DNA of 64,000 nt from Acidimicrobiales bacterium (GTDB lineage Bacteria > Actinomycetota > Acidimicrobiia > Acidimicrobiales > AC-14): NCBI GenBank assembly GCA_025463925.1, contig JAODBK010000014.1:62001-126000 (forward strand), in the 5' to 3' direction. The position numbers and the translations under genes are program-made. The notes beneath the pieces were generated by a model. That model did not search any database, had not been told where the DNA came from, and saw nothing but the letters and a program-made list of their open reading frames with translations. How positions within the stretch are numbered: the stretch's first letter is position 1; each line of letters begins with the position of its first letter. Below are positions 1 through 64,000 of this stretch, one piece after another.

Positions 1-429
1 GACGACTGCGCCGCGATCGCCGATTCGTATTCGGGGCCGATCACCAGCGCGTGCTTCAACTCGGGGAGGGTGTCGCGCACCGACTTCACCCGGTCGGTGA
101 ACTCCTCCTGGTAGACGAGCGCCTTGAGGTCGGCGTTGTCGAACAGGTACCGCAGCTCGTCCTCGACGTACCGGTAGTTGATGTTGATCCACGTGGCCCG
201 CAGCTTGAACGTGGCCCACAGGATCTCGACCCACTCGACCGAGTTGTACGCGTAGATCCCGACGTGGTCGCCCGGCCCGACGCCTTCGGCGGCCAGATGG
301 TGGGCCAGCGCGTTGGCGCGGGCCTCCATCTCACCGTACGTTCGCCGGTCGCCGTCGGCGACGACGTACACGCGATCGGGGTACTCGTCCGCCGCCCGCT
401 CGAACAGATCGGCGAGGTTGAACTCCATG
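1..429 (-). CDS. fadD19: FadD19-like steroid side-chain acyl-CoA ligase, N-terminal part (runs off left edge)
   Basis: This is the first 143 codons of an AMP-forming acyl-CoA ligase, from an ATG at 429 leftward past the window edge. The protein opens MEFNLADLFERAADEYPDRV and contains YRYVEDELRYLFDNADLKAL, which closely resembles mycobacterial FadD19, the ligase that activates the C5 side chain of steroid acids. The P-loop and C-terminal domain lie outside the window. It is divergent from an EchA19-like gene, the same arrangement as fadD19/echA19 (Rv3515c/Rv3516) in M. tuberculosis. The 51-bp gap holds a KstR-like dyad. The family is certain; the FadD19 assignment rests on motif similarity and this neighbour. 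Confidence 0.82.
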
Positions 430-438
430 GCGCGTAGT

Positions 439-452
439 AGAACACGTTACGA
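439..452. promoter_or_regulatory. KstR-like operator between fadD19 and echA19 homologues
   Basis: TAGAACACGTTACG fits the published KstR pattern TnnAACnnGTTnnA at every fixed position except the last (G for A). It lies in the 51-bp divergent promoter. A possible -10 (TACGAT, 449-454) for the rightward gene overlaps its right half, which suits repression. Binding is inferred. Confidence 0.6.
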
Positions 453-480
453 TCCCGCCCGCCAAGGAGAGGGGTAGCGC

Positions 481-1281
481 GTGGCTGGCACCGAAAACCT
501 GACCGTCGAGCGCGACGGGCACACCGTGATCGTCACGATGAACCGGCCCGAGGCCAAGAACGCGTTGAGCCCGGCGATGCTCGTCGGCATGGCCGACGCG
601 TGGGTCGAGATCGACGCCGACGACGACGTCCGGTGCGCCATCCTCACCGGCGCCGGCGGCGACTTCTGCACGGGCATGGACCTCAAGGCGTTCGCCGCCG
701 GTGGTGGCGCCGACCCGAAGTTCGCCGACCGCATGAAGGCCGATCCCGACCTCCACTGGAAGGCGCTGTTGCGTCACCACCACGTCAGGAAGCCGCTCAT
801 CGCGGCGGTCGAGGGGTACGCGGTCGCCGGTGGCAGCGAGATCCTGCAGGCCACCGACATCCGGGTTGCCGGCGAGTCGGCCATCTTCGGCATCTTCGAG
901 GCCAAGCGGGGCCTGTTCCCCCAGGGCGGATCCACGGTGCGGTTGCCCCGCCAGATCCCGTTCACGGTCGCGATGGAGCTGCTGCTCACCGCTCGCGCGG
1001 TCCCGGCGCAGGAGGCCAAGGAGATCGGGCTCATCGGCCACGTGGTGCCCGACGGCACCGCGCTCGACAAGGCGCTCGAGATAGCGGCGGTGATCGCGGC
1101 CAACGGGCCGCTGGCGGTCGAGGCCATCAAGAGGTCGGTGCGGGCGACCGAGGCCCTGCCCGAGGACGAGGCGCTGAAGATCGAGCTGGAGATCGGTTGG
1201 CCGATCTTCTCGACCGAGGACGCCAAGGAAGGCACCAAGGCCTTCGCCGAGAAGCGTCCGCCGCAGTTCACGCGGAAGTAA
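481..1281 (+). CDS. echA19: EchA19-like enoyl-CoA hydratase (steroid side chain)
   Basis: A 266-aa crotonase-fold protein. In the family it hydrates the enoyl-CoA formed during beta-oxidation of the steroid side chain. The oxyanion-hole region ([16 protein letters not shown], about 54-69) is intact. Both catalytic glutamates of canonical hydratases can be placed: E120 in AVAGGSE and E140 in FGIFEAKRG. The C-terminal stretch [13 protein letters not shown] also matches M. tuberculosis EchA19. The GTG start at 481 follows a strong GGAGAGG ribosome site. It begins a rightward run with the thiolase-like/DUF35 pair and is divergent from the FadD19 homologue. Confidence 0.88.
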
Positions 1282-1293
1282 GGGGCTCGCGAC

Positions 1294-2469
1294 GTGGCTG
1301 TCGACCGAACGCCGGTGATCGCCGGCATCGGCCTCTCCGACTATCCCAAGGCCCCCGACCTCGACGGCGTGCAGCACCACGTGCTGGCGATGCAGCGCGC
1401 GCTCGCCGATTGCGGCGTCGCGAAGGCCGACATCGACGGCTACGTCGGCGCCGGCGGCAGCGGCGTGATGATCGACGACCCGGTGACGATGGCCGAGTAC
1501 CTCCGCGTCGACCACACCTACATCGACTCGACGATGACCGGTGGGTCGAGCTTCGAGTTCCACGTCCAGCACGCCGCCGCGGCCATCAAGGACGGGCTGT
1601 GCGACACCGTCCTCGTCACGTACGGCTCGGACCAGTTGAGCCGGATGGGCCGCACCCTCGGCACCGGTGGCTTCCATCGAGCGGGCCAGCGGATCGGGGG
1701 CCCCATCCAGTACGAGGCGCCGTACGGCAACTCGCTGGTCGGCGCGTACGCGATGGTCGCCCAGCGGCACATGCACGAGTACGGGACGACCTCGGCGCAG
1801 TTGGCCGAGATCGCGGTCGGGGTGCGGGAGTTCGCAGCGCTCAACCCGGACGCGATGTACCGCGACCCGATCACGGTCGACGACGTCCTCGACTCCCGGA
1901 TGATCGCCGACCCGCTGCACAAGCTCGACTGCTGCGTGATCTCCGACGGCGGCGGCGCCCTCATCATCACGACCGCCGAGCGGGCGCGCGACCTGGCCAA
2001 GCCGCCGGCGTATGTGCTGGGCGCGGCCGGGGCCCAGACCCACTGGAACATCAGCCAGATGCCGGACTACACGGAGTGCGCCGCGGCGCGATGCGGGCCG
2101 ATCGCGTTCGAGCGGGCCGGGCTCACGCCGGCCGACATCGACACCATCCAGTTCTACGACTCGTTCACCATCACGGTCCTGATGCTCCTCGAGGGTCTCG
2201 GGTTCTGCGGCAGGGGGGAAGGCGGCCGGTTCGTCGAGGAGGGCCATTTGCGGCGCGGCGGCGATCTTCCGATGAACACCGACGGCGGTGGCCTGTCGTC
2301 CTGTCACCCCGGCATGCGCGGCATCTTCCTGCTGATCGAGTCGGTGCGGCAGCTCCGGGGCGAGGCCGGCGAGGCCCAGGTGCCCGACGCCCGGATCGCG
2401 CTGGCCTGCGGCTCGGGCGGCTGGCTCTCGGCCATCGGCACCGTGATCCTCGGCAAGGAGCATCCGTGA
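1294..2469 (+). CDS. Thiolase-like lipid-transfer protein without nucleophilic Cys; probable retro-aldolase subunit
   Basis: A 391-aa thiolase-superfamily protein of the Ltp (SCP-x thiolase) branch, GTG start. Where thiolases carry the acylated Cys (near residue 84) this one reads TMTGGSSFEF, so ordinary thiolysis is unlikely. An FYDSFT motif and SSCHPG near the C-terminus recall Ltp2, the cholesterol side-chain aldolase, which also lacks the Cys and works with a DUF35 partner. The next gene encodes a DUF35 protein and overlaps it by 4 bp (GTGA). I infer a two-subunit aldolase that cleaves a side-chain beta-hydroxyacyl-CoA. An inactive or acyl-carrier role is the alternative. Confidence 0.8.
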   Translation: MAVDRTPVIAGIGLSDYPKAPDLDGVQHHVLAMQRALADCGVAKADIDGYVGAGGSGVMIDDPVTMAEYLRVDHTYIDSTMTGGSSFEFHVQHAAAAIKDGLCDTVLVTYGSDQLSRMGRTLGTGGFHRAGQRIGGPIQYEAPYGNSLVGAYAMVAQRHMHEYGTTSAQLAEIAVGVREFAALNPDAMYRDPITVDDVLDSRMIADPLHKLDCCVISDGGGALIITTAERARDLAKPPAYVLGAAGAQTHWNISQMPDYTECAAARCGPIAFERAGLTPADIDTIQFYDSFTITVLMLLEGLGFCGRGEGGRFVEEGHLRRGGDLPMNTDGGGLSSCHPGMRGIFLLIESVRQLRGEAGEAQVPDARIALACGSGGWLSAIGTVILGKEHP

Positions 2470-2873
2470 GCCGCGAATGGGCCCGCCCCATCCCTGGGGC
2501 CGACGGCGTGTCGAGCACCTACTGGGAGGCGGGCGCGCGGGGCGAGTTGCTCTTCCAGCAGTGCCCGGCGTGCGGCAACCGGCAGCTCTACCCGCGGGCG
2601 CTGTGCACCGCGTGCGGGGAGACGCCCGAGTGGGTTCAGGCGTCGGGTCGCGGCACCGTCCACACCTTCACGATCATCCGGCAGAACTACGCCAAGCCGT
2701 TCCGCGACGAGCTGCCGTACGTGGTGGCGATCGTCGAGCTCGAGGAGGGACCGCGGCTCATGAGCAACGTCACCGGGGTCCCGGCGGACGAGGTCAGCAT
2801 CGGGTTGCCGGTCGAGGTCTACTTCGAGGTGGCCGCCGAGGGCATCGGCGTCCCGTTCTTTCGGCCCATCTGA
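2466..2873 (+). CDS. DUF35 / OB-fold zinc-ribbon partner of the thiolase-like protein
   Basis: A 135-aa DUF35 protein with an N-terminal zinc ribbon (CPACGN at about 33-38, CTACGE at about 47-52) followed by an OB-fold (GRGTVHTFTIIRQ onward). In steroid aldolases such as Ltp2-ChsH2 the DUF35 domain binds the thiolase-like subunit and is needed for activity. The GTG start overlaps the upstream stop (GTGA), so translation is coupled and equimolar assembly is likely. It ends the first rightward operon. Confidence 0.87.
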   Translation: MSREWARPIPGADGVSSTYWEAGARGELLFQQCPACGNRQLYPRALCTACGETPEWVQASGRGTVHTFTIIRQNYAKPFRDELPYVVAIVELEEGPRLMSNVTGVPADEVSIGLPVEVYFEVAAEGIGVPFFRPI

Positions 2874-2901
2874 CCCCAATTTCTCCGAAAGTCGCCCCGC
2901 G

Positions 2902-2960
2902 ATCGTGCCGATGGATGCCCCGAGGGTCCCTCTGGGCGATGGTTGGTGAACGGGCACGAT
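2902..2960. repeat. Nested inverted repeat ending in the start codon of the next gene
   Basis: Outer arms ATCGTGCC (2902-2909) and GGCACGAT (2953-2960) are perfectly complementary. Inside, GCCC-c-GAGGG (2917-2926) pairs with CCCTC-t-GGGC (2928-2937) around a single T. The right outer arm contains the AT of the ATG at 2959. It could be a terminator for the preceding operon or a structure that masks the next start; there is no T-run. Confidence 0.45.
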
Positions 2961-3549
2961 GATGAGCGTCGAGGACGAGATCCGGTCCGCCGAGGTTCGG
3001 CTCTTCGAGAACGGCCGCCGCGTGCTGAGCCAAACCGCCCGAAGCACCCGGGCGAAGGCCCCGACCCTCGCGCGGTGGCTCACGACCGAGTTGGCGGCGA
3101 CGATCGAGGACGCCGTTCCCCGCGGCTGGGAGCAGGTCGGCGACGCCGACGGCCTGCCCTACCCGGAGTTCCGGCGCGAGGCACTTGCGATCACGTATGC
3201 CGCCGCCAAGGCCGCGGTGGAGGAGACGTACGGGCCGGGCTCCAAGACCGCCGCCATCCTGACCGGGGCGACCGCCGACTACCTGACCAAGCGACGCGTC
3301 GAGGGCTGGCACCGGCGCTCCGCCGACCTGAAGCAACGGGTGGGCTCGTACGTCACGGCACGGATCTGCGGCGAATCCCCGACCGGGCCCTACCTGCTCG
3401 TGGGCTACCTCTTCGCCGCGCACTGCGAGAAGTCGACCGAGTCGCTCGGTGCCGACGCCCGGGACCGCTTGGCCGTCGTGGGCGCCGACATCTTCCTGTC
3501 CACCTACATCGTCACCGTGGTGATCCTCGAGTCGGTCGCCCTCGTCTGA
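2959..3549 (+). CDS. Hypothetical protein, mostly helical
   Basis: A 196-aa protein I do not recognise. The sequence starts MMSVEDEIRSAEVRLF; an alternative ATG follows at 2962. It is rich in Ala, Arg, Glu and predicted helix, with a more hydrophobic tail (IFLSTYIVTVVILESVALV) that could be one membrane-associated helix. I see no catalytic motif. An inverted repeat (2902-2960) overlaps its start, and it stands alone between two operons. The codon pattern is that of a normal coding gene for this genome. Confidence 0.7.
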   Translation: MMSVEDEIRSAEVRLFENGRRVLSQTARSTRAKAPTLARWLTTELAATIEDAVPRGWEQVGDADGLPYPEFRREALAITYAAAKAAVEETYGPGSKTAAILTGATADYLTKRRVEGWHRRSADLKQRVGSYVTARICGESPTGPYLLVGYLFAAHCEKSTESLGADARDRLAVVGADIFLSTYIVTVVILESVALV

Positions 3550-3575
3550 CGGCGGACGGTGCTGGTCGGCGATCG

Positions 3576-3881
3576 TCAGTGATGCTGCGCGCCGCGGAGC
3601 AGCCGGAGGGACGGGAATCCGAGGGCGAGGGTCTGCGCGGTCCACGCCCGGCGCTCGCCCTTCGGCCGGCCGGCCTCCGCGCAGATGCCCGACGCGATGC
3701 CGGCCTTGTAGACGTGCGTCCCGGCCGCCAGCAGGAAGCCGGCCCGGTAGACGGGGCGCGGCAGCCACCGGTCGACGCGGCGCCATCGCGCCCATACCGG
3801 GTCGACGTAGGCGATGACGCCATAGGTCGCCATGCCGGTGAGCACCAGCACCCAGGCCCGCGCCGGCGGCCGCTCGATCAT
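3576..3881 (-). CDS. Small membrane protein coupled to a thioesterase gene
   Basis: A 101-aa protein with two hydrophobic stretches (about residues 10-27 and 45-62) separated by a basic, Trp/Arg-rich segment (VWARWRRVDRWLPRP). It is probably an inner-membrane protein with a cytoplasmic basic tail. ATG at 3881 overlaps the thioesterase stop (ATGA), so the two are co-translated. I do not recognise the family. Its position downstream of a ligase and a thioesterase suggests an accessory role at the membrane, which is speculative. Confidence 0.65.
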   Translation of the reverse strand: MIERPPARAWVLVLTGMATYGVIAYVDPVWARWRRVDRWLPRPVYRAGFLLAAGTHVYKAGIASGICAEAGRPKGERRAWTAQTLALGFPSLRLLRGAQHH

Positions 3882-4543
3882 GGTCTGGGGATCGGGATCC
3901 CGAACTTCGGCGTGATGAAGACGATCTCGGCTTCGGCCAGCAGGTCGGCTCCGTCGTGGCACGTCCCCCAGCACCAGATCTTGCGGCCCTCGGCCTTGGT
4001 GACGCCGGCGCGGTAGTCGAGCGTCCGGTTGAGCGGCGTCGGCTTGATGTACCGGATGGTGAACGTTCCGGTGTAGCCGGCGGTGCCCGACAGTGTCTGG
4101 GCGAAGCCGAGCAGGTCGTCGAACGCGGCGGCGACGAACCCGCCGTGCAGGCATCCGGGCGGCCCCTCGTAGGCGTCGGTGTAGACGGCCGAGCCGCGCA
4201 CCTCCTGGCCCTCGAACCACATCTGCAGCGGCGCGGCCAGCGGGTTGGACCGCCCGGTGATGCCGCTGCGCTCGAGCAGCGCGGCATCGTCGCCGCCGGC
4301 CAACGCCAACCCGCCCTTCTCCTTCAGCGACGGATGGGCCGCGAGTCGGTCGGCCAGCGCCGCCGCCTGCGCACCGATCGAGGCCAGTTCGTCGTCGTCC
4401 ATCCGGTGCACGTCGAGCAGCGCGACGGACTCGATCATCCGCTTCACCTCCTTGGTGAGGCGGTGCTTCCGGGCGCGGGGGCCGTCTTCCGGCGGATCGC
4501 CAGTGGTGTAGACCTCGTGCGCGTTCCTCGGGAGCTCGGCCAC
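3878..4543 (-). CDS. PaaI-type hotdog thioesterase
   Basis: A 221-aa protein with the 4HBT hotdog fold typical of PaaI-like acyl-CoA thioesterases. The C-terminal half shows the family signature: GPPGCLHGGFVAAAFDDLLG (HGG-x-A-x3-D), then YTGTFTIRYIKPTPL and GRKIWCWGTC. The GTG start at 4543 overlaps the TAG of the upstream ligase (TAGTG). This start keeps about 35 coding-like residues ahead of the internal Met at 4438 (MIESVALLD), the alternative start. It probably releases CoA from ligase products or dead-end thioesters in the same operon. Confidence 0.85.
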   Translation of the reverse strand: MAELPRNAHEVYTTGDPPEDGPRARKHRLTKEVKRMIESVALLDVHRMDDDELASIGAQAAALADRLAAHPSLKEKGGLALAGGDDAALLERSGITGRSNPLAAPLQMWFEGQEVRGSAVYTDAYEGPPGCLHGGFVAAAFDDLLGFAQTLSGTAGYTGTFTIRYIKPTPLNRTLDYRAGVTKAEGRKIWCWGTCHDGADLLAEAEIVFITPKFGIPIPRP

Positions 4544-6093
4544 TAGATGGCGCGCTCGCGCCCCTCCCAGTACGGATCGCGCAGCTTCCGCTTGTACAGC
4601 TTGCCGTTCGGGTCTCGCGGCATCTCGGCGATGAAGTCGATGGACTTCGGCGTCTTGAACTTCGCCAGCTTGTCGGCGCAGAACCGAAGGATCTCGTCGG
4701 CCAGCGCGGGCGTCGCTTCGACGCCGGCGGCCGGCTCGATCACCGCCTTCACCTCTTCGCCCCAGTCGTCGTGGGGGATGCCGAACGCCGCGGCGTCGCC
4801 GACCTTCGGATGGGTGAGCAGCACGCTCTCGATCTCGGCCGGGTAGATGTTGGCGCCGCCCGAGATGATCATGTCGGCCTTGCGGTCGCAGAGGAAGAGG
4901 TAGCCGTCCTCGTCGATGTAGCCGATGTCGCCGACGGTGAAGAACTTGCCGATGCGGTTCTTCTCCGTCTTCTCCTTGTCCTTGTAGTACTCGAAGTTGC
5001 CGGTCTGCATGGACATGTAGACGGTGCCGATCTCGCCGGGCTCGTCGATCTGGTTGCCCGCGTCGTCGAAGATCGCGATCTCGGAGATGGCCCACGCGGT
5101 GCCGACGGTGCCGGGCTTCTTCAGCCAGTCCTCGGCGAACACGATGGTTCCGCCGCCTTCCGACGCCGCGTAGTACTCGTCGATGACGTTGCCCCACCAC
5201 TCGATCATCCGGCGCTTCACCTCGGGCGGGCACGGCGCGGCGGCGTGGACCATGTGGCGCAGCGACGAGACGTCGTACTTCGCCTTCACCTCGTCGGGCA
5301 GCGCCAGCAGCCGGTGGAACTGCGTCGGCACCATGTGGCTCGACGTGACCCCGTACTTCTCGATCAGCGCGAGCATCTCCTCGGGCGTCCACTTGTCCAT
5401 GAGGACGAGCGTGTGCCCGAGCGCCAGCGCGCCACCCGCGAAGACGGTGACCGCGGTGTGGTACAGCGGCGAGCCGCAGATGTGCACGTTGCCGTCGAGC
5501 GGCTGCAGCCGGAACATCAGCAGCATGCCGCCGAGGCCGGCGCCCATCTGCTCGGGCTCGATGCCGGGCAGGGGGCGCCGCACGCCCTTGGGCTGACCGG
5601 TGGTCCCCGAGGTGTAGTTCATCACCAGCCCGACGGTGCGATCCTCGGGCATCGAGTCGGGCTGGCCGTCCTTGAGCTCGTCGAACGAGCGGAAGCCCGG
5701 AACGGTGCCGACCGCGAACCGCGCCTCCTTGGGGAAGTCCAGCTCGTCGGCCGCGGCCGCGCAGACGTCGGCGAACCGCTCGTGCCCGACGAGGACCTTG
5801 GCCTCCGAGTCGTGCACGATGTACGCGATCTCGGGACCGACGAGATGATGGTTGATGGGCACCAGGTACCAACCGGCCTGGAGGACGGCGAGGTAGAGCT
5901 CGACGTACTCGGCGTCGTTCGGCAGGACGCAGGCCACGACGTCGCCCTGCTCCAGCCCGAGGGCCCGGAGGCCGTGCACGAGCTTGTTGGACTCGGCCAG
6001 CAAGCTGCCGGCGTCGACCTCCTTCCCGTCCGGCGTCACCAGCGCGAGGGAGTCGGGGTCTGCCTGTGCCAGTGCCCAGAAGCCGAGATCCAT
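4543..6093 (-). CDS. AMP-forming acyl-CoA synthetase (FadD family)
   Basis: A 516-aa ligase. The phosphate loop YTSGTTGQPKG, the A5-type region YYAASEGGG, the hinge region GDIGYIDEDGYLFLCDRKAD and the C-terminal lysine motif DPNGKLYKRKLRDPYWEGR are all present, so it should be active. The tail resembles bile-acid or steroid-acid CoA ligases, but I cannot name the substrate. The ATG at 6093 is preferred because residues upstream of it in the longer frame do not look like the family. It heads a leftward operon with the thioesterase and small membrane protein, and is divergent from a Zn-alcohol dehydrogenase across a KstR-like dyad. Confidence 0.88.
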   Translation of the reverse strand: MDLGFWALAQADPDSLALVTPDGKEVDAGSLLAESNKLVHGLRALGLEQGDVVACVLPNDAEYVELYLAVLQAGWYLVPINHHLVGPEIAYIVHDSEAKVLVGHERFADVCAAAADELDFPKEARFAVGTVPGFRSFDELKDGQPDSMPEDRTVGLVMNYTSGTTGQPKGVRRPLPGIEPEQMGAGLGGMLLMFRLQPLDGNVHICGSPLYHTAVTVFAGGALALGHTLVLMDKWTPEEMLALIEKYGVTSSHMVPTQFHRLLALPDEVKAKYDVSSLRHMVHAAAPCPPEVKRRMIEWWGNVIDEYYAASEGGGTIVFAEDWLKKPGTVGTAWAISEIAIFDDAGNQIDEPGEIGTVYMSMQTGNFEYYKDKEKTEKNRIGKFFTVGDIGYIDEDGYLFLCDRKADMIISGGANIYPAEIESVLLTHPKVGDAAAFGIPHDDWGEEVKAVIEPAAGVEATPALADEILRFCADKLAKFKTPKSIDFIAEMPRDPNGKLYKRKLRDPYWEGRERAI

Positions 6094-6128
6094 GGCGGCG
6101 GAGCCTATCCGTGGTTGCGAGGCCATAC

Positions 6129-6142
6129 GAGAACGTGTTCTC
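6129..6142. promoter_or_regulatory. KstR-like palindrome in a divergent promoter
   Basis: GAGAACGTGTTCTC is a perfect 6-bp inverted repeat around GT, containing the AACnnGTT core. The outer positions are G/C instead of the consensus T/A but remain symmetric. It lies in the 77-bp gap between the ligase (start 6093) and the alcohol dehydrogenase (start 6171) and could control both. Confidence 0.6.
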
Positions 6143-6170
6143 ATACGCGGCGAGCCCAGAAGGGGGAAAC

Positions 6171-7247
6171 ATGCAAGCTGCAGTCCTGCGCGCCGTCGGC
6201 GACGAAGAGCTCGAGATCGTCAAGGACATCGACCCGATCGGCCCCGGCCCCGGTGAGGTCCGCGTCCGCATCATGGCCAGTGGCGTCTGCCACTCCGACC
6301 TGTCCGGGATGAACGGCACGATCCCGGTCGGGATCCCCGCCGTCCTCGGCCACGAGGGCGCCGGCGAGGTGGTGGGCGTCGGCGAGGGCGTCACCAGCGT
6401 GGCGCCGGGCGACCACGTGATCATCAGCTGGATGCCGCCGTGCGGCACGTGCGCCGACTGCCTGCGCGGTCAGCCCCAGCTCTGCAGCCTCGGCTTCATC
6501 AGCAGCGCCAACCACAAGTTCACGTGCGGCGACGAGCGGCTGTTCGCGTTCGCCGGCACCGGCACGTTCGCCGAGGAGATCGTCGTCAGCCACCAGGCGG
6601 CGGTGAAGATCCCCGACGACGTGCCGTGGGACGTGGCGTCGCTGATCGGCTGCGGCGTCACCACCGGCGTCGGCGCGGCCATCAACACCGCGCAGGTCCG
6701 GCCCGGCTCCTCCGTCGTCGTGTTCGGCGCCGGCGGCGTCGGCATCAGCGTGATCCAGGGCGCCCGCATCGCCGGCGCGGCCGAGATCGTCGCCGTCGAC
6801 CTCGCGCCGGCCAAGCACGACCTGGCCAAGCGCTTCGGCGCGACGCACGCGGTCACCCCCGACCAGCTCGGCGACGTGATGATGGAGATCACCGGCGGCC
6901 AGGGCTTCGACTACGGCTTCGAGGCGATCGGCAAGCCGGTCACGATGCGCGCCGCGTTCGACGCCACCCGCCGCGGCGGCACGACGACCATCGTCGGCGT
7001 CGGTCGCTTCGACGAGACGATCGAGTTCAACGCGTTCGAGCTCTTCTACGCCGAGAAGAACTTCCGCGGCTCGATGTACGGATCGGCCGACGTCCGCACC
7101 GACTTCCACCGGCTGTTGCGCCTGTGGCGCACCGGCCGGCTGGATCTCGAGGGCATGATCTCCGTGCGCTCGGGGCTCGACGGCATCAACGAGGCGTTCC
7201 GGGCCATGAAGTCCGGCGAGGTCATCCGCACCGTCATCGAGTTCTGA
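6171..7247 (+). CDS. Zn-dependent medium-chain alcohol dehydrogenase
   Basis: A 358-aa MDR oxidoreductase. The catalytic zinc site (GVCHSDL, GHEGAG) and the four structural-zinc cysteines (CGTCADCLRGQPQLC) are intact. The Rossmann signature GAGGVGISVIQGARIAG follows at about 182. The sequence style is that of the class III/NDMA-dependent ADH branch of actinobacteria. It probably oxidises a terminal or ring hydroxyl. The ATG at 6171 follows AAGGGGG. A paralogue lies at 45038-46141. Confidence 0.88.
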   Translation: MQAAVLRAVGDEELEIVKDIDPIGPGPGEVRVRIMASGVCHSDLSGMNGTIPVGIPAVLGHEGAGEVVGVGEGVTSVAPGDHVIISWMPPCGTCADCLRGQPQLCSLGFISSANHKFTCGDERLFAFAGTGTFAEEIVVSHQAAVKIPDDVPWDVASLIGCGVTTGVGAAINTAQVRPGSSVVVFGAGGVGISVIQGARIAGAAEIVAVDLAPAKHDLAKRFGATHAVTPDQLGDVMMEITGGQGFDYGFEAIGKPVTMRAAFDATRRGGTTTIVGVGRFDETIEFNAFELFYAEKNFRGSMYGSADVRTDFHRLLRLWRTGRLDLEGMISVRSGLDGINEAFRAMKSGEVIRTVIEF

Positions 7248-7266
7248 CGAGCTGACGCCGCGGTCA

Positions 7267-7272
7267 TAGGCT
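7267..7272 (+). promoter_or_regulatory. Candidate -10 for a leaderless transcript (TAGGCT)
   Basis: TAGGCT lies 7 nt before the ATG at 7280 and no ribosome site is visible. The spacing would put the transcript 5' end at or next to the start codon. Confidence 0.45.
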
Positions 7273-7279
7273 CCGGCGC

Positions 7280-8488
7280 ATGAGCGCGCTGGCTGACTTC
7301 CCGATCGTCGACGGCGATGGCCATGTGATGGAGCCGGACAATCTCTGGCTCGACCGCATGGACAAGCAGCGGTGGGGCGACTGGATCCCGTACCGCGCCA
7401 TGGTCGACGGGAAGTACGAGACGACGTTCGTCGGCGGCGAGGTGCGGGGCGGCGGTCGGGCGTTCATCGAGGAGGTCTGCGCGAAGACGGGCATCACGCC
7501 CGAGCAGTACCACGAGATGTTGGCCGGGCTGCGCGTCGCCGGCGGCCACGACCCGGTCGCCCGGCTGGCCGACATGGACCGCGACGGCATCGACGCTGCG
7601 GTCCTCTACGCGAGCCAGGCGTTGTTCTTCGGCCCGGTCAGCCCGATCGCGTCGCTGCGCGACGTCGAGTTCGTGCACGCGTGCCAGCGGGCGTACAACG
7701 AGTGGATCGCCGAGTACTGCTCGGCCGATCCCCGCCGGTTGTTCGCCATGGGCGCGGTCCCGTTGCAGGACGTCGACCGCGCGGTCGCCGAGGTGACGCA
7801 CTGCGTCAGCGAGCTGGGCCACAAAGGCGTGTTCGTGCGGCCCTCGGCGTACATCGACGAGCTGCCGCTGAACCACCCGGTGTACGACCCGTTCTGGGCG
7901 GCCTGCCAGGACCTCGACGCCGCGGTGGCGTTCCACCCTGGCACGTACGCCGACACGCCGGGCGCGTGCAAGTTCTTCCGGCTCGTCTCCGACAGCCCGA
8001 ACATCATGGCGTCGTCGATGGCGATGGACGAGATCCACGGCGGGGCCGCGCTCGGTCAGGCGGTCGGCAACACCGTCGACATGATCGTGACGATGGGCCG
8101 CGTCGTGATGGGCGGGGTCTGCGAGCGCTTCCCGCGGCTGCGCTTCCTGTTCCTCGAGGCCGGGGGCGGGTGGATCCCGACGCAGGTCGAGCGCATGGAC
8201 GAGCAGGTCAAGGCGTTCCCGCTCGAGCGCCGCTGGCTGTCGCACCTGCCGTCGGAGTACTTCGCACGCCAGTGCTACGCCGGGTTCGAGGCCGAGGAGT
8301 GGAACATCGCGGCATCGGCCGAGTTCCTCGGCACCGACCGGGTGCTCTGGGCCAGCGACTACCCGCACCCCGAGTTCCACCCCGACGTGGTCAAGGAGCT
8401 GATGAAGGGCATCGCGCCGTTGCCGGAGTCCGACCAGGCTCGGGTCGCCGGCGCCAACGCGGTCGCCGCCTACCGGCTCCAACTCTGA
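7280..8488 (+). CDS. Amidohydrolase-2 family metal-dependent hydrolase/decarboxylase
   Basis: A 402-aa TIM-barrel protein of the ACMSD-like amidohydrolase family. The first metal motif is at the N-terminus (IVDGDGHVMEP) and the last near the C-terminus (LWASDYPHPEF, with the metal-binding Asp). The family hydrolyses C-C/C-N bonds or decarboxylates, usually with one zinc. It is more distant from the amidohydrolases at 29301 and 39723 than they are from each other. It stands downstream of the alcohol dehydrogenase and ends before a strong hairpin. The substrate is unknown. Confidence 0.82.
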   Translation: MSALADFPIVDGDGHVMEPDNLWLDRMDKQRWGDWIPYRAMVDGKYETTFVGGEVRGGGRAFIEEVCAKTGITPEQYHEMLAGLRVAGGHDPVARLADMDRDGIDAAVLYASQALFFGPVSPIASLRDVEFVHACQRAYNEWIAEYCSADPRRLFAMGAVPLQDVDRAVAEVTHCVSELGHKGVFVRPSAYIDELPLNHPVYDPFWAACQDLDAAVAFHPGTYADTPGACKFFRLVSDSPNIMASSMAMDEIHGGAALGQAVGNTVDMIVTMGRVVMGGVCERFPRLRFLFLEAGGGWIPTQVERMDEQVKAFPLERRWLSHLPSEYFARQCYAGFEAEEWNIAASAEFLGTDRVLWASDYPHPEFHPDVVKELMKGIAPLPESDQARVAGANAVAAYRLQL

Positions 8489-8515
8489 TCCCGCCACGCC
8501 ACCACGCCACCACGC

Positions 8516-8567
8516 CGGTTCTGTCCGCAGCTGCTGTCGCTCTGCGACAGCAGCGATGTCCAGAATC
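8516..8567. terminator. Strong hairpin between convergent genes (bidirectional terminator)
   Basis: GCTGCTGTCGC (8530-8540) and GCGACAGCAGC (8544-8554) form a perfect 11-bp stem with a TCT loop. Flanking GGTTCTG and CAGAATC extend the pairing imperfectly to about 52 bp. It lies between the convergent amidohydrolase and epimerase genes. A short CCACCACG-type direct repeat (about 8492-8513) precedes it. Confidence 0.7.
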
Positions 8568-9609
8568 AGGACGGGGAGGAGGGGGAGGGGGCGAGGGGGC
8601 CGACCTGCTTGGCGGTGAGGTGGCCGTCGGCGTGGAGCCAGCGGAGCATGTCGGCGACGGTGTCCCTGGTGGGGCGGAAGGTGACGCCGAGGTCCCGCTC
8701 GGTCGCGGACGAGTCACAGCGCACGCCGGTGGTGAGCGTGACCATGCCCTCGTGGGTGATCGGCTGGTTGATGCCGATGCGGGCCAGCGCGTCGCCGACC
8801 AGGCCCATGCCCCGCATGACGGCGACCGGCGCCGGCGGCAGCGGGAAGCGCCGGCCGGTCAGCGACCGCAGGATGTCGGCCAGCTCGCGAAGCGGCAGGA
8901 GCCGCCCGCCCACCAGGTACCGGCGCGGGCCCCGGCCGGGCTCGAGCACCCGCGCATGCACGTCGGCCACGTCACGCACGTCGACCGCCGGGAAGCCGCC
9001 GGAGGTGCCGGGCAGCACGCCGGCCTTCATGAACAGCACGACCGACGCCACGCCGTCGGTCATCGACGGGTCGTAGGGGCCCCACACGCCGCCGGGGTAC
9101 GTGATCGTCACCGGCGCGCCGTCGGCTTGCAGTGATCGCGCGTACGTCTCGGCGTCGGACTTCGACTTGGCGTAGCCCACGTTCGCCGGTGCGACCGGGG
9201 AGTCGGGCGTGAGCGTGGGGCCGCCCGGCACGAACAGCGCCGACACACTCGAGACGTAGACCACCGGGTCGAGCCCGGCCGCGACCGCGGCGCCCAGTAC
9301 CGCCTGCGTGCCGCCGACGTTCACCGCGTAGGCCTCGTCGGCGCGCTTGCGGTCCATTGCGACCAGCGCCGCGGTGTGCACCGCGGCGTCGCAGCCGTCG
9401 ACCGCGGCCTCGACCGCCCGCTCGTCGGTGACGTCGCCGATCGCGACATCGACCCGCTCGCCGGGCACGTCGACGCCGAGCCTGCTCAGGACGCGCGCCG
9501 CCTTGTCGGCGTCCCGCGCGAGCAGGCGGACGTCGTGACCGGCGCCGACGATCGCCGCGGTCGAGTGCGAGCCGACGAAGCCGGTGGCGCCGGTGACGAG
9601 GACCCGCAC
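8566..9609 (-). CDS. NAD-dependent epimerase/3beta-HSD-like extended SDR
   Basis: A 347-aa extended short-chain dehydrogenase. The NAD(P) motif TGATGFVGS is at residues 7-15. YAKSK (the YxxxK pair) follows NVGGTQAVLGA and VYVSSVSALF, as in 3beta-hydroxysteroid dehydrogenase/dihydroflavonol reductase relatives. It could reduce or oxidise a hydroxyl on a ring metabolite. GTG at 9609 begins one base after the stop of the degenerate adenylation protein. It is the last gene of a four-gene leftward operon. Confidence 0.82.
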   Translation of the reverse strand: MRVLVTGATGFVGSHSTAAIVGAGHDVRLLARDADKAARVLSRLGVDVPGERVDVAIGDVTDERAVEAAVDGCDAAVHTAALVAMDRKRADEAYAVNVGGTQAVLGAAVAAGLDPVVYVSSVSALFVPGGPTLTPDSPVAPANVGYAKSKSDAETYARSLQADGAPVTITYPGGVWGPYDPSMTDGVASVVLFMKAGVLPGTSGGFPAVDVRDVADVHARVLEPGRGPRRYLVGGRLLPLRELADILRSLTGRRFPLPPAPVAVMRGMGLVGDALARIGINQPITHEGMVTLTTGVRCDSSATERDLGVTFRPTRDTVADMLRWLHADGHLTAKQVGPLAPSPSSPS

Positions 9610-9610
9610 G

Positions 9611-10279
9611 TCAGTCGCGTTCGAGGCCGGACGCGGCGACGTCGATGAGCGTCTGCTCGACCGACAACCGCTTGCTCCACCCCCAGAACCCCGGCGGTGG
9701 CGCGCCCTCCTTCGACGCCGCCACCAGCTCGAGGACCCGCGTGTGGGTGAGCTCCTCGGTCGTCCACGAGCCGTCGGGTCCCGGCTCCACGATGACCTCG
9801 GCGATCTCGTCGGGCCGGCCGGGCACCTGGAACGGATCGGGTGGGTGCTTCAGCTCGAGCGCCTTCCACCACACGACGTCGGGCGCGTCGCCGACGACGC
9901 GCGCCGGGACCTTCGTCGCGTTCCACGCCTCCAGTCCCTCGCTGCACGCGATGACGAGCTTCGGCGCGGTGAGCCGCAACACACCGGCCAGGTCGTCGGT
10001 GGCGGCGGCCGGTGGCAGCACCACCGAGATCGCGCCGGCCTTCTGCACACCGACGTACGCGACCATCAGGTCACCGGGGTGGTTCTCGCAACAGAGCAGC
10101 GCGACCCGCTGACCGGGCTCGATGCCCATGGCGACCAGCGCCCGCCCGAGCCGGTTGCTGCGCTTGTCGAGGGTGCCGAACGTCAGCCGCTCGCCGCGCT
10201 CCATCTCGACCGCGACCGTCTCCGGCGCGGCCGCCGCCTGCGCCGTGACCAGCTCGCCGAGCAGGTGGCCCGTCGTCAT
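9611..10279 (-). CDS. Degenerate N-terminal half of an acyl-CoA ligase (AMP-binding-like)
   Basis: A 222-aa protein that aligns by eye with the first 200 or so residues of AMP-forming ligases (LTFGTLDKRSNRLGRALVAMG, AGAISVVLPPAAATDDLAGVL). It then stops: there is no large second subdomain, no A5-A8 motif and no C-terminal lid. Where ligases have TSGTTG-x-PKG this one reads EPGPDGSWTTEELTHTRVLE, so the ATP loop is lost too. The frame is intact. The ATG overlaps the upstream stop (ATGA) and the next start is 1 base away, so it is translated in a tight operon. It is either a decaying gene still in frame or a repurposed acyl-binding or regulatory subunit. Confidence 0.75.
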   Translation of the reverse strand: MTTGHLLGELVTAQAAAAPETVAVEMERGERLTFGTLDKRSNRLGRALVAMGIEPGQRVALLCCENHPGDLMVAYVGVQKAGAISVVLPPAAATDDLAGVLRLTAPKLVIACSEGLEAWNATKVPARVVGDAPDVVWWKALELKHPPDPFQVPGRPDEIAEVIVEPGPDGSWTTEELTHTRVLELVAASKEGAPPPGFWGWSKRLSVEQTLIDVAASGLERD

Positions 10280-10854
10280 CCCGGGCGATGGTACCGGTCG
10301 ACCACCACGTGCTCCCTGGTGATCACCCGCCAGCCCTTCGGCCGGTTGATGAATCGCCGGACGTCCTCGCCGACGATGCGACGGCCCTCCTCGGAGTCGT
10401 ACATCCGCTCGTTCAGGTCCTCCATCGACCAGAACGACAGCTCGGCGATGCCGTCGAACTCGCCGGCGTCGCCGACGGTGTCGACCAGCGGTTCGACGAT
10501 GACGTTCTGGCAGTAGCGGACGATGGCCGGATGGTGGATCTTGGCCAGCGGCCCGTGCACCTCGCGCCAGTGGCGCGCGAACTCGGCTCGGTCGAGGCCC
10601 TCGGCTCGCTGGATGAAGGAGATCCGCTTGACGCCGGGCGACGGCTCGCCGGCCGGCCACGTGCGCTCGTAGTCCCATTGCCGCGTCGGCTCGACGTGCC
10701 AAGCCTGGACGACGCCGTCGAGTTGCCGCGCCGCGTCGTCGTCGACCTCGGCCATGGTGAGCCAGGGGCCCTCCTCGAGCGGCTCGTTGTCCGTCCAGGC
10801 CCGCGCGCCGGCGACGGGTGACAGTCGCGCGCCCGACACCATGACGACGTTCAT
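10276..10854 (-). CDS. EthD-domain protein
   Basis: A 192-aa protein. The C-terminal half carries an EthD-type dimeric alpha/beta barrel (KRISFIQRAEGLDRAEFARH, then WREVHGPLAKIHHPAIVRYC), seen in small decarboxylases, dehydratases and P450-associated proteins. The N-terminal half may be a degenerate second copy. ATG at 10854 overlaps the SDR stop (ATGA) and its own stop overlaps the next start, so the three are tightly coupled. The function is unknown; a ring-modifying lyase/isomerase role is plausible. Confidence 0.75.
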   Translation of the reverse strand: MNVVMVSGARLSPVAGARAWTDNEPLEEGPWLTMAEVDDDAARQLDGVVQAWHVEPTRQWDYERTWPAGEPSPGVKRISFIQRAEGLDRAEFARHWREVHGPLAKIHHPAIVRYCQNVIVEPLVDTVGDAGEFDGIAELSFWSMEDLNERMYDSEEGRRIVGEDVRRFINRPKGWRVITREHVVVDRYHRPG

Positions 10855-11615
10855 CCCAGGGTGAGCGCTCGCACCGCGGAGGAGCCGCCGTCGACCGGAA
10901 GGGTGACGCCGCTGATCGTCTCTGCTTGGCGCGACGCGAGGAACACCACCGCGTACGCCACGTCGGTCGCGGTGGTCAGGCGGGTGAGGTGCTGGGCTTC
11001 GAGCCGGGCCATGCGGTCCGGCGTGGACCCGGCGTCGCGCCGCTCGTGGAGGATGTAGCCGGGCTGGACCGTGTTGCAGCGGACGCCCTGCCGCGCGAAG
11101 TCCATGGTGATCGATCGCGACAGGCCGTTGAGCCCGGCCTTGGCGGCGGCGTACGCGGCCAGGCCGGGGCTGGCCCGCTCGGCGGCTCGCGACGACACGT
11201 TGACGATCGCGCCGTGGCCCGCGGCGAGCATGTCGGGGATCACCAGCCGGCACATCGTCGCCGCCGCCACCAGGTCCAGCCGCAGCACCGCCTCGAAGTC
11301 GGCCGCGGTGACGTCGGTGACGGGGCCATCGTGCACGCCGTCGCCGATGACCGCGTTGTTCACCAGCACGGTGACCGGCCCGAACCGCTCGGCGGCCGCG
11401 TCGACGAGTGCGTCGCACTCCCGCTCGACGGTGAGGTCGGCGGCGATGAACGCGCTGCCGTCGATGCTGGCCGCGACCGCCTCGCCGCGCTCGCGGTGCC
11501 GCCCGGTGACGACCACCGACGCGCCCTCGCTCGCCATCAGCCGGGCGATCTCGCGGCCGAGGCCGGCGGTCGATCCGGTGACGATCGCGACCTCTCCCTC
11601 CAGGCGGCCGGTCAC
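10851..11615 (-). CDS. Short-chain dehydrogenase/reductase (SDR)
   Basis: A 254-aa classical SDR: TGSTAGLGREIA for NAD(P), VLVNNAVIGDG, catalytic Ser in VNVSSRAAE, AYAAAKAG as YxxxK, and a VDGGSSAV tail. I chose GTG at 11615 because TAGCAT lies 7 nt upstream (leaderless pattern). The longer frame would overlap the divergent promoter. It heads the operon SDR-EthD-adenylation half-protein-epimerase. The likely role is hydroxyl/ketone interconversion on a CoA or ring intermediate. Confidence 0.83.
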   Translation of the reverse strand: MTGRLEGEVAIVTGSTAGLGREIARLMASEGASVVVTGRHRERGEAVAASIDGSAFIAADLTVERECDALVDAAAERFGPVTVLVNNAVIGDGVHDGPVTDVTAADFEAVLRLDLVAAATMCRLVIPDMLAAGHGAIVNVSSRAAERASPGLAAYAAAKAGLNGLSRSITMDFARQGVRCNTVQPGYILHERRDAGSTPDRMARLEAQHLTRLTTATDVAYAVVFLASRQAETISGVTLPVDGGSSAVRALTLG

Positions 11616-11622
11616 GGGGCGG

Positions 11623-11628
11623 ATGCTA
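11623..11628 (-). promoter_or_regulatory. Candidate -10 (TAGCAT), leaderless SDR transcript
   Basis: On the minus strand TAGCAT is 7 nt before the GTG at 11615. No Shine-Dalgarno sequence is present in between. Confidence 0.45.
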
Positions 11629-11686
11629 ACGTCTGACGCCCTTTCAGAAGAGCGGGCGTTCGATGGGAGCACGAGGAGCAACGTCG

Positions 11687-12592
11687 TTGGGGAACTACCT
11701 GCAGGGCAAGTCGATCGTGGTCACGGGCGCGGGCAGCGGCATCGGCCGCGCCGTGGCGATCGCCTGCGCGGCCGAGGGCGCCAGTGTCGTGGTGGCGGAC
11801 TACGGCGTGGGCATCGCCGGCGAGGATCCGACGAGCGAGGTGGCCGACGCGGTCGTCGAGGAGATCACCGGCGCCGGCGGCACCGCGATCGCCGTCGCCG
11901 ACACCGTCACGTCGATGGCGGGCGGCGCCCGCATGGTGCAGGCCGCGGTCGACAAGTTCGGGAAGATCGACGGCGTCGTCTGCGTCGCCGGCATCCTGCG
12001 CGAGCGGATGTTCTTCAACATGGCCGAGAACGAGTTCGATCCCGTGGTGGAGACGCACCTGAAGGGCCACTTCACCGTCATGCGGGCCGCGGCGCCGTTC
12101 ATGAAGGAGCAGAAGTCGGGGGCCATGGTCGCGTTCACGTCCGGCGCGTACGCCGGCAGCGTCGCCCAGGCCAACTACTCGGCGGCCAAGGGCGGCATCG
12201 TCTCGCTGGCTCGCAGCGTCGCCGCCGGCATGCACCGCTACGGCGTGACGGCCAACGTGATCGCGCCGGTCGCCCGCACCCGCATGTCGATGAACGTGCC
12301 GACCGAGCTCGACATGGGCGAGCCCGAGGACGTGGCGCCGCTCGTCGTCTTCCTGCTGAGCGACCAGGCGACGCACATCACCGGCCAGGTCTACACCGCC
12401 AACGGCGGCAAGATCGCGGTGTGGAACCAGCCGGTCGAGGTCCGCGAGATGGCGAAGGACGGGCGTTGGACGCCCGAGGAGATCGAGGCGCGCATCGACG
12501 GCGAGGTCGGCCAGGAGAAGATGGGCCTCATCGAGCGGCTCGACCAGATGAAGGCGGCGGCGGACGCGAACGCCCAGCCCAACAAGAAGTAG
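11687..12592 (+). CDS. SDR of the Hsd4/multifunctional-enzyme dehydrogenase type
   Basis: A 301-aa SDR of the D-3-hydroxyacyl-CoA dehydrogenase (Hsd4A/17beta-HSD4) type: TGAGSGIGRAVAIACAAEGA, the loop insert DYGVGIAGEDPTSE, NYSAAKGG as YxxxK, and a long tail (GKIAVWNQPVEVREMAKDGR) seen in steroid side-chain dehydrogenases. It should oxidise a 3-hydroxyacyl-CoA. I prefer TTG at 11687 because GAGGAG sits 8 nt upstream and the protein then starts like its relatives. An in-frame ATG at 11663 would add eight residues. It opens the rightward operon that continues with FadE30 and IpdF. Confidence 0.83.
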   Translation: MGNYLQGKSIVVTGAGSGIGRAVAIACAAEGASVVVADYGVGIAGEDPTSEVADAVVEEITGAGGTAIAVADTVTSMAGGARMVQAAVDKFGKIDGVVCVAGILRERMFFNMAENEFDPVVETHLKGHFTVMRAAAPFMKEQKSGAMVAFTSGAYAGSVAQANYSAAKGGIVSLARSVAAGMHRYGVTANVIAPVARTRMSMNVPTELDMGEPEDVAPLVVFLLSDQATHITGQVYTANGGKIAVWNQPVEVREMAKDGRWTPEEIEARIDGEVGQEKMGLIERLDQMKAAADANAQPNKK

Positions 12593-12597
12593 CGCGC

Positions 12598-13752
12598 TTG
12601 GACTTCCGGGAGTCGGCCGAGGAGCAGTCGTTCCGGGTCGAAGCCCGCGAATGGCTCGGCGACCACCTCGTCGGTGAGTTCGCGGACGCGCGCGGCCTGG
12701 GCGGCCTCGGGCGCGAGCACGAGGGCTTCGACGTCCGGCTGGCGTGGGAGCAGCTGCTGGGCAAGGCCGGGTGGACGTGCCTCGGCTGGCCGGCCGGGCA
12801 CGGCGGCCGGGGCGCCACCGTCGCCGAGCAGGTGATCTGGGCCGAGGAGTACACCCGCGCGCAGGCGCCGGCCCGGGTCAACCACATCGCCGAGCAGTTG
12901 CTCGGTCCGACGATCATCGCGTTCGGCACGCCGCAGCAGCAGCGCCGGTTCCTGCCGCCGATCGTGCGGGCCGAGGAGCTGTGGTGCCAGGGCTACTCGG
13001 AGCCCGACGCCGGGTCCGACCTCGCCAACGTCAAGACGCGGGCGGTGCTGGACGGCGACGAGTGGGTGGTCACCGGGCAGAAGGTGTGGACGTCACTGGC
13101 GCCGTGGGCCCAGTGGTGCTTCGTCGTGTGCCGCACCAACGCGGGCGCGGCGAAGCACAAGGGCCTGTCGTATCTCCTGGTGCCGATGGACCAACCCGGC
13201 ATCGAGATCCGCCCGATCGAGCAGATGACCGGCGGCTCGGAGTTCAACGAGGTGTTCTTCGACGGCGCCCGCACCGCGCGCGAGCACGTCGTCGGCGAGG
13301 TCGACGACGGGTGGCGCGTCGCCATGGGGACACTCGGGTTCGAGCGCGGCGTGTCGACGCTCGCCAACCAGATCGGGTACGAGGCCGAGTTCGCCACCGT
13401 GCTGGCGCTGGCCCGCCGCACCGGGAAGTCCCGCGACCCGGTGCTGCGCCAGCGGTTGGCCGACGCGTGGATCGGGCTGCGCCTGATCCGGCTCAACGCG
13501 CTGCGCACGATGAGCACCGAGACGCCGGGACCGGAGGCGTCGATCGGCAAGCTGCAGTGGGCCTCGTGGCACCGCAGCTTCGGCGAGTTGGCGGTCGACG
13601 TCGCCGGCGCCGACATCGACCGGCCGGAGCACGACGACCTCCGCACCATCTTCCTGTTCTCGCGTGCCGACACGATCTACGGCGGGTCGAACCAGATCCA
13701 GCGCAACGTCATCGGTGAGCGAGTGCTCGGCCTGCCGAAGGAGCCGGCGTGA
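12598..13752 (+). CDS. fadE30: FadE30-like acyl-CoA dehydrogenase (HIP-CoA dehydrogenase)
   Basis: A 384-aa acyl-CoA dehydrogenase. Long stretches match my recollection of mycobacterial FadE30, for example GLGGLGREHE, FGTPQQQRRFLPPI, LWCQGYSEPDAGSDLA, TGQKVWTSLAPWAQWCFV and IYGGSNQIQRNVIGERVLGL. The putative catalytic base is the Glu in GFERGVST. FadE30 dehydrogenates HIP-CoA, the two-ring product of steroid degradation. The start is an in-frame TTG at 12598, five bases after the SDR stop. The next gene is IpdF, its neighbour in M. tuberculosis too (Rv3560c/Rv3559c), overlapping by GTGA. Confidence 0.9.
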   Translation: MDFRESAEEQSFRVEAREWLGDHLVGEFADARGLGGLGREHEGFDVRLAWEQLLGKAGWTCLGWPAGHGGRGATVAEQVIWAEEYTRAQAPARVNHIAEQLLGPTIIAFGTPQQQRRFLPPIVRAEELWCQGYSEPDAGSDLANVKTRAVLDGDEWVVTGQKVWTSLAPWAQWCFVVCRTNAGAAKHKGLSYLLVPMDQPGIEIRPIEQMTGGSEFNEVFFDGARTAREHVVGEVDDGWRVAMGTLGFERGVSTLANQIGYEAEFATVLALARRTGKSRDPVLRQRLADAWIGLRLIRLNALRTMSTETPGPEASIGKLQWASWHRSFGELAVDVAGADIDRPEHDDLRTIFLFSRADTIYGGSNQIQRNVIGERVLGLPKEPA

Positions 13753-14528
13753 CCGCGGGGCCGACGGGCCCGCCGGGCCCGCCGGCGTACGTGCCGGGCC
13801 ACGGGCTGCTGGCCGGCAAGCGGGTGCTCGTCACCGCGGCCGCCGGAACCGGGATCGGCTTCGCGACCGCGCAGCGGGCCGTCGAGGAGGGCGCGTCCGT
13901 CGTCATCAGCGACAAGCACGAGACGCGCCTCGCCGAATCGGCGAGCCGCCTGGGAGTGCCGGGCATCCCATGCGACGTCACCGACGAGGCCAGCGTGTCG
14001 TCGCTGTTCGCGTCGGTCGCCGCCGACGGCCCGATCGACGTGCTCGTCAACAACGCCGGACTCGGCGGCACCGCCGAGGTCGTCGACATGACCGACGAGC
14101 AGTGGTCCACGGTGCTCGACGTCACCCTCAACGGCACCTTCCGCTGCACCCGCGCCGGGCTGCGCCACATGGTGCCGCGCGGCAAGGGTGTGATCGTCAA
14201 CAACGCGTCGGTGATCGGGTGGCGGGCCCAGGCCGGCCAGGCGCACTACGCCGCGGCGAAGGCCGGCGTCATGGCGCTCACGCGGTGCGCCGCCATCGAG
14301 GCGGCGCCCCACGGCGTTCGCATCAACGCGGTCGCGCCCAGCCTCGCCATGCACCCGTTCCTGTCGAAGGTGACGACCGACGAGCTGCTCGACGAGCTGA
14401 CCCGGCGCGAGGCGTTCGGCCGGGCCGCCGAGCCGTGGGAGGTCGCCAACGTCATCGTGTTCCTCGCCAGCGACTACTCGTCGTACATGACCGGCGAGGT
14501 CGTCTCGGTCTCCAGCCAGCATCCGTGA
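13749..14528 (+). CDS. ipdF: IpdF-like hydroxy-HIC-CoA dehydrogenase (SDR)
   Basis: A 259-aa SDR closely resembling IpdF (Rv3559c): the unusual nucleotide loop VTAAAGTGIGFATA, VVISDKHETRL, VLVNNAGLGGTAEVVDMTD, NNASVIGWRAQ, HYAAAKAGVMALTRC and the ending VVSVSSQHP. IpdF oxidises the ring hydroxyl of a HIP-derived CoA thioester before ring opening. The GTG start overlaps the FadE30 stop. The N-terminus has an extra Gly/Pro-rich stretch (GPTGPPGPPAYVPGH). The downstream MaoC-like gene overlaps by 4 bp. Confidence 0.92.
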   Translation: MTAGPTGPPGPPAYVPGHGLLAGKRVLVTAAAGTGIGFATAQRAVEEGASVVISDKHETRLAESASRLGVPGIPCDVTDEASVSSLFASVAADGPIDVLVNNAGLGGTAEVVDMTDEQWSTVLDVTLNGTFRCTRAGLRHMVPRGKGVIVNNASVIGWRAQAGQAHYAAAKAGVMALTRCAAIEAAPHGVRINAVAPSLAMHPFLSKVTTDELLDELTRREAFGRAAEPWEVANVIVFLASDYSSYMTGEVVSVSSQHP

Positions 14529-14914
14529 GGATCATCGACGGGCTCGACGAGCTGACCGCCGCGGTCGGCGCCGATCTCGGCGCCACCGATTGGGTCGACG
14601 TCGACCAGTCGAGCATCGACCGGTTCTGCGACGCCGCCGGTGACGCGACGTTCTTCGCGGTCGCGCTGACCAACGGGCTGATGCCGCAGTTGCTCGACGT
14701 GCGCGGCGTCGCGATGGGCGTCAACTACGGCACGAATCGCATCGCCCTAGGCGCGCCGGTGACCGCGGGATCGCGGGTGCGGGCCGCGGCGGTGATCGCG
14801 GCGTGCGAGCAGGTGAAGGGCGGCGTGCAGGCGACGGTCCGCATCACCGTCGAGGTCGACGGCCGCGACGAGCCGGCGTGCGTGGTGGAGGCGCTGAGCC
14901 GCTACGTCGCCTGA
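14525..14914 (+). CDS. MaoC-like hotdog protein lacking the hydratase catalytic segment
   Basis: A 129-aa protein with MaoC/R-hydratase features on both sides of a gap: GLDELTAAVGADLGATDWVD at the start, then MGVNYGTNRIALGAPVTAGS and VVEALSRYVA at the end. In normal family members a segment of about 20 residues with the catalytic Asp and His (pattern H-x-D-P-x..GPFG-x-TIAHG) follows AGD. Here DAAGDAT runs directly into FFAVALTNGLMPQLL, so those residues are absent. The frame is intact and coupled (GTGA) to ipdF. It may be a non-catalytic partner subunit or an in-frame deletion product. Its 3' end overlaps the convergent SDR by 13 bp. Confidence 0.8.
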   Translation: MRIIDGLDELTAAVGADLGATDWVDVDQSSIDRFCDAAGDATFFAVALTNGLMPQLLDVRGVAMGVNYGTNRIALGAPVTAGSRVRAAAVIAACEQVKGGVQATVRITVEVDGRDEPACVVEALSRYVA

Positions 14915-15681
14915 TCGCCGGTGTTGGCGGCGTCGAGGTACGACGGCTTCTCGCCGCCGCCGTGGACGACGATCTCGGCGCCGCTCACGTAGCTCGCGAG
15001 TGGCGACGCGAGGAAGAGGCACACGTCGCCGATGTCCTCGGGCTCGGCCAGCCGGCCGAGCGGCACCGTGGCGCCGACCGCTGCGATCCCCGCCTCGTCG
15101 CCGTAGTAGAGGTGCGACTGCTCGGTGCGGACCATGCCGGCGGTCACCGCGTTGACGCGGACCTTCGGCGCCCACTCGACCGCGAGGGTCTGGGTGAGGT
15201 TGAGCAGCCCGGCCTTGGCCGCGCCGTAGGCGGCCGAGTTCGGCGAAGGCCGCCGGCCGCTGACGCTGGCGATGTTGACGATGCTGCCGCCGTCGGTTTG
15301 CGCCTGCATCACCGCATTTGCCCGTTGCGCCATCACGAGCGGCGCCACCAGATTGAGCGTGATGATCGCGGCCGAGAACTTCGGCGAGACGGTTGCCGAG
15401 TCGGCCGGCGGTGAGCCGCCGGCGTTGTTGACCAGCACGTCGAGCCGGCCGTGGCGCTCGACGCAGGTGGCCACGACCCGTTCGGCGTCGTCGGGGTCAC
15501 GGACGTCGGCGGCCACGAACGACATGTGGTCGGGCAGCGACGCCTCGGGCTCGTGGCGGGCGCAGACCACGACCCACGCGCCAGCCACCCGGAAGCGTTC
15601 GGCGATCCCGCGGCCGACCCCCTTCGTCCCACCGGTGACGATGACGGCGCGTCCGCTGAGATCGAGCGGGTCGTCGGCCAC
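14902..15681 (-). CDS. SDR beside echA20 (Rv3549c-type)
   Basis: A 259-aa classical SDR: VTGGTKGVGRGIAERF, VLVNNAGGSPPADSA, NIASVSGRRPSPNSAAYGAA with YGAAK as YxxxK. It is divergent from echA20, as is Rv3549c in M. tuberculosis, and of the same length if started at the GTG at 15681. That start has TACGTT 7 nt upstream (leaderless pattern). A TTG at 15690 is the alternative. It probably acts on a ring-opened CoA intermediate; the exact step is not assigned. Confidence 0.83.
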   Translation of the reverse strand: MADDPLDLSGRAVIVTGGTKGVGRGIAERFRVAGAWVVVCARHEPEASLPDHMSFVAADVRDPDDAERVVATCVERHGRLDVLVNNAGGSPPADSATVSPKFSAAIITLNLVAPLVMAQRANAVMQAQTDGGSIVNIASVSGRRPSPNSAAYGAAKAGLLNLTQTLAVEWAPKVRVNAVTAGMVRTEQSHLYYGDEAGIAAVGATVPLGRLAEPEDIGDVCLFLASPLASYVSGAEIVVHGGGEKPSYLDAANTGDQAT

Positions 15682-15688
15682 GGGCGTC

Positions 15689-15694
15689 AACGTA
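15689..15694 (-). promoter_or_regulatory. Candidate -10 (TACGTT) for the SDR
   Basis: Minus-strand TACGTT is 7 nt before the GTG at 15681, and its position favours that start over the TTG at 15690, which it overlaps. Confidence 0.4.
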
Positions 15695-15702
15695 GCGCCG
15701 CT

Positions 15703-15756
15703 CGGTTTCTGCCTCCCGCGACCGGCCGGTGAGGCCGGCCAATGGAGGCAGAACCG
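15703..15756. repeat. 54-bp imperfect palindrome in the SDR/echA20 divergent promoter
   Basis: The left arm CGGTTTCTGCCTCC (15703-15716) pairs with GGAGGCAGAACCG (15744-15756) with one bulged T. An inner GGCCGG/CCGGCC stem (15724-15729, 15735-15740) closes on TGAGG. It lies between the two divergent start codons and upstream of the echA20 -10. Operator, attenuator or interspersed repeat are all possible. Confidence 0.5.
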
Positions 15757-15763
15757 TGGCGGC

Positions 15764-15769
15764 TAGCCT
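15764..15769 (+). promoter_or_regulatory. Candidate -10 (TAGCCT) for echA20
   Basis: TAGCCT lies 9 nt before the ATG at 15779, with no ribosome site in between, which suggests a leaderless ipd operon transcript. Confidence 0.45.
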
Positions 15770-15778
15770 CATCGCCCC

Positions 15779-16540
15779 ATGGGCATCACCAGCCACGTCG
15801 TCGACGGCATCGCCGAAGTCGTGATGGACAACCCGCCGGTGAACGCGTTGACGGTGGCCGGGTGGTTCGAGTTGGCCGACGTGATCCGCCGGGCCGGCGA
15901 CGACCAGGCGGTGCGGGCCGTGGTGCTCCGGGCCGAGGGCCGGGGGTTCAACGCCGGCGTCGACATCAAGGAGATGCAGGCGACCGAGGGCTTCACCGCG
16001 CTGGTCGGTGCCAATCGCGGCTGCTACGCAGCGTTCGCCGCGGTCTACGAGTGCGCGGTGCCGGTGATCGCCGCGGTCAACGGCTACTGCTTGGGCGGCG
16101 GCATCGGCCTGGTCGGCAACGCCGACATCATCGTCGCCGCCGACGACGCGACCTTCGGCCTGCCCGAGGTCGACCGGGGCGCGCTCGGCGCCGCGACCCA
16201 CCTGGCGCGGTTGGTCCCGCAGCACAAGATGCGGGCGATGGTGTTCACCGCGGAGTCGGCCACCGCGCAGGAGCTGCACCACTTCGGCTCGATCCATCAG
16301 GTCGTCCCGGTCGAGGAGTTGCGGGCCGCGGCGTTCGCGATCGCACGGAACATCGCGGCCAAGAGCGGCATCGTCATCCGGGCCGCCAAGGAGTCGCTGA
16401 ACGGCATCGATCCCGTCGACGTGAAGCGCTCCTACCGGTTCGAGCAGGGCTTCACCTTCGAGCTCAACCTCACCGGCGTCAGCGACGTCGCCCGCGACGC
16501 GTTCGTCGAGAAGCGGGAGGCCGACTTCGATGGCCGATAA
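15779..16540 (+). CDS. echA20: EchA20-like ring-opening hydrolase (crotonase fold)
   Basis: A 253-aa crotonase-fold protein very close to M. tuberculosis EchA20: LRAEGRGFNAGVDIKEMQ, TEGFTALVGANRGCYAAF, YECAVPVIAAVNGYCLGGGI, FGLPEVDRGALGAATHLARL and YRFEQGFTFELNL. EchA20 hydrolyses a HIP-derived diketo-CoA and opens ring D to give COCHEA-CoA. The first hydratase glutamate is absent (GGGIGL), as in EchA20, while the second (LPEV) is kept. It starts the operon echA20-ipdA-ipdB-ipdC-phosphotransferase, and its 3' end overlaps ipdA by 11 bp. Confidence 0.94.
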   Translation: MGITSHVVDGIAEVVMDNPPVNALTVAGWFELADVIRRAGDDQAVRAVVLRAEGRGFNAGVDIKEMQATEGFTALVGANRGCYAAFAAVYECAVPVIAAVNGYCLGGGIGLVGNADIIVAADDATFGLPEVDRGALGAATHLARLVPQHKMRAMVFTAESATAQELHHFGSIHQVVPVEELRAAAFAIARNIAAKSGIVIRAAKESLNGIDPVDVKRSYRFEQGFTFELNLTGVSDVARDAFVEKREADFDGR

Positions 16541-17384
16541 GCGCATGACCGCGGCCGAGGTGGTCGGCGAGCTGCGTGACGGCATGACCATCGGCGTCGG
16601 CGGGTGGGGAAGCCGGCGCAAGCCGATGGCCCTCGTGCGCGAGCTCCTCCGATCGCCGGTGCGCGACCTCACCGTCGTGTCGTACGGCGGACCCGACGTC
16701 GGCCTGCTGTGCGCCGCCGGCAAGGTCGCGAAGGTCGTCTTCGCGTTCGTGTCACTGGACTCGATCGCGCTCGAGCCGCACTTCCGCAACGCCAAGCAGG
16801 CCGGCGAGGTCGACACCCTCGAGCTGGACGAGGGCATGTTCCTGCTCGGCCTCCAAGCGGCGGCCTGGCGGGTGCCGTTCCTGCCGACGCGCGTGGGTCT
16901 CGGATCCGACGTGGTCGAGCGCCAGCCGGAGATCCGCATGGTCACCTCGCCGTACGACGACGGCGAAGAGCTCGCCGCCATGCCGGCGCTGAAGCTCGAC
17001 GTCGCCCTCATCCACCAGAACCGGGCCGACGCGTCCGGCAACGCCCAGTTCCTCGGGCCCGACCTCTACTTCGACGACCTCATGGTGCAAGCGGCCGATC
17101 GAGCGTTCGTCAGCTGCGAGCGCGTCGTCGACACCGCCGACCTGCTGAAGGAGGGGAGCCACCACACGTTGCGCATCAGCCGGTTGTGGATCGACGGCGT
17201 GGTCGAGACGCCCAACGGCGCTCACTTCACGTCGTGCGTGCCCGACTACGACCGCGACGAGGCGTTCCAGCGGGACTACGCCAAGGCCGCGGCGTCGCCG
17301 GAAACGTGGGCCGAGTTCAAGGCGGCGTGGCTCGACGTCAGCGAGGACGACTACCAGCGCAAGGTCGCGGGGCTGGGCCGGTGA
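16530..17384 (+). CDS. ipdA: IpdA-like COCHEA-CoA hydrolase, alpha subunit
   Basis: A 284-aa protein of the class I CoA-transferase fold. The opening GMTIGVGGWGSRRKPMALVR and the acidic ELDEG cluster (98-102) match IpdA; the essential glutamate of the IpdAB family is expected in this area. IpdAB uses water, not acetate, to cleave the last steroid ring in COCHEA-CoA. The ATG at 16530 has GGGAGG upstream and lies inside the end of echA20. The next subunit overlaps its stop by 4 bp (GTGA), as expected for a heteromeric enzyme. Confidence 0.94.
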   Translation: MADKRMTAAEVVGELRDGMTIGVGGWGSRRKPMALVRELLRSPVRDLTVVSYGGPDVGLLCAAGKVAKVVFAFVSLDSIALEPHFRNAKQAGEVDTLELDEGMFLLGLQAAAWRVPFLPTRVGLGSDVVERQPEIRMVTSPYDDGEELAAMPALKLDVALIHQNRADASGNAQFLGPDLYFDDLMVQAADRAFVSCERVVDTADLLKEGSHHTLRISRLWIDGVVETPNGAHFTSCVPDYDRDEAFQRDYAKAAASPETWAEFKAAWLDVSEDDYQRKVAGLGR

Positions 17385-18118
17385 GCGACGTGCGGCGAGC
17401 CGACATCTGCGCGGTTGCGATCGCCGAGTGCTTCCGCGGCGACGGCGAGATCATGGCCAACCCCATCGGCACGCTGCCGCGCGTCGGCGGCCTCCTCGCT
17501 CGCCTCTCCTTCGAGCCCGACCTGGTGATGACCGACGGCGAGGCGATGCTGGTCAACGCCGATGGCGTGGTGGAGGCGTGGAACCCGTACCGCACCATGT
17601 TCGACGTGGTGTGGTCGGGCCGGCGCCACGTGATGATGGGCGGCAGCCAGCTCGATCCGTTCGGCAACCACAACTTCGCCGGCATCGGCGACATGAAGCG
17701 GCCCAAGGCACAGCTCCTCGGCATGCGCGGCGCGCCCGGCAACACCGTCAACGACAAGACGTCGTACTGGATCCCGAATCACTCGCCGCGGGTCTTCGTG
17801 GAGAAGGTCGACGTCGTCAGCGGCGTCGGCTACGACCGCGCCCGGGCTGCCGGGCCGGCGGCCACGCGCTACCACCAGCTCCGCTTCGTCGTCACCAACC
17901 TGGGCGTGCTCGACTTCGAGTCACCCGACCACCGGATGCGGCTTCGATCGGTGCACCCGGGCGTGACGGTCGACGAGGTCGTCGAGGCCACGGGCTTCGA
18001 CCTGGCGCCGAACGGGGACGTGCCCGAGACGCGGCTGCCGACCAACGACGAGCTCCGCCTGCTCGACGACGTGGCCGACCCCGGCGGCGACCGGTTCACC
18101 GAGGTCAAGGACCAGTGA
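17381..18118 (+). CDS. ipdB: IpdB-like COCHEA-CoA hydrolase, beta subunit
   Basis: A 245-aa CoA-transferase-fold beta subunit: ADICAVAIAECFRGDGEIMA, NPIGTLPRVGGLLARLSFEP, VMMGGSQLDPFGNHN and RAPGNTVNDKTSYWIPNHSP, all characteristic of IpdB. With IpdA it forms the ring-cleaving hydrolase. The GTG start overlaps the ipdA stop. The next gene (ipdC) follows 10 bp after its stop. Confidence 0.94.
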   Translation: MSDVRRADICAVAIAECFRGDGEIMANPIGTLPRVGGLLARLSFEPDLVMTDGEAMLVNADGVVEAWNPYRTMFDVVWSGRRHVMMGGSQLDPFGNHNFAGIGDMKRPKAQLLGMRGAPGNTVNDKTSYWIPNHSPRVFVEKVDVVSGVGYDRARAAGPAATRYHQLRFVVTNLGVLDFESPDHRMRLRSVHPGVTVDEVVEATGFDLAPNGDVPETRLPTNDELRLLDDVADPGGDRFTEVKDQ

Positions 18119-18128
18119 TCCGGTAGCC

Positions 18129-19184
18129 ATGCACCCGGCGCTGCACACCCCGCTGGTCGACCTGGTCGGCGCCCGCGTCCCCATCGTGCAGACCGGGATG
18201 GGTTACGTCGCGTGGCCGAAGCTGGCCGCGGCCACGTCGAACGCCGGCGCCCTCGGGATCGTCGCGTCGGCGACGATGGACCTCGACGAGCTGCGCGCTG
18301 CCATCGGCCGGATGAAGGACCTCACCGACCGGCCGTTCGGCGTGAACCTGCGGTCCGACGCCGCCGACGCCGACGCCCGCGTCGACCTCCTCATCAAGGA
18401 GCGGGTCAAGGTCGCGAGCTTCGCGATGGCGCCCAAGGAATCGCTCATCAAGAGGCTGAAGGACGCCGGCCTCGTCGTGATCCCGTCGATCGGCGCCAAG
18501 CGGCACGCCGAGAAGGTGGCGGCGTGGGGAGTCGATGCCGTCATCGTGCAAGGCGCCGAGGGCGGGGGTCACACCGGTTCGGTGCCGACGACGTTGCTGC
18601 TCCCGCAGGTCGTCGACGCCGTCGACATCCCGGTGATCGCGGCGGGCGGGTTCTTCGACGGACGCGGCCTGGTCGCGGCGCTGGCGTACGGGGCGGCGGG
18701 CATCGCGATGGGCACGCGCTTCCTGCTGACGAGCGACAGCCCCGTCGGCGACGCCGTGAAGCAGCTCTACCTCGAGAAGACGGTGAACGACACCGTCGTC
18801 ACCACCCAGGTCGACGGTGTGCCTCACCGCGTGCTGCGCACCGAGCTGGTCGAGAAGCTCGAGAAGACGGGACCGGTGACGTCGTTGCCACGAGCCGTCG
18901 GCAACGCGTTCGCGTTCAAGAAGGTGTCGGGTACGCGGTGGCGCGACATCGTGAAGGAGGGGCTCGCCATGCGGCGGCAGCAGGAGCTGTCGTGGAGCCA
19001 GGTGGTGATGGCGGCGAACACCCCGATGTTGCTGAAGGCGGCGATGCAGGACGGGCGGCCCGACCTCGGCGTCATGGCCAGTGGCCAGGTCGTCGGGATG
19101 ATCGAGGACTTGCCCTCCTGCGCCGAGCTGATCGAACGGATCATGGCCGAGGCCGAGAAGGTCCTCGCCCGGTTTGGGGGGTAA
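18129..19184 (+). CDS. ipdC: IpdC-like flavin-dependent oxidoreductase
   Basis: A 351-aa nitronate-monooxygenase-type TIM barrel binding FMN: PIVQTGMGYVAWPKLAAATS near the start, GAEGGGHTGSVPT, PVIAAGGFFDGRGLVAALAYG (phosphate loop) and MGTRFLLTSDSP. The context (after ipdAB, with echA20 and ipdF nearby) and the sequence agree with IpdC, which acts on the hydroxy-HIC-CoA intermediate just before EchA20 in mycobacteria. A generic nitronate monooxygenase is the less likely alternative. Confidence 0.92.
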   Translation: MHPALHTPLVDLVGARVPIVQTGMGYVAWPKLAAATSNAGALGIVASATMDLDELRAAIGRMKDLTDRPFGVNLRSDAADADARVDLLIKERVKVASFAMAPKESLIKRLKDAGLVVIPSIGAKRHAEKVAAWGVDAVIVQGAEGGGHTGSVPTTLLLPQVVDAVDIPVIAAGGFFDGRGLVAALAYGAAGIAMGTRFLLTSDSPVGDAVKQLYLEKTVNDTVVTTQVDGVPHRVLRTELVEKLEKTGPVTSLPRAVGNAFAFKKVSGTRWRDIVKEGLAMRRQQELSWSQVVMAANTPMLLKAAMQDGRPDLGVMASGQVVGMIEDLPSCAELIERIMAEAEKVLARFGG

Positions 19185-19188
19185 GCCG

Positions 19189-20298
19189 ATGGGAATCCCG
19201 GAACAGCGCGACCTCACGAAGGCTCGTGAGGTCTTCGCCAAGTGGCTCGGGACGCGCCTCCCCGGCGCGACCGACATCGAGGTCGGCGAGATGGCGAGCC
19301 CGTCGTCGAGCGGCTTCTCCAACGAGACGTTGCTGCTCGACGCATCGTGGATCGAGGGCGGGCGGCGCCGCACCGAGGGGCTGGTGATCCGCGTCAAGCC
19401 CACGCGGCACACCGTGTTCATGGAGTCGGAGTTCGAGGCGCAGTTCAAGGTGATGTCGGCGCTGCGCGAGCACACCGACGTGCCGCTGCCGCCGATGCGC
19501 TGGTTCGAAGAGGACGACTCGTGGCTGGGCGCGCCCTTCTACGTCATGGGCAAGCTCGACGGCGCCGCGCCGGCCGACAGCCCGCCCTACACCATGCAGG
19601 GGTTCCTCTACGACGGCACGCCCGATCAGCAGGCGACGCTCTGGACCACCGGGATCGAGGCCATGGCCAAGGTGCACAACGCCGATTGGCGGGCCCTCGG
19701 CTTCGACTTCCTCGACAAGCCCGAGCGCGGCAAGACGGGTCTCGACCAGCAGTTGGCGTACTACCTCGAGTCCTACGACTGGGCGCGCCAGGGCAACGAG
19801 CAGCCGGTCGCGCAGGCGGCCCTCGACTGGATCCTCGCCAACCGGCCCGACGACGACGGCCGGCCGGTCGGGCTGGTGTGGGGCGACAGCCGCATCGGCA
19901 ACATCCTGTTCCGGGACTTCCGGCCGGTCGCCGTGCTCGACTGGGAGATGGTCACCCTCGGCGACCCGCAGGAGGACCTCGCCTGGTGGATCTTCCTCGA
20001 CAAGCACATGGCCGAGGGGATCAGCCTCCCGCGCCTGCCCGGGTTCCCGAGCTACGACGACACGGTCGCGCAGTGGGAGTCGCTCACCGGTCGCACGGCC
20101 GACCACCTGTTCTTCTACGAGGTGTTCGCCGGTTTCCGCTTCGCGGTCGTGATGATCCGGCTGGCCCAGCTGGCGATCGACTTCGAGCTGCTGCCCCCCG
20201 GCAACGACATGGCGACGAACAACATCGTGACCCGTCTGCTGGCGTCGATGCTCGACCTGCCGGCGCCGGGTCCGGCGCCTAGCGCGCCAGGATACTGA
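19189..20298 (+). CDS. Phosphotransferase family protein (APH/ACAD10-like kinase fold)
   Basis: A 369-aa protein of the aminoglycoside phosphotransferase/choline kinase fold as found in ACAD10/11-linked kinases. The catalytic loop reads GLVWGDSRIGNILF (Asp and Asn kept, the usual His replaced by Trp, common in this branch). The metal motif AVLDWEMVTLGDP is intact. Its relatives phosphorylate hydroxyacyl-CoAs so that phosphate can be eliminated. It starts 4 bp after ipdC and closes the ipd operon. The 3' end overlaps the convergent thiolase by 20 bp. Confidence 0.82.
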   Translation: MGIPEQRDLTKAREVFAKWLGTRLPGATDIEVGEMASPSSSGFSNETLLLDASWIEGGRRRTEGLVIRVKPTRHTVFMESEFEAQFKVMSALREHTDVPLPPMRWFEEDDSWLGAPFYVMGKLDGAAPADSPPYTMQGFLYDGTPDQQATLWTTGIEAMAKVHNADWRALGFDFLDKPERGKTGLDQQLAYYLESYDWARQGNEQPVAQAALDWILANRPDDDGRPVGLVWGDSRIGNILFRDFRPVAVLDWEMVTLGDPQEDLAWWIFLDKHMAEGISLPRLPGFPSYDDTVAQWESLTGRTADHLFFYEVFAGFRFAVVMIRLAQLAIDFELLPPGNDMATNNIVTRLLASMLDLPAPGPAPSAPGY

Positions 20299-21412
20299 CG
20301 GCTGCGTTGGCGCCCCGGCCCACGACGTGGGCCAGCGCGACGCGCGGACCATCGACCTGACGCGGCCCGGCGTCACCGCGCAGCTGCCGCACCAGCTCGA
20401 CCACCTGGCCGAGCGCCGAGGCGCCGAGCGGCTCGCCCTTGGACAGGAGGCCACCGCTCGGGTTCACCGGCACTCGGCCACCCATCTGGGTGGCGCCCTC
20501 GTCGAACAACTTGGCGGCGTCGCCCCGCGGGCAGAGCCCGAGCTCCTCGTAGGAGAGCAGCTCGCGCGCGGCGTCGGTGTCCTGGCACTCGACGACGTCG
20601 AGGTCGGCCGGCGCGACACCCGCCTGCTCGTACGCGTCAGTCGCGGCGAGCGCGGTGGGGGAGGGGAAGTCGTCGTCGACCAGGCCCGCCATTGGTGTCG
20701 CCTCGCCGAGCACCGCGCCCGGGAGGTGCGACCGCAACGCGATGCCGGTCAGGCGCACCGCGCCCGGTCCCGCCAGGTCGGCCCGGCGCAGCACCACCGC
20801 GGCCGCGCCCTCGTTCGGCGAGCAGAGCATCCAGAGGTGCAGCGGCTCGCACACGACGCGCGACGCCAGCACGTCCTCGGCGGTGACCGGCTTGCGGAAC
20901 ATGGCGTCCGGGTTGTGCGCGCCGTTGGCTCGGTTCTTCACGACGACCTCGGCGAGGTGCTGCTTCGTCACGCCGGACTCACGCATCAGCCGCTGGGCGC
21001 GCAGCGCGAAGTAGCTCGGTGTCGCGGCCAGGCCGGCCTCCTCGCGCCACGGCTCGAAGAAGGACGAGCGGATGATGCCCTTCGGCATCTTCTCGATCCC
21101 GTAGGCGAGGACGGTGTCGTACTGCCCGGCCCAGATCGCCTGCGCGCCGAGGAGCAGCGCGGCCGCGCCTGATGCGCAGCCGGCCTCGACGTCGAGGATC
21201 GGCATGCCCGTGAGGCCGAGCGCGCCCAGCACCTTGTGGCCCGCGGCCACCCCGGCGTACGCGGCGCCGCAGAACGCCGCCTGGAACCCACCGTTGCGGA
21301 TGCCGGCCTCGGTCAGCGCCGCCTTGACGGCGTGCCCGCCCATTTCGGTGACGGTCGCGTCGAAGCGGCCGAACGGATGGATGCCCACTCCGGCGACCGC
21401 GACGGCCGTCAT
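20279..21412 (-). CDS. SCP-x/Ltp-type thiolase with nucleophilic Cys
   Basis: A 377-aa thiolase-superfamily protein of the lipid-transfer type. The nucleophile is present (DVEAGCASGAAALL, C79), and the C-terminal VNPSGGLLSKGEPLG matches the SCP-x thiolase consensus. The equivalent of the aldolase YDSFT motif reads ECQDTDAARE. A true beta-ketothiolase activity is therefore plausible. The ATG at 21412 overlaps the stop of a DUF35 gene (ATGA), so it has its own small partner. It is last in a leftward run DUF35-Ltp-FadA6-DUF35-thiolase. Confidence 0.85.
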   Translation of the reverse strand: MTAVAVAGVGIHPFGRFDATVTEMGGHAVKAALTEAGIRNGGFQAAFCGAAYAGVAAGHKVLGALGLTGMPILDVEAGCASGAAALLLGAQAIWAGQYDTVLAYGIEKMPKGIIRSSFFEPWREEAGLAATPSYFALRAQRLMRESGVTKQHLAEVVVKNRANGAHNPDAMFRKPVTAEDVLASRVVCEPLHLWMLCSPNEGAAAVVLRRADLAGPGAVRLTGIALRSHLPGAVLGEATPMAGLVDDDFPSPTALAATDAYEQAGVAPADLDVVECQDTDAARELLSYEELGLCPRGDAAKLFDEGATQMGGRVPVNPSGGLLSKGEPLGASALGQVVELVRQLRGDAGPRQVDGPRVALAHVVGRGANAAVSILAR

Positions 21413-21810
21413 CGCTCGTCCGCCGGTTCGAACGCGTACGTCGTCACGCCGGCGCCGCCGTCGTCGACGTGCAGCGGGACGATCGCCAGTCGCATCGGCT
21501 GGCCGAATCGCAGCGCCGCCGGGTCCGCCTCGGTCAGCCGGGTGATGATCCGCAACCCCTCGGGCAGCTCGACCACGCCGAAACCGAACGGCACCTCGCC
21601 GCGGTAGCCGGGTGGCGCGGCAGTGACCGCGGTCCAGCCCCACAACACACCAGTGTCGGAGAGGAGCCGGCGCTCGACCTCGTCGGAGGAGCAGTACGGG
21701 CAGGTCGAGAGCTCGGGGAAGTGGGGCCGCTGGCACGATCGGCAGTGACCGCCGACGAGCCGGCCGTCATCGACCAGCCCTTCGTGGACCAGCCCTTCGT
21801 GGACCGGCAC
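21409..21810 (-). CDS. DUF35 zinc-ribbon partner protein
   Basis: A 133-aa DUF35 protein: zinc ribbon CRSCQR...CPYCSSDE at about 24-41, then the OB-fold (GVLWGWTAVTAAPPGYRGEV). The GTG at 21810 is 2 bp after the FadA6 stop. The N-terminus contains a tandem VHEGL-VHEGL encoded by a 15-bp direct repeat, so the true start might be internal. It is coupled to the thiolase by ATGA. Confidence 0.82.
   Translation of the reverse strand: MPVHEGLVHEGLVDDGRLVGGHCRSCQRPHFPELSTCPYCSSDEVERRLLSDTGVLWGWTAVTAAPPGYRGEVPFGFGVVELPEGLRIITRLTEADPAALRFGQPMRLAIVPLHVDDGGAGVTTYAFEPADER
21772..21801. repeat. 15-bp tandem repeat (two copies) at a gene start
   Basis: GACCAGCCCTTCGTG occurs twice in succession (21772-21786, 21787-21801), followed by GACC of a third copy. 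It encodes VHEGL twice at the N-terminus of the DUF35 protein and keeps the frame. Confidence 0.75.
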
Positions 21811-21812
21811 GG

Positions 21813-22961
21813 TCAGATGCGCTCGATGATCGTGACGTTGGCCTGGCCGCCGCCCTCGCACATCGTCTGCAGGCCCCATCGCCCGCCGGTGCGCTCGAGC
21901 TCGTTGAGCAGCGTCGTCATCAGGCGGGTGCCGGTCGCGCCGAGCGGGTGGCCCAGGCTGATGGCGCCGCCGTTGACGTTGACCTTGGCCAGGTCGGCGC
22001 CGGTCTCGCGCTGCCAGGCGAGCACCACCGATGCGAACGCCTCGTTGATCTCGACGAGGTCGATGTCGTCGAGGCTCATGCCGGTCTTGCCGAGCGCGTA
22101 CGCGGTGGCGGGGATCGGCGCGGTGAGCATGTAGACGGGTGAGTCTCCGCGGCACGAGATGTGGTGGATGCGGGCTCGCGGCTTCAACCCGTGGTCCTTC
22201 ACCGCCTGCTCGCTGGCGACCAGGACGGCCGTCGCGGCGTCGCTGATCTGGCTGGCCAGCGCAGCAGTCAGCCGGCCGCCCTCGACCAGCGTCGGCAACG
22301 ACCGGATCTTGTCGACGTTCGGCTCGCGCGGCCCCTCGTCGCGAGCGACGCCGTTCAGGGCGACGATCTCGTTGTCGAAGCGGCCCTCGTCGATGGCCCG
22401 CAGCGCCCGGACATGCGACTCGACGGCGAAGGCCTCCATCTCCTCGCGGGTGATCGCCCACTTCTCGGCGATCATCTCGGCGCCGCGGAACTGGCTGATC
22501 TCCTGATCGCCGTAGCGCGCCCGCCAACCTTCGGAACCGGAGAACGGGTCGGTGAACCCGAACTGCTCGGCGACGGTCATGGCCGACGCGATTGGGATCA
22601 TGCTCATGTTCTGCACGCCGCCGGCGACGATCAGGTCGTTGGTGCCCGACTTCACGGCTTGCGCGGCGAAGTGCAGCGCCTGCTGGCTGGAACCGCACTG
22701 CCGGTCGATCGTCGTGCCGGGGATCTCCTCCGGGAGCCCGGCGGCGAGCCAGCACGTCCGGGCGATGTCGCCGGCTTGCGGGCCGATGGCGTCGACGCAG
22801 CCGAAGAACACGTCCTCCACCGCGAGCGGGTCGACGGCGGTCCGCGCGAGCAGCGCCCGCAGCACATGGGCGCCGAGATCCGCGGGATGCACCGCGGCGA
22901 GCCCGCCGCCGCGCTTGCCGACGGGCGTGCGCACCGCGTCGATGATGTAGGCCTCGGTCAC
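21813..22961 (-). CDS. fadA6: FadA6-like steroid ring thiolase
   Basis: A 382-aa thiolase nearly identical in layout to mycobacterial FadA6: AYIIDAVRTPVGKR, GCVDAIGPQAGDIARTCWLA, TTIDRQCGSSQQALHFAAQ with nucleophile C89, VAGGVQNMSMIPIA, LKPRARIHHISCRGDSPVYM, LGHPLGATGTRLMTTLL and TMCEGGGQANVTIIER. FadA6 thiolyses the CoA ester produced after ring opening. GTG start at 22961. It belongs to the KstR2 regulon in mycobacteria. Here it sits between two thiolase-like/DUF35 pairs. Confidence 0.94.
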   Translation of the reverse strand: MTEAYIIDAVRTPVGKRGGGLAAVHPADLGAHVLRALLARTAVDPLAVEDVFFGCVDAIGPQAGDIARTCWLAAGLPEEIPGTTIDRQCGSSQQALHFAAQAVKSGTNDLIVAGGVQNMSMIPIASAMTVAEQFGFTDPFSGSEGWRARYGDQEISQFRGAEMIAEKWAITREEMEAFAVESHVRALRAIDEGRFDNEIVALNGVARDEGPREPNVDKIRSLPTLVEGGRLTAALASQISDAATAVLVASEQAVKDHGLKPRARIHHISCRGDSPVYMLTAPIPATAYALGKTGMSLDDIDLVEINEAFASVVLAWQRETGADLAKVNVNGGAISLGHPLGATGTRLMTTLLNELERTGGRWGLQTMCEGGGQANVTIIERI

Positions 22962-23028
22962 CCGACCATCGTGTCAGATAGCCGATGGTTCGGAGCCAAT
23001 CGAGCTCGCGCCGGCCGACGGCCGGGGA

Positions 23029-24234
23029 TCACCGGGCGACGACCACCGACGATCCGTGGCCGAAGAGCCCCTGGTTCGCGGTCACGCCGACCTTGGCGCC
23101 CTCGACCTGGCGACCGGTCGCCTGGCCGCGCAGTTGCCAGACGAGCTCGCACACCTGCGCGATCGCCTGGGCCGGGATCGCCTCGCCGAAGCACGACAGG
23201 CCGCCCGAGGGGTTGACCGGGATGCGGCCGCCGATGGTGGTGTCGCCGTCGCGCAGCAGCCGCTCGGCTTCGCCCTGCTTGCAGAGACCGATGTGCTCGT
23301 ACCAGTCGAGCTCGAGCGCCGACGAGAGGTCGTAGACCTCGGCCACGTCGAGGTCTTCGGGCCCGATGCCGGCCTCCTCGTACGCCGCGGCCGCGATCGA
23401 GTCCCGGAACGGGAGCGCCGGCGGCGCCGCCGCCGACGCCGAGTCGGTCGCGAAGTTCGGCATCTCGATGACGGTGTTCGGGAATCGCGGTGTCACCGTC
23501 GAGACGGCACGGATCCGCACCGGCGAGCCGGCCGAGCCGGCGTGGCGCCCGGCGAACTTGGTCGACGTGAGCACCAGCGCGGCGCCGCCGTCGCTGGTCG
23601 CGCAGATCTCGAGCAGCCGCAGCGGGTCGGCGACGATCGGCGACTCCAGCACCTCCTCGAGCGTCACCTCCTTGCGGTAGCGCGCGTTCGGGTTGCCGAG
23701 GCCGTGACGCGCGTTCTTGACCTTCACCTGCGCGAAGTCCTCGTCGGTCGCGCCGTACAGCGCCATGCGGCGACGGGCGTAGAGCGCGAAGTACGTCGGG
23801 TTGGTTGCGCCCAGCAGCCGGAAGCGCAACCAGTCGGGATCGTCCGGCCGATCGCCGCCGACCGGGGCGAAGAAGCCCTTGGGCGTGGTGTCGGCACCGA
23901 CGACCAACGCGACGTCGCACAGCCCGGCGAGGATGCGGGCGCGCGCGATGTCGATCGCGGTCGCGCCCGAAGCGCAGGCGGCGTAGCAGCTCGACACCCG
24001 TGCGCCGGTCCAGCCGAGGGCCTGCGCGAACGTCGCGCCGGACACGAAGCCCGGGTAGCCGTTGCGGATGGTGTCGGCGCCGGACACGAACTCGACGTCG
24101 GTCCATGCCAAGCCGGCGTCGGCCAGCGCGCCGCGCGCCGCGGTCAGGCCGTACTCGACGAAGTTGCGGCCCCACTTGCCCCACGGGTGCATGCCGACGC
24201 CGAGGACGGCGACGTCGCGATCGTTGGTGCTCAC
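23029..24234 (-). CDS. Ltp-type thiolase (lipid-transfer protein) with intact Cys
   Basis: A 401-aa thiolase-superfamily protein: VAVLGVGMHPWGKWG, SSCYAACASGATAIDIARAR with Cys at 87 in the nucleophile position, DLDVAEVYDLSSALELDWYE and VNPSGGLSCFGEAIPAQAIA near the C-terminus. It looks like the Ltp3/Ltp4 group near Rv3521-Rv3523. GTG at 24234 overlaps the DUF35 stop (GTGA). The reaction is probably thiolysis or carbon-carbon cleavage of a branched beta-keto or hydroxyacyl-CoA. A 67-bp gap separates it from fadA6. Confidence 0.84.
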   Translation of the reverse strand: MSTNDRDVAVLGVGMHPWGKWGRNFVEYGLTAARGALADAGLAWTDVEFVSGADTIRNGYPGFVSGATFAQALGWTGARVSSCYAACASGATAIDIARARILAGLCDVALVVGADTTPKGFFAPVGGDRPDDPDWLRFRLLGATNPTYFALYARRRMALYGATDEDFAQVKVKNARHGLGNPNARYRKEVTLEEVLESPIVADPLRLLEICATSDGGAALVLTSTKFAGRHAGSAGSPVRIRAVSTVTPRFPNTVIEMPNFATDSASAAAPPALPFRDSIAAAAYEEAGIGPEDLDVAEVYDLSSALELDWYEHIGLCKQGEAERLLRDGDTTIGGRIPVNPSGGLSCFGEAIPAQAIAQVCELVWQLRGQATGRQVEGAKVGVTANQGLFGHGSSVVVAR

Positions 24235-24659
24235 GCGCCAACCTTCTTCCACTTCCACATGACGTACTCGTTGCTGTCGTCCTCGAAGAGGGTGTCGAGC
24301 ACCACCTCGACCTCGTCGCCGATCGCCACCAGCTCGCCGGCGACCATCTGACCCAGCACCACCAGCCCTTCGCCCGCCAGCTCGACCGCGGCGATCGTGT
24401 ACGGCTCGAACGGGTCGGGCGACATGTACGGCGGCGGCGGCTGGTAGCGGTTGTCGGTGTAGGACCACACGGTGCCGCGGCGCGACAGCGGCGCCGGCTC
24501 GAACTCGGTGCCTTGGCACTCGGGGTTGCGGCAGAAGCCGTCGGACGGAGGGAAGAAGAAGGTGCCGCACGACGTGCAACGGGTGCCGAGGAGCTGGGGT
24601 TCGCCGGCCATCGCGAACCACCCCTCGACCGCCGGCACCCGAGTCTTTCCGGTACTCAC
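24231..24659 (-). CDS. DUF35 zinc-ribbon protein (Rv3521-like)
   Basis: A 142-aa DUF35 protein: zinc ribbon GTRCTSCGTFFFP...CRNPECQG, then GTVWSYTDNRYQPPPPYMSP and a Trp/Lys-rich tail (YVMWKWKKVGA). It is the obligate partner of the following Ltp protein (GTGA overlap). GTG at 24659 has TAGTCT 6 nt upstream (leaderless pattern). It heads the leftward operon. Confidence 0.84.
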   Translation of the reverse strand: MSTGKTRVPAVEGWFAMAGEPQLLGTRCTSCGTFFFPPSDGFCRNPECQGTEFEPAPLSRRGTVWSYTDNRYQPPPPYMSPDPFEPYTIAAVELAGEGLVVLGQMVAGELVAIGDEVEVVLDTLFEDDSNEYVMWKWKKVGA

Positions 24660-24665
24660 CGGCCA

Positions 24666-24671
24666 AGACTA
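24666..24671 (-). promoter_or_regulatory. Candidate -10 (TAGTCT) for the DUF35-Ltp-fadA6 operon
   Basis: Minus-strand TAGTCT is 6 nt before the GTG at 24659. The same 47-bp gap has CTAACG twice, 22 bp apart (24669-24674, 24691-24696), two helical turns, a possible regulator site. Confidence 0.42.
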
Positions 24672-24691
24672 ACGCCCACCCTCGACGCGTC

Positions 24692-24697
24692 TAACGT
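24692..24697 (+). promoter_or_regulatory. Candidate -10 (TAACGT) for fadE31
   Basis: TAACGT lies 9 nt before the GTG at 24707 with no ribosome site, so leaderless initiation is likely. Confidence 0.4.
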
Positions 24698-24706
24698 CCG
24701 GCCGTC

Positions 24707-25846
24707 GTGGCGCTCGACCTGACCTTCACCGAGGATGAAGAGGCGTTTCGCGCCGAGGCGCGGGTGTGGCTCGAGGCCAATGTGCCGGCCCAGCCGCTCG
24801 CCAGCTTCGACACCCGCGAGGGGTTCGAGCAGCATCGGGCGTGGGAGCGGACGCTGCACGACGCCGGGTGGGCGGTGGTGTCGTGGCCGGTCGAGTACGG
24901 CGGCCGGGGCGTCAACCTCGTCGAGTGGCTGATCTTCGAGGAGGAGTACTACCGGGCCGGCGCGCCCGGCCGCGTCGGGCAGAACGGGCTCTTCCTGCTC
25001 GGCCCGACGTTGATGGACTTCGGGACGCCGGACCAGAAGGCGCGTTTCCTGCCGCGCATGGCGCGGGCCGACGACATCTGGTGCCAGGGCTGGTCCGAGC
25101 CCGACGCCGGAAGCGACCTCGCCGGCATCCGCAGCCGGGCGCAGCTGGACGGCGACCACTACATGCTCAGCGGGCAGAAGACCTGGTGCTCGCGCGGCGC
25201 GTTCGCCGACTGGATGTTCGGGCTGTTCCGCACCGATCCAGCGGCCGAGCGCCATCGCGGGCTGACGATGATCCTCGTTCCGCTCGACCTGCCGGGCGTC
25301 ACGGTGCGCCCGATCGCGCAGCTCGACGGCGAGACCGGTTTCGCCGAGGTGTTCCTCGAGGACGTGCGGGTGCCGGTCGACCAGCGGCTCGGCGAGGAGC
25401 ACAAGGGGTGGAACGTGGCGATGGCCACCGCGGGCTTCGAGCGGGGCGTCAGCCTCCGCAGCCCCGGCCGGTTCATGGCGACCGCGGCGCGCTTGATCGA
25501 CCAGTGGCGCGAGCGGCCCGACGAGACCCTCCGCGACGACGTGGTCGCCGGCTGGATGGATGCCGAGGCCTACCGGCTGCACAACTACGCCACCGTCAGC
25601 CGGTTGATGGCGGGCGGGACGATCGGCGCCGAGTCGAGCGTCAACAAGATCTTCTGGTCCGAGATGGACCTGCACCTGCAGTCGACCGCGCTGCGGCTGC
25701 TCGGCCAGGACGCCGAGGTCGACGGCAACCGCTGGCTCGACGGGTTCCTGTTCGCGCTCTCGGGCCCGATCTACGCCGGCACCAACGAGGTCCAGCGCAA
25801 CGTCATCGCCGAACGGGTGCTCGGCCTGCCGCGGAGCGCGGGATGA
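24707..25846 (+). CDS. fadE31: FadE31-like acyl-CoA dehydrogenase subunit
   Basis: A 379-aa acyl-CoA dehydrogenase matching FadE31: SFDTREGFEQHRAWERTLHD, EEYYRAGAPGR, GWSEPDAGSDLAGIRSRA, SGQKTWCSRGAFADWMFGLF, VRPIAQLDGETGFAEVFLED and IYAGTNEVQRNVIAERVLGL. The catalytic Glu is in GFERGVSLRSP. FadE31 forms heterocomplexes with FadE32/FadE33 and works on the last ring fragments. The next gene starts in its stop codon (ATGA), as expected for a two-subunit enzyme. Confidence 0.9.
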   Translation: MALDLTFTEDEEAFRAEARVWLEANVPAQPLASFDTREGFEQHRAWERTLHDAGWAVVSWPVEYGGRGVNLVEWLIFEEEYYRAGAPGRVGQNGLFLLGPTLMDFGTPDQKARFLPRMARADDIWCQGWSEPDAGSDLAGIRSRAQLDGDHYMLSGQKTWCSRGAFADWMFGLFRTDPAAERHRGLTMILVPLDLPGVTVRPIAQLDGETGFAEVFLEDVRVPVDQRLGEEHKGWNVAMATAGFERGVSLRSPGRFMATAARLIDQWRERPDETLRDDVVAGWMDAEAYRLHNYATVSRLMAGGTIGAESSVNKIFWSEMDLHLQSTALRLLGQDAEVDGNRWLDGFLFALSGPIYAGTNEVQRNVIAERVLGLPRSAG

Positions 25847-26856
25847 GGTTCGTCTTCGACGAGGACGCGTCGGCGTTCCGGGCCGCGGTCCGCGACCTGC
25901 TCGACAAGGAGTGCGGCCCGGCCGACGTGCGGGCCGCGTGGGACAGCGACGCCGGTTTCTCGGCGGCGCGCTGGAAGCAGTTGGCCGAGATGGGTGTCGT
26001 CGGGCTGACGATTGCCGAAGCCGACGGCGGGCTCGGGCTCGACGAGACCGGGTTGGTGCTGCTGCTCGAGGAGGCCGGCCGGGTGGCGCTGCCCGAGCCG
26101 CTGATCGAGACGACTGCGGTCGGCGCCCCACTCCTCCAGGCGCTCGCACCCGACCGGCTCGCCGGCGTCGCGTCCGGCGACACCGTCGTGACGGTCGGCC
26201 TGTCGCATTGTCCCGCCGTCAGCGGTGCCGCCGGCGCCGACCTGCTCGTCCTCGAGCGGGACGGCGCGCTGCACGCGGTGGCCGCGCCCGACGTCGACCT
26301 GACGCCGGTCGAATCGGTGGACCACGGCCGCCGGCTCGCGCGCGTCGACTTCGCGCCGGCGGCGGCCACCGTGATCGCCGCGGGGGACGAGGCGCGCGCC
26401 GCCGTCGCGCTGGCATTCGACCGGTACGCGTGGGCCAGCTCGGCGGTGCTGTGCGGTCTCGCCGACCGCATGCTCGAGCTGGCGGCGGAGTACGCCAAGC
26501 AGCGTCACCAGTTCGGCGTGCCGATCGGGTCGTTCCAGGCGGTGAAGCACAAACTGGCCGACGCGCTGGTGAAGCTCGACTTCGCCCGGCCGGTGGTGCA
26601 CCGCGCCGCGTTCTCGATCGCGCGCGACGACCCCGACCGCGCGGTGCACGTGTCGATGGCGAAGGCATACGCGTCGGAGGCCGCCGACCTCGCCGCTCGC
26701 GCTGCGCTCCAGGTCCACGGCGCCATCGGCTACACGTGGGAGCACGACCTGCACCTGTTCATGAAGAAGGCGTGGGCGCTGGGCGCGGCGTGGGGCGACG
26801 CCGCCTGGCACCGCCGGCGCGTCGCCGACGCCGTGCTGCCGCGCCTGCCGCGTTAG
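25843..26856 (+). CDS. fadE32: FadE32/FadE33-like acyl-CoA dehydrogenase partner subunit
   Basis: A 337-aa acyl-CoA dehydrogenase-fold protein, shorter than the catalytic type: FVFDEDASAFRAAVRDLLDK, LTIAEADGGLGLDETGLVLL, then the conserved C-terminal KQRHQFGVPIGSFQAVKHKL and HGAIGYTWEHDLHLFMKKAW, including the Arg-x-Gln-Phe-Gly FAD-binding motif. There is no FERGV-type base, which fits the non-basic subunit of an alpha2-beta2 dehydrogenase. It is coupled to fadE31. FadE32 versus FadE33 cannot be separated by eye. Confidence 0.82.
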   Translation: MRFVFDEDASAFRAAVRDLLDKECGPADVRAAWDSDAGFSAARWKQLAEMGVVGLTIAEADGGLGLDETGLVLLLEEAGRVALPEPLIETTAVGAPLLQALAPDRLAGVASGDTVVTVGLSHCPAVSGAAGADLLVLERDGALHAVAAPDVDLTPVESVDHGRRLARVDFAPAAATVIAAGDEARAAVALAFDRYAWASSAVLCGLADRMLELAAEYAKQRHQFGVPIGSFQAVKHKLADALVKLDFARPVVHRAAFSIARDDPDRAVHVSMAKAYASEAADLAARAALQVHGAIGYTWEHDLHLFMKKAWALGAAWGDAAWHRRRVADAVLPRLPR

Positions 26857-28463
26857 GGGACGCGGTCGGCCGGGTTGGCCTTGCACGGCGCCGCGGCCGC
26901 GCCGACCGCGACCCGGGCGACTGCGAGGACCTGCGCGTCCGGCGAGCTGTCGTTGAGCTTGGCGATGGCGGGCGGGCCGAGCACCGCGATCACCCGATCG
27001 GCGATGCAGCTCGCCACCGCGCCGTCGAAGTGGCCGGCCTCGCGTATGCCCTGCGCGAAGCCGGCCCGCAACGCGAGCGTGTCGAACGGGCTCGGGTCCT
27101 GCGTGGGCGCCTTGAAGCTCGCGCCCGGATCACATGACCGGAGCACCACGTTGTCGCCCCGGCGGGTGATCTCGGCCGCCGGCATTCCGGCGGCCCATGC
27201 CCGCGCGCCGGTCTCGAAGCGGTCTCGATCGGCGTCGGAGCCGAGGGCCACGGCGTCGACGACGCAGACCTTGCCGCTCTTGCGGTAGCTGATGCTGGAG
27301 TCGCCCTTCCATCCGCGCACCGCGTCCCATCCGCGGACGTAGCCGAGCCGGGCGCCGAGCACCTCGAGCAGCGCGACCTGCCCGGAAGGTGACGGCTTGC
27401 CGAGCGCCGACTCACCCGCGCCGAGGGACGGTGGCGCGACCTCGTCGGGCGCGAAGCCGTCGATGTACACCTCGGGTGACACGATCTCGGCGTCACTGGC
27501 CGGCGGCCGGGCAAACGCCTGGTCGACCCGGGCGTTGCCACCGGCGTCGGTGAGTGCTTTGACGAAGTAGGGGCCGACGACGTACGGGAACGAGAAGCTG
27601 TCGGTCAGGATCGCGGGAATCGATCCGAGGTCGGCGTCCTTCTGGTCCTGCTGTCGGGCCGTCTGCAACTCCTGGAGGTCGGTCGCGCTCAACTGGTCGT
27701 GGGTGTAGATGTCCTCGATCCGCACCGCGTCCGCCTCGTAGAGGGCGCGGTACGCGTCCGCCTGCCCGGTGCGGTCGTTGCGGAACAGTCGCAGGTCGTA
27801 GTGCTGGTCCTGCAGCGCGTGGGTGAGCTCGTGGGCCAGCGTGACCCGCACGTCGGGCGTCATCTGGTCGCCGCGCACCGTGATCCGCTTCGTGTCGGGG
27901 TCGTAGTAGCCGACGACCGCGCCCTGCACGAGCTTCCGCTGGAGGGCCCGGAGGTCGAAGTTCCCGCTGACGAGCCCGACGGCCCGCAGCTCGGCCACCT
28001 GGTCCTCGAGGTCCTGCTGCTCCTTCTTGGTCGGTGCCTTTCCTTCGCCGACCCGCGTCTTGAAGACGGCGACCGGCACGAAGTCGACCCGGACCGGGTG
28101 GTCGAACTTGAGGGCCCGCTCGTTCTCGACGAACTGCGCGATCCCTTGGACCCGCACGTCCCACGCCTTGGGGTAGCTCGGACCGGCGTGGCGGTTGCCG
28201 ACCAGCACCGCGACGACGCTCAGGCCGACGACGAGGACGACCCACGCCACGGCGAGCGCCGGAAGCGACGGCCCAGCGCCCCTGGGCGCCGCCGGTTCAC
28301 TTGGCGGCCCGGTCGCCGGCGCGGAGGCCGACGGGGCGCCGCACGCGCCCGCGGGCGCGAAGCGCTCCTCCAGCGGCCGTTGGTAGGTGCAGGCCCCGCA
28401 GAAGCCGCGGTAGCCCTCGTTCTCCCGGCCGCACTTCGGGCAGGTCCACGGCTCGAACTCCAT
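26853..28463 (-). CDS. Zinc-ribbon, single-span membrane metalloprotease-like protein
   Basis: A 536-aa protein. An N-terminal zinc ribbon (WTCPKCGRENEGYRGFCGAC, residues 6-25) is followed by a Pro/Ala-rich linker and one transmembrane helix (about 66-90, LPALAVAWVVLVVGLSVVAV). The large remainder has a zinc-protease motif, LAHELTHALQDQHYDL (HELTH at 211-215), and a downstream ALYEADAVRIED that can supply the third ligand. The ribbon would be cytoplasmic and the protease outside. The function is unknown. It overlaps the fadE32-type gene tail-to-tail by 4 bp and has its own promoter (TACCCT, 9 nt upstream). It is unrelated to steroid enzymes. Confidence 0.82.
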   Translation of the reverse strand: MEFEPWTCPKCGRENEGYRGFCGACTYQRPLEERFAPAGACGAPSASAPATGPPSEPAAPRGAGPSLPALAVAWVVLVVGLSVVAVLVGNRHAGPSYPKAWDVRVQGIAQFVENERALKFDHPVRVDFVPVAVFKTRVGEGKAPTKKEQQDLEDQVAELRAVGLVSGNFDLRALQRKLVQGAVVGYYDPDTKRITVRGDQMTPDVRVTLAHELTHALQDQHYDLRLFRNDRTGQADAYRALYEADAVRIEDIYTHDQLSATDLQELQTARQQDQKDADLGSIPAILTDSFSFPYVVGPYFVKALTDAGGNARVDQAFARPPASDAEIVSPEVYIDGFAPDEVAPPSLGAGESALGKPSPSGQVALLEVLGARLGYVRGWDAVRGWKGDSSISYRKSGKVCVVDAVALGSDADRDRFETGARAWAAGMPAAEITRRGDNVVLRSCDPGASFKAPTQDPSPFDTLALRAGFAQGIREAGHFDGAVASCIADRVIAVLGPPAIAKLNDSSPDAQVLAVARVAVGAAAAPCKANPADRVP

Positions 28464-28472
28464 GCCGGCCCG

Positions 28473-28478
28473 AGGGTA
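28473..28478 (-). promoter_or_regulatory. Candidate -10 (TACCCT) for the metalloprotease-like gene
   Basis: Minus-strand TACCCT is 9 nt before the ATG at 28463. The gap to the neighbouring SDR stop is only 23 bp. Confidence 0.38.
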
Positions 28479-28486
28479 CCGAGTCG

Positions 28487-29296
28487 CTAGGGCTCGTAGG
28501 GTCCTTCGTCGCCGCGCCGCCGCCATCCGGACGCCGCGTGGCTGCCACCGTCGACGTGGATCGTCGTGCCGGTGACGAAGCGCGAGAGCGCGCTGGCGAG
28601 GAACACCACCGCACCGGCGCAGTCGTCGGGGGTGCCGGTGCCGAACGGGACCTTCCACCCGTACCCCTCGCCATCGCTCCCTTCCACGCCGGTGGCCGCG
28701 GCCAGCCCCGCGTCGCCGGGAGTCGGGATGGCGTCGGGGGCCAGGCAGTTCACCCGGATGCGCCGGCCGGCGAGCTCGAGGGCCAGCGTGCGCGACAGGT
28801 TCTCGACCGCGGCCTTCATGGCGGCGTACACGCCGAAGCCGGGCGCGGCGCGGAAGGCTTCGATCGACGTGACGTTGACGATCGAGCCGCCGTCGACGAT
28901 CACCGGCACGCACGCCCGCACGAAGTTGGTCACGCTGGTGAAGTTCTCGTCGACGAGCGCGTGTTGGCCCTTGTCCCGCACGTCCATGAACTCCGACCAG
29001 AAACCGCCGCCGGCGTTGTTGACGAGCGTGTGCACCGGCCCCAGTTGGTCGACGACGTCGGCGACGAACGCCGCGACCGCGGAGCCGTCGCGCACGTCGA
29101 GCATGGCCGCGAAGGCGCGGCGGCCGCGTGCCTCGACGCCGGCGACCGTCGCCGATTGGTCGCGGCGATCGCAGATCGCCACGTCGGCACCGAACGCGGC
29201 CAGCGTCGTCGCGATGCCGGCGCCGATCCCCTGCGCGGCACCGGTGACGATCGCGACGCGGCCGTCGAGCGACGCCGCCGACCGGTCGAGGGTCAC
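28487..29296 (-). CDS. Short-chain dehydrogenase/reductase
   Basis: A 269-aa SDR: VTGAAQGIGAGIATTLAAFG, TLVNNAGGGFWSEFM, VNVTSIEAFRAAPGFGVYAA with VYAAMK as YxxxK, and VTGTTIHVDGGSHAASGW. A long loop before the C-terminus (GLAAATGVEGSDGEGYGW) may shape the substrate pocket. GTG at 29296 is 4 bp after the amidohydrolase stop; they form a leftward operon. Confidence 0.83.
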   Translation of the reverse strand: MTLDRSAASLDGRVAIVTGAAQGIGAGIATTLAAFGADVAICDRRDQSATVAGVEARGRRAFAAMLDVRDGSAVAAFVADVVDQLGPVHTLVNNAGGGFWSEFMDVRDKGQHALVDENFTSVTNFVRACVPVIVDGGSIVNVTSIEAFRAAPGFGVYAAMKAAVENLSRTLALELAGRRIRVNCLAPDAIPTPGDAGLAAATGVEGSDGEGYGWKVPFGTGTPDDCAGAVVFLASALSRFVTGTTIHVDGGSHAASGWRRRGDEGPYEP

Positions 29297-29300
29297 GTGG

Positions 29301-30494
29301 TCAGGCCGGCAGGTCGAGCTCGAGCATGCGGATGGCGTTGCCGCGGACGATCTTGCGAATCGCTTCGTCCGGCAGGCCGGCCATCATGTCCTCGGCCACC
29401 GCCTTGGTGTCGGGCCAGGTCGAGTCGGTGTGGGGGTAGTCGGTCTCGAACGTGATGTTGTCGACGCCCACCCGCTCGAGCGACTCGAGGCCGTGCCGGT
29501 CGCGGAAGAAGCAGCCGTAGATCTGGCGGTAGTAGTAGGTGGACGGGGGCTCGGGGACGATGTCCTTGACCCCACCCCAGGCCCGGTGCTCGCGCCACAC
29601 GTCGTCGGCCCGCTCGAGCACGTACGGGATCCAACCGATCTGCCCCTCGGAGTACGCCAGCTTCAGCTCGGGGAACCGCACCAGTACGCCGGAGAACAGG
29701 AAGTCGCTCATCGACGCCATGGCGTTGTTGAACGACAGCGTCGCCGCGACGGCCGCCGGCGCGTCGACCGACGTCGCCGGCATCTTCGACGACGAGCCGA
29801 TGTGCATGCACACCGTTGTCCGGGTGTCCTGGCAGGTGGCGAAGAACGGATCCCACTCGCCGGAGTGGATCGTCGGGAGGCCGAGGTGGCTCGGGATCTC
29901 GCTGAAGCAGACGGCGCGGCAGCCGCGCTCGGCGTTGCGGACGACCTCCTTGGCCGCGAGCCGCGCGTCCCAGAGCGGGATGATGGGAAGCGGGATGAGG
30001 CGACCGCCGAAATCACCGCACCACTCGTCGACCATCCAGTCGTTGTACGCGTACACGCAGGCCTCGGCGAGCTCGCGGTCCTTCGCCTCGAGGAACGTCT
30101 GGCCGCAGAACCGCGGGAACGTCGGGAACGAGAGCGACGCCTCGACCCAGTTCATCTCCATGTCCTCGATGCGCGCCTTCGGCTCGTAACAGCCCGGCCG
30201 CATCTCGTCGTAGGTGATCGGCGACATCGACATGTCGTCGCGGTCGAACCCGACCGCGGCCACGTGGCGCTTGTTGATGTAGACGAGGTCCTCGTAGATC
30301 CAGCAGTCGGCTTGCGGGCCGTCGGGATCGAAGGTCTGCTCGTACGTCCCACCGCCGACGTGCCGCATCGAGCCGATGCCCCGCCGCTCGCTGCGCGGAC
30401 CGCGGTCGCGGAACCGCTCGGGCAGCCAGGTCTGCCACAGGTGGGGTGGTTCCACGACGTGGTCGTCGACGCTGATGATCTTCGGCAGTTCCAC
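29301..30494 (-). CDS. Amidohydrolase-2 family protein (paralogue of 39723-40925)
   Basis: A 397-aa ACMSD-like TIM-barrel metal enzyme: PKIISVDDHVVEPPHLWQTW at the N-terminus, SFPTFPRFCGQTFLEA, MHIGSSSKMPATSVDAP, YSEGQIGWIPYVLERADDVW and FETDYPHTDSTWPDT with the metal-binding Asp. The whole plan is shared with 39723-40925. The family includes decarboxylases and ring-opening hydrolases. GTG start with GGGAGCG upstream; a TATAAG -10 (30531-30536) and a 25-bp dyad lie in front. Its divergent neighbour is an LLM enzyme, a pairing repeated elsewhere in the window. Confidence 0.85.
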   Translation of the reverse strand: MELPKIISVDDHVVEPPHLWQTWLPERFRDRGPRSERRGIGSMRHVGGGTYEQTFDPDGPQADCWIYEDLVYINKRHVAAVGFDRDDMSMSPITYDEMRPGCYEPKARIEDMEMNWVEASLSFPTFPRFCGQTFLEAKDRELAEACVYAYNDWMVDEWCGDFGGRLIPLPIIPLWDARLAAKEVVRNAERGCRAVCFSEIPSHLGLPTIHSGEWDPFFATCQDTRTTVCMHIGSSSKMPATSVDAPAAVAATLSFNNAMASMSDFLFSGVLVRFPELKLAYSEGQIGWIPYVLERADDVWREHRAWGGVKDIVPEPPSTYYYRQIYGCFFRDRHGLESLERVGVDNITFETDYPHTDSTWPDTKAVAEDMMAGLPDEAIRKIVRGNAIRMLELDLPA

Positions 30495-30508
30495 GGACGC
30501 TCGCTCCC

Positions 30509-30533
30509 AAGATCTGACGGAACGTCAAATCTT
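30509..30533. promoter_or_regulatory. 25-bp near-perfect dyad, candidate operator
   Basis: AAGATCTGACG (30509-30519) and CGTCAAATCTT (30523-30533) are complementary at 10 of 11 positions around GAA, and include TGAC-N5-GTCA. The dyad overlaps or directly follows the leftward -10 (TATAAG on the minus strand, 30531-30536), the place where a repressor would block the amidohydrolase-SDR operon. Confidence 0.65.
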
Positions 30534-30600
30534 ATACGACGCCCCAGGTGCCGAACCCTCTGCTCGGCGCGTCATTCGCGGTGCCGGCCGGTCGACGTCG

Positions 30601-30629
30601 TTGACACCCCGTCAGGTCCGTCCTAGGTT
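30601..30629 (+). promoter_or_regulatory. Sigma-70-like promoter with embedded TGAC-N5-GTCA dyad
   Basis: TTGACA (30601-30606), 17-bp spacer, TAGGTT (30624-30629) makes a good promoter for the LLM gene at 30688. TGAC-ACCCC-GTCA (30602-30614) covers the -35. It is of the same class as the dyads at 30515, 43551 and 51046. Confidence 0.58.
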
Positions 30630-30687
30630 CCCGTTTGATCCAGCGATCGGTCGTTCGAGATCGCGAACACAGGCCGGAGGGCACCGC

Positions 30688-31869
30688 ATGAAGCTCGACC
30701 TGCTCTACGAGATCGACGTCCCGAAGCCGTGGGGCCCGAAGCCTCATCCCTACGGCCAGCGTGACCACGAGCAGGAGGCCTACCGGGAGGCCATCGAGCA
30801 GATCAAGCTGGCCGACACGCTCGGCTTCCACACCACCTGGCACGTCGAGCACCACTTCCGTGAGGGGCGCAGCCACTCGCCGGCGCCCGAGGTCATCATC
30901 GGCGCGCTCACGCAGTGCACCCAGAACCTGCGGCTCGGGTTCGGGGTCACGCTGATGCCGCACGCCTTCACGCCGCCGATGCGCGTCGCCGAGAAGGTGG
31001 CGACCGCCGACATCCTCTCCAACGGACGCGTCGAGTGGGGCACCGGGCGTTCCACGCCGATGGAGCAGATCGCGTTCGGCGTCGACCGCGACAACAGCCG
31101 GGACCAGTGGCAGGAGGCGATCGAGGCGGTCGTCGGCATGTGGGAGTCGGAGTACTTCGAGTTCCACGGCAAGTACCTCGACTTCCCGCGCCGCATGGTG
31201 ACGCCGAAGCCCTTCCAGGACCCGCACCCGCCGGCGTGGATGGCGGCGACGAGCGAGGGCAGCGCCGCGGTTGCCGGCAGCCTCGGCCTCGGGCTGCTGT
31301 CGTTCTCGATCATGCAGCCGATCCAGAAGATGGCCAGCCAGATCAAGCAGTACCGCGCCGCCGCTGCCAACCCGACACCTATCACGCGCGTGACCACCAA
31401 CAAGGTCGCGGCCTACACCCTGGTCCACTGCGCCGACTCGATGGCCGAGTGCGAGGCCGACGGCATCTGGGACGCGGTGTGGTGGTGGTACCAGAACCTG
31501 GCCGAGTTCACCCTCGAGTGGGAGTTCCCGCACTTCACCCAGGAGCAGAAGGACCAGATCTTCCCGCTGCTCGACATGCAGAAGAGCGGCAAGTTCGAGC
31601 CCAAGGTGTTCAGCGACGCCGACATGATCATCGTCGGCGATCCCGAGCAGTGCTACGAGAAGATGGTCAAGTACCACGAGCTCGGCGTGGACCAGCTGAT
31701 CTGCTACGTGCAGTTCGGCCACCTGCCGCACGCGTCGATCATGAAGACGCTGGAGCTGCTCGGGAAGGACATCATCCCGAGGCTCGAGAAGCTCGAGATC
31801 GAGACGTCGGTGGGCGTCTCGGCCGGCGGCAACCTCGACCCGAGCAAGATGACCGGTCCGATTGACTAG
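30688..31869 (+). CDS. LLM-class flavin/F420-dependent oxidoreductase
   Basis: A 393-aa luciferase-like (bacterial luciferase fold) protein: TLGFHTTWHVEHHFREGRSH, LGFGVTLMPHAFTPPMRVAE, ILSNGRVEWGTGRSTPMEQ and WMAATSEGSAAVAGSLGLGL. Family members are FMN monooxygenases or F420-dependent dehydrogenases; I cannot say which cofactor. The ATG has GGAGG 7 nt upstream. It begins a rightward operon (LLM-SDR-SGNH hydrolase-IclR) and is divergent from an amidohydrolase. A related protein is at 37797. Confidence 0.85.
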   Translation: MKLDLLYEIDVPKPWGPKPHPYGQRDHEQEAYREAIEQIKLADTLGFHTTWHVEHHFREGRSHSPAPEVIIGALTQCTQNLRLGFGVTLMPHAFTPPMRVAEKVATADILSNGRVEWGTGRSTPMEQIAFGVDRDNSRDQWQEAIEAVVGMWESEYFEFHGKYLDFPRRMVTPKPFQDPHPPAWMAATSEGSAAVAGSLGLGLLSFSIMQPIQKMASQIKQYRAAAANPTPITRVTTNKVAAYTLVHCADSMAECEADGIWDAVWWWYQNLAEFTLEWEFPHFTQEQKDQIFPLLDMQKSGKFEPKVFSDADMIIVGDPEQCYEKMVKYHELGVDQLICYVQFGHLPHASIMKTLELLGKDIIPRLEKLEIETSVGVSAGGNLDPSKMTGPID

Positions 31870-32659
31870 GACCGACGACAGCGAGGTCCCGGACTTCACC
31901 TCGCTGCTGCGGCTGGACGGCAAGAGCTTCGTCCTGATCGGCGCCGGCCAGGGGATCGGCCGGCAGGCGGCCCACGCGCTGTCCCAGGCCGGCGCCAGGG
32001 TGCTGTGCGTCGATCTCGACCCGGGCCTCGCCGAGGACGTCGCCAAGGAGGTCGGCGGGATCCCGTGGTCGGGCGACGCGACGGCGCGCCCCGACGCCGA
32101 GCGTCTGTTCGCGGACGCCCTCTCGGAGCTCGGCCGGATCGACGGGCTGGTCGACATCATCGGCATGGCCCGGTACGCGCCGTTCCTCGAGATCGACGAC
32201 GAGAACTGGGACTGGCACCACGACATCGTCGTCCGCCACGCGTACCTCGCGGCGCAGCTTGCCGGCCGGGCGATGCGCGAGACCGGCGGCGGGGTGATGG
32301 CGTTCGTGGCCTCGGTCTCGGGCATCACGTCGGCGCCGATGCACGCCGCGTACGGCGTCGCCAAGGCCGGGCTGATGTCGCTGGTGCGCACCGCGGCGGT
32401 CGAGCTGGGCCCGTCGAACATCCGCGTGAACGCGGTGGCGCCGGGCATGGTGTGGACGCCGCGGATCTCGCAGTACGTGGACGAGGCCGGCAAGCAGCGC
32501 AACGTGGAGAACACGCCGATCCGCCGGGTCGCGTTGCCGGCCGACATCGCGTCGGTGCTGCTGTTCCTCGCGTCCGACCTCTCGTCGTACGTCAGCGGGC
32601 ACACCATCGTGTGCGACGGCGGGGTCGCGGCGAAGTTCCCGTACCCGATGCCGGGCTGA
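31862..32659 (+). CDS. Short-chain dehydrogenase/reductase
   Basis: A 265-aa SDR: LIGAGQGIGRQAAHALSQAG (an unusual IGAG where TGAG is typical), ASVSGITSAPMHAAYGVAKA with YGVAK as YxxxK, and SGHTIVCDGGVAAKFPYPMPG at the end. The start is TTG at 31862, overlapping the LLM stop by 8 bp; no better start is visible in frame. The next gene overlaps by TGATG. Confidence 0.82.
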   Translation: MTRTDDSEVPDFTSLLRLDGKSFVLIGAGQGIGRQAAHALSQAGARVLCVDLDPGLAEDVAKEVGGIPWSGDATARPDAERLFADALSELGRIDGLVDIIGMARYAPFLEIDDENWDWHHDIVVRHAYLAAQLAGRAMRETGGGVMAFVASVSGITSAPMHAAYGVAKAGLMSLVRTAAVELGPSNIRVNAVAPGMVWTPRISQYVDEAGKQRNVENTPIRRVALPADIASVLLFLASDLSSYVSGHTIVCDGGVAAKFPYPMPG

Positions 32660-33633
32660 TGCGGCCGGAGTCGGTCGAGCCGTACGTCCGCGGCGCGGCC
32701 TGGCCGTCCGGCGCGGGCGTCTCGTACCCCCGCGCCGATCCCGCCGACATGTCGCGCCTCCCGATCGACACGTGGGCGACCGCCTCGTTGCCGGTCGGCA
32801 TCCGGCTCGAGCTCGTCGGCGACGCCGGCGCGATCCGCGTCACCTACCGCACCGAGACCGACGACCTCGGTTACCGCGGTCCGGGCGCCGGCACGACGTT
32901 CGCAGTGTGGCGGGGTGACGCACCGGTCGACGAGCAGAAGGCGTCACTGGGGAAGGGGGCGGTCGAGCTGTCGCTCGGACCGGGCGACGGCCGGGTGGTC
33001 GTCTACCTGCCGGAAGGGATGAAGCCGACGGTGCTCGGCATCGAGGCGGTCGGCGGCAGCATCGAGCCGGCGCCGCGCCAGCCGCGATGGCTCTGTTACG
33101 GCGACTCGCTGGCCGAGGGCTGGATCGCGTCCGGCCCGTCGGGCGCGTGGCCGGCGATCGCCGGTCGCCGCCACGGGCTCGACCACGTCAACCTCGGGTA
33201 CGCCGGTTCGGCCCGCGGCGAGCTGGTGAGCGCCGAGCAGATCGCGTCGCTCGACGCGCCGGCGGTCGTCTCCGTGAGTCACGGCACCAACTGCTGGACC
33301 CGCATCCCGCACTCCGTCGACCAGATGACGGCCAACACCCGGGCGTTCCTCGACGTCCTGCGGCAGGGCCACCCCGACACGCCCATCGTGGTGTGCAGCC
33401 CGGTCGTGCGGCCCGACGCCGAGGCGACGCCCAACCGGCTCGGCGCCACGTTGGCCGGCCTGCGCGGCGCCATCGAAACCGTCGCCCGCGAGTTCGGCGT
33501 CACGCTGGTGTCCGGCGACGGCCTGCTGACCGCCGACCAGCTGCCCGACCGGATCCACCCGGGCGACGAGGGCCATGAGGTCATGGCCGACGCGTTCGGC
33601 GGCGCCGTCGCCCGCGCCGCCGGGATCGCCTGA
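32659..33633 (+). CDS. SGNH/GDSL-type hydrolase
   Basis: A 324-aa protein. The N-terminal half (about 1-145) is a beta-rich jelly-roll-like domain. The C-terminal half is an SGNH hydrolase: WLCYGDSLAEGW (nucleophile Ser), SVSHGTNCW (Asn block), and DRIHPGDEGHEVMA with Asp and His of the triad. There is no signal peptide, so it is probably an intracellular esterase, perhaps hydrolysing a lactone or ester made by the upstream LLM enzyme. ATG overlaps the SDR stop and the IclR gene overlaps its own stop. Confidence 0.82.
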   Translation: MRPESVEPYVRGAAWPSGAGVSYPRADPADMSRLPIDTWATASLPVGIRLELVGDAGAIRVTYRTETDDLGYRGPGAGTTFAVWRGDAPVDEQKASLGKGAVELSLGPGDGRVVVYLPEGMKPTVLGIEAVGGSIEPAPRQPRWLCYGDSLAEGWIASGPSGAWPAIAGRRHGLDHVNLGYAGSARGELVSAEQIASLDAPAVVSVSHGTNCWTRIPHSVDQMTANTRAFLDVLRQGHPDTPIVVCSPVVRPDAEATPNRLGATLAGLRGAIETVAREFGVTLVSGDGLLTADQLPDRIHPGDEGHEVMADAFGGAVARAAGIA

Positions 33634-34520
33634 TGGCCCGGCCGGCGCCCGCGGTCGAGCGGACGGTCGCGCTGCTCGAGTTCCTCGCGGTGCACCCGAA
33701 CGAGGCGTTCTCGCTGTCGGAGCTGGCCCGCCGGCTCGACATCAACAAGGCGACCGGTCACGCGATGGTCGCGGCCCTCACCGACGCCGGCTACCTGCTC
33801 CGGCACCCGGTCGACAAGACCTATTCGCTCGGCCCGGCGCTCATCGCGATCGGCAACGCCGCCGGCGCCCGGCAGTTCGAGGTCGTGGACTACGCGCGCC
33901 GCGAGATGGACCAACTGGCGCGGGAGTTGCGGGTGCAGTGCGTCGCCAGCGCCGAGATGGGCGACGAGATCGTCCTGCTGGCACGGAGCGGTGAGACCGA
34001 GCCGTTGAGCCTGTCGGTGCCGGTCGGGCAGCGGTTGCCGCTGGTCCCGCCGCTCGGCACGGTGTTCCTCGCATGGGAGTCGCCGGACGCGATCGACCGT
34101 TGGCTGCGCCGGCTCGGGCCCCGTTCCGGCAACGCCGCGCTGGCCCGCTACCGCGAGGCCGTCGCCACCGTGCGGCGCCGCGGCTACTCGATCGGCCTCG
34201 AGCCGGCGCCGGCGCCGGGCCCGCGCGCCTCGCGCGGCCGGCGCATGCTGCGCGACGCCGCGGTCGAGGTCGTCGAGGACCACCCGCACGACGAGTACAT
34301 CCTCCTGGAGCTCGAGAACGCGGCGTCGTACCGGCTGTCGCACATCGCGGCGCCGGTGTTCGGCGCCGACGGGCGGGTCGCGCTGGCGCTCACGCTGATG
34401 GGCTTCCGGCACCAACTCTCGGCCGACCAGGTGCCCGAGCATGCCGCCCGCCTCCGGCAGGCCACCCTGGCCGTGACCCGATCGATCCACGGCCGCCTCC
34501 CCAACGAGGCGACCGGCTGA
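33633..34520 (+). CDS. IclR-family transcriptional regulator
   Basis: A 295-aa regulator: N-terminal winged helix-turn-helix (AFSLSELARRLDINKATGHA, about 25-44), then GYLLRHPVDKTYSLGPALIA and the IclR effector domain (LPLVPPLGTVFLAW, RRRGYSIGLEPAPAP). It is the only recognisable transcription factor in the window. It is the last gene of the LLM-SDR-SGNH operon, so it probably controls this operon and perhaps the divergent amidohydrolase operon through the dyads at 30509 or 30602. Confidence 0.88.
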   Translation: MARPAPAVERTVALLEFLAVHPNEAFSLSELARRLDINKATGHAMVAALTDAGYLLRHPVDKTYSLGPALIAIGNAAGARQFEVVDYARREMDQLARELRVQCVASAEMGDEIVLLARSGETEPLSLSVPVGQRLPLVPPLGTVFLAWESPDAIDRWLRRLGPRSGNAALARYREAVATVRRRGYSIGLEPAPAPGPRASRGRRMLRDAAVEVVEDHPHDEYILLELENAASYRLSHIAAPVFGADGRVALALTLMGFRHQLSADQVPEHAARLRQATLAVTRSIHGRLPNEATG

Positions 34521-34564
34521 CCGGAAAAGCCCAACGGCCCGACGAGGACGAGAGGACGAGAGCG

Positions 34565-35368
34565 ATGACAGTGAGAGAGGCCTACGACCTGACGGGTCGC
34601 AGCGCGGTCGTCACCGGTGCCGGCAGCGGCATCGGGCGATCGAGCGCGTTGTTGCTCGCCGAGGCCGGCGCGTCGGTGCTCTGCGCCGACGTGAACGACG
34701 CCGCCGCCAAGGCGACCGCCGAGACGATCGGCGATGCCGGCGGCCGGGCGGTGAGCGCGATGGTGGATGTCACCGACCGGTCGGACGTCGACCGCTTGGT
34801 CGCCAGCGCGGTCGACACCTTCGGCGCGCTCGACGTCATGTGCAACATCGCCGGGATCATGCACGAGAACGCCGAGATCGTGGACACCACCGACGAGACG
34901 CTCGAGCGGGTGCTCTCGGTGAACCTCAAGGGCGTCTTCTACGGCTGCCGGGCCGCCGCCCGCGTCATGGTCGGCCAGGGCTCCGGCAGCATCGTCAACA
35001 TGGCGTCCGGGGCGGTGGACGTGCCGGCGCCGGGCATCGGCCCGTACGCCATCGCCAAGGCCGGCGTCGCCCAGCTGACCAAGACGCTCGCCATGGAAGT
35101 CGCCAAGCAGGGCGTCCGGGTCAACGCCGTGGCGCCGGGCTTCATCATCACCGGCATGACGGCCCGGCACTGGACGAACGCCGACGGCACGCTCGACCCC
35201 GACCGCGAGCAGGCCACCCGCACGGGGTTCGGCCGCATGTCGCCGCTGGGCCGGGTCGGCGAGCCCGACGACATCGGTCACGCCGTCCTCTACCTCGCCA
35301 GCGACGCCTCCTCGTTCATGACCGGCCAGATCCTGCGGCCCAACGGCGGCGTGGCGATGCCGTGGTGA
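34565..35368 (+). CDS. Short-chain dehydrogenase/reductase
   Basis: A 267-aa SDR: VTGAGSGIGRSSALLLAEAG, CNIAGIMHENAEI, YAIAKAG as YxxxK after NMASGAVDVPAPGIGPYAIA, and MTGQILRPNGGVAMPW. ATG at 34565 with a GAGAGGACGAGAG run upstream that is partly a short direct repeat. It heads an operon with a small protein and an acyl-CoA dehydrogenase pair. Confidence 0.83.
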   Translation: MTVREAYDLTGRSAVVTGAGSGIGRSSALLLAEAGASVLCADVNDAAAKATAETIGDAGGRAVSAMVDVTDRSDVDRLVASAVDTFGALDVMCNIAGIMHENAEIVDTTDETLERVLSVNLKGVFYGCRAAARVMVGQGSGSIVNMASGAVDVPAPGIGPYAIAKAGVAQLTKTLAMEVAKQGVRVNAVAPGFIITGMTARHWTNADGTLDPDREQATRTGFGRMSPLGRVGEPDDIGHAVLYLASDASSFMTGQILRPNGGVAMPW

Positions 35369-35375
35369 CCGGGCC

Positions 35376-35711
35376 GTGGTAGTCGTCGTCGACCTCGGCA
35401 CCAGGCCGGCCACCGTCGAGCTCGACGAACCGGAGGACTGCCGCCGCTTCCACCTGCTGGTGCGAGGCAGCGGCGACGACGGCCACCTGGCCGCGGCGCT
35501 CGAGCACGCCGGCGCCGGTCGACTGGCCGACCACGACACCGCGTTCGTGTCGGTCGACGCCGTCCGCGGCCTGGCCCCAGGGCGCGTGCCCGACGGGTGG
35601 GACGCCGACTTCGCCGCGATGCTGGAGTTCGCCGGTATGAAGGGTTGGCTCGCCGACGGCGGCGCGACCATCCAGGCCCACGTCGAGCGGGATTCGCCGG
35701 GGCCGCGTTGA
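35376..35711 (+). CDS. Small hypothetical protein upstream of an acyl-CoA dehydrogenase pair
   Basis: A 111-aa acidic protein: VVVVDLGTRPATVELDEPED at the N-terminus, AALEHAGAGRLADHDTAFVS in the middle, and WDADFAAMLEFAGMKGWLAD near the end. I do not recognise the family. GTG start. The next gene begins inside its stop (TTGA), so it is co-translated with the dehydrogenase subunit and is probably an accessory or regulatory protein of that enzyme. Confidence 0.72.
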   Translation: MVVVVDLGTRPATVELDEPEDCRRFHLLVRGSGDDGHLAAALEHAGAGRLADHDTAFVSVDAVRGLAPGRVPDGWDADFAAMLEFAGMKGWLADGGATIQAHVERDSPGPR

Positions 35712-36649
35712 ACCTCGACCTCGACGACGACCAGTCGCTCCTCCAACGCACGTTCCGCCAGCTGTTCGCCCGCCACGCCACGCCGGAGCGGGTGCGGGCC
35801 GCCGAGCCGCTCGGCTTCGACGCCGCGCTGTGGGCGACGCTCGCGCAGTCGGGGGTGCCGGGCCTGGCTCTGGACGGGTCGCTGCTCGACCTGGCGCTGA
35901 TCGCCGAAGCGGCGGGCGCGACCGTCGCGCCAGTGCCGATCGTCGACGCGCTGGTCGCGACGAGACTGCTCGGCCGCGACGACGGGCTGGTCGCGCTGGC
36001 CGTCCGTCCCGGAGGCGACGACGGGATCGCCCGGCTGGTGCCGGCCGGCGCGGTCGCGCGGCGCGTCGCCGGTTTCGACGGCGGCGCGCTCGTCACCGTC
36101 GACCGCGAGCCGCCGATGGCGGCGCCGGTCAACCTCGGATGCTCGCCGCTCGCCGACGTCGACCTGCGCGACCCGTCGCGGTCGGTCGTCGCCGAGGGCG
36201 ACGCGGCTCGTGCCCGGTACGAGCGGGCGGTCGACGAGTGGCGGGTGCTCACCGCGGCCGCGCTGGTCGGCCTCGGCGCGACCGCGCTCGAACTCGGCGT
36301 CGCGTACGCCCGCAGCCGCCGCCAGTTCGACGCACCGATCGGCTCGTTCCAGGCGGTGCAGCAGCCGCTGGCCGACGTCGCGACCGCGCTCGACGGGGCG
36401 CGCCTGCTCGTCTACGAGGCGGCGTGCGAGGAGACCGCGGACCTGGCGTCGATGGCGCTGGCGTTCGCCGCCGAGACCGCGCAGGCCGCCGCCGGCGTGT
36501 CGCTGCACGTCCACGGCGGCTACGGGTTCATGCTCGAGTACGACGTGCAGCTGTTCTTCCGCCGGGCCAAGGCGTGGCCGCTCGCGCTCGGGGACCCGGC
36601 ACGCGAGCTCGATCGGCTCGGCGACCTCCGGTACGGGGCCGTCGCCTGA
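35708..36649 (+). CDS. Acyl-CoA dehydrogenase, small partner subunit
   Basis: A 313-aa acyl-CoA dehydrogenase-fold protein: LDDDQSLLQRTFRQLFARHA, YARSRRQFDAPIGSFQAVQQ (FAD-binding Arg kept) and HVHGGYGFMLEYDVQLFFRR. It lacks a catalytic-base motif of the FERxx type, like the non-basic subunits FadE27/FadE28/FadE32. The TTG start at 35708 is read from its overlap with the preceding stop. Paired with the next gene (TGATG). Confidence 0.8.
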   Translation: MNLDLDDDQSLLQRTFRQLFARHATPERVRAAEPLGFDAALWATLAQSGVPGLALDGSLLDLALIAEAAGATVAPVPIVDALVATRLLGRDDGLVALAVRPGGDDGIARLVPAGAVARRVAGFDGGALVTVDREPPMAAPVNLGCSPLADVDLRDPSRSVVAEGDAARARYERAVDEWRVLTAAALVGLGATALELGVAYARSRRQFDAPIGSFQAVQQPLADVATALDGARLLVYEAACEETADLASMALAFAAETAQAAAGVSLHVHGGYGFMLEYDVQLFFRRAKAWPLALGDPARELDRLGDLRYGAVA

Positions 36650-37782
36650 TGGACTTCCGCTTCGACGAGCGGGCCGAGAAGTTCCGGGCCGAGGTCCGCG
36701 CCTTTCTCGGCGAGCACCTCACCGACGAGGTGATCGCGCGCGTCCACGACACCGGCACCGTCCATGACTGGGGCCTGCACGCCGCGCTGGCAGAGCGCGG
36801 CTGGCTCGACCGCCTGGCGCTCGACCATGCCGAGGCGACGGTGCTGTCGGAGGAGCTGGCCCGCGCCGGCGCGCCGGCCGACGGTTGGGGCACGTCCGAG
36901 CTCGTCGCTCACACCCTGCAATTCGCCGGCACCGAGCAGCAGCGAGCCGAGGTGGTGCCGCGCATCTTCGCCGGCGAGATCCTCGTGTGCCTCGGCTACA
37001 GCGAGCCCGACGCCGGCTCCGACGTCGCGTCGGTCGCGACCCGGGCCGTGGCCGACCCCGAGGATCCGGGCTGGTGGGCGATCGACGGCCAGAAGATGTT
37101 CACCACGTTGGCGCACGAGTCGGCTTACGTGTTCCTGCTGACGCGGACCAACACGTCGGTGCCGAAGCACCGCGGCCTCACGTTGTTCCTCGTGCCGATG
37201 GCCACGCCGGGCATCGAGGTGCGCGCCATCCACACCCTCGGCGGCGAGCGCACCAACGTCACCTTCTACTCCGACGTCCGCGTCCCCGACTCGTGCCGCG
37301 TCGGCGAGGTGGACGGCGCGTGGGACGTCATGAAGGTCGCGCTGGCGTTCGAGCGCCAGGCCCCGGCGCAGGGCGAGGCCAGCCGCATGTTGGCCCGGGC
37401 CGAGTCGTGGGCTCGCAGCACCGGCCGGATCGACCAGCCCGACGTCCGCCGGCGGCTGGCGCGCGTCGCGCTCGAGAACGAGGTCGGCAAGCTGTTGAGC
37501 CGGCGCTCGTCGTGGCTGCACGGCAGTGGCCGGATGCCGGTGGTCGAGGGATCGATGGCCAAGTTGTGGGCGTCGGAGTCGTTCCGGCGCACGTCGGCCG
37601 ACCTGCTCGACCTGCTCGGCCCCGAGGGCGTGCTGCAGCACGGTGACGCCGGCGCGGCGGCCGCCGGATGGGTGGAGCACGCCTTCCGGCACTCGCAGGT
37701 CATGACGATCTACGCCGGCACCAGTGAGATCCAACGTTCGATCATCGCCGAGCGCGGGCTCGGCCTTCCGCGTTCGCGCTGA
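36649..37782 (+). CDS. Acyl-CoA dehydrogenase, catalytic subunit
   Basis: A 377-aa acyl-CoA dehydrogenase: LGYSEPDAGSDVASVATRA, DGQKMFTTLAHESAYVFLLT, NVTFYSDVRVPDSCRVGEVD, the catalytic Glu in ALAFERQAPAQGEA, and the ending IYAGTSEIQRSIIAERGLGL. With the preceding subunit it makes the second heteromeric dehydrogenase of the window. The substrate is unknown; steroid-derived or branched acyl-CoAs are likely from context. Confidence 0.85.
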   Translation: MDFRFDERAEKFRAEVRAFLGEHLTDEVIARVHDTGTVHDWGLHAALAERGWLDRLALDHAEATVLSEELARAGAPADGWGTSELVAHTLQFAGTEQQRAEVVPRIFAGEILVCLGYSEPDAGSDVASVATRAVADPEDPGWWAIDGQKMFTTLAHESAYVFLLTRTNTSVPKHRGLTLFLVPMATPGIEVRAIHTLGGERTNVTFYSDVRVPDSCRVGEVDGAWDVMKVALAFERQAPAQGEASRMLARAESWARSTGRIDQPDVRRRLARVALENEVGKLLSRRSSWLHGSGRMPVVEGSMAKLWASESFRRTSADLLDLLGPEGVLQHGDAGAAAAGWVEHAFRHSQVMTIYAGTSEIQRSIIAERGLGLPRSR

Positions 37783-37796
37783 CAAGGAGAGACACA

Positions 37797-38975
37797 GTGG
37801 AGTTCGGCATCTTCATCCAGGGATACGTGCCGGGGCCGAAGGCCCACGAGACCGAGGCCGAGCACGCCGCCCTGCTCCACGAGGCCGCGCTCGTCGAGTG
37901 TGCCGACCGCAACGGCTGGAAGTACGTCTGGGTCTCGGAGCATCACGCGCTGGCCGAGTACAGCCACATCTCGGCGAGCGACGTGTTCATGGGCTACCTG
38001 GCGCGCGCCACCGAGCGGATCCACCTCGGGTCCGGCATCTTCAACCTGAGCCCGCGGGTCAACCACCCGGTCCGCAACGCCGAGCGAGTCGCCATGCTCG
38101 ACCACCTGACCAACGGTCGATTCGAGTTCGGCACCGGCCGGGGCGCGGGGTCGCACGAGATCGCCACGTTCAACATCCACGACGCCAACTCGACGAAGAG
38201 TGAGTGGGACGAGGTGGTCCGCGAGATCCCGCGGATGTGGGCGCAGAAGGACTACACCTTCCAGGGCCAGCACTTCGCGATGGACACGCCCCACAACGTG
38301 CTCCCGAAGCCCTACCGCAAGGGCCACCCGGCGATCTGGGTGGCCTGTGGCAACCCGGCCACCTTCGGCAAGGCCGGCGCCCTCGGCATCGGCTCGCTGG
38401 GGTTCAACTTCTCGCCGATCCACGACATGAAGCCGCTGATCGACGCCTACAAGGAGGGCATCGCCGGTTGCGACGAACCGCTCGGCGAGTTCGTCAACGA
38501 CAACGTGATGATCACCAACGCCGTCGTGTGCATGGAGGACCGCGATCACGCGCGCGAGATCGTCACCCGCCACGGTCGCGGGTACCTGTACTCGCTGGTG
38601 TGCCTGTACCACGACACGTTCCCGAAGCCGGCCGGCGCGCCGACGTGGCCGGAGCCGCCGGTGGCGATGCCGGCCGACGCCATCGACTGGGCCATCGACG
38701 CGGGCTACCTCCTCTGCGGCACCCCGGACGAGGTGTGCGAGCAGATCGCGAAGGGCCACGCCAAGGTCGGCGTCGACCAGCTCGTCTTCGGCATGCCGAC
38801 CGACTCGGTGAGCCAGGACGAGGTGACGGAGTGCCTGGAGTCGTTCGGCAAGGGCGTGATCCCCGAGTTCGACAAGGACCCGGTGCACTCGACGACGCGC
38901 TACCGCGAGAACGCCAGGCCCAAGTTCCCGATGTTCAACAATCCGCCGCCGAAGATCGACACGATCATGTCGTAG
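37797..38975 (+). CDS. LLM-class flavin/F420-dependent oxidoreductase
   Basis: A 392-aa luciferase-fold protein: MEFGIFIQGYVPGPKAHETE, YVWVSEHHALAEYSHISASD, IHLGSGIFNLSPRVNHPVRN and LTNGRFEFGTGRGAGSHEIA. It shares the extended C-terminal arrangement of the LLM protein at 30688. GTG start with AAGGAGAGACACA. It is followed by a convergent MerB-fold gene and then another amidohydrolase. Confidence 0.85.
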   Translation: MEFGIFIQGYVPGPKAHETEAEHAALLHEAALVECADRNGWKYVWVSEHHALAEYSHISASDVFMGYLARATERIHLGSGIFNLSPRVNHPVRNAERVAMLDHLTNGRFEFGTGRGAGSHEIATFNIHDANSTKSEWDEVVREIPRMWAQKDYTFQGQHFAMDTPHNVLPKPYRKGHPAIWVACGNPATFGKAGALGIGSLGFNFSPIHDMKPLIDAYKEGIAGCDEPLGEFVNDNVMITNAVVCMEDRDHAREIVTRHGRGYLYSLVCLYHDTFPKPAGAPTWPEPPVAMPADAIDWAIDAGYLLCGTPDEVCEQIAKGHAKVGVDQLVFGMPTDSVSQDEVTECLESFGKGVIPEFDKDPVHSTTRYRENARPKFPMFNNPPPKIDTIMS

Positions 38976-38981
38976 TCGCCT

Positions 38982-39707
38982 TCATTCGCCGATGTCGGCC
39001 AGGTCGACGCCGAGCGCCTTGAGGCCCTTCACGATCTGACGCGGCGCCATCTGGCCGGGCGGCCAGTGGTAGTCGTACATCCGCTTGTCGCTGACGACCG
39101 ACACGAACAGCTTCGCCTGGTCGAAGGTGACGAGCACCCCGCGCCGGCCGACCTGGCGTTCGTAGCGCGCCGCGTGCTCAGCATCGATGGCGAAGTTCAT
39201 GGCGTCGCACATGAGCGTGATGTCGACGTTGTTCCAGTCCCACGGGCTGGCGGTGACATGGATCATCACGCCCTCCGGATTGCACGAGGTGATGTCGCCG
39301 TCCTTGGCGATCAGCGTGATCGGCGTGAAGCAGCACGCGCACCACGACTCGAGGCGGATCTCCTTGCCGGCGAACGGCGGCATCTTGCTGACCGCCATCG
39401 ATTCCATGGCGCACCCGATGAAGCTGTGGAACTGGCCATCGACGAACGCCTTCACCTGGCTCGGGAACGAGGAGAACGGCTGGAACTTGACGAGGTTGCA
39501 GTTCTGGGTGTCCTCCTGGACGACGCAGATGATCCCGAGCTGCAGCTCCTTGTACGCCTGGATGATCTCCCGGCGGCTGAGGGTCGTGGCCTGGTGGACG
39601 TCGAGCAGCGTCGGTCCGACGCCGTGCTCGCACCAGAACTCGTAGACGAATTGGCGGACCTGCAACGCATTCTCGGTCCACTCGAAGGCCGGCACGTTCT
39701 GAGGCAT
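38982..39707 (-). CDS. MerB-fold (alkylmercury lyase-like) protein
   Basis: A 241-aa protein that matches the organomercurial lyase layout. An N-terminal winged-helix region (VRQFVYEFWCEHGVGPTLLD, LSRREIIQAYKELQLG) precedes the lyase-like core: FHSFIGCAMESMAV, VMIHVTASPWDWNNVD and ITLMCDAMNFAIDAEHAARY. Cys in GCAME and in MCDAM occupy the places of MerB Cys96 and Cys159; the residue at the Asp99 place is Glu. No other mer gene is near, so a mercury role is doubtful. ATG at 39707 chosen; an in-frame ATG lies at 39716. It is divergent from an amidohydrolase with almost no gap. Confidence 0.75.
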   Translation of the reverse strand: MPQNVPAFEWTENALQVRQFVYEFWCEHGVGPTLLDVHQATTLSRREIIQAYKELQLGIICVVQEDTQNCNLVKFQPFSSFPSQVKAFVDGQFHSFIGCAMESMAVSKMPPFAGKEIRLESWCACCFTPITLIAKDGDITSCNPEGVMIHVTASPWDWNNVDITLMCDAMNFAIDAEHAARYERQVGRRGVLVTFDQAKLFVSVVSDKRMYDYHWPPGQMAPRQIVKGLKALGVDLADIGE

Positions 39708-39710
39708 GGG

Positions 39711-39716
39711 TAGCAT
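39711..39716 (+). promoter_or_regulatory. Candidate -10 (TAGCAT) for the amidohydrolase
   Basis: TAGCAT is 6 nt before the ATG at 39723 and lies at the start of the divergent MerB-fold gene, so the two promoters must overlap. Confidence 0.4.
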
Positions 39717-39722
39717 CAAAGC

Positions 39723-40925
39723 ATGCGCGAGTTCCCCAAGATCATCTCGGTCGACGACCACGTCGTCGAGCCGGCCACCGTCTGGACGGATCGGCTGCCC
39801 GCCAAGTACCGGGATGTGGGGCCCCGCATCGTCCGGGCGCCGGTCGGCGACATCGAGTTCGTCGGCGGCAAGTTCACGCCGACGATCGGCGCCGAGGGCC
39901 AGGGTCTCCCGGTCGCCGACTGGTGGTTCTACGAGGATCTCCGCCGGCCCCTGCTCCGGCTCGACGCCGCCGCCGGGTACCCCCGCGACGAGATCGACCT
40001 GCGGGCGGTCACCTACCAGGACATGCGCCCGGGCGCCTGGCAGGTCGGGCCGCGGCTGGCCGACATGGACGAGAACTGGATCGAGGCTTCACTCTGCTTC
40101 CCGACGTTCCCGCGCTTCTGCGGCCAGACGTTCACCGAGGCCAGCGACAAGGAGCTCGCGCTGCTCTGCGTCAAGGCCTACAACGACTGGATGGTCGACG
40201 AATGGTGCGAGCCGTCGAACGGCCGCCTCATCCCGCTGACCCTGATCCCGCTCTGGGATGCGGAGCTGGCGGCGGCCGAAGTGCGGCGCAACTCCGAGCG
40301 CGGCGTGCGCGCGGTGTGCTTCAGCGAGATCCCGCCGTTCCTCGGCCTGCCGTCGATCCACGACGAGCGCAACTACTGGGACCCGTTCTTCGCAGCGTGT
40401 GAAGCGGGCAACGTCGTCATCAACATGCACATCGGGTCGAGCTCGAAGATGCCGTCGACGTCGGTCGATGCGCCGCCGGCGGTCGGCTCGACGCTGACAT
40501 TCGCCAACGCCTGCTACAGCCTCGTCGACTGGTTGATGTCCGGCGTGTTCACCCGCTTCCCCGAGCTCACCATCGCGTACAGCGAGGGCCAGATCGGGTG
40601 GATCCCGTACGTGCTCGAGCGGGCCGACGTGGTGTGGCGCGAGAACCGCGGATGGGGCGGCGTGGCCGACAAGGTGCTCGAGCCGCCCAGCGAGCTGTTC
40701 CGCAAGCACGTGTACGGCTGCTTCTTCGACGACGCCCACGGGCTCCGGTCGGTCGACGACATCGGTGCCGACCGGATCACCTACGAGAGCGACTACCCGC
40801 ACTCCGATTCGACGTGGCCCAACACCCGTCAGATCGCGGAAGAGCAGATGAAGGGCCTGGACGACGCCGTGATCGAGATGATCGTGCGCGGCAACGCCAT
40901 CAAGATGCTGGGCCTCGACCGGTAG
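39723..40925 (+). CDS. Amidohydrolase-2 family protein (paralogue of 29301-30494)
   Basis: A 400-aa ACMSD-like TIM-barrel metal enzyme: PKIISVDDHVVEPATVWTDR, CFPTFPRFCGQTFTEASDKE, MHIGSSSKMPSTSVDAPPAV, YSEGQIGWIPYVLERADVVW and YESDYPHSDSTWPNTRQIAE. The same blocks recur in the paralogue, so the two probably act on related compounds. It precedes fadD3 by 34 bp on the same strand. Confidence 0.86.
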   Translation: MREFPKIISVDDHVVEPATVWTDRLPAKYRDVGPRIVRAPVGDIEFVGGKFTPTIGAEGQGLPVADWWFYEDLRRPLLRLDAAAGYPRDEIDLRAVTYQDMRPGAWQVGPRLADMDENWIEASLCFPTFPRFCGQTFTEASDKELALLCVKAYNDWMVDEWCEPSNGRLIPLTLIPLWDAELAAAEVRRNSERGVRAVCFSEIPPFLGLPSIHDERNYWDPFFAACEAGNVVINMHIGSSSKMPSTSVDAPPAVGSTLTFANACYSLVDWLMSGVFTRFPELTIAYSEGQIGWIPYVLERADVVWRENRGWGGVADKVLEPPSELFRKHVYGCFFDDAHGLRSVDDIGADRITYESDYPHSDSTWPNTRQIAEEQMKGLDDAVIEMIVRGNAIKMLGLDR

Positions 40926-40959
40926 TGCTCGGCGTCGATGAGCCGGGCGTGATCGACTG

Positions 40960-42534
40960 GTGAACGAGCGGAGCATTCCGGAATTGGTGACCGCGGCGGC
41001 CGAGCGGTTCCCGACGCGGGAAGCGTTGGTCGACGGCGACGTCCGGCTGACGTACCCGCAGCTCAGGGACGAGGTCCGACGGGCGACGCGCGCCGCGATC
41101 GCGTCGGGCATCGAGCCGGGTGACCGGGTGGCGATCTGGGCGCCCAACATCTGGGAGTGGATCGTCGCCGCGCTGGGCGCGCTGTCCGCCGGGGCCGTCC
41201 TCGTCCCGGTGAACACCCGGTTCAAGGGCAGCGAGGCCGCCTTCATCCTCGACAAGAGCGGGGCCAGCGTCCTCTTCACGGTGAACGGCTTCCTCGACAC
41301 GGATTACGTCGCCATGCTGCGGGGGTCGGGCGCGCCGCTGGCGGCGTTGCGGACGATCGTCGTGCTGCGGGGCGACGCACCAACCGACACGGTCTCGTTC
41401 GCCGACTGGCTCGATGCCGGCGAGTCGGTCGACCCGGCCGAGGCCGACCGGCGGGCCGCCGCGGTCGGGCCCGACGACCTCTCCGACATCATCTTCACGT
41501 CGGGCACCACCGGGATGCCGAAGGGCGCGATGGTCACGCACGGCCAGAGCCTCAAGGTGTACGAGGCCTGGACCGACGTCACCGGGCTCGCCGAAGGCGA
41601 CCGCTACCTCATCGTCATGCCGTTCTTCCACACCTTCGGCTACAAGGCCGGATGGATGGCGGCGCTCATGCGGGGCGCGACGATCGTGCCGCAGGCGGTG
41701 TTCGACGTCGACGAGGTGCTGCGCCAGGTCGCCAACGAGAAGATCACGATGCTCCCCGGGGCGCCGACGCTGTACCAGTCGATCCTCGAGCACCCCAAGC
41801 GCGACGAGTACGACCTGTCGTCACTGCGGCTGGCCGTCACCGGCGCCGCCGCGGTGCCGGTCGAGCTGATCCGGCGCATGCGCGACGAGCTGACCTTCCG
41901 CACGATCATCACCGGGTACGGCCTCACCGAGTCCACCGGCACCGCGGCGATGTGCCGGCACGACGACGACCCGGAGACCATCGCGAACTTCTCCGGGCGG
42001 GCGATCCCCGACACCGAGGTGCTGGTCGTCGACGACGACGGCCACGAGGTGCCGCGGGGGGATCCGGGCGAGGTGGTCGTGCGGGGGTACAACGTCATGC
42101 TCGGCTACTACGACGAGCCCGAGGAGACCGCGACGGCGATCGACGCCGACGGCTGGCTCCACACCGGCGACGTCGGTGTCATGGACGAGCGCGGATACGT
42201 CCGCATCACCGACCGCAAGAAGGACATGTACATCGTCGGTGGGTTCAACGCCTATCCCGCGGAGATCGAGGGGATCCTCCTGCGACACCCGGCGATCGCG
42301 CAGGTCGCGGTCGTCGGCGTGCCCGACGACCGGATGGGCGAGGTCGGCGTGGCGTTCGTGGTGCCGCGGTCGTCCGCGACGGTCGACGCCGACGAGCTGG
42401 TCGCATGGGCGCGTGAGCAGATGGCCAACTACAAGGTGCCTCGCAGGGTCGTCGTCGTGGACGCGCTGCCACTGAACGCCAGCGGCAAGGTGCTGAAGTA
42501 CGAGCTGCGCGAGCGGGCCGCCGCCGGGCGTTAG
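40960..42534 (+). CDS. fadD3: FadD3-like HIP-CoA synthetase
   Basis: A 524-aa AMP-forming acyl-CoA ligase. The P-loop FTSGTTGMPKGAM and the FadD3-like blocks MPFFHTFGYKAGWMAALMRG, PGAPTLYQSILEHPKRDEYD, SLRLAVTGAAAVPVELIRRM and GYGLTESTGTAAMC are present, as are the hinge GDVGVMDERGYVRITDRKKD and the C-terminal Lys (LNASGKVLKYELRE). FadD3 activates HIP, the C/D-ring remnant, before the FadE30/Ipd/FadA6 steps encoded at 12.6-24 kb. GTG start. The 3' end overlaps the convergent LLM gene by 4 bp. Confidence 0.85.
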   Translation: MNERSIPELVTAAAERFPTREALVDGDVRLTYPQLRDEVRRATRAAIASGIEPGDRVAIWAPNIWEWIVAALGALSAGAVLVPVNTRFKGSEAAFILDKSGASVLFTVNGFLDTDYVAMLRGSGAPLAALRTIVVLRGDAPTDTVSFADWLDAGESVDPAEADRRAAAVGPDDLSDIIFTSGTTGMPKGAMVTHGQSLKVYEAWTDVTGLAEGDRYLIVMPFFHTFGYKAGWMAALMRGATIVPQAVFDVDEVLRQVANEKITMLPGAPTLYQSILEHPKRDEYDLSSLRLAVTGAAAVPVELIRRMRDELTFRTIITGYGLTESTGTAAMCRHDDDPETIANFSGRAIPDTEVLVVDDDGHEVPRGDPGEVVVRGYNVMLGYYDEPEETATAIDADGWLHTGDVGVMDERGYVRITDRKKDMYIVGGFNAYPAEIEGILLRHPAIAQVAVVGVPDDRMGEVGVAFVVPRSSATVDADELVAWAREQMANYKVPRRVVVVDALPLNASGKVLKYELRERAAAGR

Positions 42535-43514
42535 CTCAGCCGGGGAGCGACCTTCGACGCGAACAGGTCGAGGCCCTCCCAACCGATCTCGGGCGACATC
42601 CCGCCCATCAACGGGTGGAAGAGGATCGTCCCCGTCGGGCCGAGCTCCTCGGCCAGCGCCACGCACTCGTCCGGGGTGACGATGCGGTACACGCCGGTCG
42701 CGCGGACCGCGTCCACCGTCGTGCCGGCCACGTCGAGCGCCGACCGCTGATCGGGCCGCGTCCACGCGTGGTACGTCGACGCGTCGAACACCGCGTGCGG
42801 CCCGATGCGGGCCCAGTCGCGTTCCGGATCGTCCGACACGTGGACCATGCCGATCCTCGACGGGATGATCGCGAACCCGCCGGCGAACCCCTGCTCGGCG
42901 CACGCGGCGTCGTACACCTCGGCGAGGGTCGGGTCGTCCGCCATCGCCAGCAGCGGGACGCGGAATCGGGCGGCTCGCCGGGCCGCGGCCGGACCGGACC
43001 CGCCGACCATCACGATCGGGTGGGGCCGGGTCGCCGGGCGGGGCGTCGCCCGGACGGTGCGGCCGCGGTAGTCGAACGGCTCACCGGTCCACGCCTTGAA
43101 GAGCGTCTCGAGGCCCTCGTCCATCAGCCGGCCCCGGTCGGCCCGCGCGACACCGGCCATGGCGAACTCCTCGTCGCGGTAGCCCACCCCGGTGATGAGG
43201 GCGAGGCGGCCGGGCGCGGCGTTGTCGAGGACCGCGACCTGCTCGGCGATGCGCACCGGGTCGTGCAGCGGGAGGATGCTCGCGGCCACGCTGACCATGA
43301 TCTGCTGCGTCCGGCCGAGGACGACGCCGGCCAGCGTCAGGGGGGCCGGCAGGTACCCGTCGTCGAGCCCGTGGTGCTCGGGGATGCTGACCGCGCCGAA
43401 CCCGTGTTGCTCGGCCCACTGGCACATCTCGAGGCACGCCGCGTACTGCGCGGCGTGGGTCGTCGAGGCGAAGTCCGGGACGCGGAGATCGAAGCGGATG
43501 GTGAGCGTGGGCAC
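42531..43514 (-). CDS. LLM-class oxidoreductase
   Basis: A 327-aa luciferase-fold protein: FDLRVPDFASTTHAAQYAAC, GFGAVSIPEHHGLDDGYLPA, VSVAASILPLHDPVRIAEQV and ALITGVGYRDEEFAMAGVAR. It is shorter than, and distinct from, the two 390-residue LLM proteins. GTG at 43514 has GGGAGG upstream at good spacing. It is divergent from the aldehyde dehydrogenase, with a KstR-like motif and a TGAC dyad in the 43-bp gap. Confidence 0.83.
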   Translation of the reverse strand: MPTLTIRFDLRVPDFASTTHAAQYAACLEMCQWAEQHGFGAVSIPEHHGLDDGYLPAPLTLAGVVLGRTQQIMVSVAASILPLHDPVRIAEQVAVLDNAAPGRLALITGVGYRDEEFAMAGVARADRGRLMDEGLETLFKAWTGEPFDYRGRTVRATPRPATRPHPIVMVGGSGPAAARRAARFRVPLLAMADDPTLAEVYDAACAEQGFAGGFAIIPSRIGMVHVSDDPERDWARIGPHAVFDASTYHAWTRPDQRSALDVAGTTVDAVRATGVYRIVTPDECVALAEELGPTGTILFHPLMGGMSPEIGWEGLDLFASKVAPRLS

Positions 43515-43530
43515 GATGCGCCTCCCGGAA

Positions 43531-43544
43531 AGGAACTTGTTACA
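43531..43544. promoter_or_regulatory. KstR-like motif upstream of the aldehyde dehydrogenase
   Basis: AGGAACTTGTTACA contains AACnnGTT and the right-hand nnA of the KstR consensus; only the first base (A for T) differs. It overlaps the start of the rightward -10 (TACAGT, 43541-43546). Confidence 0.5.
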
Positions 43545-43546
43545 GT
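43541..43546 (+). promoter_or_regulatory. Candidate -10 (TACAGT) for the aldehyde dehydrogenase operon
   Basis: TACAGT lies 11 nt before the GTG at 43558. The same hexamer lies 9 nt before the ATG at 54898. Confidence 0.42.
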
Positions 43547-43549
43547 CCG

Positions 43550-43564
43550 CTGACATCGTGTCAG
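43550..43564. promoter_or_regulatory. Perfect TGACA/TGTCA dyad over the aldehyde dehydrogenase start
   Basis: CTGACA-TCG-TGTCAG is a perfect 6-bp inverted repeat and of the TGAC-N5-GTCA class. It includes the GTG start codon (43558-43560), so a bound repressor would block the transcript start. Confidence 0.6.
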
Positions 43565-45018
43565 AAACCTCGTACCAGCTGCTGATCGACGGCGCGTGGG
43601 CCCCCGGCTCGAACGGCACCTACCCGATCGTCAACCCGGCCACCGAGCAGGTCGTCGCCGAGGCTCCGGAGGCGTCGGTCGCCGACGCGCAGGCCGCGGC
43701 GGCCGCGGCGCGGGCGGCCCAGCCGAAGTGGGCCGCAGTGCCCGCCGAGGAGAAGGCCCGGCTGCTCCAGGCGGTCGCCGACCGCGTGCGGGCCGAGGCC
43801 GACACCCTCCTGCCGTTGATCATGGCGGAGACCGGCGCCACCGTCTCGGTCGGGTCGGCGCTCCAGGTGCCGATGGTGGCCAACCGCTTCGAGCGGTACG
43901 CCCGCGGCGCCCGCCAGGACATCGACATCTCGATCGCCCCGCAGGTGATGGAGGGCACGCCGCTCGCGCCCGGCGGGCTCATGGGCGCGATGGTCGTCCG
44001 GCAACCCGCCGGTGTCGTCACGTGCATCGCGCCGTACAACTTCCCGATGACGTCGATGGCCGGCAAGGTCGCGCCGGCGCTCGCCACCGGCAACGCGGTC
44101 GTGATGAAGCCGGCGCCGCAGGACCCGCTGGCCGTCATCGAGCTGGCCCGCATCTGCCGCGAGGTCGGGATCCCGGACGGTGTGGTCAACGTGGTCACGG
44201 GCAGCGGCCCGGAGGTCGGCGCCGCGCTGGTCGAGTCGCCCGACGTCGACATGGTCAGCTTCACCGGTTCGACCGTCGTCGGCCAGGCCATCTACCGCGC
44301 CGGCGCGGCGACGATGAAGCGCCTGCTGTTCGAGCTCGGCGGCAAGGGGGCGTGCCTGGTGTTCGACGACGCCGACCTGGACGCCGCGGTCACCGCGCTG
44401 GTCAGCACCTGGGGCTTCCACTCCGGGCAGATCTGCACCGCGCCGACGCGTGCGGTCGTGCAGCGCCGCGTCTACCAGGAGATCGTCGACCGGCTCGCCA
44501 AGGCGGCGCCGCAGCTCAAGGTCGGCCCGCCGACCGATCCGGCGACGATCGTCGGACCGGTGATCACCGGCCCGCACCGCGATCGGGTCGAGGCCTACGT
44601 CAAGAGCGGCGTGGACGAGGGCGCCGAACTGGTGGTGGGCGGGCCGCGGCCCGACTTCGACACCGGCTACTACGTCGCGCCGACGCTCCTCGCCGAGTGC
44701 ACCAACCAGATGAAGGCGGTGCGCGAGGAGATCTTCGGGCCGGTGATCGTCGTGGTGCCGTTCGACGACGAGGACGAGGGCATCGCCATCGCCAACGACA
44801 GCGACTACGGGCTGTACGACTACGTGTACTCGGGCGACACCGCGCGCGGGTTCAACGTGGCCAAGCAGCTCCGGTGCGGCCACGTCGGCGTCAACACCGC
44901 CCAGCGCAACCACGAGGCGCCGTTCGGCGGCTTCAAGCAGAGCGGCATCGGGCGCGACGGCGGCGACTTCGGCCTGCACGCGTACACCGAGATGCAGTCG
45001 ATCATCTGGCCGAGCTAG
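43558..45018 (+). CDS. NAD(P)-dependent aldehyde dehydrogenase
   Basis: A 486-aa ALDH: TCIAPYNFPMTSMAGKVAPA (cofactor region), VSFTGSTVVGQAIYRAG, general-base Glu in LLFELGGKGACLVF, catalytic Cys in FHSGQICTAPTRAVV, and EIFGPVIVVVPFDDEDEGIA. It oxidises an aldehyde to a carboxylate, probably the product of the following alcohol dehydrogenase. It is first in the operon ALDH-ADH-EthD-like-ligase, a complete alcohol-to-CoA-ester route. Confidence 0.88.
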   Translation: MSETSYQLLIDGAWAPGSNGTYPIVNPATEQVVAEAPEASVADAQAAAAAARAAQPKWAAVPAEEKARLLQAVADRVRAEADTLLPLIMAETGATVSVGSALQVPMVANRFERYARGARQDIDISIAPQVMEGTPLAPGGLMGAMVVRQPAGVVTCIAPYNFPMTSMAGKVAPALATGNAVVMKPAPQDPLAVIELARICREVGIPDGVVNVVTGSGPEVGAALVESPDVDMVSFTGSTVVGQAIYRAGAATMKRLLFELGGKGACLVFDDADLDAAVTALVSTWGFHSGQICTAPTRAVVQRRVYQEIVDRLAKAAPQLKVGPPTDPATIVGPVITGPHRDRVEAYVKSGVDEGAELVVGGPRPDFDTGYYVAPTLLAECTNQMKAVREEIFGPVIVVVPFDDEDEGIAIANDSDYGLYDYVYSGDTARGFNVAKQLRCGHVGVNTAQRNHEAPFGGFKQSGIGRDGGDFGLHAYTEMQSIIWPS

Positions 45019-45037
45019 CGCACGAGGGGGCAGCAGC

Positions 45038-46141
45038 ATGAAGGGCATCGTCTTCACCGGGAAGCAGGCCGAGGTCGTGAACGGCCTCGAGGTCCGCGAC
45101 CCCGGCCCCACCGAGGTGCGGGTCAAGATCGTCAACGCCGGGCTCTGCCACAGCGACGTCAGCGTGATCAACGGCACCATCCCGTGGCCGGCGCCGTCGG
45201 TGCTGGGCCACGAGGGCGCGGGCATCGTCGACGCCATTGGCAGCGAGGTCGGCAGCGTGAAGCCCGGCGACCACGTCGTGCTGACGACGTTGGCCAACTG
45301 CGGGCTGTGCGAGCACTGCTCGGCCGGCAAGCCGACGTGGTGCCGCAAGAGCCTGGGCAACATGAGCCAGCCCTTCACGCTCGACGGCGAGCCGGCGTGG
45401 AACTTCGCGGCGACGTCGGTGTTCGCCGAGAAGACCGTCGTGCGCGAGATCCAGTGCGTGAAGATCGAGGACGACGTGCCGCTGTCCTCGGCGTGCCTGA
45501 TCGGCTGCGGCGTCGTCACCGGTGTCGGCGCGGTGTTCAACCGGGCCAACGTGCAACGCGGCCAGAACGTCGCGGTGTTCGGCGTCGGCGGCATCGGGCT
45601 CAACGTCATCCAGGCGTGCCGGATCGCCGGGGCTTCCCGCATCATCGCCCTCGACATGATCGCCGCCAAGGAGCCGCTGGCCTTGCAGTTCGGCGCGACG
45701 GACTTCGTCGACGTGTCGCAGACCGACGGCGCCGCCGCGGTGCGCGAGCTGCTGCCGTACTCGTCGAAGCACGTCACCGGGCCGATGGGCGCCGGTGGCG
45801 TGGACTGGTCGTTCGAGTGCGTGGGGCATCCGAAGGTGCTCGAGGGCGCGATGTCGTGCCTCGACTGGGGCGGCAACTGCGTGATCATCGGCGTCCCGCC
45901 GCCCACCGCCGAGCTGTCGACGCTCATCGGCCAGTTCACCCACGTCGACCGGGGCCTGATGGGCAGCCGGTACGGGTCCATCCGTCCGCACAAGGACATC
46001 CCGATCCTCGTCGACCTGTACCGCCGCGGCCAGCTGATGCTCGACGAGTTGGTCAGCGCGACGTACCCGATCGAGGACTTCGACAAGGCCCTCGCCGATC
46101 TGCACGACGGCAAGCTGGCGCGCGGCGTCCTCGCCTTCTAG
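45038..46141 (+). CDS. Zn-dependent alcohol dehydrogenase
   Basis: A 367-aa MDR enzyme with catalytic-zinc motifs (GLCHSDV, GHEGAG), the structural-zinc tetrad CGLCEHCSAGKPTWC, and FGVGGIGLNVIQACRIAG. Paralogue of 6171-7247. The ATG is 19 bp after the ALDH stop, with GAGGGGGCAGC upstream. It supplies aldehyde to the ALDH. Confidence 0.88.
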   Translation: MKGIVFTGKQAEVVNGLEVRDPGPTEVRVKIVNAGLCHSDVSVINGTIPWPAPSVLGHEGAGIVDAIGSEVGSVKPGDHVVLTTLANCGLCEHCSAGKPTWCRKSLGNMSQPFTLDGEPAWNFAATSVFAEKTVVREIQCVKIEDDVPLSSACLIGCGVVTGVGAVFNRANVQRGQNVAVFGVGGIGLNVIQACRIAGASRIIALDMIAAKEPLALQFGATDFVDVSQTDGAAAVRELLPYSSKHVTGPMGAGGVDWSFECVGHPKVLEGAMSCLDWGGNCVIIGVPPPTAELSTLIGQFTHVDRGLMGSRYGSIRPHKDIPILVDLYRRGQLMLDELVSATYPIEDFDKALADLHDGKLARGVLAF

Positions 46142-46147
46142 GAGCGC

Positions 46148-46942
46148 GTGATGAAGAAGTACGGGATCGAGCTCGGCTCGATGCTCTTCACGATGGTCGA
46201 GCCCCATCGCGGGCACGAGGTCGAGTACAACCGCTGGTACGAGCGCGACCACTTCTACGCCGGCTGCATGATCGGCGAGTGGAACTTCGCCGGCCGCCGC
46301 TTCGTCGCCACCCGCCCGTACAAGGAGCTGCGCGACCCGCAGGAGCCGAGCGCGATCACGCCCGATCCGATGGTGGGCTCGTTCCTGGCGATCTACTGGA
46401 TCCTCGCCGGCAAGCACGACGAGTGGAACGCGTGGGCGGTCGACCAGGTCAACTGGTTGCACGCCAACAACCGGATGTTCGCCGAGCGCGACCACATCCA
46501 CACGCTCCTCTACGACCTGGCGTTCTCCGAGCAGCGCGACGAGGACGGTGTGTCGATCGAGCTGGCGCTCGACCACGCGTTTCCGGGGCTGGTCGTGACG
46601 GTCGCCGAGGCCAACGGGTCGCGTGACGACCTCGTGCGCTGGTACCGGGAGACCGCCATCCCCGAGGCGATGGCCGGTGGATCGCCGGTCGCGCTGGTGG
46701 CCGGGTTCACGCCGCTGCCGCTGCTGGCCGACGCGCCCGGCGACGTCCCCCAGCTCGCCGCGCCCGACGATCGGTTGCTGGTGCTCTGGTTCCTCGACGG
46801 CAACCCGGCGGCCTCGTGGCCGGCCACGTTCGCCGGCCACCGCGCCGCGCTGGCCAAGAGCGGCGCCGGCGAGCTCGTCTGGGCCGGGCCGTTCATCCCG
46901 ACGGTCGTCGGCACCGACACCTACACCGACCAGCTCTGGTAG
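46148..46942 (+). CDS. EthD-like dimeric alpha/beta-barrel protein
   Basis: A 264-aa protein from GTG at 46148 (an ATG follows at 46151). Two ferredoxin-like halves can be read. The first has MVEPHRGHEVEYNRWYERDH, a hallmark of EthD/dimeric-barrel proteins with the acidic-basic pair near a putative active site. The second has VVTVAEANGSRDDLVRWYRE. It may be a lyase, isomerase or stress-type monooxygenase-like protein. It lies between the alcohol dehydrogenase and the ligase, so an intermediate-step role is plausible. Confidence 0.75.
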   Translation: MMKKYGIELGSMLFTMVEPHRGHEVEYNRWYERDHFYAGCMIGEWNFAGRRFVATRPYKELRDPQEPSAITPDPMVGSFLAIYWILAGKHDEWNAWAVDQVNWLHANNRMFAERDHIHTLLYDLAFSEQRDEDGVSIELALDHAFPGLVVTVAEANGSRDDLVRWYRETAIPEAMAGGSPVALVAGFTPLPLLADAPGDVPQLAAPDDRLLVLWFLDGNPAASWPATFAGHRAALAKSGAGELVWAGPFIPTVVGTDTYTDQLW

Positions 46943-46953
46943 GAGGCGATCCC

Positions 46954-48504
46954 GTGGCAGACCTTGACGGCCGCACGTTGTGGGAGCTGGTCGACAAGCG
47001 GGCCGCGGCGTCGCCCGACGTCCTCATGTTGCAGGACGAAGCCGGCCGCACCATGACGTTCGGCGAGTACCGGGGCGCGGCCGAGCGGGCCGCTGCCGGG
47101 TTCGCGGCGATGGGTGTCGGCGAGGGCACCAACGTCAGTTGGGAGCTGCCGACGTGGTTCGAGTCGATCGTCCTGGTCGGCGCGCTCAGCCGGCTCGGCG
47201 CGATCCAGAACCCACTGATCCCGATCTATCGGGCCCGCGAGGTCGGCTTCATGGCGGCCCAGACCGGCGCCCGGCTGCTGATCGTCCCCGGTGCGTGGCG
47301 GGGGTTCGACTACGGCGCGATGGCCGACGAGGTCGCCGCCCAGGTCGACCGCATGGACGTGCTGGTCGTCAACCGCGACCTCCCCGACGGCGACCCGTCG
47401 ACGTTGCCGCCCCCGCCGGCCACTCCCGACGATCCGGCCGACCTGCCGGTGCGCTGGCTCTTCTACACGTCGGGCACCACCGCCGACCCGAAAGGCGCGC
47501 AGCACACCGACGCGACGGTGAAGGCGTCGTCCGCCGGGATGAACGCCGCGCTCGCCATCACGTCCGAGGATCGCAGTGCGCTCGTCTTCCCGTTCACCCA
47601 CATCGGTGGGATCACGTGGCTGTTCACCGGGTTGATCACCGGCGCGTCGCAGCTCATCGTCGAGGCGTTCGACCCGAAGACCACGATCCCGCTCATGCAG
47701 GACTTCGACATCACTCTGGCCGGCGCCGGGACACCCTTCCACCTGGTGTACCTCAACGCCCAGCGCGAGCAGCCGGGGACGCCGCTGTTCCCGAGCGTCC
47801 GGGCCTTCCCCGGTGGCGCCGCGCCCAAGCCGCCGCAGCTGCATTACGACATCAAGGCCGAGATGGGCGGCGTCGGCATCGTGTCGGGCTACGGCCTCAC
47901 CGAGTGCCCGATCCTCGCCATGAACACGATCACCGACCCGGACGACAAGCTCGCCGGCACCGAGGGCGCGCACACTCCCGGCGTCGACATCCGCGTCGTC
48001 ACCTTGGAGGGCAAGCCCGCCGGGCCGGGCGAGGAGGGCGAGATCCGCGTCACCGGCCCGCAGCTCTTCCGGGGCTACCTCGACTCGTCGCTCGACGCCG
48101 ACGCCTTCGACGAGGACGGCTACTTTCGCACCGGTGACCTCGGCAACCTCGACGCCGAGGGCTTCATCACCATCACCGGACGCCTGAAGGACGTGATCAT
48201 CCGCAAAGGCGAGAACATCAGCGCCAAGGAGATCGAGGATCTGCTGTACACCCACCCGAAGGTCGCCGACGTCGCGGTCATCGGCCTGCCGGACCCTGCG
48301 ACGGGGGAGCGGGCCTGCGCGGTGATCGCGGTGAAGGACGCGACCGATCCGATCACGTTCCAGGAGATGGCCGACTTCCTGCGCGACCAGCAGCTCCGCG
48401 TCCAGGCCATCCCCGAGCAGCTCGAGCTGATCGACGCCGTCCCCCGCAACCCCAGCGGCAAGATCCTGAAGCACAAACTCCGGGAGCAGTTCTCGGCGCC
48501 CTGA
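46954..48504 (+). CDS. AMP-forming acyl-CoA synthetase
   Basis: A 516-aa ligase: LFYTSGTTADPKGAQHTDAT (P-loop with Ala-Asp in place of the more usual Gly-x), VSGYGLTECPIL, GDLGNLDAEGFITITGRLKD, IIRKGENISAKEIEDLL and C-terminal Lys in NPSGKILKHKLRE. It resembles cyclohexanecarboxylate/2,3-dihydroxybenzoate-type ligases. GTG start with AGGAGG overlapping the upstream stop. It completes the ALDH-ADH-EthD-ligase operon by making the CoA ester. Confidence 0.87.
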   Translation: MADLDGRTLWELVDKRAAASPDVLMLQDEAGRTMTFGEYRGAAERAAAGFAAMGVGEGTNVSWELPTWFESIVLVGALSRLGAIQNPLIPIYRAREVGFMAAQTGARLLIVPGAWRGFDYGAMADEVAAQVDRMDVLVVNRDLPDGDPSTLPPPPATPDDPADLPVRWLFYTSGTTADPKGAQHTDATVKASSAGMNAALAITSEDRSALVFPFTHIGGITWLFTGLITGASQLIVEAFDPKTTIPLMQDFDITLAGAGTPFHLVYLNAQREQPGTPLFPSVRAFPGGAAPKPPQLHYDIKAEMGGVGIVSGYGLTECPILAMNTITDPDDKLAGTEGAHTPGVDIRVVTLEGKPAGPGEEGEIRVTGPQLFRGYLDSSLDADAFDEDGYFRTGDLGNLDAEGFITITGRLKDVIIRKGENISAKEIEDLLYTHPKVADVAVIGLPDPATGERACAVIAVKDATDPITFQEMADFLRDQQLRVQAIPEQLELIDAVPRNPSGKILKHKLREQFSAP

Positions 48505-48519
48505 CGCGATGGTCGCTTG

Positions 48520-48572
48520 CGCCGTCCTGGACCGGAACGCACCGGAGACGTGCATTCTCGTCCAAGACGGCG
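48520..48572. repeat. 53-bp imperfect palindrome between ligase operon and AbiEi-like gene
   Basis: CGCCGTCCTGGAC (48520-48532) pairs with GTCCAAGACGGCG (48560-48572) at 12 of 13 positions. Inside, GAACGCAC and GTGCATTC (48535-48542, 48550-48557) pair at 7 of 8. It may be the terminator of the preceding operon or a boundary repeat of the following block. Confidence 0.5.
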
Positions 48573-48604
48573 GTGTCGCGTGAGTGTCACACCCTGCTGG
48601 TTGG

Positions 48605-49522
48605 ATGGCGGCCATGCACGAACAGGAGTTGGCCGCCCTCGCACGCCGGCAGCACGGGCTGATCCTCTTGGACCAGGCAATACGAGTCGGCGCATCCCGC
48701 CGCGTGCTCGATACACGGGTCGCGAGCGGAGCGTTGATTCGCGTCGCGCGGCGCCTCTATCGCGTCGCGGCAATGCCGGTGACGTACGAGCAGCGGGCGC
48801 TCGGTGCCTGCCTCTTGGCCGGCCCTGGCGCGGCGGCATCACACATGACGGCCGGGGTGCTTCACCGACTCGCGGGCATCCGGCGGGGTCGCATCCACGT
48901 CACGGTTCCGGCCGACCGGCACGGGTCCAGCCCGCTGGCCACGGTGCACCGGACGAGCTGGCCAGCAAGGACTGTTCGCATCAACGGCATACCGGTGACG
49001 CCGGTCAGCCGAACGCTCGGAGACATTGCGGCAGGGTTGGGCGTGGATGCGTTGGCGGTCGCCGTCGACGATGCGCTGATCCGCCGGCTCACCACGCCGA
49101 CGGAGGTGCGCCGTACGGTGGCCGAATTGTCCGGCGGCTTGGCGCGCAAGGGTCGCCAGGAGCTGCTCGACGTGCTCGAGGCGTGGACACCGGGCCCGCT
49201 GCCGGGGAGTGTGGCCGAGATGCGGCTGGCGCGGATGATCATTGCCGCCGGCTTCCCGGCGCTCGAACGGCAAGTCGAGATCTTCGACGCGTCGGGGCGC
49301 CTCGTCGCTCGCGTCGACCTGGGCGACCGCGCCGCGAAGTTGGCGGTGGAGTACGAGGGCGCTGACGGCCACAGCCTGCGCACGGTGGTGCGCGACCGAG
49401 CCCGCGAGAACGCCATCGCCGCCGAGGGCTGGACGGTGCTCACGGCAACCGCGGCAACGATGCGGTCAGGCCGCAATGGGTTCCTGCGGTCAATGGAGGC
49501 CGTTTACCGCCAGGCCGCGTGA
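48605..49522 (+). CDS. AbiEi-like antitoxin-domain / Vsr-type nuclease-fold protein
   Basis: A 305-aa protein. The N-terminal part (LARRQHGLILLDQAIRVGAS, then RRVLDTRVASGALIRVARRL) is the winged-helix domain of AbiEi-type antitoxin proteins. The C-terminal part (VARVDLGDRAAKLAVEYEGA onward) resembles the DUF559/Vsr endonuclease-like fold with the Asp..Glu pair. Such two-domain proteins are common in actinobacteria, usually without a cognate AbiEii toxin, and none is seen here. Start uncertain: ATG at 48605 or 48614, or GTG at 48584. Codon usage looks less GC-biased than its neighbours. Confidence 0.75.
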   Translation: MAAMHEQELAALARRQHGLILLDQAIRVGASRRVLDTRVASGALIRVARRLYRVAAMPVTYEQRALGACLLAGPGAAASHMTAGVLHRLAGIRRGRIHVTVPADRHGSSPLATVHRTSWPARTVRINGIPVTPVSRTLGDIAAGLGVDALAVAVDDALIRRLTTPTEVRRTVAELSGGLARKGRQELLDVLEAWTPGPLPGSVAEMRLARMIIAAGFPALERQVEIFDASGRLVARVDLGDRAAKLAVEYEGADGHSLRTVVRDRARENAIAAEGWTVLTATAATMRSGRNGFLRSMEAVYRQAA

Positions 49523-49534
49523 CCGAAGGGGCAT

Positions 49535-50095
49535 CTACCGGCGGACCGAGTGCGTTGCGACGCGGGTGACGACTGGGTGCCAGCGGTCGAGGCCCGGGAC
49601 CATGCGGGCGGGGTCCTTGGCGGTGTCGTCGGCGCGGCGGAGGATGAGCGCGTCGGCGAGGTGCGGGTCGGCGTCGAGCTCGGCCCGCTCGGCCGCCGAG
49701 AGCGGTCCGCCCTGGTGCGCGAGCGACGTCGTGCTGCCGGGGGAGAGCCGCGACGCGTACGACGCGTCGGTCGCCACCAGGTAGCGCTTGGCCGGGACGT
49801 GCAGCTCGACCAGCGCGGCGACGCGGTCGCCGAGCAGGTCCCGCACCGCGCCGGCGCCGTGCCGGCCGTGGCCTTCGGGGTCACCGGGCGCGAGCAGGTG
49901 GCCGAGGTCGTGCACCAGGCCGGCGACCTGCAGCTCGGCGTCGTCGGGCCGGGCGCCGGCGAGCTCCTCGGCGCACTGGAGGCTGTGCTGGAGGATGTCG
50001 ATGTCGACGTCACCGGCGACCATGTCGTCGACGAGGCCGGCGGTCCGGGCCAGGAGGCCGAACAGCTCGTCGACCGTGGTGATCGCCTCGACCAT
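49535..50095 (-). CDS. PhnZ-like HD-domain protein (possible di-iron oxygenase/phosphohydrolase)
   Basis: A 186-aa HD-fold protein: DILQHSLQCAEELAGA with the first His, GLVHDLGHLL with the HD pair, and HGRHGAGAVRDLLG with further His ligands. ELHVPAKRYLVATDASYASR, LSPGSTTSLAHQGGPLS and LRRADDTAKDP match the PhnZ/MIOX-like HD oxygenases, which use mixed-valent di-iron. PhnZ cleaves a hydroxyphosphonate; the substrate here is unknown. ATG at 50095; divergent from the DNA methyltransferase across 42 bp. Confidence 0.8.
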   Translation of the reverse strand: MVEAITTVDELFGLLARTAGLVDDMVAGDVDIDILQHSLQCAEELAGARPDDAELQVAGLVHDLGHLLAPGDPEGHGRHGAGAVRDLLGDRVAALVELHVPAKRYLVATDASYASRLSPGSTTSLAHQGGPLSAAERAELDADPHLADALILRRADDTAKDPARMVPGLDRWHPVVTRVATHSVRR

Positions 50096-50123
50096 CGGCG
50101 ACAGCCTCGCGCGGGCCGGGCGA

Positions 50124-50129
50124 TACTGG
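50124..50129 (+). promoter_or_regulatory. Candidate -10 (TACTGG) for the DNA methyltransferase
   Basis: TACTGG is 8 nt before the GTG at 50138, with no ribosome site. Confidence 0.33.
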
Positions 50130-50137
50130 TCGGACCT

Positions 50138-51043
50138 GTGCCCCGCAAGCCCACCTCCACCTCGAAGTTCGGCGTCGGCAAACGCGAGAGCCACGACGCC
50201 CGCGGCTTCTACTCGCGATTCACCCCGCCCGAGGTGTCGAAGGACAACCAGGTCAACCCGTGCCCGGTCGCCGACCGGCTGTTCTGCGGCGACGCCCGGA
50301 AGATGGCCGACCTGCCCGATGCCTGCGTCGCGCTGGTGACGACGTCGCCGCCCTATTACAGCGGCAAGGCGTACGAGCTGGCGCTGGGCGAAGGGCACAT
50401 TCCTGGCAGCTACGTCGAGTACCTCGAGATGTTGCGCGACGTCTTCGCCGAGTGCCAGCGGGTGCTCGAGCCGGGCGGCCGGATCGCGGTCAACGTGGCC
50501 AACCTCGGTCGCAAGCCGTACCGGTCGTTGGCGTCCGACGTGATCGCCATCCTGCAGGACGACCTCGGCCTGTTGCTGCGCGGCGAGATCGTGTGGATCA
50601 AGGCCGAGGGCGCCAACGGCTCGTGCGCGTGGGGCTCGTACGGCTCGGCGGCCAACCCGGTGCTGCGCGACGTCAGCGAGCGCGTCGTCGTCGCCAGCAA
50701 GGGCCGCTTCGACCGGGCCCACCGGCGCGCCGACCGCGAGCGCCAGGGGCTGCCGCACGAGGACACCATCTCGACCGGCGAGTTCCGCGAGGCGACCCTC
50801 GACGTGTGGCGGATCCAGCCCGAGAGCGCCAAGCGGGTCGGCCACCCGGCCCCGTTCCCGGTGGAGCTGCCCCGGCGGCTCGTCGAGCTGTACACCTACA
50901 AGGGCGACGTGGTGCTCGACCCGTTCATGGGGTCGGGCTCCACCGCGGTGGCCGCGGTCCGCACCGGCCGCCGGTACGTCGGCTACGACATGGACCCGGC
51001 GTACGTCGCCCTCGCCGAGTCGCGGATCGCGGCCGAGCACTGA
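50138..51043 (+). CDS. Site-specific DNA methyltransferase (beta-class, N4/N6)
   Basis: A 301-aa amino-methyltransferase. The catalytic motif LVTTSPPYYSGKAYE (SPPY, typical of N4-cytosine enzymes) comes first. The SAM motif VLDPFMGSGSTAVAAVRTGR and YVGYDMDPAYVALAE come at the C-terminus, the beta-class order. No restriction endonuclease gene is adjacent, so it looks like an orphan methylase. GTG at 50138 chosen since the longer frame antisense to the HD gene has no start-like sequence. Its target is unknown. Confidence 0.86.
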   Translation: MPRKPTSTSKFGVGKRESHDARGFYSRFTPPEVSKDNQVNPCPVADRLFCGDARKMADLPDACVALVTTSPPYYSGKAYELALGEGHIPGSYVEYLEMLRDVFAECQRVLEPGGRIAVNVANLGRKPYRSLASDVIAILQDDLGLLLRGEIVWIKAEGANGSCAWGSYGSAANPVLRDVSERVVVASKGRFDRAHRRADRERQGLPHEDTISTGEFREATLDVWRIQPESAKRVGHPAPFPVELPRRLVELYTYKGDVVLDPFMGSGSTAVAAVRTGRRYVGYDMDPAYVALAESRIAAEH

Positions 51044-51045
51044 TC

Positions 51046-51058
51046 TGACATCGGGTCA
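51046..51058. promoter_or_regulatory. TGAC-N5-GTCA dyad upstream of an SDR
   Basis: TGAC-ATCGG-GTCA differs by one base from the dyad at 43551-43563 (TGAC-ATCGT-GTCA). It abuts the -10 TATGCT (51059-51064). Confidence 0.55.
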
Positions 51059-51064
51059 TATGCT
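51059..51064 (+). promoter_or_regulatory. Candidate -10 (TATGCT) for the SDR
   Basis: TATGCT lies 7 nt before the ATG at 51072, directly after a TGAC-N5-GTCA dyad. This supports 51072 rather than the ATG at 51060. Confidence 0.45.
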
Positions 51065-51071
51065 GCGCCGC

Positions 51072-51821
51072 ATGTCCACGCCGCAGCGTTACGCCGACAA
51101 GATCGTGCTCGTCACCGGGGCCGCGTCCGGGATCGGGCGCGCCACCGCGCTCCGCGTCGCCGAGGAAGGCGGCTCGGTGGCGTGCCTCGACGTTGCCGCG
51201 GACGGCGCCGAGAAGACGGCGGCCGAGATCGGCGGCCGGGCCAAGGCGTACGGCTGCAACGTCGCCGACGAGGACTCGGTCACGGCGGCGGTCGCGGCGG
51301 TGGTGGGCGACTTCGGCCGGTTGGACGTGACGTGCAACATCGCCGGCATCGGGAAGTTCGCGCACACCGTCGATGCCAGCAAGGACGAATGGGACCGCAT
51401 CATCGCCGTCAACCTCACCGGCACCTTCTTGATGTGCCGGGCGAGCATCCCGCACCTGCTCGAGACCGGCGGCAACATCGTCAACACCGCGTCGACCGCC
51501 GGTGTGATCGGACAGCCGTACAGCGCGGCGTACTGCGCGTCCAAGGGCGGCGTGCGGTTGCTGACGCAGGCGCTGGCCTGGGAGTTCGTCGATCGCGGCA
51601 TCCGCGTCAACGCAGTGGCGCCGGGCGGTGTGCAGACCCCACTCATCCAGAACTTCGGCTTCCCCGAGGGCGCGAACCTCAAGCTGTTCGACAAGATCAC
51701 CTCGCCGATGGGTTGGTGCCAGCCGGAGGAGGTCGCGGGCTTGTTCGCGTATCTCGGATCGGACGAAGCGCGGTACATCAACGGTGCGTTGTTCACGATC
51801 GACGGCGGCATGACCTGCTGA
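51072..51821 (+). CDS. Short-chain dehydrogenase/reductase
   Basis: A 249-aa SDR: VTGAASGIGRATALRVAEEG, CNIAGIGKFAHTVDAS, NTASTAGVIGQPYSAAYCAS with YCASKGG as YxxxK, and NGALFTIDGGMTC. ATG at 51072 is preferred because of the -10 hexamer 7 nt upstream; an ATG at 51060 would add four residues. It is convergent with the following thiolase. Confidence 0.84.
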   Translation: MSTPQRYADKIVLVTGAASGIGRATALRVAEEGGSVACLDVAADGAEKTAAEIGGRAKAYGCNVADEDSVTAAVAAVVGDFGRLDVTCNIAGIGKFAHTVDASKDEWDRIIAVNLTGTFLMCRASIPHLLETGGNIVNTASTAGVIGQPYSAAYCASKGGVRLLTQALAWEFVDRGIRVNAVAPGGVQTPLIQNFGFPEGANLKLFDKITSPMGWCQPEEVAGLFAYLGSDEARYINGALFTIDGGMTC

Positions 51822-51831
51822 CGCGGAGGTC

Positions 51832-53034
51832 CTAGTTCAGGCGCTCCACGATCATGGCCATGCCCTGGCCGCCCCCGACGCACATCGTCTCGAGGCCGTA
51901 GCTCTTGCCGGCGTCCTCGAGGCCGTTGAGCAGCGTCGTCATGATGCGGGCCCCCGTCATCCCGAACGGATGCCCCAGCGCGATCGACCCGCCGTTCACG
52001 TTCAGCTTGTCCCACGGGATGCCGAGGTGCTTGGCCGAGGGCACCACCTGCGCCGCGAACGCCTCGTTGATCTCGACGAGATCGATGTCGTCGATCGTCA
52101 TGCCGGCTCGCTTCAGCGCCTGCCGTGACGCCTCGATCGGCCCGAGTCCCATGATCTCCGGGTTCAGCGCCGACACCCCGCTGGCGACGATGCGGGCCAG
52201 CGGCGTGATGCCGAGCTCGTCGGCGCGGGTGTCGCTCATGACGATCACCGCGGCGGCGCCGTCGTTGAGCGGGCAGCTGTTGCCGGCCGTGACCGAGCCG
52301 TCGGGCCGGAACACCGGCTTGAGCTCGGCCAGCTTCTCCACGGTGGTGCCGGCGCGCGGGCCGTCGTCCTTGGTGACGACGGTGCCGTCGGGCAGCGTGA
52401 TCGGCGTGATCTCCCGCTCGAAGAAGCCGTTCTCCTGGCTGCGCACGGCCCGCTGCTGCGACAGCGCCGCGAACTCGTCCATCTCCTGGCGGGTGACCTT
52501 CTCGTACTGCGCGACGTTCTCGGCGGTCTGGCCCATCGCGATGTAGACGTCGGGCAGCCCGCTCGGCGGCGCCCACGGCGGCGACCCGCCGGCCTCGCGC
52601 TCCTTCGTCCGCTCGTGGGCCGCTGCGAACTTCGGGTTGTGCGGCCCGGTGTCGGCGGCGCCGTACTGGAAGCGGCTGACGGTCTCGACCCCGCCGGCGA
52701 CGAAGATGTCGCCCTCACCCGCCTTGATGGCGTGGCCGGCCATGCGGATGGTCTGCAGCGACGAGGAGCAGTACCGGTTGACGGTGACGCCCGGGACGTC
52801 GACGCCGGCCAGCAGCGCGGCCACGCGGGCGACGTTGGTGCCGGCCTCGCCGGCCGGCTGGCCGCAGCCCCAGATGACGTCCTCGACTTGGTTGGGGTCG
52901 AGGCCGGGCACCTTGCCGAGCACCGACTTGATGATCTCGGCCGACAGGTCGTCGGGCCGCATGTCGACGAGCGAGCCCTTGTTGGCCCGGCCGATCGGGC
53001 TGCGGGCGGTGGCGACGATGACGGCTTCGGGCAT
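51832..53034 (-). CDS. FadA3-type acetyl-CoA acyltransferase (thiolase)
   Basis: A 400-aa thiolase close to mycobacterial FadA3 (Rv1074c): EAVIVATARSPIGRANKGSL, TVNRYCSSSLQTIRMAGHAI with nucleophile C89, GVETVSRF, SGLPDVYIAMGQTAENVAQY, NEAFAAQVV, LGHPFGMTGARIMTTLL and TMCVGGGQGMAMIVERLN. It should thiolyse a short or medium 3-ketoacyl-CoA. It is leftward, with an 85-bp gap to the amidohydrolase behind it. Confidence 0.9.
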   Translation of the reverse strand: MPEAVIVATARSPIGRANKGSLVDMRPDDLSAEIIKSVLGKVPGLDPNQVEDVIWGCGQPAGEAGTNVARVAALLAGVDVPGVTVNRYCSSSLQTIRMAGHAIKAGEGDIFVAGGVETVSRFQYGAADTGPHNPKFAAAHERTKEREAGGSPPWAPPSGLPDVYIAMGQTAENVAQYEKVTRQEMDEFAALSQQRAVRSQENGFFEREITPITLPDGTVVTKDDGPRAGTTVEKLAELKPVFRPDGSVTAGNSCPLNDGAAAVIVMSDTRADELGITPLARIVASGVSALNPEIMGLGPIEASRQALKRAGMTIDDIDLVEINEAFAAQVVPSAKHLGIPWDKLNVNGGSIALGHPFGMTGARIMTTLLNGLEDAGKSYGLETMCVGGGQGMAMIVERLN

Positions 53035-53119
53035 GGCGATGCGCTCCTCGAGCAGGCGGATTTGAGCCCCTCCGTTCTACCCCGCTACCACGCTCATGGG
53101 CGAAGTCGGGCGGTCGGCG

Positions 53120-54835
53120 TCAGGCGGGGCGGACGGTGGTGGTGTCGCGGCCGGATCGCAGGACGGTTCCCGGCCGATCGCCCGTGAGCTTGCCCTCGGT
53201 GACGATCGGCGTGCCGTTGACGAGCACGTGAGTGATGCCCTCGGCCTCGCCGTAGAGCCGGCCGGCGCCGCCCGGCAGGTCGAACCGGGTGGTCAGCGGC
53301 CCGGGCCCGACGCGTTCGGGGTCGAGCACCACCAGGTCGGCGAACCACCCGTCGGCGATGCGGCCCCGGCCGTTGATCCCGTAGAGCCTCGCCGGGGCGT
53401 CGGTGAGCAGGCGGACGGCGTGCTCGATCGGGAGCAGGCCGCGGTCGCGGCAGGCCTGGAGCATCGTGGTCGTGTAGTTGAAGGTGTCGATCATGTCGAG
53501 GTGGGCGCCGGCGTCGGACGCGCCGAGCACGACGCGCGGGTCCTGCCAGAGCTCGGCCCGCATCTTCCACGTCTCGTCGTCGTCGGCATACGTGCGGGGC
53601 AGCATCACGGTGCGCAGCTCGTCGGCGATGACGACGTCGCACACCACGTCGAACACGTCGCCGCCGCGCTCGCGGGCGACGTCGCCGAACGTGCGGCCGG
53701 CCAGACCGGTGTTCTCGGGCGCGAACGTCTCGACGATCAGGACCTGCGGCCAGTTGGCCATGGTGCGCAGGCCGCCGGCCTCGTCGGACATGGCGCCGGC
53801 CCGAAGCCGCTCGCGCACCGCCGGGTCGCGCAGCGCGGCCAGCTTCTCGGCCGGTGCCAGCGCCATCACCGGCGCCCAATCCGGCAGCGCATCGAGGATG
53901 AACCCGGTCTTGAACGTGAGGTGGAACCGCATCGGCCCGGGAACGGTGAGGGCGACGACGCGGCCGCCGCGCTCGGCGGCGTAGTCGGACGCCGCCAGCT
54001 GGTGGAGGTGGGCCTCGGGCCGGGCGCTCGCGATGCCGAGCACGTTCCAGTTCACCGGCCGCTGCGCCGCGATCGACATCTGCGCCATCAGGTCGATGGC
54101 GTCGGCGTTGAACGGCGCAATGGCCGGGATCATCTCGACCGTCGTGCCTTCGTGCTCGGCCACGACGCGGCACAGCGCCAGGATCTCCTCGACCTCCGCG
54201 GCGCGCGAGGGCACCGGGTGGCCGTCGGCGTCGTTGTGGGTGGGCGCCTTGGACGACGAGAACCCGAGACCGCCTTCCGTCAGCGCGGCACCGAGCAGCC
54301 GCGTCATCGCGTCGACCTCCTCGGCTTTGGCGGCGCGGTCGGTCTCGTCGCCCATCACGCAGCGCCGGATGGCGGAGTGGCCGACGAGGAACCCGGCGTT
54401 GACCGCCGGACCGATGGCGTCGAGCTTGTCCAGCAACTCGCCGAACGACCGCCACTGGCCCCACGGCACCCCGGAGGTCAGCGATTCGAGCGGCATGCCC
54501 TCGACGCGGGCCAGCATGCGCATGAGGTAGTCGGCCTGATCGGGCTCGACCGGCGCGATGGTGAACCCGCAGTTGCCGCCGATGACCGTCGTGACGCCGT
54601 GGAACGGCGACGGCGTCGCCGCCGGGTCCCAGAACAGCTGCGCGTCGTAGTGGGTGTGGATGTCGATGAATCCGGGGGTCACCACCTGGCCGGTCGCGTC
54701 GATGGTGCGGGCCGCCGGCTCATCGACGTCGCCGATGGCGACCACTCGTCCGTCGCGAATGCCGATGTCGGCCCGGCGGCCGGGCGCACCGGTGCCGTCC
54801 ACCACCGTCCCGCCGGTGACGAGCACGTCGAGCAT
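53120..54835 (-). CDS. D-aminoacylase / N-acyl-D-amino-acid deacylase family amidohydrolase
   Basis: A 571-aa amidohydrolase of the D-aminoacylase branch: LDVLVTGGTVVDGTGAPGRR, TPGFIDIHTHYDAQLFWDPA (HxH metal motif), GGNCGFTIAP, FLVGHSAIRR, ASDAGAHLDMIDTF near the C-terminus with the metal-binding Asp, then GRIADGWFADLVVLDPE. In steroid gene neighbourhoods such proteins are common but unassigned; amide or cyclic imide hydrolysis is likely. The ATG is divergent from the dehydrogenase pair. Confidence 0.84.
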   Translation of the reverse strand: MLDVLVTGGTVVDGTGAPGRRADIGIRDGRVVAIGDVDEPAARTIDATGQVVTPGFIDIHTHYDAQLFWDPAATPSPFHGVTTVIGGNCGFTIAPVEPDQADYLMRMLARVEGMPLESLTSGVPWGQWRSFGELLDKLDAIGPAVNAGFLVGHSAIRRCVMGDETDRAAKAEEVDAMTRLLGAALTEGGLGFSSSKAPTHNDADGHPVPSRAAEVEEILALCRVVAEHEGTTVEMIPAIAPFNADAIDLMAQMSIAAQRPVNWNVLGIASARPEAHLHQLAASDYAAERGGRVVALTVPGPMRFHLTFKTGFILDALPDWAPVMALAPAEKLAALRDPAVRERLRAGAMSDEAGGLRTMANWPQVLIVETFAPENTGLAGRTFGDVARERGGDVFDVVCDVVIADELRTVMLPRTYADDDETWKMRAELWQDPRVVLGASDAGAHLDMIDTFNYTTTMLQACRDRGLLPIEHAVRLLTDAPARLYGINGRGRIADGWFADLVVLDPERVGPGPLTTRFDLPGGAGRLYGEAEGITHVLVNGTPIVTEGKLTGDRPGTVLRSGRDTTTVRPA

Positions 54836-54852
54836 CGGACCTCCCCTCGGGC

Positions 54853-54866
54853 TGACGACGGCGTCA
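54853..54866. promoter_or_regulatory. TGACG-N4-CGTCA dyad in a divergent promoter
   Basis: TGACG-ACGG-CGTCA is a perfect 5-bp inverted repeat in the 62-bp gap between the amidohydrolase and the acyl-CoA dehydrogenase pair. It resembles TGACG-GAA-CGTCA at 30515 but the spacing is one base longer. Confidence 0.45.
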
Positions 54867-54882
54867 GGCTACCCGCTGCTCC

Positions 54883-54888
54883 TACAGT
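54883..54888 (+). promoter_or_regulatory. Candidate -10 (TACAGT) for the acyl-CoA dehydrogenase pair
   Basis: TACAGT lies 9 nt before the ATG at 54898 and is identical to the -10 at 43541. Confidence 0.45.
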
Positions 54889-54897
54889 GAGCGCCCG

Positions 54898-55860
54898 ATG
54901 CGCTTCGAGCTGACGTCCGACCAGGTCGACCTCGTCGACGGTGTCCGCAAGCTGACCCAGGGCCGGTTCCCGATCAGCCGCGTGCGGGAGTTGGCCGACG
55001 CGCCCGGCGCGGTCGACCGGGATCTGTGGCGCGAGCTGGCCGACTTCGGGGTCTTCGCACTCCGCGTCCCCGAAGCCGAGCATGGGCTCGGCCTCGGCCT
55101 GGCTGATGCCGCGCTGGTGTTCGAGGTGCTGGGCCAGGCGTTCGTGCCCGGCCCGCTGGTCGCCACCCACCTGGCGTCGTCGGCGGGTGTCGCCGGCGAG
55201 GTGGTCGGCGCCATCGACGTGATTGCATCACCGCTCGTCGTCGAGCACCTCGACGCACTCGACGCCATCGTCGTGGTCGCGGCCGACGGTCTCCGGGCGA
55301 TCGACCCCGAAGCCGTCGCCGGCGCCGGCATCACCACGACCGCCACCGATCCGCTCACGCCGGTGCACCATGTCCCGCGCCTGCCCGACGCCGGTGACGC
55401 GCTCGGCGGTCCGGAGGCGGCGGCGCGCTGGCGGATCGAGTCGAGCTGCCTCACCGCGGCGCTCTTGCTCGGGCTCTCGCAGGCCGCGCTCGACATCACG
55501 CTGGCGTTCGCCAAGGAGCGGCAGCAGTTCGGCCGACCCATCGGATCGTTCCAGGCGGTCAAGCACATGCTCGCCGACATGCTCGTGCGCACCGAGGTGG
55601 CGCGGGCCGCGGTGTACGCCGCCGCGGTCACACTCGACGATCCCGACGTCGGCGATCCGCGCCGGGCAGTCGCCGGCGCCAAGCTCCTGGCGGCGCGGGC
55701 CGCCACTCGGAACAGCACCGGCGGTGTGCAGATCCACGGCGGCATGGGCTTCACGTGGGAGGTCGACATGCACCTCGCGCTGAAACGGGCGTGGGTGCTC
55801 GACGCCGCGTGGGGCAACGAGGACGAGCAGGCCGAGGCGGTCGCGGCCAGGTTGGCCTGA
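54898..55860 (+). CDS. Acyl-CoA dehydrogenase, non-basic subunit (FadE28/ChsE1-like)
   Basis: A 320-aa acyl-CoA dehydrogenase-fold protein: RFELTSDQVDLVDGVRKLTQ, FAKERQQFGRPIGSFQAVKH (FAD Arg) and GGVQIHGGMGFTWEVDMHLA. It lacks the base Glu of the NHERV type and is about 60 residues shorter than its partner, as for FadE28 or FadE27. It is coupled (TGATG) to the catalytic subunit, giving an alpha2-beta2 enzyme for steroid side-chain CoA esters. Confidence 0.83.
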   Translation: MRFELTSDQVDLVDGVRKLTQGRFPISRVRELADAPGAVDRDLWRELADFGVFALRVPEAEHGLGLGLADAALVFEVLGQAFVPGPLVATHLASSAGVAGEVVGAIDVIASPLVVEHLDALDAIVVVAADGLRAIDPEAVAGAGITTTATDPLTPVHHVPRLPDAGDALGGPEAAARWRIESSCLTAALLLGLSQAALDITLAFAKERQQFGRPIGSFQAVKHMLADMLVRTEVARAAVYAAAVTLDDPDVGDPRRAVAGAKLLAARAATRNSTGGVQIHGGMGFTWEVDMHLALKRAWVLDAAWGNEDEQAEAVAARLA

Positions 55861-57035
55861 TGCACATCGACCTGACGGACGCGCAACGCGACCTGCAGCA
55901 CGAGCTGCGGGCGTACTTCGCGGCGCTGATGACCCCCGAGCGCCGGGCCGTGCTCGCCGGCGGCGAGGCAGGTGGCGCGGCGTTCCGCGAAGTCGTCCGC
56001 CAGATGGGCAAGGACGGCTGGCTCGGTGTCGGGTGGCCGAAGGAATACGGCGGGCAGGGCCGCACGCCGCTCGAGCAGCTCATCTTCTTCGACGAGGCCA
56101 ACCGGGCCAGCGTCCCGATCCCGCTCGTCACGCTCAACACGGTCGGGCCGACCCTGATGCGGTTCGGCTCGGACGAGCAGAAGGCGTACTTCCTGCCGCG
56201 CATCCTCGCCGGCGAGCTGCACCTCGCCATCGGCTACAGCGAGCCCGGCGCGGGCACCGACCTGGCGTCGCTGCGGACCCGCGCCGTGCGCGACGGCGAC
56301 GAGTACGTCGTCAACGGCCAGAAGGTGTTCACCACCGGCGGGCACGACGCCGAGTTCGTGTGGCTGGCGTGCCGCACCGACCCGGACGCCAAGAAGCACG
56401 AGGGCATCTCCATCCTGCTGGTCGACACCACGACGCCCGGCTTCAGCCACTCGCCGATCTGGGTGCTCGGCGGCGGGCACACCAACGCCACGTTCTACGA
56501 CGACGTGCGGGTGCCGGCGAACATGCTCGTCGGGCAGGAGAACGAGGGCTGGAAGATGATCACGACCCAGCTCAACCACGAGCGCGTCGCGCTGTCGCCG
56601 TCGGGTCGGATCGCGGGGCCGCTGGACGAGGTGCTGGCCTGGGCCCGGGCGACGGTCACCGCCGACGGCCGCCGGGTCATCGACCAGGAGTGGGTGCAGG
56701 TGAACCTGGCCCGCATCGCGGCCAAGGTCGACGCCCTCAAGGTCTTCAACTGGCGGGTGGCGTCGGCGCTCGAGGGTGGCGAGCTGAACCCGGCCGACGC
56801 GTCGGCGATGAAGGTCTTCGGCACCGAGCTGGCCGTCGACGCGTACCGGGTGATGCTCGAGGTGCTGGGCCAGTCGGGCTACCTGCCGGCGGGGACGCCG
56901 GGCGCGATCCTCCGCGGCCGGGTGGAGCAGGCGTACCGGCAGGCGCCGGTCGGCACGTTCGGCGGCGGCGTGAACGAGGTCCAGCGCGAGATCGTCTCGA
57001 TGGCCGGGCTCGGCATGCCGCGGGCACCGCGGTGA
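55860..57035 (+). CDS. Acyl-CoA dehydrogenase, catalytic subunit (FadE29/ChsE2 or FadE26/ChsE4-like)
   Basis: A 391-aa acyl-CoA dehydrogenase: MHIDLTDAQRDLQHELRAYF recalls FadE29, and DGWLGVGWPKEYGGQGRTPL is shared with FadE26. YSEPGAGTDLASLRTRAVRD and VNGQKVFTTGGHDAEFVWLA are typical of both. The catalytic Glu is in TQLNHERVALSPSG. The C-terminal ADASAMKVFGTELAVDAYRV and FGGGVNEVQREIVSMAGLGM lean to FadE26. With its partner it should desaturate the steroid side chain. ATG at 55860 overlaps the upstream stop. Confidence 0.87.
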   Translation: MHIDLTDAQRDLQHELRAYFAALMTPERRAVLAGGEAGGAAFREVVRQMGKDGWLGVGWPKEYGGQGRTPLEQLIFFDEANRASVPIPLVTLNTVGPTLMRFGSDEQKAYFLPRILAGELHLAIGYSEPGAGTDLASLRTRAVRDGDEYVVNGQKVFTTGGHDAEFVWLACRTDPDAKKHEGISILLVDTTTPGFSHSPIWVLGGGHTNATFYDDVRVPANMLVGQENEGWKMITTQLNHERVALSPSGRIAGPLDEVLAWARATVTADGRRVIDQEWVQVNLARIAAKVDALKVFNWRVASALEGGELNPADASAMKVFGTELAVDAYRVMLEVLGQSGYLPAGTPGAILRGRVEQAYRQAPVGTFGGGVNEVQREIVSMAGLGMPRAPR

Positions 57036-57127
57036 GGATCGCGGAGACCTGCGTGTTCCTCGTGTCGGGCCAGGCGGACTCCATCGACGGTGCGACGATC
57101 TCGGCCGACGGCGGCGGGGTCTCTTGA
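57032..57127 (+). pseudogene. 31-codon SDR C-terminal relic
   Basis: GTG at 57032 opens a 31-codon ORF ending in TGA at 57127. Its product, with blocks ETCVFLVSGQADSIDGATIS and ADGGGVS, is what the last strand and tail of a classical SDR look like; the Rossmann and catalytic parts are missing. It is coupled by GTGA to the dehydrogenase stop and by TTGA to the transporter start, so an SDR gene was probably deleted in frame from this operon, leaving a coupling leader. Confidence 0.68.
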
Positions 57128-58422
57128 CGGACCCGTTCGAAGCCAGCGAGGCCGTCGCCGAGGCGGCCCCGCACGGGCCGAGGGCGTTTCGCAGCTTCCG
57201 GAACCGGGACTTCCGCACCTTCTGGATCGCGGCGCTGATCTCGAACACCGGCAGCTGGATGCAGACGATCACGGTGCCGGTCGTGATCTACGACCTCACG
57301 CACCAGTCGAACTTGTGGCTCGGGCTGGCGGCGTTCGTCGGCTTCTTCCCGTCGCTGCTCGTCGGCCCGGTGTCCGGCCGGCTGGCCGACCGCTTCTCGC
57401 GCAAGACGGTGTTGCTGGTGACGCAGACCATCCAGATGGTCGTGGCGTTCTCGTTGTGGGCGTTCTGGGTGACCGGCATCGCCACTCCGCTGAACATTCT
57501 CGCCCACCTCTTCATCTACGGGATCACCGTCGGCATCAACATCACGTCGTGGCAGTCGTTCGTGCCACAGCTGGTGGACCGTGAGGACATGCCCGACGCG
57601 GTACGTCTCAACTCGTTGCAGTTCACCGGCGCCCGAGCGTTCGGCCCGGCGCTCGGCGGCCTCGTCCTCAAGTTCTTCGGGCCGGGCACCGCGTACATGG
57701 CGAACACGGTGTCGTTCGTGCTCGTGCTGATCGCCTTGCTCACCGTGCGACCGCGGGAGATGCACGCCACGACCCGTGCGCAATCCGACACGCGCTTCCG
57801 CGAAGGCGTGGCGTACGTGCTGGCCCGCACCTCGCTGTGGCTCGCGGTGGCGACGATCACCATCGTGTCGCTGTTCGGCACCTCGCTGCTGCAACTGGCG
57901 CCGGCCTTCGCCACGAAGCAGTTCCACGTCGACCGCGGCGCGGTGGGCGTGTTGGTGGCGCTGTTCGGCGCCGGCTCGGTGGCGGCGGCCATCGACATGA
58001 GCGTGATCGGCGACCGGGTGCGCGGCTCGCGGACCGCGATGGCCGGGCTCGTGCTCATCAGTTCCGGCGTGGTGCTCCTGGGTACGACCCGGTCGTACGC
58101 CGTCGGGCTCCTGTCCATGTTCCTCATGGGCATCGGCTACGTGCACGTGACCGTCTCGCTGAACACGTCGGTGCAGCTCCGCGTCGCCGACGCGTACCGG
58201 GGTCGGGTGGTCGCCATCTACCTCATGGGACTGCTCGCCGGCGTCCCGCTCGGGGCGTTGATCCTGGGTGCGGTCACCGACGCCGCCGGGCTCCGACCAA
58301 CGACGATCGGCTGCGGGCTGCTGCTGTTCGCGACCACCGCCGTCGCGCTCGTGTGCTTCAAGGGCCTGGCCCCGATCGACGAATCGCTCGCCGACGAGGA
58401 CGCCCGCCTGGCCCTCCGGTGA
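57124..58422 (+). CDS. MFS transporter (EntS/MFS_3-like)
   Basis: A 432-aa major facilitator with about 12 membrane segments: FRNRDFRTFWIAALISNTGS at the N-terminus, VGFFPSLLVGPVSGRLADRF with the GRLADRFSRK loop, and TTIGCGLLLFATTAVALVCF late. It resembles EntS-type exporters. The TTG start at 57124 overlaps the relic stop. It may export or import a steroid metabolite, but its substrate is unknown. Confidence 0.85.
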   Translation: MTDPFEASEAVAEAAPHGPRAFRSFRNRDFRTFWIAALISNTGSWMQTITVPVVIYDLTHQSNLWLGLAAFVGFFPSLLVGPVSGRLADRFSRKTVLLVTQTIQMVVAFSLWAFWVTGIATPLNILAHLFIYGITVGINITSWQSFVPQLVDREDMPDAVRLNSLQFTGARAFGPALGGLVLKFFGPGTAYMANTVSFVLVLIALLTVRPREMHATTRAQSDTRFREGVAYVLARTSLWLAVATITIVSLFGTSLLQLAPAFATKQFHVDRGAVGVLVALFGAGSVAAAIDMSVIGDRVRGSRTAMAGLVLISSGVVLLGTTRSYAVGLLSMFLMGIGYVHVTVSLNTSVQLRVADAYRGRVVAIYLMGLLAGVPLGALILGAVTDAAGLRPTTIGCGLLLFATTAVALVCFKGLAPIDESLADEDARLALR

Positions 58423-58453
58423 GCGCGGGCCGCCGTGGCCGCCGCGGTTGCTC

Positions 58454-58467
58454 CGACCCCGGGGTCG
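58454..58467. promoter_or_regulatory. 14-bp perfect palindrome upstream of the methyltransferase
   Basis: CGACCCCGGGGTCG is a perfect palindrome directly followed by TATGCT (58468-58473), a candidate -10. GGACGTCC follows at 58481. It is a likely operator or sigma/activator site for the O-methyltransferase. Confidence 0.5.
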
Positions 58468-58507
58468 TATGCTTCCTCTCGGACGTCCGTCCGTGGGGGG
58501 AGAAGTC

Positions 58508-59551
58508 ATGTCGGAGACTGTTGCTGGGGTCGGCGCGCCCGACCCCAGCCTCATCATGCAAGTCGGTGCCGGATTCTGGCCGTCGAAGACGCTCCTGACG
58601 GCTGTCGAGCTCGGGCTGTTCACGACGCTCGGTGCGGAGCCACTGACGGGCGCTCAGATCGCCGAACGTCTGGACCTGCGATCCCGAGCCGTCCACGACT
58701 TTCTCGACGGGCTCGTCGCGCTGCATCTCCTCGAGCGCGACGGACAGGGCGAGGCCGGTCGCTACCGCAACACACCAGACACGGCCTTCTTCCTCGACGC
58801 CACCCAGCCGGCCTACATCGGCGGGATCCTCGAGATGTTCAACGCCCGCCTCTACGGCTTCTGGGGCGGGCTCACCGACGCCCTCCGCACCGGCAGCCCG
58901 CAGAACGAGGTGAAGCACACCGGCCGTTCGATGTTCGAGGAGCTCTACCGCGACCCCGACCGTCTCGAGCAGTTCATGGGTGCGATGTCCGGCATCTCCG
59001 CCGGCAACTTCCACGCCCTGGCCGAGACGTTCGACTTCGGGCGTTATCAGACCGTTTGCGACGTGGGCGGCGCGACCGGGCAGCTGTCGATCGCCCTCGC
59101 CGAGCGCCACCCGCACCTCCGTTGCACGAGCTACGACCTGCCGGTGGTGGAGCCCATCGCGTCCCGCACCATCAAAGAGGCGGGCGCCGAGGATCGGGTC
59201 AGCACCGCGTCGGGCGACTTCTTCGCCGACCCGCTGCCGAAGGCCGACGTGATCACGATGGGGATGATCCTCCACGACTGGAACCTGGACCGGAAGCTCC
59301 AGTTGATCCGGGCGGCGTTCGAGGCGCTGCCGCCCGATGGTGCGTTGGTCGTCATCGAGAACCTCATCGACGACGACCGCCGGGAGAACGTGTTCGGTCT
59401 GATGATGAGCCTCAACATGCTCATCGAGTTCGGCGACGCCTTCGACTTCACCGGCGCCGACTTCCGGGGCTGGTGCGAGGACATCGGCTTCAAGAAGGTC
59501 GAGGTGCTGCCACTCGCCGGACCGGCCAGCGCCGGCATCGCCTACAAGTAG
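58508..59551 (+). CDS. SAM-dependent O-methyltransferase (caffeate/hydroxyneurosporene type)
   Basis: A 347-aa methyltransferase: an N-terminal dimerisation winged helix (ALTGAQIAERLDLRSRAVHD-like; seen as GAQIAERLDLRSRAVHDFLD), then the SAM domain with VCDVGGATGQLSIALAERHP, SGDFFADPLPKADVITMGMI and the catalytic His in ILHDWNLDRKL. It probably methylates a phenolic or hydroxyl group. ATG with GGGGGGAGAAG. There is no obvious partner; the upstream palindrome suggests its own control. Confidence 0.86.
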   Translation: MSETVAGVGAPDPSLIMQVGAGFWPSKTLLTAVELGLFTTLGAEPLTGAQIAERLDLRSRAVHDFLDGLVALHLLERDGQGEAGRYRNTPDTAFFLDATQPAYIGGILEMFNARLYGFWGGLTDALRTGSPQNEVKHTGRSMFEELYRDPDRLEQFMGAMSGISAGNFHALAETFDFGRYQTVCDVGGATGQLSIALAERHPHLRCTSYDLPVVEPIASRTIKEAGAEDRVSTASGDFFADPLPKADVITMGMILHDWNLDRKLQLIRAAFEALPPDGALVVIENLIDDDRRENVFGLMMSLNMLIEFGDAFDFTGADFRGWCEDIGFKKVEVLPLAGPASAGIAYK

Positions 59552-59628
59552 CACCGGGGTCGCCGGTCCACGCGTGACGTGGGCGCCCGAGGTGGGATGG
59601 GTAGAGATCCGCACCAGGTGGATCGGAC

Positions 59629-60822
59629 ATGGCCCGTCGGGGCCCCGTGGTGATCGCCCCGCGGGACCGGAGGCACTCGCCGGTGGTCTGGTCGGTGAGC
59701 GTGGTGGTGGTGATCGTCGTCCTCGCGGCGGTGCCGGCGCGGACGGTCGCTCGCACCTTCGCGCTGCGCCCGCTCGCCGATCGGGCCCGCGTCCACCTGG
59801 GTGCCGCCGTGGCCGCGGGCCCACTTCGCTTCGACGCCGCCTACCGTCGGCTCCTCGCCGAGAACGTCAACACGATCACGCCCGAGGACGCCATGAAGTT
59901 CGGCCCGATCCATCCCGAGCCGCATCGCTACGACTTCGCCGACGCTGATCTGATCGTGGCCTTCGCGGCCAACCACGGCATGAAGGTGCGGGGCCACAAC
60001 CTGGTGTGGCAGAGCCACCAACCGGACTGGATCAACCGCGGCACCTGGACGCGAGCCGGGCTGCTGGCCGTGCTCCACGACCACATCGCCACCGTCGTCG
60101 GCCGCTATCGGCACCTCGATCCGGGTGTCGTCATCCAGTGGGACGTGGTGAACGAGGCGATCGCGGCCGACGGAACGCGGCGGCCGACGATCTGGCAACG
60201 GGTGATCGGCGACGACTACATTGACTGGGCGTTCCGGTTCGCGCACGAGGCCGACCCGTCGGCCGCGCTGTTCTACAACGACGACCTCGATGGTGCTGCG
60301 GGTGCGCCGGGCACCGCTGGTGGGCCCACCGCGCTCGATCGCGGGGCCGCCGGGGCCACCTCCGACTGCTCGCAGGTTCCGAAGTGCCGGGGGATCCGGG
60401 CCTTGGTCGCCGGCCTGGTGGCGCGGCACGTGCCGATCTCCGGTGTCGGGTTCCAGGCCCACCTGGCCACCCAGGCACCAGCCGACTACCGCCGGCTGAC
60501 CGGCTGGGTGAGGCCGCTCGGTCTGCGGTGGGCCGCGACCGAGCTCGACGTGCCCGTGCCCTCCGACGCCCACCCGGCGGCGGCCGCCGTCGACGACCGG
60601 CACCAGACGCAGGCCTACCGCGACGTGGTGGACGCGTGCATGGCGAGCCCGGTGTGCGACACCGTCGTCACCTGGGGCATCACCGATCGCTACAGCTGGT
60701 GGAACTCGAGGAAGCACGGCCTCATCAGTCGGGCCCTGCCCTTCGACGCGGCCTACCGACCGAAGCCCGCGGCGTACGCGGTTGCTCGCGGGCTGGCCGA
60801 GCGCACCTCGTCCGTCCCTTGA
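59629..60822 (+). CDS. GH10 endo-1,4-beta-xylanase-like protein
   Basis: A 397-aa protein with an N-terminal signal anchor (VVWSVSVVVVIVVLAAVPA, about 19-37) and a GH10 domain. The acid/base Glu is in VIQWDVVNEAIAADG, the nucleophile in RWAATELDVPV, and NTITPEDAMKFGPIHPEPHR and MKVRGHNLVWQSHQPDW are family hallmarks. It would hydrolyse xylan or a related beta-glycan outside the membrane. Nothing around it concerns polysaccharides, so it looks like a solitary insertion. It is convergent with the LLM gene. Confidence 0.88.
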   Translation: MARRGPVVIAPRDRRHSPVVWSVSVVVVIVVLAAVPARTVARTFALRPLADRARVHLGAAVAAGPLRFDAAYRRLLAENVNTITPEDAMKFGPIHPEPHRYDFADADLIVAFAANHGMKVRGHNLVWQSHQPDWINRGTWTRAGLLAVLHDHIATVVGRYRHLDPGVVIQWDVVNEAIAADGTRRPTIWQRVIGDDYIDWAFRFAHEADPSAALFYNDDLDGAAGAPGTAGGPTALDRGAAGATSDCSQVPKCRGIRALVAGLVARHVPISGVGFQAHLATQAPADYRRLTGWVRPLGLRWAATELDVPVPSDAHPAAAAVDDRHQTQAYRDVVDACMASPVCDTVVTWGITDRYSWWNSRKHGLISRALPFDAAYRPKPAAYAVARGLAERTSSVP

Positions 60823-60825
60823 TCG

Positions 60826-61851
60826 TCAGAGGACGAGTTCGGCCATGAGGCGTATGGTGTCGAGGCTGCCGCCGACCAGGAGCGTCGTCACCATCGACTC
60901 CTCCCACGCGGCCAAGTCGTCGCGGATCTTCGCCTTGGGCCCGATCAGCGCCATCTCCTCGACCATCGCGGTGGGCACCGCGGCCGCGGCTTCGTCCTTG
61001 CGCCCCTCGAGGTAGAGGTCCTGGATCGAGTGCGCCTCGGCCTCGTACCCCATGCGGCAGAACACGTCGAAGTGGAAGTTCATGTCGCGTGCGCCCATGC
61101 CGCCGACATAGAGCGCGAGCGTCGGGCGCATCTGGTCGGCCGCGGTCTCGACGTCGTCGGCGACGACGACCGGGACGGTGGCCAGCACCTCGAAGTCCTC
61201 GCGGCTGCGGCGCGCGCCCGGTCGGGCGAAGCCCTCGTCGAGCGCCTCGTCGTAGAACTTCGAGTGCGTCGGCGAGAAGTAGATGGGGAACCAGCCGTCG
61301 GCGATCTCCGCCGCCAGCGCGACGTTCTTCGGTCCCTCGGCACCGAGGATGATCGGGATGTCGGCGCGGAGGGGGTGGGTGATCGAGCGCAGCGGCTTCC
61401 CGAGGCCGGTGCCGCCGGGATACGGCATCGGGTAGTGCGGCCCGTCATTGGTGACGCGCTCGTCGCGGGCGAGGATCTTGCGGACGATGTCGACGTACTC
61501 GCGGGTGCGGGCGAGGGGCTTGGAGAACGACTGGCCGTACCAGCCCTCGACGACCTGCGGGCCCGACACGCCGAGCCCCAGCACGAACCGTCCGCCGGAC
61601 AGATGGTCGAGCGTGAGCGCCGCCATGGCGGTGGCCGCCGGCGTGCGGGCCGACAGCTGGATGAGCGCGGTGCCGAGCCGGACCCGCTCGGTCCTCGCGC
61701 CCCACCACGCGAGCGGCGTCAGCGCGTCCGAGCCCCACGATTCGGCGGTCCAGATCGAGTCGTAGCCGAGGCGTTCGGCTTCCTCGATCTGCGTGGTGGC
61801 GAACGGCGGCGGCGCCGCCCCCCAGTACCCGAGCTGCAGTCCGAGCTTCAC
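60826..61851 (-). CDS. LLM-class F420-dependent oxidoreductase (Rv3520c-type)
   Basis: A 341-aa luciferase-fold protein matching the Rv3520c group: KLGLQLGYWGAAPPP, WTAESWGSDALTPLAWWGAR, LIQLSARTPAATAMAALTLD, LGVSGPQVVEGWYGQSFSKP, LARTREYVDIVRKILARDE and DEGFARPGARRSREDFEVLA. In M. tuberculosis this gene lies in the steroid side-chain region, near Rv3515c-Rv3523, and is thought to be F420-dependent. GTG at 61851 has GGAGAGGGAG upstream. It is divergent from an SDR across a KstR-like dyad. Confidence 0.9.
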   Translation of the reverse strand: MKLGLQLGYWGAAPPPFATTQIEEAERLGYDSIWTAESWGSDALTPLAWWGARTERVRLGTALIQLSARTPAATAMAALTLDHLSGGRFVLGLGVSGPQVVEGWYGQSFSKPLARTREYVDIVRKILARDERVTNDGPHYPMPYPGGTGLGKPLRSITHPLRADIPIILGAEGPKNVALAAEIADGWFPIYFSPTHSKFYDEALDEGFARPGARRSREDFEVLATVPVVVADDVETAADQMRPTLALYVGGMGARDMNFHFDVFCRMGYEAEAHSIQDLYLEGRKDEAAAAVPTAMVEEMALIGPKAKIRDDLAAWEESMVTTLLVGGSLDTIRLMAELVL

Positions 61852-61889
61852 CGGTCTCCCTCTCCTCTTCAGGCCGACGCTGAACGAAG

Positions 61890-61903
61890 TAGAACGGATT
61901 CTA
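61890..61903. promoter_or_regulatory. KstR-like dyad touching the SDR start codon
   Basis: TAGAACGGATTCTA has symmetrical TAGAA/TTCTA arms. It matches TnnAACnnGTTnnA except for ATT in place of GTT. Its last base is the A of the ATG at 61903, and its TAGAAC could also be the -10 of a leaderless transcript (7-nt spacing). A bound regulator would exclude polymerase. Confidence 0.5.
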
Positions 61904-62733
61904 TGGAGACGCTCGACGGGTACGGCGTGCTGGTCACCGGCGGCGGCAGCGGCATCGGCTTGGGGTGCGCCCGGCGGCTGCTCGCCGGCGGCGCGGCGTC
62001 GGTGACGATCGCGGGTCGGAGCAAGGACCGGTTGCAGTCGGCGGCCGCCGAGGTCGGCGACGACCGGCTGCACTGGGTGGCCGCCGACGTCACCGACGAG
62101 GACGCGGTGCGCGATGCGGTCGCGGCCGCGACCGACAACGCGGGCGGCCGGCTCGACGGCGTGGTCGCATCGGCTGGTGGGTCGGAGCACATGGGGCCAT
62201 TGACACTGGCCGACGTCGACAAGTTCCGGTCGGTGCTCGACGTCAACGTCGTCGGCACGTTCCTGACGTTGAAGCACGCCGCGCCCGTCATGGCGCGCGC
62301 CGGTCGCGGCTCGTTCGTCGGGATCTCGTCGATCGCCGGCGCCATCACCCACCGCTACCTCGGCCCCTACTGCGTCGGGAAGGCCGGCATCGACATGCTG
62401 GTGAAGGTGGCGGCCGACGAGCTCGGCGCGTCGGGCATCCGCGTCAACAGCATCCGGCCGGGGCTGATCGCCACCGAGCTGGTGGCCGGCATCACCGCCG
62501 GTGGGCCGGTGCTCGACGACTACCTCGCCCAGATGCCCATCGCGCGCGTCGGCACCGTGGACGACATCGCCGGCGCCGCCGCCTACCTCATCGGGCCCGA
62601 GTCGACCTGGGTCACCGGGCAGGTCATCGCGGTCGACGGCGGCCAGACGTTGCGGCGCGGCCCGGACTACACGTCGTTCGCCGAACCGGTCTTCGGTGCG
62701 GACGCGCTGCGCGGCCTGGTGGGCGAGGGCTGA
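61903..62733 (+). CDS. Short-chain dehydrogenase/reductase
   Basis: A 276-aa SDR: VTGGGSGIGLGCARRLLAGG, AGRSKDRLQSAAAEVG, YCVGKAG as YxxxK after SSIAGAITHRYLGPYCVGKA, and VTGQVIAVDGGQTLRRGPDY. The C-terminal tail is extended. ATG at 61903; the next gene overlaps the stop (TGATG). A steroid-metabolite dehydrogenase is likely from the KstR-like dyad and the neighbours. Confidence 0.84.
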   Translation: METLDGYGVLVTGGGSGIGLGCARRLLAGGAASVTIAGRSKDRLQSAAAEVGDDRLHWVAADVTDEDAVRDAVAAATDNAGGRLDGVVASAGGSEHMGPLTLADVDKFRSVLDVNVVGTFLTLKHAAPVMARAGRGSFVGISSIAGAITHRYLGPYCVGKAGIDMLVKVAADELGASGIRVNSIRPGLIATELVAGITAGGPVLDDYLAQMPIARVGTVDDIAGAAAYLIGPESTWVTGQVIAVDGGQTLRRGPDYTSFAEPVFGADALRGLVGEG

Positions 62734-63527
62734 TGGCGCTGGCCGACGACATCGCGTCGACGCTCTGGTACCACACCATCGAGGTGGCGCCCGGCGTGGT
62801 GACACCCGGCTGGTTCGACCTCCGGCCGATCGTCGACCGCATGCCGTGGCCCGACGTGCAGGGGAAGCGCTGCCTCGACATCGGCACCTACGACGGGTTC
62901 CTCGCGTTCGAGCTCGAGCGGCGGGGCGCGTCCGAGGTCGTCGCGGTCGACATCGACGATCACGCCAAGTGGGACTGGCCGCCGGACGTGCGGGCGACGG
63001 GACCGGAGAACCTGGCCCGCCTGGCAGGGGAGAAGGGGCGGGGCTTCGAGGTCGCGGCCGCCGCGCTCGGGTCGAAGGTGCAGCGCGTGGGAACGACGAT
63101 CTACGAGCTGCGGCCCGAGACGGTCGGGATGTTCGACGTCGTCGTGTGCGGCAGCCTGCTGCTCCACCTGCGCGATCCGCTGCGGGCCCTCGAAGCGGTG
63201 CGGTCGGTGTGTGCCGGCGTGTTCCTGTCGGCTGAGCAGATCAACCTGCCGCTGACGACGCTGCTGCCGCGCGTCCCCGTCGCGCAGCTCAACGGCAGCG
63301 GCGAGCTGTGCCAGTGGTGGGTGCCGAACGCCGCCGGCCACCGGCGCATGGTGTTCTCCGCCGGCTTCGCCATCGAGCGCACCACTCGGCCGTACTCGAT
63401 CCCGCACGGTCCCGCGCATCCGGCGCTGACCACCGGCCGCCAACGCGCCAACGCGCTGTTGCAGCGGGTCGTCACCAACGGTCCCGGCGTGCCGCACGCC
63501 GCGGTGCTGGCGACGCCGCGCGTCTGA
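62733..63527 (+). CDS. SAM-dependent class I methyltransferase (CmoB-like fold)
   Basis: A 264-aa methyltransferase: GKRCLDIGTYDGFLAFELER (motif I), VVAVDIDDHAKWDWPPDVRA, and VVVCGSLLLHLRDPLRALEA. The overall layout (WYHTIEVAPGVVTPGWFDLR near the start) recalls DUF1698/CmoB-like methyl or carboxymethyl transferases. Coupled to the upstream SDR. The substrate is unknown; it could be a small molecule or RNA. Confidence 0.8.
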   Translation: MALADDIASTLWYHTIEVAPGVVTPGWFDLRPIVDRMPWPDVQGKRCLDIGTYDGFLAFELERRGASEVVAVDIDDHAKWDWPPDVRATGPENLARLAGEKGRGFEVAAAALGSKVQRVGTTIYELRPETVGMFDVVVCGSLLLHLRDPLRALEAVRSVCAGVFLSAEQINLPLTTLLPRVPVAQLNGSGELCQWWVPNAAGHRRMVFSAGFAIERTTRPYSIPHGPAHPALTTGRQRANALLQRVVTNGPGVPHAAVLATPRV

Positions 63528-63536
63528 CGCGGAGGC

Positions 63537-64000
63537 TCAGGTTTCGCGCCCGCTCGGGGCGAACTCGACGGGCATGTGCTTGATGCCGTTGATGAAGTTC
63601 GACCGCAGCCGCTCGACCGGGCCGGCGAGCTCCATCTGCGGCAGGCGGCGCAGGACCTCCTGGAACATCACGCGGATCTCCATCCGGGCCAGGTTGGCGC
63701 CGAGGCAGAAGTGCGGGCCGCCGCCGCCGAAGGCCACGTGCTCGTTCGGCGTGCGGGTCACGTCGAACGAGTAGGGGTTGGTGAACATCGTCTCGTCGCG
63801 GTTCGCCGAGATGTACCAGATGACGACCTTGTCGCCCTCCTTGATCTCCTGACCACCGAGGACGGTGTCGGCGGTCGCGGTGCGCCGGAACTGCATGACC
63901 GGCGTGCCCCAGCGCAACATCTCCTCGACCGCCGCCGGGATGAGCGACGGATCGTCGACCAGCTTCTTGCGCTCGCCCGGATTCTCGATGAGCGCCAGCA
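63537..64000 (-). CDS. Cytochrome P450, C-terminal part (CYP125-like), runs off right edge
   Basis: The last 150 or so residues of a P450: MLRWGTPVMQFRRTATADTV, GDKVVIWYISANRDETMF, FGGGGPHFCLGANLARMEIR with the haem-binding Cys, then GPVERLRSNFINGIKHMPVE. The ERLRSNFINGIKH ending recalls CYP125, which hydroxylates the cholesterol side-chain terminus, but CYP124/142 relatives cannot be excluded. The N-terminus lies beyond 64000. It is convergent with the methyltransferase. Confidence 0.87.
   Translation of the reverse strand, partial: LALIENPGERKKLVDDPSLIPAAVEEMLRWGTPVMQFRRTATADTVLGGQEIKEGDKVVIWYISANRDETMFTNPYSFDVTRTPNEHVAFGGGGPHFCLGANLARMEIRVMFQEVLRRLPQMELAGPVERLRSNFINGIKHMPVEFAPSGRET

Follow-up and report, generated by a model that had tools for sequence, protein, structure and literature searches.

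What keeps half of an adenylating enzyme open and in frame inside a row of overlapping genes? The question arises from a 64,000-nucleotide stretch of an Acidimicrobiales genome (the window). On its minus strand, at 9611..10279, lies a gene that encodes a stand-alone protein, which we identify by its Pfam AMP-binding (PF00501) match and its AlphaFold model as an N-terminal subdomain of the ANL superfamily. We call it the half gene. An initial annotation had described the protein as an in-frame half of an adenylating enzyme with a ruined P-loop, encoded with a four-base overlap upstream and a one-base gap downstream. All of these observations are borne out by our analysis.

The frame runs from 10279 to 9611 through 222 codons and a stop without any internal stop. 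At its upstream end the minus strand reads CCG GGA TGA CG, so that the stop of an EthD-domain gene (10276..10851, minus strand) and the ATG of the half gene share the four bases ATGA. At its downstream end the minus strand reads GAC TGA C GTG, and a single base separates the half gene from the GTG start of an NAD-dependent epimerase/3beta-HSD-like gene (8566..9609, minus strand, 347 aa). The G+C content at the three codon positions is 0.74/0.50/0.94 in the half gene, which is typical when compared to EthD (0.72/0.45/0.93) and the epimerase (0.75/0.54/0.96). The conserved core and the tail of the half gene are equally coding-like in this respect. The DNA is rich in G+C and the opposite strand is free of stops over the same stretch as well. 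Hence, the open frame by itself is weak evidence. A ligase remnant that decays slowly could also stay open by chance since stops are rare in G+C-rich DNA, and the open opposite strand counts in favor of such a remnant. The case for the half gene rests on homologues, codon pattern and conservation instead.

Residues 13–142 of the half protein match profile positions 3–140 of PF00501 (E 1.3e-19). This profile has 384 positions, and hence the half protein corresponds to the N-terminal part only. By pairwise score the nearest full-length proteins are three ligases of the same order (L012, L013 and L026; 517–545 aa), with 35% identity over residues 9–186. Homology to the nearest ligases continues via PFQV...EIAEVI up to the P-loop (A3, [ST]SG[ST]TGxPK), which is absent from the half protein at the aligned position. 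Here, the full-length ligases carry TSGTTGRPKYV. Residues 165–176 of the half protein (EPGPDGSWTTEE) fall on TSGTTGRPKYVG of L012 and L013, which means that the P-loop was lost at the homologous position. The A4–A8 motifs and the C-terminal domain with the catalytic lysine are missing from the half protein, which ends at residue 222 and has no match to PF13193 (AMP-binding_C). From the absence of the P-loop and the later catalytic motifs it follows that proteins of this kind should be unable to adenylate acids.

The rest of the ligase is not hidden behind the stop. No ligase remnant was found 3' of the half gene in any frame, and where alignments run past the stop, they extend only briefly and no further than expected by chance. 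A frameshift or an assembly error that conceals the rest of the ligase was rejected on this ground. The missing remnant, together with a codon-position pattern that is intact even in the tail, also speaks against slow decay.

What is left of the enzyme is predicted to be a proper domain. AlphaFold models the 222-aa half protein with a pLDDT of 85.7 and a pTM of 0.86. A relative of only 139 aa (from genome G149, see below) is modeled by itself as a compact alpha/beta domain (pLDDT 88.9, pTM 0.82). For both models the best Foldseek matches are ANL N-terminal domains. The retained core of about 145 residues is thus predicted to fold independently into a compact alpha/beta structure. In sequence and predicted fold the half protein resembles the N-terminal subdomain of the ANL superfamily (acyl-CoA synthetases, NRPS adenylation domains and luciferases). 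It differs from this superfamily in that it stops before or at the P-loop, lacks everything that follows and has a CCxxH...WWKxxEL signature.

Is the half protein alone in this state? We found four relatives, all short (about 105–263 aa) and all without a P-loop, which brings the family to five members. The member from a sister genus (G001) is 263 aa long and 47–49% identical to the half protein; its P-loop is deleted and the next beta-alpha segment is kept (LHAVPLSTRLG...VQAPFDPTTF). A second copy in the window's own genome (G000:C90:21976-22299; L002:1498-1812, L019:9884-10300) is flanked by a TetR gene on one side and an ABC permease on the other. It is about 105–138 aa long and 50% identical, and its first ~35 residues are missing. 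This copy (L002) shows neither a clear start nor a clear ribosome-binding site and is possibly a remnant. The last two members come from two other families of the order. One is about 210 aa long and has a good GGAGGA site ahead of its GTG start (G236). The other is the 139-aa protein of G149, which stops right after WWKxxEL, as does the second copy of the window's genome. Every member ends differently.

The family is sparse. The G236 and G149 members were found in a sample of 397 genomes of the order, the G001 member and the second copy in searches of the own genome and family, and altogether about 400 genomes of the order contain the family in four cases. A second draw of 297 genomes from the order added no new member. 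Samples of the class (395 genomes) and of the phylum (396 genomes) held no members except in the window's own genome. No genome of the same genus turned up in the family search. A search of genome contigs returned two full-length proteins only, and viral contigs contained no members. Most of the matches listed for plasmid records carry an NRPS annotation; the top match is a large NRPS-like frame whose P-loop is intact. In the literature on short or non-catalytic ANL proteins and on EthD clusters we found nothing relevant and no functional record.

The short proteins are clearly set apart from the ligases. A profile built from the five members recovers each of them with E ≤ 1e-44, while in runs with this profile full-length ligases score no better than 1e-20. 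In a maximum likelihood tree of 26 rows (five short proteins and 21 full-length ligases, aligned up to the P-loop only) the short proteins form one side of a branch with a support of 99/98. Judged by this tree, the short proteins make up one family of single origin, separate from full-length ligases. The three ligases closest to the half protein also lack the residues that are specific to the family.

Selection was estimated for the core, which comprises residues 1–143 (9851..10279, minus strand) and contains CCxxH (63–67), ACxEG (111–115), GDxP (130–133) and WWKxLEL (137–143). NG86 gave dN/dS values of 0.4–0.9. We set these values aside because the extreme G+C content at third positions hides saturation, and replaced NG86 by a codon model with position-specific base frequencies. 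For the core of the window and G001 genes, pairwise codon ML yields a dN of 0.35 and an omega of about 0.004 (LRT 63 against omega = 1), where synonymous sites are saturated and omega is to be read as a bound and not as a value. The tail (9614..9850, minus strand), which includes the ruined P-loop and the helix after it, behaves differently: alignment identity between the window and G001 tails is 0.31 compared to 0.30 for shuffles, no better than chance. Since the omega of the core is far below 1 and the tails are at shuffle level, constraint acts on the core and spares the tail. The family is under purifying selection. Some of this constraint might stem from the time before truncation, but this would require that the proteins were truncated independently, and the single clade argues against it.

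These results bear on decay. The tails vary among members, as they would under independent erosion, the family is thinly scattered across the order, and the second copy in the window's genome looks eroded. These points fit a decaying remnant. A remnant does not explain a core dN/dS between genera that is far below 1, nor five short proteins that form one clade and share derived residues absent from ligases, nor a half gene that is kept at the orthologous cluster of another genus. We consider decay improbable, and rejected a pseudogene as the main reading on the basis of codon ML, the single clade and synteny. The initial annotation had preferred repurposing over decay. In support of this preference, three other genomes encode short relatives that lack the P-loop, one of them within the orthologous cluster of the sister genus, and the core is under constraint. 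At the orthologous clusters that we examined there is no full-length ligase in the place of the half gene, and the relatives are short, with differing lengths.

If the protein does not adenylate, what is conserved in it? Eight residues (C63, C64, H67, C112, G115, D131, W137 and L143) are invariant in all five members and occur in 0–14% of the 21 ligases. In the predicted structure C63/C64/H67, C112 and D131 directly follow strands, and W137 opens the last helix. In folds of this type, binding and active sites usually lie at strand ends. The cysteine, histidine, aspartate and tryptophan residues may cluster in space, and their restriction to the family suggests that they form a new site and are not what is left of an acyl pocket. 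A D/E-x-H at the first strand-helix turn of the family recalls the DxH of cobalamin-binding flavodoxin-like domains, in which, however, the later motifs are spaced differently.

Such a site might make the half protein a small enzyme in itself, in which the invariant cysteines and histidine (CCxxH, ACxEG and the aspartate) would serve as nucleophile or as metal ligands, with a CoA thioester or an aldehyde as the substrate. The invariant residues include three cysteines, a histidine and an aspartate that lie just after strands and are rare or absent at these positions in ligases, which would suit this role. However, there is no activity or known family with such an arrangement, and we regard an enzyme of this kind as quite improbable. 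A wider proposal is that the family is a minimal four-strand alpha/beta domain derived from an acyl-CoA ligase. This domain would have gained a CCxxH/ACxEG/D/WW site (for a metal, a cofactor or covalent thioester binding) and would serve several unrelated catabolic clusters as a new type of small ligand-binding or catalytic protein. We give this proposal a small chance.

The surroundings of the half gene are catabolic. A cluster of a ligase, an ADH, an acyl-CoA dehydrogenase (ACAD), several SDRs, an ECH and EthD (window 4543–16540, and L017, L069 and L070) occurs in whole or in part in four genomes of the order, with a rearranged gene order. In the window it includes a complete acyl-CoA ligase with an AMP-binding and a C-terminal domain (4543..6144, minus strand), an SDR that is the upstream partner of EthD (10851..11651, minus strand; 66% identical to the SDR upstream of EthD in G034) and the ACAD (12593..13752, plus strand; assigned by Pfam on its orthologue beside EthD in G001). 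Orthologues in the G001 cluster are 79% identical for the ligase, 76% for the ADH, 70% for the ACAD, 80% and 72% for the SDRs and 82% for the ECH. As in the window, the half gene comes after EthD and shares its direction, and the ACAD is divergent. No homologue of the epimerase was found in the sister-genus region examined.

Since the cluster has its own complete ligase, a second adenylating activity is unnecessary. The complete ligase also weighs against the half protein being one half of a split adenylating enzyme, in which another protein provides the P-loop and the C-terminal domain. Split adenylation domains are reported from NRPS systems: in the corallorazine NRPS the adenylation domain is divided between open reading frames and the halves form one active domain (PMC11342130). 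The window's genome also contains a 371-aa frame whose PF00501 match does not begin until profile position 151 and which could be taken as a second half. Nevertheless, neither the window cluster nor the scanned surroundings of the other members yielded a partner with a P-loop and a C-terminal domain. Furthermore, the ends of the half proteins differ, and the edge of the P-loop, which a split enzyme would need, is missing from them. In contrast to the corallorazine halves, which are active jointly, the half gene of the window has no second half that we could find. We rejected the split enzyme for lack of a partner and consider it very improbable. The match in question (G000:C66:42277-42753) is a ligase-like sequence without the usual N-terminal part.

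The initial annotation had suggested a repurposed acyl-binding or allosteric subunit that may act together with EthD or SDR neighbors. In a more specific version, this subunit is a pseudoenzyme that would bind to the EthD protein (or the SDRs) and modulate it. The four-base overlap fits such a subunit. So does the order and direction of EthD and half gene, which are kept in the sister genus despite other reordering and an inverted SnoaL insertion. The two proteins also diverge alike between the two genomes (dN 0.35 for the half-gene core and 0.41 for EthD), and the catabolic enzymes of the same clusters evolve more slowly (dN 0.11–0.18). The window EthD is 51% identical to the EthD protein beside the half gene in G001. 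About 80 residues precede the EthD domain and are poorly conserved between genera, compared to 70–80% identity for the ACAD and SDRs of the cluster. The SnoaL-like gene of G001 (L017:9190-9608) is inverted and sits between EthD and the half gene.

However, EthD is linked to the half gene in the window's genome and in G001, not in all members. G034 and G014 have the EthD/ACAD/SDR cluster and lack the half gene. Because related EthD clusters do without it, the half gene is dispensable for the core of the pathway. Conversely, over about 9–11 kb around the G236 and G149 members and around the second copy in the window's genome, no homologue of the window EthD was found. The G236 member adjoins an HpaB-type monooxygenase, a flavin reductase and an alpha/beta hydrolase. 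The G149 member lies between two enoyl-CoA hydratases, ahead of a CoA-transferase-like frame. The second copy has ABC, TauD, amidohydrolase and ECH genes nearby in addition to the TetR gene. The catabolic cluster around this copy also encodes a DUF7700 protein (L019:16222-16731). The common element of the contexts is CoA-thioester or oxygenase-based catabolism and not EthD. Thus, the conserved arrangement stands and a general dependence on EthD does not. A tuning subunit of EthD or the SDRs is unlikely, and EthD as a direct partner at this locus is somewhat doubtful.

The reading we prefer, and hold at even chances as a whole, is that the half gene belongs to a small, hitherto unnamed family of stand-alone, non-adenylating domains, accessory to CoA-thioester catabolism and with a new binding or reactive site. 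Its parts differ in strength. Very probably the family is real, under selection and non-adenylating. That the protein has an accessory role, binding or reacting at the new Cys/His site, as read from the invariant residues, is plausible and falls just short of an even call. The family has five members, of which one is perhaps a remnant, and we infer its function.

Under the preferred reading the ancestor of the family would be the N-terminal (first flavodoxin-like) subdomain of an ANL acyl-CoA ligase. Loss of the P-loop and all later catalytic motifs would have abolished adenylation, and the core would have gained the invariant CC-x2-H, A-C-x-E/S-G, D and WW-x3-E-L where beta strands end. The product would be small and assist catabolic pathways that work on CoA thioesters or use oxygenases. 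It may bind a ligand, a metal or a pathway intermediate, or react with it via its cysteines and histidine. At the window locus it would be translated in step with EthD, and acid activation would be left to the complete ligase of the cluster. A possible parallel is chain T2 of 7tgh (333 aa, ANL-derived; also in 8b6f, 8bqs, 8gym and 8gzu), which matches the half protein in sequence and is likewise a shortened ANL chain kept as part of something else. We take these structures to be ciliate respiratory supercomplexes, and chain T2 is presumably a eukaryotic, structural protein.

Shortened enzymes are commonly dismissed as annotation debris. Here, several lineages retain the front subdomain of a very common enzyme fold as an independent protein, which has acquired a new invariant motif and is clearly under purifying selection. 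The family is small enough for direct tests and illustrates concretely how a catalytic fold can be reduced to a small domain fit for reuse.

Follow-up and report, generated by a model that had tools for sequence, protein, structure and literature searches.

The window, by which we mean the whole 64,000-nucleotide stretch analysed, carries a gene whose product is best labelled a 99-Glu variant within the MerB superfamily, with glutamate in place of the proton-relaying aspartate (Asp99) of MerB. We put at roughly even odds (probability ~0.5) the reading that this protein is a MerB-type lyase, or a chemically close relative: a stand-alone enzyme that belongs to a 99-Glu clade and, in a catabolic context, acts on a soft-metal adduct. 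That reading builds on homology, on fold, on the invariance of three residues, on a conserved neighbourhood, and on the selenocysteine (Sec) that sister families carry at the positions of the two putative active-site cysteines.

The gene lies on the minus strand at 38982..39707, with its ATG at 39707 and its stop codon at 38982–38984, and comprises 241 codons plus the stop (protein P0001, MPQNVPAFEW...DIGE); the choice of start is backed by an N-terminal MPQ.VP that is conserved among relatives. A scan for promoters and terminators found nothing. The sequence-only reading had assigned the product a MerB fold, and the alkylmercury lyase profile bears this out: the Pfam MerB family PF03243 matches residues 94–198 at 1.1e-11 with 45.2 bits, against a curated gathering cut-off of 27, and no other gene of the window genome gives a MerB-type match. 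An AlphaFold2 model built from a 47-sequence alignment reached a pLDDT of 91.6 and a pTM of 0.88. When this model was compared with the PDB using Foldseek, all 11 matches below 1e-3 were MerB structures, the best being 5c17 (MerB2; 1.2e-9, TM 0.64/0.73); the family profile likewise matched MerB2 at 3.5e-7. Identity to true MerB across the PDB fold matches is ~12–17%. No better match to an unrelated family emerged, the first non-MerB fold match having an E value of 0.21, and the Pfam score, together with the fold search and the invariant catalytic residues, rules out a chance resemblance to MerB.

In MerB, Cys96 and Cys159 bind mercury and Asp99 relays a proton to the leaving carbon (PMC4525700). 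Alignment by hhalign of the family profile with canonical plasmid MerB (three plasmid MerB proteins) pairs C99 with C96, E102 with D99, C123 with C117, and C167 with C159, confirming the earlier view that both cysteines are kept (Cys99 codon at 39411..39413 and Cys167 codon at 39207..39209, minus strand). C99, E102, C167, and D168 are invariant across 47 aligned relatives from Acidimicrobiia, Deltaproteobacteria, and Chloroflexi MAGs; with 16 invariant columns among 241, the three chosen residues would all fall among them by chance with a probability of ~2e-4. The replacement of Asp by Glu, also noted earlier, stands insofar as Glu102 (GAA, 39402..39404, minus strand) pairs with Asp99, but it is a fixed signature of the whole clade rather than an oddity, and a one-off mutation is ruled out by its invariance in the 47 relatives. 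Judged from the sequence, all the parts for a MerB proton relay are present, with Glu replacing Asp. The C123-x-C125-C126 motif (39330..39341, minus strand) begins at the residue equivalent to MerB Cys117; C123, C125, C126, and H150 are all present in 33 sequences and jointly replaced (by D, H, T, and L) in the 14 members of one clade. This joint retention or loss of CxCC and His150 would be in keeping with a secondary metal site. Elsewhere among MerB-like proteins, L076 and L077 carry Cys at the Asp99 position (CAWCSLG).

Nine family genes, namely that of the window and eight others at 47–69% identity, came from 7 of 60 related genomes, two further genomes of the 60 holding distant relatives only. 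A search across 84,980 species genomes returned 50 loci; most are in Acidimicrobiia MAGs, a few in MAGs labelled Deltaproteobacteria, and one in a Chloroflexi MAG. Among 396 genomes drawn across the phylum, the sole full match was in the window's own genome, and this rarity marks the gene as patchy and accessory. A plasmid-borne gene is ruled out, since 72,556 plasmids contained nothing similar except one weak match to an ordinary MerB. In a tree of 98 MerB-like proteins, the window family forms one clade (support 100/100) on a very long stem (2.12 changes per column) and groups with the selenocysteine-type MerB-like proteins of the class; a 99/95 branch parts this half of the tree from the half holding plasmid MerB. 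Given the long stem and the low identity to MerB, function may have shifted. Three MAGs titled Bifidobacterium breve (L041, L043, and L045) have Acidimicrobiia-type MerB-like genes, and these record names look wrong.

The selenocysteine-type sister families provide an opportunity to judge which residues are likely to be reactive. When 345 genomes of the class were searched with Pfam, 74 proved to hold MerB-like genes, and 75 such genes were extracted from these genomes together with three earlier matches. An in-frame UGA occurs in 42 of the 75, mainly from the class, and eight of the 42 have two. In window numbering, the aligned UGAs fall exclusively in column 167 (41 rows, two of the 42 genes sharing one name) or column 99 (8 rows), the equivalents of MerB Cys159 and Cys96. 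A SECIS hairpin with a GGUC loop lies 3′ of the column-167 UGA at an identical offset in 42/42 genes; 277 of 294 stem cells are paired, compared to 166 of 294 when the stem is slid by one base, and several pairs are altered on both sides. SelB scored over its cut-off in all nine genomes tested, and tRNA-Sec did so in nine of ten other genomes, including the window genome at 68 bits. The fixed positions and the SECIS elements rule out sequencing error as the origin of these UGAs, and the genes, nearly all from Acidimicrobiia, are apparently a widespread selenoprotein family. UGA at the Cys159 position with a GGUC-loop SECIS was recorded at L084, L086, L087, L089–L091, L093, L095, L103, L113–L116, L118, L119, L121–L131, L134, L138, L139, L142, L019, L020, and L074.

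Among rows outside the 47-member alignment, the residues at 99/102/167 are C/D/U in 27, C/D/C in 23, C/E/C in 7 (further members of the window family), C/E/U in 6, U/E/U in 6, C/C/C in 2, and U/D/U in 2. Because Cys and Sec are exchanged at exactly the two metal-binding positions of MerB, both C99 and C167 are probably reactive in the window family as well, and reactive thiols favour soft-metal or organometal chemistry. This exchange gives strong, though indirect, evidence for their reactivity and is the best available pointer to the mechanism. The Sec families are the nearest clades to the window family in the tree, and one subset shares its Glu at column 102. They differ from the window gene in having Sec at 167, and sometimes at 99, and in generally not lying beside genes for luciferase-like (LLM) monooxygenases or PF04909 proteins; an LLM setting common to the Sec families is ruled out, as LLM adjoins in only three of the loci viewed.

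The window gene itself is convergent with an LLM monooxygenase gene (37797..38975, plus strand) and divergent from a DitZ/PtmU3-like PF04909 gene (39723..40925, plus strand), with 15 bp between the two start codons. Together with the latter gene, a FadD3-family acyl-CoA ligase (40960..42534, plus strand; 781 bits against a cut-off of 657) and an IpdA-like CoA-transferase alpha subunit (16530..17384, plus strand; PDB 6co6 at 5e-99) place the window in steroid/terpenoid catabolism, in agreement with the steroid/LLM cluster proposed earlier. The IpdA-like gene stands in a row with an enoyl-CoA hydratase gene and probable IpdB- and IpdC-like genes (15779–19184), a block for steroid C/D-ring degradation. 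The sequence-only reading had also placed the MerB-like gene among LLM and amidohydrolase genes; the setting holds, but the 'amidohydrolase' is closest to DitZ (8uyr, 1.9e-60) and then to PtmU3 (6omp, 7.6e-39), and its DxH, H, E, and DxxH motifs, named as metal ligands for LynB7/PtmU3 (PMC10127204), align with those of DitZ/PtmU3. PtmU3 is a non-heme diiron monooxygenase whose substrate is a diterpenoid-CoA (PMC10127204).

This setting recurs beyond the window. LLM or PF04909 genes account for 15 of 47 direct neighbours compared to 18 of 264 more distant genes (odds ratio 6.4, p=8e-6, a guide only, as the 24 loci were thinned at 80% identity, called with a home-made gene caller, and include the window). 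SDR and acyl-CoA dehydrogenase neighbours showed no enrichment in the same 24 loci. L013/L023 and L014 also have a divergent PF04909 gene, and the LLM gene found there is a different one, located 3′ of the MerB-like gene on the same strand and only 3 bp downstream in L013; in L018, the PF04909 gene overlaps by 4 bp. LLM genes related to that of the window adjoin the MerB-like gene in L029 and lie two genes off in L037. Operon partners vary from clade to clade, and the L018 clade has a PF04909 gene of a different, more distant type. The clade without CxCC/His150 (L055–L067 and L069) has a fixed, non-LLM neighbourhood, flanked by genes for a sulfotransferase and malate synthase/isocitrate lyase.

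Comparison with known MerB systems shows where the window protein departs from them. It shares with MerB (plasmid R831b type, PDB 3f0o and 1s6l; MerB2, 5c17) the fold, the two metal-binding cysteines, an acidic residue three positions after the first of these, and, in most family members, a cysteine at the buried Cys117 position (C123). It differs in its Glu, its separate clade and long stem, the additional C125–C126 and H150, its low identity, and the lack of a mer operon, a MerA partner, and a plasmid location. The NCBIfam MerB cut-offs are far from reached (19.8 against 200 bits and 17.9 against 193 bits). The absence of merA nearby, as noted from the sequence, extends to the whole window genome, where the best candidate for MerA scores 302 bits against a cut-off of 454, and to the ten genomes checked, none of which has a MerA over cut-off; no mer genes adjoin the window gene, so that a misplaced mer operon gene is ruled out. 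A search for MerT gave no match, and its control search was equally silent. A 2021 survey defines MerB by Cys96, Asp99, Cys117, and Cys159 (PMC8261052), and the window protein, with Glu102, falls outside MerB because that definition requires Asp99. The variants named there are 99Ser and 117alt only; these resemble the window protein in having an altered signature position, often without MerA, whereas a 99-Glu class is unnamed in that survey (PMC8261052). Selenoprotein MerB-like proteins have been reviewed as SaoL-type (PMC9312934, PMC13188914), SaoL being the organometallic lyase of a Sec-assisted organometal system. SaoL is likewise MerB-like and outside mer operons, and its model NF040728 is the best-scoring NCBIfam model for the window protein; however, the score of 26 bits lies well below the equivalog cut-off of 140, no Sao neighbours were seen, and the CU (Cys-Sec) motif of SaoL (PMC13188914) is missing from the window gene, which reads MCDxMNF and has no UGA.

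In the mechanism that we favour, the thiolates of Cys99 and Cys167 would hold a soft metal or, in an organic substrate, its metal/heteroatom end, and Glu102 would accept a proton from one thiol and transfer it to the leaving carbon, the part that Asp99 plays in the MerB relay (PMC4525700). The most likely substrate of the putative enzyme would be an organometal(loid) or another soft-metal adduct encountered in steroid/terpenoid catabolism, handled beside the flavin (LLM) and DitZ/PtmU3-type oxygenases and outside mercury resistance. Of the roles originally offered for the protein (carbon–metal, carbon–sulfur, or purely regulatory chemistry), which are not fully separable, the conserved Cys/Glu/Cys and the Sec of sister families make metal-type chemistry with reactive thiols more likely than regulation alone. 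Against the favoured mechanism, no metal transporter, regulator, or MerA partner lies near the window gene, and a lyase that frees a soft metal without such a partner is awkward.

The leading alternative is that the MerB fold was recruited to organic catabolism, with Cys/Glu/Cys acting on a steroid or terpenoid thioester, thioether, disulfide, or carbonyl intermediate produced by the LLM and DitZ/PtmU3-type enzymes, and with no metal–carbon bond involved. The adjacency to LLM/PF04909 genes across clades and phyla, the tight spacing in L013 and L018, the steroid-type surroundings, and the long stem branch are all consistent with such a role, which we regard as a possibility of some weight, though probably not the answer. 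Against it, the metal-binding pair is fully retained, sister families outside such operons carry Sec at these positions, a sign of soft-metal or redox chemistry, and our literature search found no MerB homologue with such a role and nothing relevant on MerB in biosynthetic clusters.

It appears unlikely that the protein is a true organomercurial lyase of broad range, using Glu for Asp and conferring methylmercury resistance without MerA. Although the fold and catalytic positions are kept, Glu is a chemically conservative replacement, and MerB without MerA is common among genomes (PMC8261052), this explanation sits poorly with the low NCBIfam MerB scores, the position of the family outside the canonical clade, the lack of MerA over cut-off in the ten genomes, and the near-complete absence from plasmids. 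Even less probable is a non-catalytic metal/thiol sensor or chaperone, whose winged-helix-like N-terminal half and Cys site would regulate the divergent gene. The closely spaced divergent start codons, the same gene order in L013 and L014, and the metal-site-like behaviour of CxCC and His would fit a sensor; however, the divergent arrangement is not general among loci, the fold search returns MerB over almost the whole length, with no regulator scoring below 0.2, and an invariant Glu102 would be needless for a sensor.

MerB chemistry has so far been tied to mercury resistance and, by prediction, to the clostridial SAO system. The conservation of a 99-Glu clade away from mer operons, together with the Cys/Sec exchange of sister families, suggests a wider natural role for MerB-type carbon–metal or derived chemistry. 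These proteins could be used to test if Glu is able to shuttle the proton in place of Asp, and to ask what kind of substrate calls for a selenol. More speculatively, and with considerable doubt on our part, Acidimicrobiia and a few other lineages may hold a branch of the MerB superfamily, so far undescribed, whose metal-binding pair is C/C, C/U, or U/U and whose shuttle is Asp or Glu, with the window gene representing an all-Cys Glu branch tied to steroid/terpenoid oxygenases; the members of the whole branch would together handle an organometal(loid) pool of natural origin, apart from mercury resistance. A limited literature check, resting on two reviews for the Sec variants, found no report of the Acidimicrobiia Sec families or of double-Sec forms. 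The double-UGA genes (L132, L133, L135, L136, L137, L140, L141, and L143) have their UGAs at the Cys96 and Cys159 equivalents, and in 7/8 a CGUGC-loop hairpin lies 3′ of the first UGA. By their sequence alone, the double-UGA MerB-like domain appears to be joined to a C-terminal nucleotide-cyclase-like domain in L135–L137 and to an ATPase-like domain with GSGKT in L132 and L143.
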